Below, one piece after another: positions 1 through 26,921 of a stretch of DNA of 26,921 bases. Every line of letters starts with the position of its first letter. Within the stretch, counting starts at the first letter, position 1. This DNA is from a virus. Location: the IMG/VR virus record IMGVR_UViG_3300025536_000013, positions 64,001 to 90,921 of that record. One strand, 5' to 3'. The notes beneath the pieces were generated by a model. That model was given only the letters and a program-made list of their open reading frames with translations. It was not told the DNA's origin and searched no databases. The position numbers were made by a program, and so were the translations under genes.

Positions 1-82
1 GCGTGCCAAATGCTTTTGGGTTGAAGGACACGATTTTCTCCGCTAGGAAAGGATTTGCGTACTCAGCTGGTCTCAGAGACAC
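1..82 (-). CDS. Partial hypothetical protein, N-terminus only
   Basis: An open frame begins with GTG at 82..80 and runs off the left edge of the window. The start is supported by GGGAGG six bases upstream on the minus strand and by the stop of the preceding minus-strand gene at 99, giving a 16-base gap. The visible peptide begins MSLRPAEYANPFLAEKIV and has no domain I recognise. It is probably the next gene in the leftward transcription unit. The short visible length is the main limit. Confidence 0.45.
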   Translation of the reverse strand, partial: MSLRPAEYANPFLAEKIVSFNPKAFGT

Positions 83-98
83 GTGGACCTCCCGCGGC

Positions 99-353
99 TC
101 AGGGCCGCTTCTTGCGTCGGATCTTCAGGCGAGGTTTCTGGCGAATCGGTTTGGGGACCTTGAACACTGCGTTCAAGTCAATGTCTACGGCGTGCAGCTC
201 ATTAGCGGCGACGGCTGTCTCAGCGCGAACTGGCAGTGGCAAGGCGAGCTCGGGCTCGGCCAAGATAGTAACGACGCGCCAGGGACAGGCCACGATCTCG
301 CGCAGTGCCGATGCGCTGAGTGGCTGTCGCTTGGTACCGAAGTCAGGATTCAA
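99..353 (-). CDS. Small hypothetical protein, 84 aa
   Basis: The TTG start at 353..351 overlaps the TGA stop of the upstream minus-strand gene (TTGA), which suggests translational coupling. The protein has no recognised domain. It has a hydrophobic and valine-rich middle and ends in a strongly basic stretch (RLKIRRKKRP), a possible nucleic-acid contact. The frame is compact and sits between two genes on the same strand, which favours a real gene, but the non-ATG start and lack of family leave it uncertain. Confidence 0.45.
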   Translation of the reverse strand: MNPDFGTKRQPLSASALREIVACPWRVVTILAEPELALPLPVRAETAVAANELHAVDIDLNAVFKVPKPIRQKPRLKIRRKKRP

Positions 354-758
354 ATGTCACCCGGCGCGTCTAAGCGGCTGGTGGACTCAACGAGAGTCGC
401 GGCGTCGGCCGACCCAGTCGTCTGGAGTTCAGGGCCGACCGCCGCCGTCACGAGTGGCCTTGCCAAATCACCCGCACCAGCCAGAGTCTCTTGTACGATG
501 CCGTCGAGGAGGGCGAAGTAGACCATCACGTCGCCGAGCTTCTCGTCCCACGTGGCGAGCGGGTACTGGCGCCCACTCTGCACCATGTCAATGACGGAAG
601 TCAGGTGCTTGGCCACGAAGCCGAGCAGGGCTTGTTCCGGTGTGCACCGAAGCATCGCCGCGGCGGCCTTTGGCATACTCCTTGGCCTTGGCTGTGAGCA
701 CGCTTCGGACCAAGGCCAGGCGACGTTCGAGAATCGCGGCGAAGGCGCTATGCGTCAT
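350..758 (-). pseudogene. Phage alpha-helical protein (MazG/DUF1599-like), frame disrupted
   Basis: The ATG at 758..756 overlaps the helicase stop (ATGA) and opens a frame reading MTHSAFAAILERRLALVRSV, then a TAKAKEYAKG segment, and ends at a stop near 597. From about 676 the neighbouring frame continues as a convincing C-terminal part: AAAAMLRCTPEQALLGF, then KHLTSVIDMV, then WDEKLGDVMVYFALLDGIVQE. Read together they resemble a common small phage protein with the order EYA..DR..NF..AA..L..TPE.AL.GF..KH..S..D....EK.GD...Y..LL. The DR..NF piece is missing at the junction, consistent with a short deletion plus frame change. Alternatively, translation restarts at ATG 676, which has AAGGAG only one base upstream. 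The family name is my recollection; the two-frame structure is seen directly. Confidence 0.5.
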
Positions 759-3190
759 GTCAACCTCAGGTTGAGATCCATCAGGAAGGGTAGCACGGCA
801 AAGTTCTTGCGAGTCGGCACGACAGTCTCGTCGAGGCCGAGTCGGCTAGCGCTCCGCTGCCACCAGGCGAGTTGTTTCTCCGAGACTGTGCCACCAGGCA
901 AGGAGCTGAAGCCCTTGAGGTCGGCGGGCGGATCGCACTGAACCCACTTGCCCCAGTCCCGGGTGCCGTCTTCCTTCTTCTTATGTTTGCGAATCGCCCA
1001 AACAGGGTCCATGGACGGGTGAGCAAGGGCTGCGTAGTCGGTGACATCGAGCCCGTTGACGGAAGACATGCAATAGATGGAGAATGTGAGACCAGAGCGC
1101 GTCTTAGCGGTGCTCGGTTTCAAGCGGCCAATCGACTCGAGGCCGATGACCTTGCCAGATATTGTGCGCTCGGAGAAACCGAACGTCTTCTCGGCTTGGA
1201 CAAGGGAAGAGAAGGGGATGCAACCTTTGAGCACGTGGGCGTGGCGCATCAAATTTCTGCAATTATGCACAATGAGAGATCCAGCCTGAAAGCGATTCCT
1301 AGGACCCGCGTCTAGGATGTCAAAAACTCGTTGTCGGCACGAGTTGTTCGTAATTACCGCCGATATGCCGACGTAAGACGTTTCTGACGCAGCCTCGCGA
1401 AACACAGTACATGTCTGCAATGTCTCTGAGGCACGAACACCGGAGCGATACTCTTGAGGCGAGTTTCTTATATAGTTTGACAACGGCTTGTTCGAGTCTC
1501 TCGTCGAGCATTGCGATACGCTCAGCGTTGAATTTGAGTTTCTTTCTAGACTCGAAGTCTTGGTTCTTGACAAACCGTAGGTTTCCGGGCTCGTATCCTT
1601 TTTTGTTATCAATACGGTCAAGTGTGAGTTTTTTGTCGGCATGCCCCGGGAGGGTCGCAAGATAGGTGATAAATTTTGACCGGTCTTCGATCCATTCCGG
1701 GTGTACGTATCTTCCAAGTCTCTTGGACCTCTGTATTGCCGATCCTGCCTTTCGCCGAAGATGCTCGCATAGTTTGATCGGGAGATCGAGATTCGTTCTC
1801 TGCGTACCATGGGATGCCCCACCTCGGCATGTTCGACACTTGGCATATTCGCCGTTGTCCGTACGTGGTCTGTTAAGAAATCGTTCTGAAACTGATCTTG
1901 CTGTACCGCAGACATTGCATACACACCACCAGCGTTCATTCCAAGACTCGTCTCGTTCGACAACTGCCCAATGGGCAAAAATCTTCCCGGATTCAACGTG
2001 CTCATATCGTCGAGCTGGCATGCTTGTCTCCATCCTTCTGTGGTCAGCACCATGTGGTCCGGCGTCATGCGCACACCGCGCACGTCGATCGTCTTGCGCA
2101 AGCCATTACACACAATACCGCCATGCGAAACCCACTCTTCTCCATCCCAGAGAAGATCGTCGGCAGTAATTTGTTCGACTGATACAAAACCACGGTCAGT
2201 CATAATTGGCGTGCCTTCTGCAAGGCAAGTACACACGACCTCAGGCTTCGTCTCACCATCGTGCACCGGCCGAGTGCATCTTCCGATCATCTGAACCCAG
2301 AGGCGGGGACTCATGCAAGGAGCGCAGTCGACAATTCGCCGAACTGGCAGGTCCACCCCTTCCGAGACCACGCGAACTTGTGCAATGGCGCACTCTCTGC
2401 GCTTGAACCTCTCGAAAATATCCCGTCGCTCGTTTCTCGGCGTGTCTGCAACGACGACTTTGACGCCAGGCACCATCTGGGCAAATAGGTTGCAAAGCTT
2501 GGAACCGGCGAAGCTGAACACGGTGGTGCGGTCCCAGATGCCGTCCGTGAGCCACCGGTCGTTACACGCCTGCGCCAGGCTTCCAAGTCTATCTGCATAA
2601 GCGGAAGTTATGGCGTCGACGACGAACTCGCCATTGGTGACTTCGATGAGATCGTCATCGACGAGTGGCAGCATCTCCCAGGTCGGCATTGAGATGTAAC
2701 CGAGGTGCTCTGCTTCCTCGTAGCTGATCACCTCGATTGACTCGCCCCAGGTGTCTTTGAGCTCGCGAGTGGCGCGCGGGGAGCCGCAGAAGTCGGTGGC
2801 TGTGAAGCCGACTGCAGGGGCGAGTCCAGTCAAGAGGTCGACTTGTTGCCAAGTCTCGGCTCCGGAGTGATGCGCTTCATCGTAGATAATGAACTCAGGA
2901 GGCTGGATCGCGCCGGACACGAGACGGTTGCGCAGGCGGATCGGAGTGCACATGTTGTGCAAGAGCGGATCGCCGGAGAGACCGGCCTTCTCTAGCATTC
3001 CGTCGAGGATCTCCTCGGAGGGAGAGACGATCCAAGTGCCGGGGGCTCGATCTTGGATGTAGCGTTCGACGTAAGACTTGCCGACGCCAGTCGGTGCCTT
3101 GTAGAGTTGTTTCTGGCCGCGCTGTGCCGTGCGGAGGAAGTCAAGGGCGTGGTCGCCGGCGAGGAGTTGAAACGGTCGGAGCGTGTTCAT
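755..3190 (-). CDS. SF2 DEAD/DEAH-type helicase containing an intein
   Basis: This 811-residue precursor is an ATP-dependent superfamily 2 helicase or translocase. Visible helicase motifs are Walker A APTGVGKS (residues 32-39), motif II DEAH (104-107), motif III-like FTATDF (129-134), and motif VI with QMIGRCTRP (300-308). Residues 322-643 are an intein. Removing it joins VVCT to CRNLMRHAHV, giving a 489-residue helicase that fits phage UvsW/SSL2-like enzymes in size. The likely role is in phage DNA replication, recombination or repair. The ATG start at 3190 has only a weak GAG upstream and lies inside the preceding glycosylase gene (about 50 bases of overlap). The C-terminal arm after the helicase core has no domain I recognise. 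Confidence 0.85.
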   Translation of the reverse strand: MNTLRPFQLLAGDHALDFLRTAQRGQKQLYKAPTGVGKSYVERYIQDRAPGTWIVSPSEEILDGMLEKAGLSGDPLLHNMCTPIRLRNRLVSGAIQPPEFIIYDEAHHSGAETWQQVDLLTGLAPAVGFTATDFCGSPRATRELKDTWGESIEVISYEEAEHLGYISMPTWEMLPLVDDDLIEVTNGEFVVDAITSAYADRLGSLAQACNDRWLTDGIWDRTTVFSFAGSKLCNLFAQMVPGVKVVVADTPRNERRDIFERFKRRECAIAQVRVVSEGVDLPVRRIVDCAPCMSPRLWVQMIGRCTRPVHDGETKPEVVCTCLAEGTPIMTDRGFVSVEQITADDLLWDGEEWVSHGGIVCNGLRKTIDVRGVRMTPDHMVLTTEGWRQACQLDDMSTLNPGRFLPIGQLSNETSLGMNAGGVYAMSAVQQDQFQNDFLTDHVRTTANMPSVEHAEVGHPMVRRERISISRSNYASIFGERQDRQYRGPRDLEDTYTRNGSKTGQNLSPILRPSRGMPTKNSHLTVLITKKDTSPETYGLSRTKTSSLERNSNSTLSVSQCSTRDSNKPLSNYIRNSPQEYRSGVRASETLQTCTVFREAASETSYVGISAVITNNSCRQRVFDILDAGPRNRFQAGSLIVHNCRNLMRHAHVLKGCIPFSSLVQAEKTFGFSERTISGKVIGLESIGRLKPSTAKTRSGLTFSIYCMSSVNGLDVTDYAALAHPSMDPVWAIRKHKKKEDGTRDWGKWVQCDPPADLKGFSSLPGGTVSEKQLAWWQRSASRLGLDETVVPTRKNFAVLPFLMDLNLRLT
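1262..2227 (-). other. Intein (322 aa) in the helicase, inserted just after motif VI
   Basis: The first residue is Cys (codon 2227..2225) in CLAEGTPIMTDRGFVSVEQI, a typical block A. Block B is RMTPDHMVLTTEGWRQA, with the TxxH motif. The C-terminal blocks F and G read VFDILDAG, then FQAGSLIVHN followed by Cys, with the terminal Asn codon at 1264..1262 and Cys as the +1 extein residue. All residues expected for class 1 self-splicing (Cys1, TxxH, penultimate His, terminal Asn, Cys+1) are present. The stretch between blocks B and F carries no LAGLIDADG or HNH motif in the intein frame. That interval instead encodes an HNH protein in another frame (separate entry). Splicing itself cannot be shown from sequence. 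Confidence 0.9.
1320..2021 (-). CDS. HNH homing endonuclease nested out of frame inside the intein
   Basis: A second minus-strand frame, shifted relative to the helicase/intein frame, encodes about 233 residues. The N-terminus is a zinc-binding fold, with WWCVCNVCG and YAKCRTCRG supplying paired cysteines, of the type found at the front of many phage HNH proteins. The C-terminal half has HPEWIEDRSKF and then LTLDRIDNKKGYEPGNLRFV, the His/Asn-containing HNH nuclease core of phage HNH/AP2-type endonucleases. I prefer ATG 2021..2019 because GGAG lies six bases upstream; an in-frame ATG at 2033 is the alternative. The gene begins inside intein block B and stops inside block F. It probably makes a DNA cut that spreads the intein. 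Expression from an internal start, rather than frameshifting, is inferred. Confidence 0.8.
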   Translation of the reverse strand: MPARRYEHVESGKIFAHWAVVERDESWNERWWCVCNVCGTARSVSERFLNRPRTDNGEYAKCRTCRGGASHGTQRTNLDLPIKLCEHLRRKAGSAIQRSKRLGRYVHPEWIEDRSKFITYLATLPGHADKKLTLDRIDNKKGYEPGNLRFVKNQDFESRKKLKFNAERIAMLDERLEQAVVKLYKKLASRVSLRCSCLRDIADMYCVSRGCVRNVLRRHIGGNYEQLVPTTSF

Positions 3191-3632
3191 TTTCTATTCT
3201 CGTTGTTCTTATTGACATTTGGCCGTTGGGACTCGGGACAGGCCACACGTACTCGGCTCCAGGATCGTCGGTCCAGCCGTAGCGGCCGTACCAGACGGGG
3301 TCTTTGCGCAATAGCGCAGATCGGTGCGAGGCGTGTATTGGTCCGCCGAACCAGTCAGGGAGCACATAGCCCTGCGGCTCAGGTAACAATTTGGCAAGAC
3401 ACGTGTCGCGGTAGCCTCGCTTGATCCACTCGGCGCAGATGACGAGGCCGTACCACACAAGAGCTGACTCATGGCCCCGCCACATTCGAGTGGCTGGGTG
3501 GTTCACCCAGCCGATGCCGCCTCGCAGGGCGGCGAGAATCTGCAGCGTCTCGACGCGTTGTTTGCCGAGGCGGGCTCGGTCGAGACAGGCGGCGCTAGTA
3601 ACGAAACAAGGGTAGGGAAGGAACGTTTGCAA
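3141..3632 (-). CDS. Pyrimidine dimer DNA glycosylase family protein (MSMEG_6728-like)
   Basis: The protein opens QTFLPYPCFVTSAACLDRAR, then LGKQRVETLQIL, WVNHPATRMWRGHE and EWIKRGYRDT. This pattern is typical of the small family grouped with T4 endonuclease V (Pyr_excise). Members are thought to act on damaged DNA, but this branch is little studied and the T4 activity should not be assumed. The start is set at TTG 3632 because family members begin close to TFLPYP; the frame also stays open upstream to 3767, where sequence no longer looks conserved. No strong ribosome-binding site is seen, so the start is tentative. The C-terminus overlaps the helicase start by 50 bases and ends in a basic tail. 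Confidence 0.7.
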   Translation of the reverse strand: MQTFLPYPCFVTSAACLDRARLGKQRVETLQILAALRGGIGWVNHPATRMWRGHESALVWYGLVICAEWIKRGYRDTCLAKLLPEPQGYVLPDWFGGPIHASHRSALLRKDPVWYGRYGWTDDPGAEYVWPVPSPNGQMSIRTTRIENEHAPTVSTPRRRPRP

Positions 3633-3661
3633 GTGTCGACGTTTCGTCAGGGTACACGTGT

Positions 3662-4024
3662 CTATTGAACATTTGCAGTGGAGCCAGGGCTGGTGGCGCG
3701 TGGCGGCAGCGTGGTGCGCAGCCTGGCTACAAACTCTCGACACAGCGCGAAGGACTTCCACGGACACCAGCCGGTAGTCACGTATGCGAACAGGTGAGCT
3801 TCAGGAATGCCGAGCTCGGCAGCCACTGCCCGTGTGTCGAAATCGGGCTCGTTGAGCGGCGGCATGGAAGCATAGGCTGAGTCGAAGACGGCACGATGCT
3901 TCCGAGGGAAGCGAGGGTGGTCGGCTTCGTACAGGTACACGTAATACTGGGGGACGCCGAGGCGGCCAGCGAGCTCAGGGACTGAGAGTCCAGCGGCTTT
4001 GCGTCGAGACCTAAGTCTATTCAT
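3662..4024 (-). CDS. Helix-turn-helix protein, 120 aa (paralogue 1)
   Basis: Residues 13-35 (LSVPELAGRLGVPQYYVYLYE) form a clear helix-turn-helix of the XRE or homeodomain-like kind, preceded by a basic start (NRLRSRRKAAG). A second, weaker segment (AVAAELGIPEAHLFAYV) could be another DNA-binding helix pair. The neighbouring gene at 4080-4370 carries the related pattern LALALGVPRYYVRWLL, so the two probably arose by duplication. A sigma70-like promoter ends only eight bases before the ATG, so the message may be leaderless. The probable role is regulation of phage transcription; no target site is known. Confidence 0.65.
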   Translation of the reverse strand: MNRLRSRRKAAGLSVPELAGRLGVPQYYVYLYEADHPRFPRKHRAVFDSAYASMPPLNEPDFDTRAVAAELGIPEAHLFAYVTTGWCPWKSFALCREFVARLRTTLPPRATSPGSTANVQ

Positions 4025-4032
4025 AGATGGGT

Positions 4033-4061
4033 ATTATATCGATTCGACTGGCTAATGTATA
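4033..4061 (-). promoter_or_regulatory. Sigma70-like promoter for the HTH gene, possibly leaderless message
   Basis: On the minus strand TATACA (4061..4056) is followed by a 17-base spacer and TATAAT (4038..4033). Only eight bases separate the -10 box from the ATG at 4024, so transcription would start at or within a base or two of the start codon. The spacer contains TCGAATC, also present at the same place in the promoter at 6141-6169. Confidence 0.6.
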
Positions 4062-4079
4062 TATCAAAATATGAACGTA

Positions 4080-4370
4080 TCAGATTATTTTGATCCGAGG
4101 ATGTGTCTTCAAGGCTTCTAACATTCGGCTGCGGGCAATCTGAGGAATGCGTGCAATTTGCTTGTCTAGTAGCCAGCGCACGTAGTAACGGGGGACGCCG
4201 AGGGCAAGAGCAAGATCCGTGACTGGCCAGTCGATGGCGAGTCTCTCGGTGTCGACAGCTAGAAGCTGTGTGTCGGTATCCGCGGCAATATAGCACGTCA
4301 TTGCATCGACAAACCACTGTTCTGTGCCGTTGGCACTAGCAACTAAGCTCTTGAATTCAGGTGGGGTCAT
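4080..4370 (-). CDS. Helix-turn-helix protein, 96 aa (paralogue 2)
   Basis: The ATG at 4370 (MTPPEFKSLV) is preferred over an in-frame TTG at 4385 because GAGG sits six bases upstream. It overlaps the end of the GIY-YIG gene by 14 bases, suggesting coupling. The C-terminal half contains WPVTDLALALGVPRYYVRWL, a helix-turn-helix whose recognition part (LGVPxYYVxxL) matches the 3662-4024 protein. The N-terminal 45 residues have no recognised domain. The likely function is DNA binding in phage gene control or replication; no more can be said. Confidence 0.6.
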   Translation of the reverse strand: MTPPEFKSLVASANGTEQWFVDAMTCYIAADTDTQLLAVDTERLAIDWPVTDLALALGVPRYYVRWLLDKQIARIPQIARSRMLEALKTHPRIKII

Positions 4371-4851
4371 CGTAGTCCTCGTCAAAGATGCTGATATAGT
4401 TGCTCCAATTCTCTTCCTGCATGTCTATTGCTAGGTTAATAGCTTGTGTAGTTGTCAACCAAAGGTGTTCTTTGGTGCCAAATATAGCTGACTGGTTATA
4501 GCGCTTTTTGAACACGCTCTCTATGCTAAGTTTGTTAGCGCTGTACACGAGCGCCACTGGATACCAGGCACTCAGGTGACGTCGAGAGCGCTTGAGTAAG
4601 TTTGCAGTGTGTCCAATCTTATACTCTCCTGTGTTTATGGACGCATCGTTATGGTATTGGCGGAGTTTCAAGAAATAGAACACGGCAATCGGTTTAATAG
4701 CCAGAGTTTTTGTGAGCTGGATGCGTCTACTAGACCAAGTCTTAAATTTGTCCGCAGCTTGCTCGGCCACGGTGAGCGTAGGACGAGCAGTCAATTCTCG
4801 CCCATTAAATAGTATCTTGTAGCGATTTCCGAGGCTCTGTAATTCAAACAT
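4357..4851 (-). CDS. GIY-YIG-like nuclease domain protein (MUG113/T5orf172 type)
   Basis: The core reads FYFLKLRQYHNDASINTGEYKIGHTANLLKR in two adjoining parts, followed by SIESVFKKRYNQSAIFGTKEHLWL. This matches the YF..... YKIG.....KR... E..F..R......EWF layout of the MUG113/T5orf172 branch of GIY-YIG proteins, with KIG in the YIG position and Arg and Glu candidates at the expected places. The N-terminal 55 residues are basic and unassigned. Its ATG shares one base with the stop of the upstream gene (TGATG). The activity is probably DNA cleavage, but many members of this branch are uncharacterised. The coding sequence is A+T-richer than the right half of the window. Confidence 0.65.
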   Translation of the reverse strand: MFELQSLGNRYKILFNGRELTARPTLTVAEQAADKFKTWSSRRIQLTKTLAIKPIAVFYFLKLRQYHNDASINTGEYKIGHTANLLKRSRRHLSAWYPVALVYSANKLSIESVFKKRYNQSAIFGTKEHLWLTTTQAINLAIDMQEENWSNYISIFDEDYDDPT

Positions 4852-5375
4852 CAGTCTTCTCCTAGAGACTTGAGGATGGAGTTCAGTTCTGCTTGGGACA
4901 TTCCGCTGAGGTGACGCAGCTTGCGACGTCTGTCAGGACTCTCGATATGCGGATGCTCCGTTAGTTGCTTGAGGAGAGAGTCAAGGAGTTTGTCGGGAAT
5001 CAAAAACCAGCCTGTGGCCCTGCAAGCATAGTCTTTGCACTGTCGACGGAGCTTGTTTCTTATGCGAAGGCCGTCGGGACGTTTGGTGCTGGCAATTACC
5101 TCAAAAGAGAACGGCAGACACTTAGGTAGTTTTGTCGAGCTGCATATTCGTATGAGCATTGTACCAGGGGCGAGGGTTATACCTTGATGCGATGTGCCGG
5201 CTAGTTGTAGCAAGACAACAACGTCTGAACCCTTGAGTGGTTTCTGCTTTTGCAAGAGTTTGGCATAAGTCAAAGCCTCGTCGTGCGTCATTTTGACGAC
5301 AGGAATTCGACAGATGGTCTGACTACTGCTGCCAAAAGCCCAGTCGTCATCACTTCGCCACACGGAGATTTTCAT
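4851..5375 (-). CDS. Hypothetical protein, 174 aa
   Basis: I do not recognise this protein. The start is ATG 5375..5373 (MKISVWRSDDDW), which has GAGG eight bases upstream; an in-frame TTG at 5402 is less likely. The middle contains a hydrophobic strand-rich region (SDVVVLLQLAGTS, then GTMLIRICSST) and the last 60 residues are charged and helical, including SPDRRRKLRHLSGMSQAELN. Its ribosome-binding site lies in the left arm of the 296-bp palindrome, so that element may affect its expression. It is followed directly by the GIY-YIG gene. Confidence 0.6.
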   Translation of the reverse strand: MKISVWRSDDDWAFGSSSQTICRIPVVKMTHDEALTYAKLLQKQKPLKGSDVVVLLQLAGTSHQGITLAPGTMLIRICSSTKLPKCLPFSFEVIASTKRPDGLRIRNKLRRQCKDYACRATGWFLIPDKLLDSLLKQLTEHPHIESPDRRRKLRHLSGMSQAELNSILKSLGED

Positions 5376-5488
5376 TTTTTGAACCTCAAACCAAAAACTC
5401 AAGAACCACAGACCTCGAGGTGGAAAGTTCCCATGTGTATATGGGCAAAAGACTTAAGAAAAATTTATTCAGAAAATGACCGTATTAC

Positions 5489-5497
5489 TGCTATACT
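5489..5497 (+). promoter_or_regulatory. Extended -10 element in left palindrome arm, pointing inward
   Basis: TGCTATACT fits an extended -10 box (TGnTATAAT with one change) and is followed by GGGG. No good -35 box is seen 17 bases upstream. A transcript from it would run rightward through the centre and the right arm, antisense to the end of the sigma-like gene. Confidence 0.35.
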
Positions 5498-5557
5498 GGG
5501 GATAGGAAAAAAAATGAATAAATGAATATTCATATATTCATATTTTTTTTACCCCTT

Positions 5558-5566
5558 AGTATAGCA
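5558..5566 (-). promoter_or_regulatory. Extended -10 element in right palindrome arm, toward the 5375 gene
   Basis: This is the mirror copy of the element at 5489-5497 (TGCTATACT read on the minus strand), followed by AAGGGG. It is correctly placed to drive the minus-strand gene starting at 5375, with a leader of about 175 bases. No clear -35 box accompanies it, so the call rests on the extended -10 form and on conservation between the arms. Confidence 0.4.
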
Positions 5567-5672
5567 GTGATACGCTCATTTTTTGAGGATTTTTGATACA
5601 AGTCTTTTGCCCATATACACATGGGAACTTTCCACTAACTTGTCTGAGGTATCGAATTTCTTGGTTTGAGGT

Positions 5673-6131
5673 TCATTCTTCGGGTTCTCTGATGAGGTTC
5701 TTGACGTGCGTCATTAGTCGTTGGATTCTCGACTCCGACACACCGAGTGTCTTGCTCAACTCTTGCAGAGTGAATTGGCGCATGATGCGGAGTCTGAGGA
5801 CCTCGCGCAGCCATTCATCTGACACTCGATCTATTTGCTCTTCGACGTCGAAGTGATACGTCTCGCGGTTTTTGATCATGTCTCGTGCACACGCTTGTAG
5901 TAGCCTCTGGCGCCGGAGCTCGTTGTGGCAGTATTTACGACAGGCAAACATCGCCGTGCTGATGGCGTGTTTGATCCAATCTTCCTGTAACATGTTTTTT
6001 GATTCATGGGCTATGGTCGCTATTGCAAGCGCGGCGACAGACTCGTATTCGTCATCAGTTGGAAATGCCCGGCGCACGACCTCCAACACCTGTGGGAGTG
6101 CAGTTTCTATGTCTAAGTGTAATTGATCCAT
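5673..6131 (-). CDS. Sigma-70-like (ECF-type) transcription factor
   Basis: The 152-residue protein ends with DEWLREVLRLRIMRQFTLQE and then LSKTLGVSESRIQRLMTHVK, a sigma region 4 helix-turn-helix (about residues 104-147). Residues 50-78 (DWIKHAISTAMFACRKYCHN then ELRRQR) resemble the end of sigma region 2. Size and order fit a small ECF-like sigma factor, or a phage protein using the same fold, which would redirect RNA polymerase to phage promoters. It is the first gene of the leftward unit, with its own sigma70-like promoter ending nine bases before the ATG. Low similarity in region 2 leaves open a region-4-only regulator. Confidence 0.7.
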   Translation of the reverse strand: MDQLHLDIETALPQVLEVVRRAFPTDDEYESVAALAIATIAHESKNMLQEDWIKHAISTAMFACRKYCHNELRRQRLLQACARDMIKNRETYHFDVEEQIDRVSDEWLREVLRLRIMRQFTLQELSKTLGVSESRIQRLMTHVKNLIREPEE

Positions 6132-6140
6132 TGTCGTATC

Positions 6141-6169
6141 ATTATATATTGATTCGATTATGATGTAAA
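6141..6169 (-). promoter_or_regulatory. Sigma70-like promoter for the sigma-like gene
   Basis: On the minus strand TTTACA (6169..6164) is followed by a 17-base spacer and TATAAT (6146..6141). Nine bases separate the -10 box from ATG 6131 and no ribosome-binding site is present, so the message may be leaderless or nearly so. The spacer carries TCGAATC, shared with the promoter at 4033-4061. Confidence 0.65.
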
Positions 6170-6196
6170 ATGGAAATTTTTGAACAATTTTGAATT

Positions 6197-6225
6197 TTTA
6201 GACCTACGTGTAGATATACTATACT
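6197..6225 (+). promoter_or_regulatory. Candidate promoter for the rightward terminase operon
   Basis: TTTAGA (6197-6202), a 17-base spacer and TATACT (6220-6225) lie in the divergent gap and point toward the terminase genes. The block ACTATACTGTGGGG resembles CTATACTGGGG of the palindrome arm, so the elements may share a polymerase or sigma factor. The A+T-rich gap 6132-6280 holds only this and the divergent promoter as far as I can see. Confidence 0.45.
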
Positions 6226-6280
6226 GTGGGGAAGATTGAATTTTCTGCGCCCATACTCCGTAGATTACTTTTCCATCCAA

Positions 6281-6631
6281 ATGTCCCTCCCATCTTACAC
6301 GTCCGATGACCTCTCCCTCATCTCCTCTTCTGTTCGAAATCGTTGGCCTACCTCCGATGAAGCAAGAAAGCGGGTTCTGGAAAATGTACTTCGCATCGGC
6401 GCTGACCCGCTCACCACTCCCATGGCCGCAGTCGCGGCACTCAAAGTCCTCGTCGACATCGACCGACTCGAACTCGAAGCCATTCGCACACTGTCTGAAC
6501 TCTCCGCGACGACTCAAGCTGTCAGCGACGAACTCCCGCCTGTCACCGACCAGAAGCTCGCCGCCAACGTACGCGCTCTGTTAGAGCAGCAACCCGTTCT
6601 TACTCTAGCTCCGACTGGGACTGACCAGTGA
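6281..6631 (+). CDS. Candidate terminase small subunit / pre-terminase protein
   Basis: From ATG 6281 the protein is 116 residues, mostly helical, with RNRWPTSDEARKRVLENVLR, ADPLTTPMAAVAALKVLVDI and DRLELEA. This pattern of a short helical repeat with WP..... at the front is often seen in the gene directly before large terminase in tailed phages, so a small-terminase role is inferred from position. No clear helix-turn-helix is visible. An in-frame TTG at 6236 would add 15 residues and lies close to the predicted transcription start; neither start has a good ribosome-binding site. The stop overlaps the terminase GTG start (GTGA). Confidence 0.55.
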   Translation: MSLPSYTSDDLSLISSSVRNRWPTSDEARKRVLENVLRIGADPLTTPMAAVAALKVLVDIDRLELEAIRTLSELSATTQAVSDELPPVTDQKLAANVRALLEQQPVLTLAPTGTDQ

Positions 6632-7491
6632 TCGACCGCCGAACATTCGTGACTGGAATTGCAGGTCTTGTCGGACTTAACTGTCTGCAGCAAGCCATGC
6701 TGGGGAGGGCTACGTCCGGCGACAAGCTGGCACGTGTGTGGGCGGTACCAGAGCACGTCAACGACAACCTTGATCCGTGGCAGCGCGAAGCGTTGTTCCA
6801 GTTAATCACCTGCCAGAACGACGTGCTGATGTGCTGCTCTCGTGGCGCCGGTAAGACTGAGGTGTTCGCAGCGGCGAGTTACGTTGAGGCCTGCACGGTC
6901 GGCGGCTTCGCGCTGATTTTGTCGAGGTCAGATCGTCAAGCACAACGGCTCATCACACGAGCCTTGATCTATAACAAGCGGTGCAAGTTGCAACGGCTGC
7001 AGCGCGAGACCATGCACGAGTTGGTCTTTGCTAACGGCGGACGGATCCTTGCACTTCCGTGCTCGGCCGACACGATCATTGGCGAGCACGGCATCACGTT
7101 GATGGGCATCGACGAGGCGGCGCGCATCAAGGACTCGTTCTATGCAGTCGTCAGTCCGATGCTGTCGGTCTCCGAGGCAGTGACCGGCATCAAGCCCCGA
7201 CAAGCCCTCTTGTCTACCCCGTTCGGCCGGAGCGGGTTCTTCTATAACGAGTGGACGCGCGAGCAGAGCAAGTTCAAGCGGTTTCGCACGACGTGGAAGG
7301 ACTGCCCGCGCATCAATCCTGAGTTCATCGAAGAAGAGCGGCGCAAGCACGGCGACTGGTGGGTGCAGCAAGAGTACGAGACGCAGTTCTTGGCGACTGA
7401 GAACAGTTTCTTCAACCTCGAGCAGCACGCACAAGCAGTCGTCGACAGTGAGCCGCGGCGATTTGGATGGACCGACGATGAAGTCGAGTGA
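6628..7491 (+). CDS. Terminase large subunit, ATPase part
   Basis: This 287-residue protein is the DNA-packaging motor ATPase. Walker A is CSRGAGKT (70-77), Walker B is ITLMGIDEA (156-164, Asp162 and Glu163), and the coupling motif is LLSTPFG (194-200). The adenine-site region DPWQREAL lies at 49-56. It ends at residue 287, after FFNLEQHAQAVV, the point where intact terminases pass into the nuclease domain. That domain is encoded by the next overlapping gene. GTG 6628 overlaps the previous stop. The first 20 residues (DRRTFVTGIAGLVGLNCL) look oddly like a twin-arginine signal; an internal ATG at 6697 would remove them. Confidence 0.85.
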   Translation: MIDRRTFVTGIAGLVGLNCLQQAMLGRATSGDKLARVWAVPEHVNDNLDPWQREALFQLITCQNDVLMCCSRGAGKTEVFAAASYVEACTVGGFALILSRSDRQAQRLITRALIYNKRCKLQRLQRETMHELVFANGGRILALPCSADTIIGEHGITLMGIDEAARIKDSFYAVVSPMLSVSEAVTGIKPRQALLSTPFGRSGFFYNEWTREQSKFKRFRTTWKDCPRINPEFIEEERRKHGDWWVQQEYETQFLATENSFFNLEQHAQAVVDSEPRRFGWTDDEVE

Positions 7492-8389
7492 CTTTGACAG
7501 GCTGATGCGGCAGGCTCAGCGACTGCGGCCGCTTGGAACTCGCAGTCGGCCGCTCGGCAAGTTTCCAGTCGACGTTGTGCCCGCCGATCCGAAGCCTGTC
7601 GAGAACTACACTTTGCGAGACGGCCCGCAGCGTCCGGTCAGTTACGAGCCCGCTGATTCTCGCGTCCGCGTCCTCGGCCTGGACCTGGGCCAGATGCGCG
7701 ACCCGGCGGCTGCCGTGATGATCAGCCGGCGCAAGTTCGATACGACGCATCCAGCACGAGTCAATGCTGGCGTGATGCCTCCCCGAGAGGCTCCTGTCGA
7801 GGTGGAGTTGATTCATGAGTGGCCCAAGGGCACCGACTACAGCAAGCTGGTGGACTTCTGTCTGAACCTGCACGAGTTTACCGTCGTGGACGGCGTGGAG
7901 ACCAAGCAGCCGGTCAAGATCGACGTGGTGGTCTTCGACATGACAGGTTGCGGTCATCCGTTCAGAGACTTCTTTTTGAAGACAGCTCGCGAGGTGCAGT
8001 TCCGTTCGGCTGTCGTCGGCGTCAACCTGTCCTCCAGCGACACTGCCCTGAAAGTTCGCTCCGACGCCCGCGGCAAGTTTATGACGGTGGCTAAGCTAGA
8101 GATGCTCACAGCCATCAACATTTTCGCCCAGCGCAACTTGATCACGTATCCCAAGGGGTGGAGCACGCAGAAGTTGTTCGAACAGATGCAGACGTTCCAG
8201 GTCCGAAAGACGGCGGCCTCAAATATCACGTTCGAGCAAGGCGGTCCCGGTCATCACGGTGACGCAGTCATCGCCTTGGGTTTGGCCTGCTGGTACTTGC
8301 AACGCGGGTTCAGGGAACTCGCCATCAATACTCTACCACCTGACGAGGACACGCTGCTCGGCAGGTGGCCTATGCGGACAACCAACTAG
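7478..8389 (+). CDS. Terminase large subunit, nuclease part
   Basis: The 303-residue protein has the RNase H-like headful-nuclease fold of large terminases. VLGLDLGQMRDPAAAV supplies Asp69, DVVVFDMTGCG supplies Asp154, and HHGDAVIALGLACWYL supplies Asp262, fitting the three-carboxylate metal site. It lacks any ATPase motif, which is supplied by the preceding gene. Its ATG at 7478 lies inside the ATPase gene in another frame (14 bases of overlap); the same frame is open from GTG 7448. The first 60 residues would form the linker. The pair is either a true two-gene terminase, a product of ribosomal frameshifting, or a frame error in the assembly. Confidence 0.8.
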   Translation: MKSSDFDRLMRQAQRLRPLGTRSRPLGKFPVDVVPADPKPVENYTLRDGPQRPVSYEPADSRVRVLGLDLGQMRDPAAAVMISRRKFDTTHPARVNAGVMPPREAPVEVELIHEWPKGTDYSKLVDFCLNLHEFTVVDGVETKQPVKIDVVVFDMTGCGHPFRDFFLKTAREVQFRSAVVGVNLSSSDTALKVRSDARGKFMTVAKLEMLTAINIFAQRNLITYPKGWSTQKLFEQMQTFQVRKTAASNITFEQGGPGHHGDAVIALGLACWYLQRGFRELAINTLPPDEDTLLGRWPMRTTN

Positions 8390-8397
8390 GAGATCCA

Positions 8398-8820
8398 ATG
8401 AGCACCACGGCGGAACGCTACCAGAAGAACGTCATCGACGGCATCAACCTGGCGTTCGGCGACCTGACCATCGACTGTTGCCGGGGATCGGAGAAGCATC
8501 CGTTGCTCGTCCGCGCCCTCGAACGCCACGTGCCTGGCAACGGCGTGAGCATGGGACCGAGCACCGGCTTCAGCCTGACCATCGGTGACCGCACCGCCAA
8601 CTTTTCCGGCGAGGGCCGCTGGATCGAGAACGTCAAGGCCGCGGTGGAGTACAGCGAAGCGGAGTGGCGCAAGGTGCGGGACGCTAAGCCTGGAGCCTAC
8701 GCCAAGTTCTGCAAGGGTGACATCACCGAGGCGGAGTTGTTCGCGGAAGTGGCTGAGGCAGTCAAGGAGTTGGTCCAGCCCATCGCCGAGAAGCCACAAC
8801 CGGCGGGAGCCAAGAAATGA
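8398..8820 (+). CDS. Hypothetical protein, 140 aa
   Basis: The start is ATG 8398 with AGGAG at a good distance; it follows the terminase stop by eight bases. I do not recognise the protein. The N-terminal 75 residues look globular (DGINLAFGDLTIDCCRGSEK, later GFSLTIGDRTANFSGEG), the following part is helical and charged (AVEYSEAEWRKVRD), and the tail is rich in Pro, Ala and Lys. The position right after terminase is commonly occupied by small packaging or virion genes in tailed phages, but no function is claimed. The stop overlaps the next ATG. Confidence 0.65.
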   Translation: MSTTAERYQKNVIDGINLAFGDLTIDCCRGSEKHPLLVRALERHVPGNGVSMGPSTGFSLTIGDRTANFSGEGRWIENVKAAVEYSEAEWRKVRDAKPGAYAKFCKGDITEAELFAEVAEAVKELVQPIAEKPQPAGAKK

Positions 8821-9062
8821 CCTTCACCCAGCGCCTGCGAGCTAACCAGCAACTGTTCCGACGACGGATTCCGTTGCTGAACAAGATCGGGTTGCAAGAG
8901 GTCAGGTGGAAGAGGCGGCGCAAGAGTCGGTCCAGAAAACCGGAGTGCCAGTTGCTCGTCAGCAGTCACCAAGGCTACTGGCATCCGATGAGCGAGAAAG
9001 GGCATGGCTGGTCTGGCAGCAGCTTCGACGATGTGGTACGTGCATACGAGGAAGACCGATGA
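8817..9062 (+). CDS. Small basic hypothetical protein, 81 aa
   Basis: The ATG overlaps the preceding stop (ATGA), and the gene's own stop overlaps the next ATG, so it sits in a coupled run. Residues 8-42 are very basic (QQLFRRRIPLLNK, then WKRRRKSRSRK), pointing to nucleic-acid or acidic-protein contact. The end is acidic (FDDVVRAYEEDR). No family is recognised. Confidence 0.55.
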   Translation: MTFTQRLRANQQLFRRRIPLLNKIGLQEVRWKRRRKSRSRKPECQLLVSSHQGYWHPMSEKGHGWSGSSFDDVVRAYEEDR

Positions 9063-9367
9063 GCGACCGCCAGCACGTCAACCAGCAGCTCGCCAACTAC
9101 GGCGACGTGATGCGCGAGGCCTTCAAGCACATGATCGCCCTCAAGCGCTGGGACTCGTTGGACCGTCCGCTCGACAAGCAGGAGCAGCACGCCAGGGGCG
9201 TCAGCATCTACCACATGGCCAGGTTCAAGCGCTTCCTCCAGCCCGACGACTGGAACAAGGTGCAGTGGTTCTACAAGGGCCTGGCCCAGGCCGATCTGAC
9301 CGGCAGCGAGGACAACATCATCGAGGAGGTGCTGCACCGCTACGGGTTGCAGCGGCTGTCAACCTAG
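9059..9367 (+). CDS. Hypothetical protein, 102 aa
   Basis: The ATG at 9059 overlaps the preceding stop (ATGA). The protein is predicted largely alpha-helical (VNQQLANYGDVMREAFKHMI, then KRFLQPDDWNKVQWFYKGLA) with aromatic residues typical of a folded domain. I see no signal peptide, membrane helix or catalytic motif and do not recognise a family. The gene lies in a run of four small genes between terminase and the sugar island. Confidence 0.6.
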   Translation: MSDRQHVNQQLANYGDVMREAFKHMIALKRWDSLDRPLDKQEQHARGVSIYHMARFKRFLQPDDWNKVQWFYKGLAQADLTGSEDNIIEEVLHRYGLQRLST

Positions 9368-9376
9368 GAGACGCAA

Positions 9377-9649
9377 ATGCAAGAGCAACGGTTCAAGGTG
9401 GCGGGCTGGCTGGCTGACCTGTTCGTGGAGCTCAACGGCGTCGGGGCGTGTGGCCAGTCCATCGGCCTCGCGTTCCGGTACACGGAGGACCGGGGCGGCG
9501 GCGTGATGGATTACCACGAGGTGGCACGGTTGCATCAGTCGCTCGGTCAGTGGCTCCGGGAGGTGGAGGAGACGGGAGCCTACAAGGAGCAGATCGAATC
9601 CTACAACCGGATGAGCGTACAGGCCGGGTTGCCTCTCTACAAGTCATGA
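9377..9649 (+). CDS. Hypothetical protein, 90 aa
   Basis: The start ATG at 9377 has TAGGAG seven bases upstream. The sequence (WLADLFVELNGVGACGQSIG, then YHEVARLHQSLGQWLREVEE) suggests a small mixed alpha/beta protein. No family is recognised. It is the last small gene before the dehydratase-like gene, whose frame can be extended back to an ATG (9646) that overlaps this gene's stop. Confidence 0.6.
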   Translation: MQEQRFKVAGWLADLFVELNGVGACGQSIGLAFRYTEDRGGGVMDYHEVARLHQSLGQWLREVEETGAYKEQIESYNRMSVQAGLPLYKS

Positions 9650-9735
9650 GCGACCGGGGGCTCCGGCACGGCGGGGCCAATCGCAGGCGGCAGGAGTGGT
9701 GGGGCCGTCGGCATTACACAACTGTGAGGTGCAAC

Positions 9736-10986
9736 GTGGGATTCAAGTGGCCGTTGATGCGGAGCAACTTCGCGCGAGAGGACTTCGACGCCGTCTTCAA
9801 CCTGCTCACGAACGAGCCCAACGCCAACCCGGACTGTGACTGGGACGTAGACGTCCGTCTCACCCAGGGCGACCAGGTGCGGGCCTTCGAGCAGGAGTTC
9901 AGCGCGTGGTTGGGAGTCAAGCACTCGATCTTCGTCAACAGCGGCTCCTCGGCCAACCTGCTGACGATGGCGGCTCTGCACGAACGGCACCCCAGATTTA
10001 GCGACAATCGCAAGGTCCTCGTCCCTTGCGTCACCTGGGCCAGCGACATCACGAGCGTGTTGCACGCCGGGTTCGAGCCGGTGTTCGTGGACATCGACCG
10101 CCGCACGCTGGGGATGGGCGGGCTGCAAGTCGCTCGACTGGTGGACGAGAAGAAGCCGGCGGCGGTGTTCGTCACGCACTGCATGGGCTATCCCGGCATG
10201 AGCGTGGCCCTGTGGAACGCGATCAACGACACCAAGACGCCGTACTTCGAGGACTGCTGCGAGGGGCCTGGAGCGGTCATTCCGTGCTATGGGACGGAAG
10301 GCAACCAGTGGAGAAAGGTCGGCACGTTCGGCCTCGCCAGCAACTTCAGCTTCTACTACGCCCACCACATGACCACCGTCGAGGGTGGCATGGTGTGCAC
10401 GGACGACGACGTGTTCGCGGCCATCGTGCGGAGTTTGCGAGGGCATGGGCTGCGGCGGGAGGTGCCGGCGTTCAGGGACTTGCCCAAGCCCGACGACCTC
10501 GAACCTGAGTTCATCTTCGACTACGAGGGCTACAACTGCCGCAGTACCGAGATCAACGCGGTCATCGGCCGCAGCCAGCTCAAGCGGCTGGACGAGGGCA
10601 TCGAGCGGCGTAGGGAGCTGCTGAGCCTGTTCCTGAGCCACATCGACTCCGACCTGTATCAGACGGACTTCGCGGTGGAGGGTTCCAGCCCTTACGCTCT
10701 GACATTGGTGCTCAAGCATGACGATGACGTGCTTCGACATAGAGTACGGAATTGCCTGCACGAGCAAGGCGTGGAAACAAGACGAGGCATCGCTGGAGGA
10801 GGGAATCAACTTAGGCAACCCTACCTCCGCCGACGCTACGGCACCATGTACGCCGAGTTCCCCAACGCCGAGCACGTCCACTGGAACGGCTGGGCCTTGG
10901 GGTTGTGGCCAACACTTGAGCCAGTCGAAGTGAAATGGATTTGTGAGAAGTTGAACGGCCTGAAGTCTGGTAAAATGGTGCCATGA
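9736..10986 (+). CDS. PLP-dependent sugar dehydratase/aminotransferase (DegT fold, His at the Lys site)
   Basis: The 416-residue protein has the DegT/DnrJ/EryC1 fold: VNSGSSANLLTMAAL (residues 68-82) for phosphate binding, VFVDIDRRT, and YFEDCCEG (170-177) for the cofactor-ring acid. The segment SNFSFYYAHHMTTVEGGMV has His210 where aminotransferases carry the Schiff-base Lys. That replacement is the mark of ColD (GDP-4-keto-6-deoxymannose 3-dehydratase) and RfbH/E1-type enzymes, so removal of a sugar hydroxyl is more likely than amination. GTG 9736 is chosen for its GAGGTGCAAC leader and because it begins MGFKWPLM; ATG 9646 in frame would add 30 residues. Its last codons appear to have been replaced during insertion of the HNH gene that follows. 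Confidence 0.8.
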   Translation: MGFKWPLMRSNFAREDFDAVFNLLTNEPNANPDCDWDVDVRLTQGDQVRAFEQEFSAWLGVKHSIFVNSGSSANLLTMAALHERHPRFSDNRKVLVPCVTWASDITSVLHAGFEPVFVDIDRRTLGMGGLQVARLVDEKKPAAVFVTHCMGYPGMSVALWNAINDTKTPYFEDCCEGPGAVIPCYGTEGNQWRKVGTFGLASNFSFYYAHHMTTVEGGMVCTDDDVFAAIVRSLRGHGLRREVPAFRDLPKPDDLEPEFIFDYEGYNCRSTEINAVIGRSQLKRLDEGIERRRELLSLFLSHIDSDLYQTDFAVEGSSPYALTLVLKHDDDVLRHRVRNCLHEQGVETRRGIAGGGNQLRQPYLRRRYGTMYAEFPNAEHVHWNGWALGLWPTLEPVEVKWICEKLNGLKSGKMVP

Positions 10987-11753
10987 AAACCTGCACCAAA
11001 TGCGACGAGGCAAAGCCGCTGGATGAGTTCTACGTCCAGCAAAGGTCGCACGGACCGTACCGCGTTTCCTACTGCAAGACGTGCGCCTGCGTCTGGGCAA
11101 GGGCGACCAGCGCGAGGCGCTCCAAAGACAGCGCCTACATGGCAAAGGAAGCTGCCAAGAAAAGAGACCTAGGCAAAGAGTTGCGGGTCGAGATGGTCCA
11201 AGCTTACGGAGGGGCTTGCCACTGCTGCGGTGAAGACGGGCATCTGTTCCTGACCTTGGACCACATCGAGTGCAGTGGTAATCATGTTAGGTCCGGATCG
11301 GGTGGGCATCGTGGACCGGGCGGCATCCATCTGTACAACCGGCTCAAGAAGCAAGGGTGGCCGACCGATAACCTTCGCTTGGCCTGTTGGAATTGTAATT
11401 GCGGACGCCAGTACAACGCAGGTATCTGTCCTCACGACGAAGTCATCGAACCCGTTCGCTACTGGGACAAGTGGCGGCGGGTGTTGAAAGCGGAGACGCT
11501 CGACGTTTACGGGGGCTCACGATGCTCTTGTTGTGGCGAGTCCAACCTGATGCTTTTGACGCTGGACCACCTTGAAGGCGTCGGCGAGAAGAACAGGACC
11601 AGCAACGTCTACAGCTGGCTGCGAGCACGAGGATGGCCAGACAAGGACAAGCTGAGGGTGCTGTGCTACAACTGCAACTCCGGTCGGCATCTGAATGGCG
11701 GAGAATGCCCGCACGTTATGCAATCGGGCTCTGGCCCAGCCTTGAACCGGTAG
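10983..11753 (+). CDS. Tandem-domain HNH endonuclease with zinc ribbon
   Basis: The 256-residue protein starts with a zinc ribbon (CTKCDEAKPLDEF ... CKTC, residues 4-34) seen in many phage HNH proteins. It then has two copies of an HNH-like unit: residues 74-151 (CHCCG, LTLDHIE, LRLACWNCN, CPH) and 176-244 (CSCCG, LTLDHLE, LRVLCYNCN, CPH). The Cys pairs bind zinc and LDH supplies the catalytic His. ATG 10983 overlaps the dehydratase stop. The last residues after CPH (VMQSGSGPALNR) read through the stranded dehydratase C-terminus in a different frame, so the original protein probably ended near residue 244. It is likely a freestanding homing endonuclease. Confidence 0.8.
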   Translation: MKTCTKCDEAKPLDEFYVQQRSHGPYRVSYCKTCACVWARATSARRSKDSAYMAKEAAKKRDLGKELRVEMVQAYGGACHCCGEDGHLFLTLDHIECSGNHVRSGSGGHRGPGGIHLYNRLKKQGWPTDNLRLACWNCNCGRQYNAGICPHDEVIEPVRYWDKWRRVLKAETLDVYGGSRCSCCGESNLMLLTLDHLEGVGEKNRTSNVYSWLRARGWPDKDKLRVLCYNCNSGRHLNGGECPHVMQSGSGPALNR

Positions 11754-11797
11754 AGATCAAGTGGCTCTGCGAGAAGCTCAACGGGCTCAAGCAATGA
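11720..11797 (+). pseudogene. Stranded C-terminal remnant of the dehydratase gene
   Basis: The codons here read AIGLWPSLEPVEIKWLCEKL then NGLKQ and a stop. They match the end of the intact dehydratase (10894-10965) at 20 of 24 residues. At DNA level only about 50 of 72 bases agree by hand count, most differences being synonymous. The remnant lies out of frame with the HNH gene that overlaps it. Its TGA overlaps the ATG at 11794 of the next gene, the coupling expected of the original gene end. This marks the HNH gene as an insertion. Confidence 0.8.
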
Positions 11798-11958
11798 CGC
11801 AACCTTGGTGGTACTACGCATCGATGGCCGTAGGCTTGGCGGTTCTGGCATCGCTCATCCCCGGCGCGATCTGGTTGGGCGAGCGACATGCCGACCAAGA
11901 ATGGAAAGAGCAACGCAGACGTGAGAAGCGGCGGGAACGGAAGAGGGCACGGAAGTGA
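11794..11958 (+). CDS. Single-pass membrane microprotein, 54 aa
   Basis: The ATG at 11794 overlaps the stop of the dehydratase remnant. A hydrophobic segment (YYASMAVGLAVLASLIPGAI, about residues 7-27) is followed by a highly charged, Arg/Lys/Glu-rich tail (DQEWKEQRRREKRRERKRAR), giving an N-out/C-in membrane anchor by the positive-inside rule. No family is recognised. The GTG start of the next gene overlaps its stop, so it is coupled to the sugar kinase gene. It may anchor or recruit a partner at the membrane; that is a guess. Confidence 0.6.
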   Translation: MTQPWWYYASMAVGLAVLASLIPGAIWLGERHADQEWKEQRRREKRRERKRARK

Positions 11959-12812
11959 TCACCGCCAAGGCACCGCTCCGCATCAGCTTCGCCGGTGGCG
12001 GGTCCGATTTGCCTGAGTGGTACCAACGCCACGGAGGCTGCGTCCTCTCAGCCACGATCAAGCGCTACGCCACGGTCACGGCGACGGTCAACGGCTCGCT
12101 CAAGATCGAGGTGAAGAGCGACTGCCCGCCCGGCTCCGGACTCGGCGGTAGCAGTGCGGTGTGCGTGGCGATGATCGCGGCCACGGGCAAGCGGTTCGGC
12201 GTTGAGCACAGTTTGAAGGAGATCGCAGAGGCGGCTATTGCCCTGGAGCGTGGCTACTTGCGGGTGGCTGGTGGGGAGCAGGACCATTGGAGTGCCGTGG
12301 TCGGTGGGTTGAACCTGTTCGAGTGGGGGCACGAACGTCTCAAGCAGACAACGAGGATGCAGCCGCCGCCCGACCTGAGCAAGTGGTTGCATTTGGTCTT
12401 CACCGGCAAAGCCCGCACGGACGCCGGCATCCAGCAGCGGCTGACGGAGCGGTGCAAGACGGAGGACGTGGCGGCACTGAACCGCACGATGCTGGTGGCC
12501 AGGGAGATGGCCAAGGCGTTGCAGGACGGCGACCTCAACTGGTTCGGCAGCCTGCTCCACGACGCTTGGGAGTACAAGAAGGAGACAAGCCCCGGCTGCT
12601 CGACGGAGCGGGCTGACAAGATGTACGAAGTGGCCAGAGAGCAAGGAGCCGTAGGCGGTAAGCTGTGTGGCGCAGGCGGTGGCGGATATCTGCTGCTGTG
12701 TGTCCCGCCGGAAAGAGTCTTGCGAGTGATGCACAGGTTCTCTGCGGCCTTCGCGACCAAGCTGGAACCGGTGGAGTTCGAGCCCAACGGCGTGACGGTG
12801 GAGGCAACGTGA
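11955..12812 (+). CDS. hddA: GHMP sugar kinase, D-glycero-D-manno-heptose 7-phosphate kinase-like
   Basis: The 285-residue protein opens AKAPLRISFAGGGSDLPEWY, the N-terminus typical of HddA-type kinases. It has the GHMP ATP-binding loop PPGSGLGGSSAV (58-69) and the C-terminal KLCGAGGGGYLLL motif. HddA phosphorylates heptose 7-phosphate at C1 on the way to GDP-heptose; fucokinase-like activity is an alternative within the family. The protein is shorter than typical members, mainly before the ATP loop. GTG 11955 overlaps the preceding stop. The next gene is the matching nucleotidyltransferase, as in bacterial hdd clusters, which supports the assignment. Confidence 0.75.
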   Translation: MITAKAPLRISFAGGGSDLPEWYQRHGGCVLSATIKRYATVTATVNGSLKIEVKSDCPPGSGLGGSSAVCVAMIAATGKRFGVEHSLKEIAEAAIALERGYLRVAGGEQDHWSAVVGGLNLFEWGHERLKQTTRMQPPPDLSKWLHLVFTGKARTDAGIQQRLTERCKTEDVAALNRTMLVAREMAKALQDGDLNWFGSLLHDAWEYKKETSPGCSTERADKMYEVAREQGAVGGKLCGAGGGGYLLLCVPPERVLRVMHRFSAAFATKLEPVEFEPNGVTVEAT

Positions 12813-13498
12813 GCATCCCCACGGAAGCGGTCATCCTCTGCGGCGGTCAGGGCACCAGGCTCGGCCTGCCAGGGCAGAAGTGCATGGTCCAGATCGACGA
12901 GGAGTTATTCCTAGACAAGATCATCGAGCAGCTGAACGTCATCCAGGTTGAGCGGATCGTCCTGGCGTGTGGTCATGGGGCCGATCAGGTTCGTGACGAG
13001 TTCGGCAACATACCCAGCGTCGTGATCAGCGAGGAACCCCAACCCCTCGGCACCGGCGGCGCGTTGCGACTGGCTGCGGAGCAGATCAAGGGCGAGTCGT
13101 TCCTGTGCCTGAACGGCGACAGCTACGTGGACTTCCCGCTCCATCAGTTTGTAGAGTGGTTCGACCTCGTGGACCCGGACGCCGGCGTGCTGCTGGTGCC
13201 GGAGCAGGGCACGCAGACCAAGCACCTCGGCCTGGCGCACGAGCATGGCGGCAAGTGGGTCAACGGCGGGGTGTATGCGTTCAAGCGGCACCTGTTCGAC
13301 GATTGGGGTCGTTGGCCAGCCGGTCCGGTCAAGCTCGGCCTCGAAGAGGATTTGTTCCCGCTGTGGCGTTCGGCCGGCAAGAAGCTGATCGGCTACCAGA
13401 GCAACGCCCGCTGGATCGACATCGGCACGCCGGAGAGCCTGGCGAGGGTCGGGGAGTTTTTCAAGCAACTCGGAGCTACAACGTGCGCATCCTCCTGA
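12809..13498 (+). CDS. hddC: Sugar-1-phosphate nucleotidyltransferase, HddC-like
   Basis: The 229-residue protein begins AVILCGGQGTRLGLPGQKCM, the nucleotide-binding signature of GT-A-fold sugar pyrophosphorylases. It continues with QPLGTGGALRLA, LNGDSYVDF (metal/sugar site) and WIDIGTPESL near the C-terminus. Length and order match D-glycero-alpha-D-manno-heptose 1-phosphate guanylyltransferase; mannose-1-phosphate guanylyltransferase is an alternative. GTG 12809 overlaps the kinase stop and is preceded by GGAGGCAAC. It would activate the kinase product as a nucleoside-diphosphate sugar for the downstream enzymes. Confidence 0.75.
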   Translation: MSIPTEAVILCGGQGTRLGLPGQKCMVQIDEELFLDKIIEQLNVIQVERIVLACGHGADQVRDEFGNIPSVVISEEPQPLGTGGALRLAAEQIKGESFLCLNGDSYVDFPLHQFVEWFDLVDPDAGVLLVPEQGTQTKHLGLAHEHGGKWVNGGVYAFKRHLFDDWGRWPAGPVKLGLEEDLFPLWRSAGKKLIGYQSNARWIDIGTPESLARVGEFFKQLGATTCASS

Positions 13499-14394
13499 CC
13501 GGCTCCTGCGGCTACCTAGGAAGTGTACTCACCCCGACCCTGCTCGCGGCGGGCCACAAGGTGCTCGCCCTGGACAGCCTGGAGCGGGGCGGGCAAGGAC
13601 TCGCCGCCTGCTGCCACGACCCGAACTTCGAGTTCGTGCGGGGCGACTGCCGCGAGGACCAGACCATCGCCAGGGCGTTGAAGGGCTGCGACGCCGTGAT
13701 CCCGCTGGCCGGCGTGGTTGGCGTGAACGCCTGCAAGCGCGACGAGCGCCGGGCCTGGGAGACGAACCTCGGAGCCATCAAGACCCTCCTGCGGTTCCGT
13801 TCCCGCGACCAGCTGCTCCTGTTCCCGATGACCAACAGCGGCTACGGCACCAAGACGGGACAGGCCGAGTGCGACGAGGACACGCCGCTGGAGCCGATCA
13901 GCGTCTACGGCCAGAGCAAGTGCCAGGCGGAGCGGGCCGTCCTCGACTGCGAGAACACCGTCAGCCTCCGCCTTGCCACGGTGTTCGGCATGAGCCCGGC
14001 GATGCGCTGGGACCTGTTGGTGAACGACCTGACCCGCCGCGCCGTGCTCGACCGGCACCTGATCCTGTTCGAGGGCCACTACCGGCGGAACTTCGTCCAC
14101 ATCCGGGACGTGGCGGATTGCTTCCGGTTCTTCGTTGAGGGTAAGCAGTATCCAGGACACAAGAGAGTATTCAACCTCGGCAACGACTCGGCCAACTGCA
14201 CCAAGACCCAGCTCGCCGACCTGGTGGCCCGGATCGTGGGTGATGTCTACGTCCACTCGGCCGAGGTGGGCATCGACCCGGACAAGCGTGACTACGTGGT
14301 GAGCAACCAGCGGCTGCGCGAGGCCGGCTTCGAGGCGAAGCGGGGGTTGGAAGAGGGGATCAGGGAAGTGTGCAAGGGAGTGGCACTGCTATGA
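13483..14394 (+). CDS. NAD-dependent nucleotide-sugar epimerase/dehydratase (extended SDR)
   Basis: The 303-residue protein begins RILLTGSCGYLGSVL, a Rossmann NAD(P)-binding loop. It contains MTNSGYG and SVYGQSK, giving the catalytic Tyr and Lys (YxxxK), with NFVHIRDVADCF and VFNLGND as later family signposts. It would epimerise, reduce or dehydrate the NDP-sugar made by the preceding enzymes; substrate and exact reaction cannot be read from sequence. GTG 13483 lies 16 bases inside the nucleotidyltransferase gene and follows GGAGCTACAAC. The stop overlaps a 23-residue membrane microprotein. Confidence 0.8.
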   Translation: MRILLTGSCGYLGSVLTPTLLAAGHKVLALDSLERGGQGLAACCHDPNFEFVRGDCREDQTIARALKGCDAVIPLAGVVGVNACKRDERRAWETNLGAIKTLLRFRSRDQLLLFPMTNSGYGTKTGQAECDEDTPLEPISVYGQSKCQAERAVLDCENTVSLRLATVFGMSPAMRWDLLVNDLTRRAVLDRHLILFEGHYRRNFVHIRDVADCFRFFVEGKQYPGHKRVFNLGNDSANCTKTQLADLVARIVGDVYVHSAEVGIDPDKRDYVVSNQRLREAGFEAKRGLEEGIREVCKGVALL

Positions 14395-14462
14395 TCGAGT
14401 CCATCGCCTGGGTCGTGCTCGTTCTGTTCATCGTCGGCGTCACAGCGGAGATCGTTTGGTGA
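14391..14462 (+). CDS. Membrane microprotein, 23 aa
   Basis: A tiny frame begins at ATG 14391, overlaps the epimerase stop (ATGA), and ends with TGA overlapping the GTG of the next gene. The peptide MIESIAWVVLVLFIVGVTAE plus IVW is almost entirely one hydrophobic helix. The double start-stop coupling and membrane-like composition favour a real microprotein, though very short frames can occur by chance in such overlaps. Confidence 0.4.
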   Translation: MIESIAWVVLVLFIVGVTAEIVW

Positions 14463-14653
14463 GCACCTGGGCTTCACAAAAGAAGAAGATACGAGCAGGG
14501 TTGTGTAAGTCCTGCGGGGCGCTTCGTAATCTCTACGCCGTCTACTGCGACGATTGCGGCCGACGCACCAAGCTGAGAGTTAGGAAACTGAGAAGCTCGA
14601 AGCCGTGGAAGAAGGGCAAGAGCGGAAGGCCGCCTCTAGGAGCCGCAACGTGA
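14459..14653 (+). CDS. Small zinc-ribbon protein, 64 aa
   Basis: The GTG start overlaps the preceding microprotein stop, and the TGA overlaps the GTG of the radical SAM gene. Two CxxC pairs (CKSCG and CDDCG, about residues 17-36) form a zinc ribbon, followed by a long basic tail (KLRVRKLRSSKPWKKGKSGR). This suggests a nucleic-acid- or ribosome-associated protein. I do not recognise a named family. Confidence 0.6.
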   Translation: MSTWASQKKKIRAGLCKSCGALRNLYAVYCDDCGRRTKLRVRKLRSSKPWKKGKSGRPPLGAAT

Positions 14654-16299
14654 GCAGCAAACAACTTGACCTGCTGATCGTCAATCCTGCTGGTCGCAAG
14701 GGCGTCTATCAGGGCTTGCACGACGCCGAGCTGACCGCCGTGGAAACCCCAGTATGGTGCGGTCTCATCGCCGGCTTCGTCCGCAAGCACGGGTTCACGG
14801 TGATGCTGCTGGACGCCAACCTTGAAGGGTTTGACCCGGAAACCGTGTCAGAGGTGGCGTATACTTTCAAGCCGCGACTGACGGCCGTCGTGTGCTACGG
14901 GCAACAGCCGAGTGCATCGACGCAGACGATGAGCGAAGCCAACGCCGTTGCCAAGGCGATTCGGCAGGACAAGCTCGACACGAAGGTCATCATGGTCGGC
15001 GGTCACGTCGCTGCCCTGCCAGAGCGGACGCTGGAGGAGAGCGGCGCGGACTACGTGGCGACGGGCGAAGGTTGCCACACGATCCTCGACCTGCTGCGGG
15101 GGAAGAACGTCGAGGCGGGCGACGTGCGAGGGCTTGGCTTCTACCGGACCTTCGACGTCACGAACATGTCCACTCCGGACGGAGTGATCGAGAAGCTCAA
15201 CGCATACGCTGAGACCCACTCGGCCCCGAACGTCGAGGATGTGAACGACCTGGCGATGGCCTGGGACCTGTTGCCCGTCGAGAAGTACCGGGCACACAAC
15301 TGGCAGTGTCTTGGGGGATGGCCACGCACTCCCTATGCGGCACTTTACACGAGCTTGGGATGCCCTTACGCCTGCCACTTCTGTTGCATCCAAGCTCCGT
15401 TTCGTGGGGGTGAGCAGCAGGAGCACAACAAGAAGCTGATCGCTCTCAAGTACGCAGCGGACAGCGAACCGGCCCCGAACAGCTACCGCCTCTGGAATCC
15501 CGACGGCATCGGCCAGCAGATCGCCGACCTGTACTACAAACACGGCTGCCGGACGTTCAAGGTGGCCGACGAGATGTTCGTGCTGAACAAGCGGCACGTC
15601 GAGGGCGTGTGCGACGCCATCCTCCGCCGCATCGCCGAGCCGGGCGGTCCAGACGGCATCAACATCTGGGCCTACGCACGGGTGGACACGGCCAACGACG
15701 AGCAGCTTCTCGCCAAGATGCGCAGCGCCGGGTTCCGCTGGCTCTGCCTCGGCATCGAGAGCGCCAGCGAGTCCGTGCGGGACGGCATCGACAAGGGCTA
15801 CGCCCAGGACAAGATCGCCAAGTGCGTGGAGCGGATCAAGCGGGCCGGCATCCACGTGCTGGCCAACTACATCGTGGGTTTGCCCGGCGACACGCTGGAG
15901 AGCATGCAGCAGACGCTCGACCTGGCGGTGGAGCTGAACACGCCGTGGATGAACGTCTACGCGAGCATGCCATACCCCGGCAGCCCGATGTGGCACGACC
16001 ACCCGGAGCACCACAACCTGCCCTGGAGTGCGTTCAGCCAGCACAGCTACGACACGCATCCGACCAGGACGGCGACCCTGAGCAGTGCCGCGGTACTGGA
16101 GTTCCGGGACCACTTCTGGCAAACGTATTTTGAAGGGCAACGCTACCTCGGCCTGGTGGGTGACCTGTGGGGGCAGGGAGCCATCGACGAGGTGAAGGCG
16201 ATGACCAAGCACCGGCTGAAACGTAAGCTACTGGAGGCGCAACATGGCAGACGAGAAGAAGACCGACCAGTTGCATCGTGCGCTGGAGATGCTCCTTGA
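14650..16299 (+). CDS. B12-binding-domain radical SAM enzyme
   Basis: The 549-residue protein has an N-terminal Rossmann-like cobalamin-binding domain (about 5-150: LDLLIVNPAG, TVMLLDANL, VIMVGGHVAALPE, GADYVATGEG). A radical SAM barrel follows, with the cluster motif CPYACHFC (Cys238, Cys242, Cys245). LCLGIESASESVRDGIDKGY and ANYIVGLPGDTLESM are classic downstream motifs of the BchE/P-methylase-like group. Such enzymes methylate unactivated carbons or rearrange carbon skeletons; in this setting C-methylation of a sugar is plausible but not shown. GTG 14650 has TAGGAGCCGCAAC upstream and overlaps the previous stop. Its C-terminus overlaps the next gene by 56 bases. Confidence 0.85.
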   Translation: MSSKQLDLLIVNPAGRKGVYQGLHDAELTAVETPVWCGLIAGFVRKHGFTVMLLDANLEGFDPETVSEVAYTFKPRLTAVVCYGQQPSASTQTMSEANAVAKAIRQDKLDTKVIMVGGHVAALPERTLEESGADYVATGEGCHTILDLLRGKNVEAGDVRGLGFYRTFDVTNMSTPDGVIEKLNAYAETHSAPNVEDVNDLAMAWDLLPVEKYRAHNWQCLGGWPRTPYAALYTSLGCPYACHFCCIQAPFRGGEQQEHNKKLIALKYAADSEPAPNSYRLWNPDGIGQQIADLYYKHGCRTFKVADEMFVLNKRHVEGVCDAILRRIAEPGGPDGINIWAYARVDTANDEQLLAKMRSAGFRWLCLGIESASESVRDGIDKGYAQDKIAKCVERIKRAGIHVLANYIVGLPGDTLESMQQTLDLAVELNTPWMNVYASMPYPGSPMWHDHPEHHNLPWSAFSQHSYDTHPTRTATLSSAAVLEFRDHFWQTYFEGQRYLGLVGDLWGQGAIDEVKAMTKHRLKRKLLEAQHGRREEDRPVASCAGDAP

Positions 16300-16660
16300 C
16301 GGGATGGAGAAGACCCAGGATTTCGCCGTCGAACAGATACCACTGGTGGTGCAGGAGCTGATCGTCTGGAAGCGGTTCTGGTTTACAAGCCAGACAGCGG
16401 CGTTCCTAGTGTTAGGTATCTTGTCGATCTGGTTGTTCAAGGCGGCTAGTCGCTGGTGCAGCCAAGAGGAAAAGGAAGCCAGGGAAGAGAGTCGCAAGAA
16501 AGACTTAGACGGATATGTGGCCGCTGGCCTTCTTGGTATTGGCGGTACAATAGTCGCTTTGATCGGATTCTGTATTAGCGTCTACTGGGCGAGTATGGTC
16601 TGGTTTGCTCCACGGGTCTATATTTTGGAGTGCCTAACCTCGATGGTGAGGGGCCGATGA
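16244..16660 (+). CDS. Two-helix membrane protein, 138 aa
   Basis: ATG 16244 follows GGAGGCGCAAC and lies within the end of the radical SAM gene. The first 45 residues are amphipathic and charged. Two hydrophobic segments follow (AAFLVLGILSIWLF, about 50-66; AAGLLGIGGTIVALIGFCIS then VYWASMVWF, about 92-122), with a charged cytoplasmic-type loop between them (EEKEAREESRKKD). No family is recognised; a holin or a membrane scaffold for the sugar enzymes are possibilities without specific support. The stop overlaps the next ATG. Confidence 0.65.
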   Translation: MADEKKTDQLHRALEMLLDGMEKTQDFAVEQIPLVVQELIVWKRFWFTSQTAAFLVLGILSIWLFKAASRWCSQEEKEAREESRKKDLDGYVAAGLLGIGGTIVALIGFCISVYWASMVWFAPRVYILECLTSMVRGR

Positions 16661-17304
16661 TCACCAAGCAAGAACTCATCGCGTTCGAGCAGGAGTGCGA
16701 GGCCGCTTTCAATGCCGGGCGTATCAAGGCCCCGATGCATCTTTCCGGAGGCAACGAAGATCAACTGCTGGAAGTATTTGCTTGTGTGAAACCCCATGAT
16801 TACGTTTTTTCAAACTGGAGGAGCCACTACCACGCCCTGCTCCACGGCGTGCCCCGCGAGCAGCTGATGGCGAAGGTGCTGGCCGGCGAGAGCATCAGCA
16901 TCAACGTGCCGGAGCGGCGGTTCTACTCCTCGGCCATCTGCGGCGGTTGTCTGCCGATCGCGCTGGGCGTGGCGTGGAGCATCAAAAGAGGAAGTGCGAC
17001 CCGTTCGACATTGCCACCGCACGTCTGGTGCCTGGTCGGCGACATGGCCGCAAGGATGGGTGCGTTCGACGAGGCGACCCGCTACGCCGGCAACTTCGAC
17101 TTGCCGGTCACGTTTGTCATCGAGGACAACAAGAAATGCGTCAACGCTGACACGAAAGAGCTATGGGGTGAGAACCCAAAGCACCAGCGGGGCTATACGA
17201 ACGTGCTACGATACCAGTACGACCTCGGCTGGCCACACATGGGGACAGGCAAGTTTATCGAGTTCGCGGACAAGCAGGAGTTCAGTCCAACCGGCGGGAT
17301 GTAG
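16657..17304 (+). CDS. Thiamine-diphosphate enzyme, E1-alpha-like subunit
   Basis: The 215-residue protein contains HYHALLHGVP (57-66), ICGGCLPIALGVAWSIKR (94-111) and VGDMAARMGAFDEATRYAGN (127-146), then PVTFVIEDNK (150-159). This is the order of the E1 alpha subunit of 2-oxo-acid dehydrogenases: sHyHallrg, ga.lPiA.G.A, GDG...EA.N.A, P..f..eNN. In the TPP/Mg motif the usual GDG is GDM here. It lacks the phosphorylation-loop C-terminus and much of the usual N-terminus, so it is a minimal form. It pairs with the E1-beta-like gene six bases downstream. In antibiotic sugar pathways such pairs add a two-carbon branch, which would fit this island. Confidence 0.75.
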   Translation: MITKQELIAFEQECEAAFNAGRIKAPMHLSGGNEDQLLEVFACVKPHDYVFSNWRSHYHALLHGVPREQLMAKVLAGESISINVPERRFYSSAICGGCLPIALGVAWSIKRGSATRSTLPPHVWCLVGDMAARMGAFDEATRYAGNFDLPVTFVIEDNKKCVNADTKELWGENPKHQRGYTNVLRYQYDLGWPHMGTGKFIEFADKQEFSPTGGM

Positions 17305-17310
17305 AGCAAC

Positions 17311-17838
17311 ATGAGCTACAAGAGCGAAGTCATTCGGGGCATGCAGCTGCTCGCCCAGCAACCCAACGTGCTCTTCGTCGGGCAGGGCGTGAGCGTGAAG
17401 GCGAACTGCCTCCACGAGCAACTGGTGGGCGTGCCGGAGCATCAGCGGCTGGAGGTGCCGGTCTTCGAGAACACGCAGCTGGGCATGTGCCTGGGCATGG
17501 CGCTGACGGGGCTGCTGCCGGTGTGCCTTTTTCCCCGCACGAACTTCCTGCTCTGCGCCGTCGATCAACTGGTGAACCACCTCGACAAGTGGCAGCAGAT
17601 GACGGGCAAGCCGGCCAAGGTGATCATCAAGACCATGACGGGCACCACCAAGCCGCTCGACCCCGGACCGCAGCACAGCGACAAGACCTGCTGCCACGTC
17701 TCTGCACTGGATGAGCTGTGCGACGTGGTGCACGTGAGCGACCTGTTCAACGCCGACGCGGTCTGGCACGCCTACGAGGCTGCGGTGCAACGTGACGGAC
17801 CAACCCTGCTGATCGAGAGGGGCAACCTGTACGGCTGA
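17311..17838 (+). CDS. Thiamine-diphosphate enzyme, E1-beta-like subunit
   Basis: The 175-residue protein has the pyrimidine-binding domain of E1 beta: VPVFENTQLGMCLGMALTGL, then LPVCLFPRTNFLLCAVDQLV and NHLDKW. Glu53 is at the position of the catalytic Glu that activates thiamine. It stops where E1 beta normally continues into a transketolase C-terminal domain, so the complex would be reduced to its two TPP-binding domains. The ATG is preceded by TAGAGCAAC. Alternatives with a similar two-small-subunit design are sulfopyruvate/phosphonopyruvate decarboxylases, but the motifs look more E1-like. No E2 or E3 gene is visible. Confidence 0.75.
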   Translation: MSYKSEVIRGMQLLAQQPNVLFVGQGVSVKANCLHEQLVGVPEHQRLEVPVFENTQLGMCLGMALTGLLPVCLFPRTNFLLCAVDQLVNHLDKWQQMTGKPAKVIIKTMTGTTKPLDPGPQHSDKTCCHVSALDELCDVVHVSDLFNADAVWHAYEAAVQRDGPTLLIERGNLYG

Positions 17839-17853
17839 GAAAAGGAGTTCCCG

Positions 17854-18135
17854 ATGCCCGAGCGCCGTTACAACTGCTGCACCATCGAGGGCGGCATCCA
17901 GCATCTGGTGAGGTTGTCCGAGGAGCAGATCCTCGCCATCAAGGTGCACTTCGAGGCGGAGTTGAGCCTCAAGCCGCGAGACCGCCGCGAGCGGCTGTTC
18001 GACAGCATCGTGGCACAGATGCTCAAGCACCTGGCCCACTACCGCGAGGCTGAGGCGGCGCAGCAGATCGAGGAGCGGGCGGTGCGGCGTCGGGAAGGCA
18101 AGGTTCGCAGCAGGCAACGACGGAAGGCATCATGA
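17854..18135 (+). CDS. Hypothetical protein, 93 aa
   Basis: The start ATG 17854 has a strong AAAGGAG eight bases upstream. The protein is helical and charged in its second half (IVAQMLKHLAHYREAEAAQQ, then a strongly basic tail RREGKVRSRQRRK). No family is recognised. Its stop overlaps the ATG of the first glycosyltransferase gene. Confidence 0.6.
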   Translation: MPERRYNCCTIEGGIQHLVRLSEEQILAIKVHFEAELSLKPRDRRERLFDSIVAQMLKHLAHYREAEAAQQIEERAVRRREGKVRSRQRRKAS

Positions 18136-19007
18136 AGAAGCAACTGCTGATCCTGCTCCTGGAGGCGGACATCCTGGAGGGCGTCCTGTCCTGGCCGATC
18201 CGCGAGCTGGGCGCCAAGGTGCTCTTCTACCGGACCGACGCCCAGATCAAACTCTACGTCGAGGCGCACCGGCCCGACGTGGTGCTGCTGGACGAGCCCT
18301 GCGGCGGGCCGAGCAAGCCGCTGCCGGAGACCCTGCACTGGCTCAAGCAGCAGTGCCGGTCGGTCAGAGTGGTGTGGGACGCGACGGATACGCCTTGGCA
18401 CGGCTACCTGGAGAGTTATGCGAGACAAGACACCTTCAGTCTCACCGTTGCCGCCGATGGCGCGGTGGATTGGCCTCATCGAGCTGGTACAGACGTATCG
18501 CTACCAACACCTGTTGACCCGCAGTGGTACGAGTCCAGAGGAACGGTTGAGAGAACTGTTCGCCTCGGCTTCTCCGGCTCCATCGGCACCCAGGGACCAC
18601 GGCAACGAGTCATCGGCGACCTCCAGAAGGACGGACTCCTGACGGTGCGGCAGCGCGGCGAGGTGCAGTTCCCGTACTCCGCCAACGCCGACTTCTACAA
18701 GACCTGCCAGGCGGTGCTGAACGTCGCCCACACCAGCAGCGGCCGGCTCCAGTGCAAGGCAAGGGCCATCGAGGCTGCCCTGGCGGGTTGCCTGCTGTTC
18801 GAGACGCACGGCAGTCCGCTGCAGAATTGGCTGACGCCCGGCCTTGATTACATTGACTACACTGAGCCGGAGCAGGTACGGGCGATGCTTGGCCGGCCGG
18901 ACATCATGCAGCGAGCGCAGGAGTACGGTGAGCGGGCACGGGCGAAGGTGCTGGGCTACGGCTTTCCGAGGATGTTCTGGTCGGCCGTGATGGGCGAACA
19001 ACTATGA
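18132..19007 (+). CDS. GT-B-like glycosyltransferase (CgeB-type), paralogue 1
   Basis: The 291-residue protein belongs to a group of four related genes in this window. It starts KKQLLILLLEADILEGVLSW, with SWPIRELGA typical of the group, then VWDATDTPWHGYL, VDPQWY, and LGFSGSIG at the start of the second Rossmann-like domain. The C-terminal block CKARAIEAALAGCLLFETHG then SPLQNWL is the nucleotide-sugar-site pattern of CgeB/YkvP-like transferases. Donor and acceptor are unknown; a product of the neighbouring sugar genes is the likely donor. ATG 18132 overlaps the preceding stop. Confidence 0.7.
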   Translation: MKKQLLILLLEADILEGVLSWPIRELGAKVLFYRTDAQIKLYVEAHRPDVVLLDEPCGGPSKPLPETLHWLKQQCRSVRVVWDATDTPWHGYLESYARQDTFSLTVAADGAVDWPHRAGTDVSLPTPVDPQWYESRGTVERTVRLGFSGSIGTQGPRQRVIGDLQKDGLLTVRQRGEVQFPYSANADFYKTCQAVLNVAHTSSGRLQCKARAIEAALAGCLLFETHGSPLQNWLTPGLDYIDYTEPEQVRAMLGRPDIMQRAQEYGERARAKVLGYGFPRMFWSAVMGEQL

Positions 19008-19016
19008 GGTGCAACG

Positions 19017-19214
19017 ATGATCGTCTGCGACAGGTGCAGGAAGAAGCCGGAGAATTGTGAGCGATGGATCGTCGCTCTGTTCCATACCGAAACCGAAGTC
19101 AACAAGGACGTCTACTTCAATGGGCACCTGTGCGACGGCTGCAAAGGATCGTTGCAAGCCTTCTTGAAGAGGATTCTCTCCGACTGGGTCAGCCCTCCGG
19201 AGAAGGCCCGATGA
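19017..19214 (+). CDS. Small zinc-ribbon protein, 65 aa
   Basis: The start has GAGGTGCAACG directly before ATG 19017. CDRCRKKPENCE near the N-terminus and CDGCKGSLQAFL in the middle give two CxxC pairs, a zinc-ribbon arrangement. The rest is mixed and short. The stop overlaps the ATG of the second glycosyltransferase. No family name is assigned. Confidence 0.6.
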   Translation: MIVCDRCRKKPENCERWIVALFHTETEVNKDVYFNGHLCDGCKGSLQAFLKRILSDWVSPPEKAR

Positions 19215-20077
19215 AGAAAGTACTTCTGCTCTGCCTCGACGAGTTCACGCACGACCAGGTGTTCTCCTGGCCGATGAAGCACCTCGGCGCTGAGGTCAGC
19301 ATCTACGGTGGGAAGGGCGATCCGAACAAGGAGCTGCACTGGGCGGTCGAGACGGTTCAGCCGGACGTCGTGGTGTGGAGCGGGGTGTGCGGCGGCGAGT
19401 CGATGCCGCGGATCGGCACGTTGCGCTGGCTGCGGGAACGAGCCCGCTCCGTGATGATTTGCTGGGACGCTGGCCACCGGGACTGGCATCCGTACCTGGA
19501 CCAGTATGCCAAGCACGACACGTTCGACCTGATCTGCGGCGTGGACGGCTCCTTCGACTGGCCCCGCAGGAAGCAAGACCTGCCCTGCCTGTGCCCGATC
19601 AACCCGGAGTGGTACGATGGAGCCTCGGCAGACAGAAGCATCGACCTTGGATTCATGGGTTCATACGACGCCGACTCCCGACGAGGGCGATTGCTTGGTG
19701 AGCTGGGAAACCTGGTCACGATTCAACGCCGCACGGGAGCGCCTGGCAGGTACGCGGACTATGCTGATTTTGTCATGCGTTGTCGAGCGTTGGTGAACGT
19801 GGCCCACAGCGCCGGCGACGGCCCGATGCACGTCAAGGCCCGGTGCGTGGAGGCGGCGTGGGCAGGGTGCATGCTGTTCGAGACACGGGATTCGCCTCTC
19901 CGGAAATGGATCGATCCTACCGACACCTACGTCGAGTACAACATGGTCGAACGCATCGCCATCGAGTGCAAGCAACCGAAGTTCGCAGAGACGGCGACGC
20001 ACTACGGCCAGCGTCTCCGCGAGGCGATGCAGCCGCACCATCCACGGCACTTCTGGGAACAGGTCATAGGCAACTAG
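19211..20077 (+). CDS. GT-B-like glycosyltransferase (CgeB-type), paralogue 2
   Basis: The 288-residue protein has the layout of the other three copies: KKVLLLCLDEFTHDQVFSWP, LRWLRERARSVMICWDAGH, INPEWY, IDLGFMGSYD, and the conserved end VKARCVEAAWAGCMLFETRD then SPLRKWID. It is probably a nucleotide-sugar-dependent transferase. ATG 19211 overlaps the zinc-ribbon stop. Compared with paralogue 1 it keeps the Ser-Trp-Pro and Lys-Arg-Glu-Ala positions but differs in the middle loop, so acceptor specificity may differ. Confidence 0.7.
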   Translation: MKKVLLLCLDEFTHDQVFSWPMKHLGAEVSIYGGKGDPNKELHWAVETVQPDVVVWSGVCGGESMPRIGTLRWLRERARSVMICWDAGHRDWHPYLDQYAKHDTFDLICGVDGSFDWPRRKQDLPCLCPINPEWYDGASADRSIDLGFMGSYDADSRRGRLLGELGNLVTIQRRTGAPGRYADYADFVMRCRALVNVAHSAGDGPMHVKARCVEAAWAGCMLFETRDSPLRKWIDPTDTYVEYNMVERIAIECKQPKFAETATHYGQRLREAMQPHHPRHFWEQVIGN

Positions 20078-20088
20078 GAGAAGCAACG

Positions 20089-20317
20089 ATGGCACACGGC
20101 ATGATCGAACCAGACAAGAACCCGTACATGATCGAGGAGAAGACACAGCCGGTTCCGCTGTCGTTCGGAGCTGATCCTCGATGCCCTGCGAGGCTACGAG
20201 AACTACCTCATCGAAGCATATCACACAGATCGGGGAATGGACGGAATCCAGAAAAACCGCAGCAACACGGTCGGCAGGATTCTGGAACTCAAGGAGAAGT
20301 TGGAGGGGCTGGAATGA
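20089..20317 (+). pseudogene. Small frame-disrupted gene between two glycosyltransferases
   Basis: ATG 20089 has the strong leader TAGGAGAAGCAACG and opens MAHGMIEPDKNPYMIEEKTQ then PVPLSF. Near 20170 this frame stops looking like protein. The neighbouring frame takes over with ELILDALRGYENYLIEAYHT and VGRILELKEKLEGLE, and its TGA overlaps the ATG of the next gene (ATGA), as intact genes here do. Dropping one G from TTCGGAG joins the halves as PVPLSFELILDALRG. This is either a one-base insertion (mutation or assembly error) or a +1 frameshift. The first frame also stays open into the next glycosyltransferase, but that extension looks non-coding. Confidence 0.55.
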
Positions 20318-21189
20318 AGAAGCTCCTCATCGTCGCGGCTTGCGGCACCGACGCCACCATCGAGCACCTGGTCAGCTATCCCATCCGAGAGCTGGGTGCG
20401 GCGGTCGAGGGCTACGGCAGCACTTGGCACGGCAATACACCGGAGGGGAACATCAATGCCGCAATCGACCGACACCGACCAGACGTACTCGCTTACTTCG
20501 GCATCAATGGCTCGGTTGATTGTCCGCATACGGGCTACCTACGTGGACTCCGTGCCCGTTGCCGCTTGGTCCACGTCTGCTTCGACGCTCCCTGCCACGA
20601 GTGGTGGCCGCTGCTCGAAGAGTACAAGAAGGGCGAGACGTTCGACCTCCAGGTCAGCATCACCGGCCGCGACCCGTTCTGCGACTGGGCCACGCTGACA
20701 CCGAGCGACCCTGAGCTGTTCTCACCCAAGCCCGGCAACGTGCGGGATATCGACGTGGGCTTCGCCGGCAGCTGGACGGGCGAGGACACGCGCTGGAAGA
20801 TCCTGGGACCGCTTGGCGACTTCGTGACGAAGCAGCGCCGGGAAGCTCCGATGAAGCCCACGGCCTACTACGCCGACTTCCTCCGCAGGTGCCGGGCGAG
20901 CATCAACGTGGCCGAGGTAGGCGGCACGGTCAAGGCCAAGCACGTCAAGGGCCGGGTGGTGGAGAGCGGGCTGGCCGGTTGCATGCTGCTGGAGCAGGCG
21001 GGCTCCCCGACCAAGGAATGGTTCACGGTCGGCAGCGACTACCTGGAGTACGAGGGGCCGGAGGACATCCGCCGCATCGTCTCCGACCCCGGCTTCCGCA
21101 ACCAGGCGGCCGAGCTGGGCGGCAGGCTGCGGGAGAAGATGGCGGCGCATCACCCACGGTTCTTCTGGCAACGAGTTCTTGATCAATGA
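20314..21189 (+). CDS. GT-B-like glycosyltransferase (CgeB-type), paralogue 3
   Basis: The 291-residue protein starts at ATG 20314, which has GGAGG eight bases upstream. It shares KKLLIVAACGTDATIEHLVS, YPIRELGA, LRGLRARCRLVHVCFDAPCH, VGFAGSW and the terminal block VKGRVVESGLAGCMLLEQAG then SPTKEWF with the other copies. In the conserved C-terminal motif the usual Glu-Ala is Glu-Ser. The role is inferred as sugar transfer. Its stop overlaps the methyltransferase ATG. Confidence 0.7.
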   Translation: MKKLLIVAACGTDATIEHLVSYPIRELGAAVEGYGSTWHGNTPEGNINAAIDRHRPDVLAYFGINGSVDCPHTGYLRGLRARCRLVHVCFDAPCHEWWPLLEEYKKGETFDLQVSITGRDPFCDWATLTPSDPELFSPKPGNVRDIDVGFAGSWTGEDTRWKILGPLGDFVTKQRREAPMKPTAYYADFLRRCRASINVAEVGGTVKAKHVKGRVVESGLAGCMLLEQAGSPTKEWFTVGSDYLEYEGPEDIRRIVSDPGFRNQAAELGGRLREKMAAHHPRFFWQRVLDQ

Positions 21190-21752
21190 AAATGCACCTC
21201 GGTTGTGGTAAGCGGAAGATAGCGGGCTGGACCAACATCGACGTAGATCAGGAAAACAAGCCAGACATCGTAGCGGACTGCTTGTGCAAGTTCTTCTGGA
21301 GCTTGTCTGACCACTACGAACCGATTGAAGCCATCTACGCTTGCCATGTGCTAGAACACTGCGGCCGGCACGAGTACAAGGCGGTCCTCAAGCGGTGGCA
21401 CGACCTGCTCAAGCCCGGCGGCATCCTGCGCCTGTCGGTGCCTGACATCAAGGCGGTGTTCGGGCAGTACTGGAAAACGGAGTCGCTGGATGGCTTGCTC
21501 GGCTTCCTCTACGGCGGGCAGCGGAACGAGCACGACCACCACAAGATGGGCTGGGACGAGGTGACCCTACGCCGCGACCTGCTGGAGGCCGGCTTCAAGG
21601 ACGTGCGCCGCTACGACCGCGACAAGACCGAGCACGCGGATGTGGACGACTACAGCGCTAGCTACCTGCCGAAGTTGTCCGAGTGCAAGAGCATGGAGGA
21701 GTATCGCAAGGGCACCCTGATGTCACTCAACGTGGAAGCAACCAAGGGTTAA
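21186..21752 (+). CDS. SAM-dependent methyltransferase (class I)
   Basis: The 188-residue protein has KMHLGCGKRKIAGWTNIDVD, the glycine-rich SAM loop with the acidic residue at the end of strand two. AIYACHVLEHCGRHEYKAVL and LLKPGGILRLSVPDI follow, motifs typical of type-11/25 methyltransferases found in glycan clusters. It would methylate a sugar or another small acceptor; the atom methylated is unknown. The protein is short but has all core motifs. ATG 21186 overlaps the preceding stop. Confidence 0.8.
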   Translation: MKMHLGCGKRKIAGWTNIDVDQENKPDIVADCLCKFFWSLSDHYEPIEAIYACHVLEHCGRHEYKAVLKRWHDLLKPGGILRLSVPDIKAVFGQYWKTESLDGLLGFLYGGQRNEHDHHKMGWDEVTLRRDLLEAGFKDVRRYDRDKTEHADVDDYSASYLPKLSECKSMEEYRKGTLMSLNVEATKG

Positions 21753-21757
21753 CAACG

Positions 21758-22687
21758 ATGCACGTACTTGTGACCGGTGGCGATGGGCTCGTGGGTAGTG
21801 CGGTGCGGCGGGCCAAGCCGGACGCCGTCTACACGACCCACGGCATGGCGGACCTGACGGACCGCGAGGAGACGGCTGCCCTGTTCGAGGAAGGTGGACC
21901 GTTCGACGCCGTCATCCATACGGCGGCGTTCGTCGGCGGCATCGGTCAGCAGGTAGCGCACCCGTTCGACCTGGCGCACCAGAACCTGCTGATGAACTGC
22001 AACGTGATCGAGCAGTGCGTCAAGCACAAGGTCAAGCGGCTGCTAGCGTTCTCCTCCGTCTGTGCTTACCCGGATTTCAACGACGGAACGCCTTTGACAG
22101 AAGGTGATCTCCACGACTTTGAGCCACCGATTCCCAATTGGCACTACGGCTATGCCAAGCGGATGGTGGACGTGCTGATCGACGGGGCGATGAAGCAGCA
22201 CGGCGCGAGGAACTGGTGCAGCGTCATCCCGGTCAACATCTACGGCCCCAACGACAACTACCGGCTGGGCGTTTGCCACGTGATCCCGGCCCTGATCCAC
22301 AAGCTCTACCTGGCACGCCAGAGCGGCGAGCCCCTCAAGGTCTGGGGCACTGGATCAGCCATCCGCGAGTTCATGTACGTGGATGACCTCGCCAAGGTGC
22401 TGCTCCGGCTGCTCGACCTGCCGGAGGTGCCGCAGCGGTTGATCGTGAGCCCATCGGTGCCGACGACGGTGCACGAATTGGTGGCCGAGTTGGTGCGTGG
22501 GTGCGGCGGCTTGGGGCCAGTGCAGGTGGAGTGGGACCGGGCCAAGCCCGACGGCCAGCACGCCCGACCGACCGACACGAGCCTGCTCAAGCGGCTGCTA
22601 CCGGGCATCGAGTGGACGCCACTGGCAGATGGGTTGCGGCAGAGTTACAGGTGGTTCTCGAAGGAGTATCCGAACGTTCGGCTCTAG
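21758..22687 (+). CDS. GDP-L-fucose synthase-like NDP-sugar epimerase/reductase
   Basis: The 309-residue protein begins HVLVTGGDGLVGSAVRRAKP (NADP-binding GxxGxxG). It has HTAAFVGGIGQQ, FSSVCAYPDF, HYGYAKRM (catalytic Tyr/Lys), PVNIYGPNDNYRLGVCHVIP and REFMYVDDLAKVL. These are the marks of Fcl/WcaG GDP-4-keto-6-deoxymannose 3,5-epimerase/4-reductase. Given the HddC-like gene upstream, the natural substrate could be a GDP-4-keto-6-deoxy sugar or heptose. No GDP-mannose 4,6-dehydratase is obvious in the window unless the 13483 epimerase does that step. ATG 21758 is preceded by GGGTTAACAACG. Confidence 0.8.
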   Translation: MHVLVTGGDGLVGSAVRRAKPDAVYTTHGMADLTDREETAALFEEGGPFDAVIHTAAFVGGIGQQVAHPFDLAHQNLLMNCNVIEQCVKHKVKRLLAFSSVCAYPDFNDGTPLTEGDLHDFEPPIPNWHYGYAKRMVDVLIDGAMKQHGARNWCSVIPVNIYGPNDNYRLGVCHVIPALIHKLYLARQSGEPLKVWGTGSAIREFMYVDDLAKVLLRLLDLPEVPQRLIVSPSVPTTVHELVAELVRGCGGLGPVQVEWDRAKPDGQHARPTDTSLLKRLLPGIEWTPLADGLRQSYRWFSKEYPNVRL

Positions 22688-22698
22688 GAGAAACAACG

Positions 22699-22881
22699 AT
22701 GAGCAGGTCTTACACGCTCGCTAGCGGGACTGACCTACAGAGGCGGCTTGGCTACATCAACGAGCGGGCGAAGGAACTGGAGAAGAAGAGTGAGGAAGGC
22801 TCAGACGTGAACCAACTTGCGTACATGGTCGCTTATCTGTCGGCTATCCTACACAAGCACCTATCGACTAAGGAAGTGTAG
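22699..22881 (+). CDS. Small helical hypothetical protein, 60 aa
   Basis: ATG 22699 is preceded by TAGGAGAAACAACG, one of the clearest copies of the leader found across the island. The protein is short and charged (LQRRLGYINERAKELEKKSE, then VAYLSAILHKHL) and may form a two-helix bundle. No family is recognised. It ends one base before ATG 22883 of the transketolase gene. Confidence 0.6.
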   Translation: MSRSYTLASGTDLQRRLGYINERAKELEKKSEEGSDVNQLAYMVAYLSAILHKHLSTKEV

Positions 22882-22882
22882 G

Positions 22883-23704
22883 ATGACCAACCAAGACCTG
22901 CAACGCAAGGCCGACTGGGCACGCCGTACCGTGCTGGAGATGGCGGTCAAGGCCGACAGCGGCCACGTCACCACGGCGTTCTCCCTCGCCGAGATCTTCG
23001 CCGTGCTGTACAACGGCGTGCTCCGCTTCGACCCGAAGAATCCGCAGTGGGAGGGCCGCGACCGATTCATCCTCAGCGAGGGGCAAGCTGGTATCGGCCT
23101 CTACCCGTTCCTCGCCGACGCCGGCTTCTTCGACAAGAGCCTGCTGGACAACTTCACCGGCGTCGGCAGCACGATGGGCGTCCACAGCGAACCCGCCACT
23201 CCCGGCGTGGAGGTGCTCACCGGTTCCCTTGGTTACGGTCTGTCCCTCGGCTGCGGCATGGCCCACGCTGCCAAGCTGGCCGGCAAGAGCTGGCGGACGC
23301 TGGTGATCGTCGGCGACGGCGAGCTGACGGAGGGGAGCTGCGACGAGGCGCTGCGGGTGATCGCTGGCTTGCACCTGACCAACTTCTGGTTCCTGGTCAA
23401 CCGCAATGGCCACAGCACCATCGGCCATAACGACGGGCGGGGCACGACACAGAGAGACCTGCCGCTTGAGGACTTGGCCATGAAATTCGAGAGCTACGGG
23501 TTCGGTGTGCGGACGGTGAACGGGCACGACCTGAACCAATTGCTCGCGGCGTTCTGCGGGATGCGCTCGGAAGGTGTGCGGCCCGTCGCCATCATCGCCA
23601 ACACCGAGAAGGGCCACGGCTGCCACCTGGCCAACGAGCGGGGCTGGCACTACCGGGTGCCGAAGGGTGACGATCTGGAGCGTATACGGAGGGAGTTACC
23701 ATGA
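22883..23704 (+). CDS. Transketolase, N-terminal (TPP diphosphate-binding) subunit
   Basis: The 273-residue protein contains MAVKADSGHVTTAFSLAEIF (His28 of the TPP pocket), RDRFILSEGQAG, and GSLGYGLSLGCGMAHAAKL. VGDGELTEGSCDEALRVI then LVNRNGHSTI gives the GDG...N TPP motif. This is the N-terminal half of a two-gene transketolase as found in archaea and many bacteria. The partner is at 23909-24850, with one small gene between them. It transfers two-carbon units; sedoheptulose 7-phosphate, a heptose precursor, is a possible product. Dihydroxyacetone- or sugar-branching variants are alternatives. Confidence 0.85.
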   Translation: MTNQDLQRKADWARRTVLEMAVKADSGHVTTAFSLAEIFAVLYNGVLRFDPKNPQWEGRDRFILSEGQAGIGLYPFLADAGFFDKSLLDNFTGVGSTMGVHSEPATPGVEVLTGSLGYGLSLGCGMAHAAKLAGKSWRTLVIVGDGELTEGSCDEALRVIAGLHLTNFWFLVNRNGHSTIGHNDGRGTTQRDLPLEDLAMKFESYGFGVRTVNGHDLNQLLAAFCGMRSEGVRPVAIIANTEKGHGCHLANERGWHYRVPKGDDLERIRRELP

Positions 23705-23904
23705 AGTACGTCGGGAAGAGCAGCACTGGAGGCAGCGTCTATAAAGCAGAACGCAGCAACCTCCACCAGATCGCCTTCGACTTTGGCAAGGACGATGACC
23801 GTGCAGCATTCATGAAGTGGTTAGATGAGTTGCAAGGCGGGAACGTGAAGCCGGACCTGCGACGAGAACTGCAGGAAGCCTATTACCGAGGTCGGAAGGG
23901 TTAG
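23701..23904 (+). CDS. Small protein with MKYVGKSxTGGxVYK start, copy 1 (67 aa)
   Basis: The ATG overlaps the stop of the transketolase N-half gene (ATGA). The first 15 residues, MKYVGKSSTGGSVYK, match those of the gene at 24847, which overlaps the stop of the transketolase C-half gene in the same way. The remainder (FGKDDDRAAFMKWLDELQGG, then REAYYRGRK-like end) differs between the two. The shared start might be a small beta-hairpin tag; no function is known. Confidence 0.6.
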   Translation: MKYVGKSSTGGSVYKAERSNLHQIAFDFGKDDDRAAFMKWLDELQGGNVKPDLRRELQEAYYRGRKG

Positions 23905-23908
23905 CAAC

Positions 23909-24850
23909 ATGAGCGACACACCACGAATCCTCGGCATGCGGGACGAGTACTTCAACGCCCTCTACCCGCACTTCCAGGCCGACAAGCGGTGCATCTTCCT
24001 GAGTGCCGACAACGGTGCTCCGACGATGGACCAGTTCAGCGAGTTGCCCGGCCAGTTCCAGCAGGTGGGCATCGCCGAGCAGCACATGGTCTCGCACGCC
24101 GCGGGCCTGGCACTGGAAGGGCATCGGGTCATCGTCTACAGCATCGCCGCGTTCACCATGCGGTGCTTCGAGGCGATCAAGGTCAACATGTGTGCCCAGC
24201 GGCACAACGGCTTGCCGATCACCTACGTCGGCATCGGACCGGGGTTCGCCTACAGCATCATGGGGCCGACGCACCACAGCCTGGGAGTGATCGCCGCCCT
24301 CCGCACCGTGCCGAACCTGACCGTGTGGCACCCGGCCGACAACATCACGGCACGGGCGTTGGCCAACCGCTTCCCCACGCAGACCGGGCCGGAGGTGATC
24401 CTGTTCGACAGGACTGACATCAAGGAGCAGTTGCATCCTCCACAAGTACCAATCGACGGCGGCATCGGCTGGGTAAAGGGAAACACCGGTTGCGAGGTAC
24501 TGATCTTGGCCTCTGGAGTGACGACGCATCAAGCCAAGAAAGTCGCTGATTTGCTGTCCCCGATGCCGGTGGGTGTGGTGGACGTGTTCCGGCACAAGCC
24601 GTTGAATTTGTTCCTGCCGGACATGGCCAAAGGCTGCAAGCTGGTCGTCACCTACGAAGAGGACTGGCTCGCCGGCGGACTCGGCAGCGCGGTGGCCGAG
24701 GCGTTCGCCGACAACCGCATCACGACCCCACTCCTCCGCATCGGTGTGCCGGACGAGTTCGCTTACGAGATGGGTGGCCGCGAGGTGTTGTGGAAGAAGT
24801 TCAACCTGCTGCCCGAACAGGTGGCGGCACGAATCAGGGAGGCGTTATGA
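23909..24850 (+). CDS. Transketolase, C-terminal (pyrimidine-binding) subunit
   Basis: The 313-residue protein has FQQVGIAEQHMVSHAAGLAL, where Glu57 is the catalytic Glu that activates thiamine. VIVYSIAAFTMRCFEAI and GPTHHSLGVIAALR follow, then the transketolase C-terminal domain (EVLILASGVTTHQAKKVADL, VVTYEEDWLAGGLGSAVAEA). It completes the enzyme with the 22883 gene. ATG 23909 follows GGGTTAGCAAC. Its stop overlaps the second MKYVGK gene. DXP-synthase-like C-halves look similar, but the pair is closest to split transketolase. Confidence 0.85.
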   Translation: MSDTPRILGMRDEYFNALYPHFQADKRCIFLSADNGAPTMDQFSELPGQFQQVGIAEQHMVSHAAGLALEGHRVIVYSIAAFTMRCFEAIKVNMCAQRHNGLPITYVGIGPGFAYSIMGPTHHSLGVIAALRTVPNLTVWHPADNITARALANRFPTQTGPEVILFDRTDIKEQLHPPQVPIDGGIGWVKGNTGCEVLILASGVTTHQAKKVADLLSPMPVGVVDVFRHKPLNLFLPDMAKGCKLVVTYEEDWLAGGLGSAVAEAFADNRITTPLLRIGVPDEFAYEMGGREVLWKKFNLLPEQVAARIREAL

Positions 24851-25071
24851 AGTACGTTGGCAAGAGTGCGACGGGTGGTGAAGTGTACAAGAAGGGCATC
24901 GAAGAAGACTTCAAGCAAAGACTTTTGGATACCGCCCGTTCATGGCTGCGTTCAGGCATTCCCGGCAAGGAAGGGAAACCAGACGGAGACGAAGTCGTTG
25001 ACTATATGAAAGAGCGAGGCTCGACAATGGGTCGAGGGGCGGAACAGTGGCTTCGAGATCAACTACGATGA
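24847..25071 (+). CDS. Small protein with MKYVGKSxTGGxVYK start, copy 2 (74 aa)
   Basis: The ATG overlaps the transketolase C-half stop (ATGA). The start MKYVGKSATGGEVYK matches copy 1 at 23701. The rest is basic and helical (FKQRLLDTARSWLRSGIPGK, then DEVVDYMKERGSTMGRGAEQ). Its stop overlaps the ATG of the fourth glycosyltransferase. Function unknown. Confidence 0.6.
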   Translation: MKYVGKSATGGEVYKKGIEEDFKQRLLDTARSWLRSGIPGKEGKPDGDEVVDYMKERGSTMGRGAEQWLRDQLR

Positions 25072-25943
25072 CCAAGAAGCTCCTCATCCTCATCGAGTGC
25101 CGCGAGTCCGAGTCCATCGCCGAGTCTGCCCTGAGCTACGCCAGGCGGGAGCACGGGGCGCAGGTGGCCTACTACGGCACAGACAAGGCAGCCGAGCACC
25201 TGATCGACGGCAAGCCCGACGTGGTGGTCTACTGGGCCACGCTCAACCGGGAGCGGATGCTGAGCGACGAGACGCTGCGGTGGCTGCGGAGCCGTGCCAG
25301 GCTGGTGCTGTGGTGCAGCGAGTCGTCCTCCCCGCACTACGCCGAGCTGCTGGCTCACTACCGCGACGAGAAGCTGTTCGACCTGAGCATTGGCACCGAT
25401 GGCGGCAGCGATCTGGTGGATTGGAGCACGCTCTGGCCGGTCGATCCTGAGTGGTACGCGCCGGCTCTGGCAATCGACTACGGTGCTGGTTGCAAGGACA
25501 TCAACCTCGGCTTCGGCGGCAGCATCGGCGACGACCGCAAACCGCTGATCCGGAGCTTCGGCGATGCCCTGACGGTGCGGGAGCGGAAGGCTGGCAACAG
25601 CGAGGAGTTCGACCGCTACGGCTCCTACGCGGCGTGGCTGATGCGCTGCCGGGCCGTGGTGAACGACGCGACCCTCGACGGCGGCTACGCGGTCAAGAAC
25701 CGGGTGATCGAGGCGGGGCTGGCCGGGTGTTGCCTGTTCGAGATGTGCGGCAGTCCGCTGAGCAAGTGGGGCTTCGATCCAGGGCACGACTACCTGGCCT
25801 TCGATCCGCGGGTGCCTGACGCGGTGCGTGCCGTGGTCGAGGCACCGGAGTTCCCCGACATCGCAGCAACGTTCGGCAGCAGGCTCCGCGAGAAGGTGCG
25901 GCAGTTCCATCCCTCCAGGTTTTGGGAAAAGGTGATGGGGTAG
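25068..25943 (+). CDS. GT-B-like glycosyltransferase (CgeB-type), paralogue 4
   Basis: The 291-residue protein is the most separated member of the four-gene family. It starts KKLLILIECRESESIAESAL and keeps LRWLRSRARLVLWCSESS, VDPEWY, INLGFGGSIG and the C-terminal block VKNRVIEAGLAGCCLFEMCG then SPLSKWG. The N-terminal SWP motif of copies 1 and 2 is absent here. ATG 25068 overlaps the preceding stop. It ends 37 bases before the GIY-YIG gene. Confidence 0.7.
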   Translation: MTKKLLILIECRESESIAESALSYARREHGAQVAYYGTDKAAEHLIDGKPDVVVYWATLNRERMLSDETLRWLRSRARLVLWCSESSSPHYAELLAHYRDEKLFDLSIGTDGGSDLVDWSTLWPVDPEWYAPALAIDYGAGCKDINLGFGGSIGDDRKPLIRSFGDALTVRERKAGNSEEFDRYGSYAAWLMRCRAVVNDATLDGGYAVKNRVIEAGLAGCCLFEMCGSPLSKWGFDPGHDYLAFDPRVPDAVRAVVEAPEFPDIAATFGSRLREKVRQFHPSRFWEKVMG

Positions 25944-25980
25944 TGTAAAATGGGGGCAGTACCACCTAGGGGAAGCAACG

Positions 25981-26727
25981 ATGAAGTTCAGTTTTCATTG
26001 GAAAGGCTCCGCGTTCAAATGCCACGGAACCGGCGTCTATCTGATCATCAATCAGGTTAGCGGCAAGGTCTACGTCGGGTCGGCGGCACAGTCGATCTAC
26101 AAGCGTTGCCACGACCATCGCGGGGCGTTGCGATACGACCGGCACAAGAACATCCACCTGAGTCGCTCTTGGCGGAAGCACGGGGAAGCTGCGTTTATCT
26201 TCGTGGTCGCGGAAGAGTGCGATCCGGAGCTATGCGTCGAGCGAGAACAGCACTGGATGGATCGGTTGCAACGAAAGGGTTACACGCTCTTCAATCGGGT
26301 GTTCAAGGCGGGGAGCGTGCTGGGGCTTCGGCATTCAGACGAGACTAAGGAAGTTCTCCGGCAGAAATCGTTGGAACAGTTTGAAGATCCGAAGTACCGT
26401 GAGATGGTTCGTGAGTTTCATACCGGCCGCAAACACTCGGAAGAAACTAAGAGGAAGATGAGCGAAGCCCACAAGGCCAGGTATCTTGCGAACCCCGAGA
26501 CGTTCCAACGGTGGATTGCTGCTGGTAGGGAGCGGTCTCTTTTGGTGAGACGCAGCAAGCCCCGATCTTCATCGGCTAATGCTAAAACGAGCAAAAGTCT
26601 GCAGGCATTCCATAACAATCCGGAAAACCGTCAGCGGCGTCTTGAGTGGTTGAGACGGGGGCATTTAACCAGGAAAGCTAGGAATTGGGTCGAGCGTGTT
26701 TGGTTCGTGGGAGGGCAAAACCCATGA
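25981..26727 (+). CDS. GIY-YIG homing endonuclease with NUMOD3 motifs
   Basis: The 248-residue protein has GTGVYLIINQVSGKVYVGSA (GVY at 18-20, YVG at 31-33), a conserved Arg42 after it, and CVEREQHWMDRLQ with the metal-binding Glu, so the GIY-YIG nuclease core is complete. Two NUMOD3 DNA-binding repeats follow (GLRHSDETKEVLRQKS and GRKHSEETKRKMSEAHKA), then a basic helical tail. This is the build of freestanding phage homing endonucleases. ATG 25981 follows TAGGGGAAGCAACG, the leader type used by ordinary genes of this island. The stop overlaps the ATG of the next gene. Confidence 0.85.
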   Translation: MKFSFHWKGSAFKCHGTGVYLIINQVSGKVYVGSAAQSIYKRCHDHRGALRYDRHKNIHLSRSWRKHGEAAFIFVVAEECDPELCVEREQHWMDRLQRKGYTLFNRVFKAGSVLGLRHSDETKEVLRQKSLEQFEDPKYREMVREFHTGRKHSEETKRKMSEAHKARYLANPETFQRWIAAGRERSLLVRRSKPRSSSANAKTSKSLQAFHNNPENRQRRLEWLRRGHLTRKARNWVERVWFVGGQNP

Positions 26728-26921
26728 ACAAATATAAATGTATCGTTGTGTTCAATTGTTGCGGTCTGCGCGGATTAGAAAGAATAGACAAGTACCTCCA
26801 GCACATCGACAGCCTGCTCAAGCAAGAAACCCTGGGCACGTTCCGCGTGGTCATCAGCGGCTGCCTGAGCACGACGCACGCCAAGCGCCTGCTCGCCGAG
26901 AAGCTGGGCGACCGGGTCAGC
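26724..26921 (+). CDS. Partial glycosyltransferase-like protein (GT2-type N-terminus)
   Basis: The frame opens at ATG 26724, overlaps the endonuclease stop, and runs off the right edge with 66 residues visible. YKCIVVFNCCGLRGLERIDK, then YLQHIDSLLKQETLGTFRVV and ISGC resemble the first strand and helix of GT-A family 2 transferases, where a row of hydrophobic residues precedes the SLL.Q segment. The first 80 bases are A+T-richer than the rest, as if altered by the neighbouring endonuclease insertion. The missing C-terminus limits the call. Confidence 0.5.
   Translation, partial: MNKYKCIVVFNCCGLRGLERIDKYLQHIDSLLKQETLGTFRVVISGCLSTTHAKRLLAEKLGDRVS

Follow-up and report, generated by a model that had tools for sequence, protein, structure and literature searches.

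A putative dual-frame intein in a viral helicase gene, with an HNH-family endonuclease gene predicted in an overlapping reading frame

The window analyzed here was a 26,921-nt stretch of viral DNA (IMG/VR record IMGVR_UViG_3300025536_000013, positions 64,001 to 90,921). Its minus strand carries a helicase precursor ORF (positions 755 to 3190 of the window; 811 aa) that is open throughout and consists of an N-extein, an intein and a C-extein. The N-extein (2228 to 3190, minus strand; 321 aa) ends in ...KPEVVCT directly after the helicase motif QMIGRCTRP, the intein occupies positions 1262 to 2227 of the same strand and frame (322 aa, from Cys1 to His-Asn), and the C-extein (758 to 1261, minus strand) starts with Cys+1 (TGC, 1259 to 1261) and RNLMRHAHV. 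In a Pfam search, the helicase frame matched Helicase_C (1.7e-7) and ResIII (1.1e-5), and its matches to Hint/Intein_splicing were weak.

Splice blocks A, B, F and G of the window intein could be aligned with those of 21 other inteins. The alignment placed block B (TPDH) at positions 2054 to 2065, block F (FDILDAGPRNRF) at 1289 to 1324 and block G (LIVHN), which is followed by Cys+1, at 1262 to 1276, all on the minus strand. The invariance of the peptide LWDGEEWV in this alignment was excluded from the evidence, as it is partly an artefact of the use of that peptide as a search pattern. An earlier note made from the sequence alone had described a complete intein in an open helicase frame, and all the splicing features were indeed present: Cys1, the TxxH of block B, block F, the His-Asn end and Cys+1. 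An AlphaFold2 model had a pLDDT of 94-98 over the first 70 residues and of 90-95 over the final 22, from which a Hint fold is predicted at both ends of the intein; the top Foldseek matches of the model, at E 2e-4 to 1e-3, were the DnaX, DnaB and RecA mini-inteins. The middle of the intein in the helicase frame was predicted to be disordered (pLDDT 33-45), and a Pfam search of the window precursor gave no endonuclease match there, which agrees with the same note's reading that this frame holds no endonuclease motif between blocks B and F. By every feature tested the window element is an intein, and the precursor would be expected to undergo protein splicing.

A second ORF lies wholly within the intein (1320 to 2021, minus strand) and is shifted from the helicase frame by +2 (= -1). 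As the note had claimed, it starts with ATG 2021, preceded by a Shine-Dalgarno (SD)-like GGAG (2028 to 2031, minus strand) with a 6-nt spacer, and ends with TGA (1320 to 1322) at the start of block F; it encodes 233 aa and overlaps the intein frame over 702 nt. Another in-frame ATG at position 2033 would give an alternative product of 237 aa. The predicted product of about 27 kDa (MPARRYEHVESG...) matched HNH endonuclease families PHROG 374 (3.5e-11) and PHROG 3377 (7.9e-9), and matched a profile of other nested ORFs (class 1, described below) that was built without the window sequence at 5.5e-25. Pfam did not recognize the nested ORF and was uninformative.

The nested protein contains a zinc ribbon of the form CxxC...CxxC (1827 to 1919, minus strand), whose four cysteines were invariant in a 21-member alignment, and an HNH-like core (DRIDNKKGYEPGNLRFVKNQDFESR; 1548 to 1619, minus strand) in which D, R, Y, P, N and F are conserved in invariant or near-invariant columns. 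The signature is non-canonical: the conserved Asn is present, and the usual Asp-His has given way to Asp-Arg. "HNH" accordingly names a family here and is no proof of catalysis. The note's description of the ORF as a good zinc-finger HNH endonuclease agrees with the zinc cysteines and the PHROG 374 match, and is refined by the non-canonical signature and the lack of recognition by Pfam. An AlphaFold2 model of the protein had a folded core (pLDDT about 94). Compared with PDB structures, the model gave no match at E<0.001, and a sequence search of PDB gave no useful match; in BFVD it matched phage HNH-type proteins, the best of which was a 247-aa protein of Salmonella phage LPSE1, equal in length to the nested ORF of the Jerseyvirus phages described below.

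To assess whether chance could account for two open frames, the synonymous codons of one frame were permuted with its protein held fixed (2000 shuffles). With the HNH protein fixed, one of 2000 shuffles left the window's intein frame open, the mean number of stops being 4.9; when the intein-frame protein was fixed instead, the nested frame was open in none of 2000 (mean 8.4 stops). The same test on 16 further representatives gave values mostly near zero, the weakest for the intein frame coming from the GC-rich locus L073 (11%), L009 (4.6%) and L072 (1.9%). The results from the 17 representatives show that both frames are held open.

A search of viral contigs with the window precursor returned 56 loci, and in most of them the intein contained a long ORF in a different frame. 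When the intein or the nested ORF served as the query, 216 places had the nested layout among the best 80 loci per search. Matches from the HNH-seeded searches were classed by separate N-intein, C-intein and HNH profiles. Again among the best 80 loci per search, 139 nested places belonged to class 1, all at offset 2, and 77 to class 2, all at offset 1; in-frame intein-HNH fusions numbered zero in the HNH-seeded searches, 29 freestanding relatives lacked an intein and were all of class 2, and the rest were truncated or interrupted. Clustering at 90% identity left 83 class 1 and 63 class 2 loci (146 in all, including a few fragments of one broken ORF). The intein frame was free of stops in every clustered nested locus, and the offset was fixed within each class. 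PHROG HNH families were matched by 21/21 class 1 and 9/9 class 2 members. In a tree of the splicing domain, which had too few columns to place the window element, the element's splicing domain was nearer to class 2 by path, while its HNH protein was class 1-like.

In a single record, an ordinary in-frame intein-HNH fusion with compensating one-base indels at blocks B and F, arising from assembly or sequencing error, would look exactly the same. The recurrence of the layout in 146 loci after redundancy was removed, drawn from independent metagenomes and from numerous isolate genomes, with a constant offset per class and no in-frame version among the best 80 loci per search, leaves such an error with next to no probability. 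Loss of the HNH frame in homologues, which the note had named alongside compensating errors as grounds for rejecting its reading, was likewise not what was found: the homologues conserve that frame. These comparisons show the layout to be real, old and widespread among inteins of bacterial viruses. The proposal that the element is an intermediate in the invasion of an intein by a freestanding HNH gene did not survive as worded, the layout being stable across highly diverged elements and its frame fixed per class. Descent from such a gene is plausible because the class 2 relatives include freestanding genes.

The gene that hosts the nested layout was almost always phage DNA polymerase A, family A in the representatives, with several insertion points. 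The layout was present in about 140 sequenced Salmonella phages (e.g., SETP3 and Ent1); Jerseyvirus isolates that carry it are SETP3, Ent1, AG11, SP-101, VSe103, S10 and Ijeoma, and other isolates are the Dhillonvirus phages SO-1 and AV129, Kagunavirus KMB36, Pseudomonas phage MR14 and Vibrio phage 97.13. A nested ORF in the other frame was also found in APSE-2, Caulobacter phage RLK and Streptococcus phage Javan107. A helicase is an unusual host gene for inteins of this layout. The viral genome to which the window belongs has a second nested intein, in polA (G000:C1:53235-54212).

Existing annotations of these elements differ. The Ent1 record names an intein "encoding splicing domains" only, SS3e orf42 is annotated as HNH, and gp39 of Sodalis phage SO-1 as a "type I self-splicing intron". 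The last label, together with the frequency of HNH ORFs in phage introns, would fit a self-splicing group I intron with an HNH ORF, across which the host frame is open by accident. Neither the window nor seven representative loci, SO-1 included, gave an Rfam match, however, and the open host frame of every clustered nested locus, together with the encoded intein blocks and Hint fold, makes an intron hardly credible.

The note had proposed comparing change in the two frames, and this was done on the relatives. In six groups, position 3 of the host codons took most of the differences in the exteins, over intein nt 0-195 and over the final 90 nt of the intein. In the stretch that separates these two parts of the intein, from about nt 195 onward, most differences lay at position 3 of the nested codons. 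Nested position 3 corresponds to host position 2 at offset 2 and to host position 1 at offset 1, and the signature was observed in both. Over the same middle columns of class 1, identity was 52% for the nested amino acids vs 27% for the intein frame, the nested frame being higher in 2628/2628 pairs; in blocks A/B the order was reversed, and the intein frame was the more identical in 2627/2628 pairs. These signatures, which also speak against compensating errors as they mark a long-standing frame switch, indicate that both frames are under selection, region by region. The collections searched contained no close relative of the window element, so two-frame selection in the window is read from its homologues and is presumed on that basis.

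Start signals of the nested gene recurred at fixed positions of the intein: in class 1 at nt 92 and 98, in class 2 at nt 202, 187 and 145, and in the window at nt 206. An SD site with ATG in the nested frame was found in 52/78 class 1 loci vs a shuffle mean of 27 (max 35) and 4 in the third frame, and in 39/62 class 2 loci vs a shuffle mean of 16 (max 19) and 2 in the third frame; 14/83 class 1 and 8/63 class 2 loci had a nested ORF without an SD-like site. In the WVC motif, the Val codon was GTA, which forms an ATG, in 23/24 loci, vs 79/235 for GTA in the background, and the sole exception (GTC, locus L025) was a mini-intein that had lost the nested gene. The loci share ancestry, which the controls ignore, so these counts are supportive and not independent. 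At the other end of the gene, the nested stop TAA of many members sits within the codons of the catalytic His-Asn (CAT-AAY).

Programmed ribosomal frameshifting could also give access to the nested frame, by fusing the N-terminal part of the intein to the HNH protein with no independent initiation of the endonuclease; the +2 offset equals a -1 shift, and X XXY YYZ heptamers occur in the region in 17/83 class 1 and 6/63 class 2 loci. No slippery heptamer was positionally conserved among the 83 class 1 and 63 class 2 loci, however, class 2 would require a +1 shift, and the recurrent SD/start sites exceeded the shuffles. Frameshifting is improbable in our assessment, and internal initiation is preferred because of the excess of SD/start sites and the lack of a conserved heptamer. 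We infer that the nested endonuclease is made by internal initiation, which suits the note's suggestion of an endonuclease produced independently of splicing.

Evidence for mobility came from the relatives. The joined empty site at the polA position of the Jerseyvirus type was matched over most of its length by 460 phage records and in two halves by intein carriers. Between Jerseyvirus and Dhillonvirus, the p-distance was 0.17 for the intein and 0.35 for the exteins; between Jerseyvirus and Kagunavirus, the corresponding differences were 4% and 14-23%. Inteins closer than their exteins between genera are as expected of recent transfer. Patchy spread and transfer between lineages indicate that the relatives are mobile. 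For the window itself, searching the viral contigs with the spliced form of the helicase yielded no relative and hence no empty helicase site.

The nested ORF was broken in locus L012 and partial in L035, L063 and L054, and mini-inteins without a nested ORF were found at L025, L055, L069 and L082; the host frame was intact in all of them. These forms are in keeping with a homing cycle. They also raise the possibility that the window's nested ORF is a non-functional remnant and that the intein alone is active, and its HNH protein has diverged and shows a gap around YGGRGI. The window ORF is intact, however, it keeps the zinc cysteines and core residues, it matches the profile of other nested ORFs at 5.5e-25, and the intein frame across it is open despite the mean of 4.9 stops expected. 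A remnant is accordingly rated as unlikely, although less so than the other alternatives considered.

The data are best explained by a dual-frame homing intein with a separately translated endonuclease, a reading that we hold with high confidence. The host frame would encode a Hint splicing domain from blocks A/B and F/G, joined by a middle of about 200 residues that is unconstrained and probably disordered, its sole requirement being freedom from stops. Read in the shifted frame, the same stretch would encode a zinc-ribbon, HNH-family homing endonuclease whose own start and stop lie inside splicing-domain codons. Translation and splicing of the precursor would yield an intact helicase and a free intein, and ribosomes would also initiate at the internal ATG 2021 to make the 27-kDa endonuclease. 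The endonuclease would cut intein-free alleles of the target, and repair would then copy in the complete element, both frames included. Splicing of the precursor, initiation at the internal ATG, cleavage of DNA and homing are all predictions here. It is also more likely than not that such elements make up a previously uncatalogued major class of inteins, with splicing and homing encoded in overlapping frames, frequent in phage polA and here in a helicase gene, and that this class arose with two or more arrangements of the frames (+2 and +1). The start signals of the endonuclease, and often its stop, appear to be written in essential splicing codons, so that its gene would be locked to the splicing domain yet expressed separately.

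Both the teaching on inteins and the searches for them assume a single polypeptide whose endonuclease is in frame. In the Felix O1 paper (PMC3185647), missing frame continuity was used to rule an intein out. Many elements found here break the in-frame rule, and the endonuclease is mostly absent from the annotation of about 140 Salmonella phage genomes. The element also offers a clean example from nature of long genes that overlap, in which the switch in codon position shows the frame served by each stretch. It raises the questions of how splicing and the dose of a homing endonuclease are uncoupled, by what route an insert comes to have two open frames, and how catalytic residues of one gene become linked to the start and stop codons of another.

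Among known systems, the fractured genes that Dassa et al. reportedly described in 2009, which combine split inteins with freestanding endonucleases, also have an endonuclease translated apart from the splicing halves. There the host gene is said to be broken, whereas the window has one continuous host frame that overlaps the endonuclease gene. The ShiLan domain and the Pacc40 insertion, out-of-frame HNH insertions in mycobacteriophage methylases (Arsenault, Gosselin, Gogarten 2025, PMC11855218), share with the window element a zinc-finger HNH protein encoded out of frame in an open host frame; ShiLan lacks intein motifs and is believed to stay in the protein. With this published precedent, the window element could be a similar out-of-frame HNH insertion, kept unspliced in the helicase with decayed intein ends. 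The window's host frame encodes a full splicing domain, from Cys1 and TxxH through block F to His-Asn and Cys+1, with a predicted Hint fold and, in the relatives, signs of selection, and the element interrupts the helicase directly after a conserved motif, all of which makes an unspliced insertion very improbable.

An out-of-frame HNH ORF, called "putative intein-encoded", is likewise present in the terminase large subunit gene (terL) of brucellaphages, for which no splicing motifs are documented in that report (PMC4422536). The note's remark that it knew of no such described intein needs qualification, as the out-of-frame HNH without an intein and the brucellaphage ORF had been published. A preprint on actinobacteriophage inteins of "non-canonical architecture" (Gosselin, Arsenault, Gogarten, bioRxiv 2025, 10.1101/2025.01.02.630785), may describe overlapping-frame inteins; the ShiLan paper (PMC11855218) cites it for overlapping reading frames, so priority for dual-frame inteins is uncertain. 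Canonical bifunctional inteins, such as PI-SceI and the dCTP deaminase intein of cyanophage CL131 (PMC6293099), resemble the window element in a Hint domain split between blocks B and F and in their homing logic. Their defining feature, an endonuclease fused in frame, is absent from the window element, where the in-frame middle holds no domain and the endonuclease is encoded in another frame with its own start and stop.

A second nested out-of-frame intein was found in the family A DNA polymerase (polA) of the same virus, outside the window (locus L002, G000:C1:53235-54212). At another locus, L042, a single polA carried two nested inteins of class 2 (nested ORF at offset +1), at aa 346-605 and aa 783-1081. 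In Sodalis phage SO-1, gp39 (L079:2578-3336) is a nested ORF; the record assigns it to a 'type I self-splicing intron', and no Rfam intron was found at this locus.

In L061 and L024, the nested HNH was present, yet the intein frame reached a stop shortly after block B; in L061, the C-intein follows this early stop in the same frame. Either the inteins at these two loci derive from intact ones by breakage or fracture, or their assemblies are in error. In the SS3e record (L081), the polymerase frame was broken around the intein, with the N-intein and C-intein parts in separate ORFs and the HNH annotated as a separate gene, orf42, whereas other Jerseyviruses differ; this interruption is possibly a sequence error.

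The window also contains a homing-type GIY-YIG/NUMOD3 endonuclease (25981-26727, +) and a cysteine-rich ORF (10983-11753, +; CTKCDEAKP...YCKTC) similar to zinc-finger HNH proteins, for which no Pfam match was found. A pyrimidine dimer DNA glycosylase (3141-3767, -; Pyr_excise, 9.5e-22) lies immediately upstream of the helicase. Two adjoining ORFs (22817-24850, +) represent the N-terminal and C-terminal halves of a transketolase. A GHMP kinase lies nearby at 11955-12812, as does an ORF resembling glycosyltransferases at 18132-19007; all are virus-borne genes of sugar metabolism.

In eight loci (L010, L019, L020, L021, L027, L028, L056 and L058), the TAA that stops the nested ORF is formed within the codons for the catalytic His and Asn (CA[TAA]Y), at a position 4 nt less than the intein length. 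ShiLan, an out-of-frame HNH insertion in a mycobacteriophage methylase without intein motifs, reportedly ends in TAAC with Asn last (PMC11855218), which suggests a possible link between ShiLan and a decayed intein of this type.
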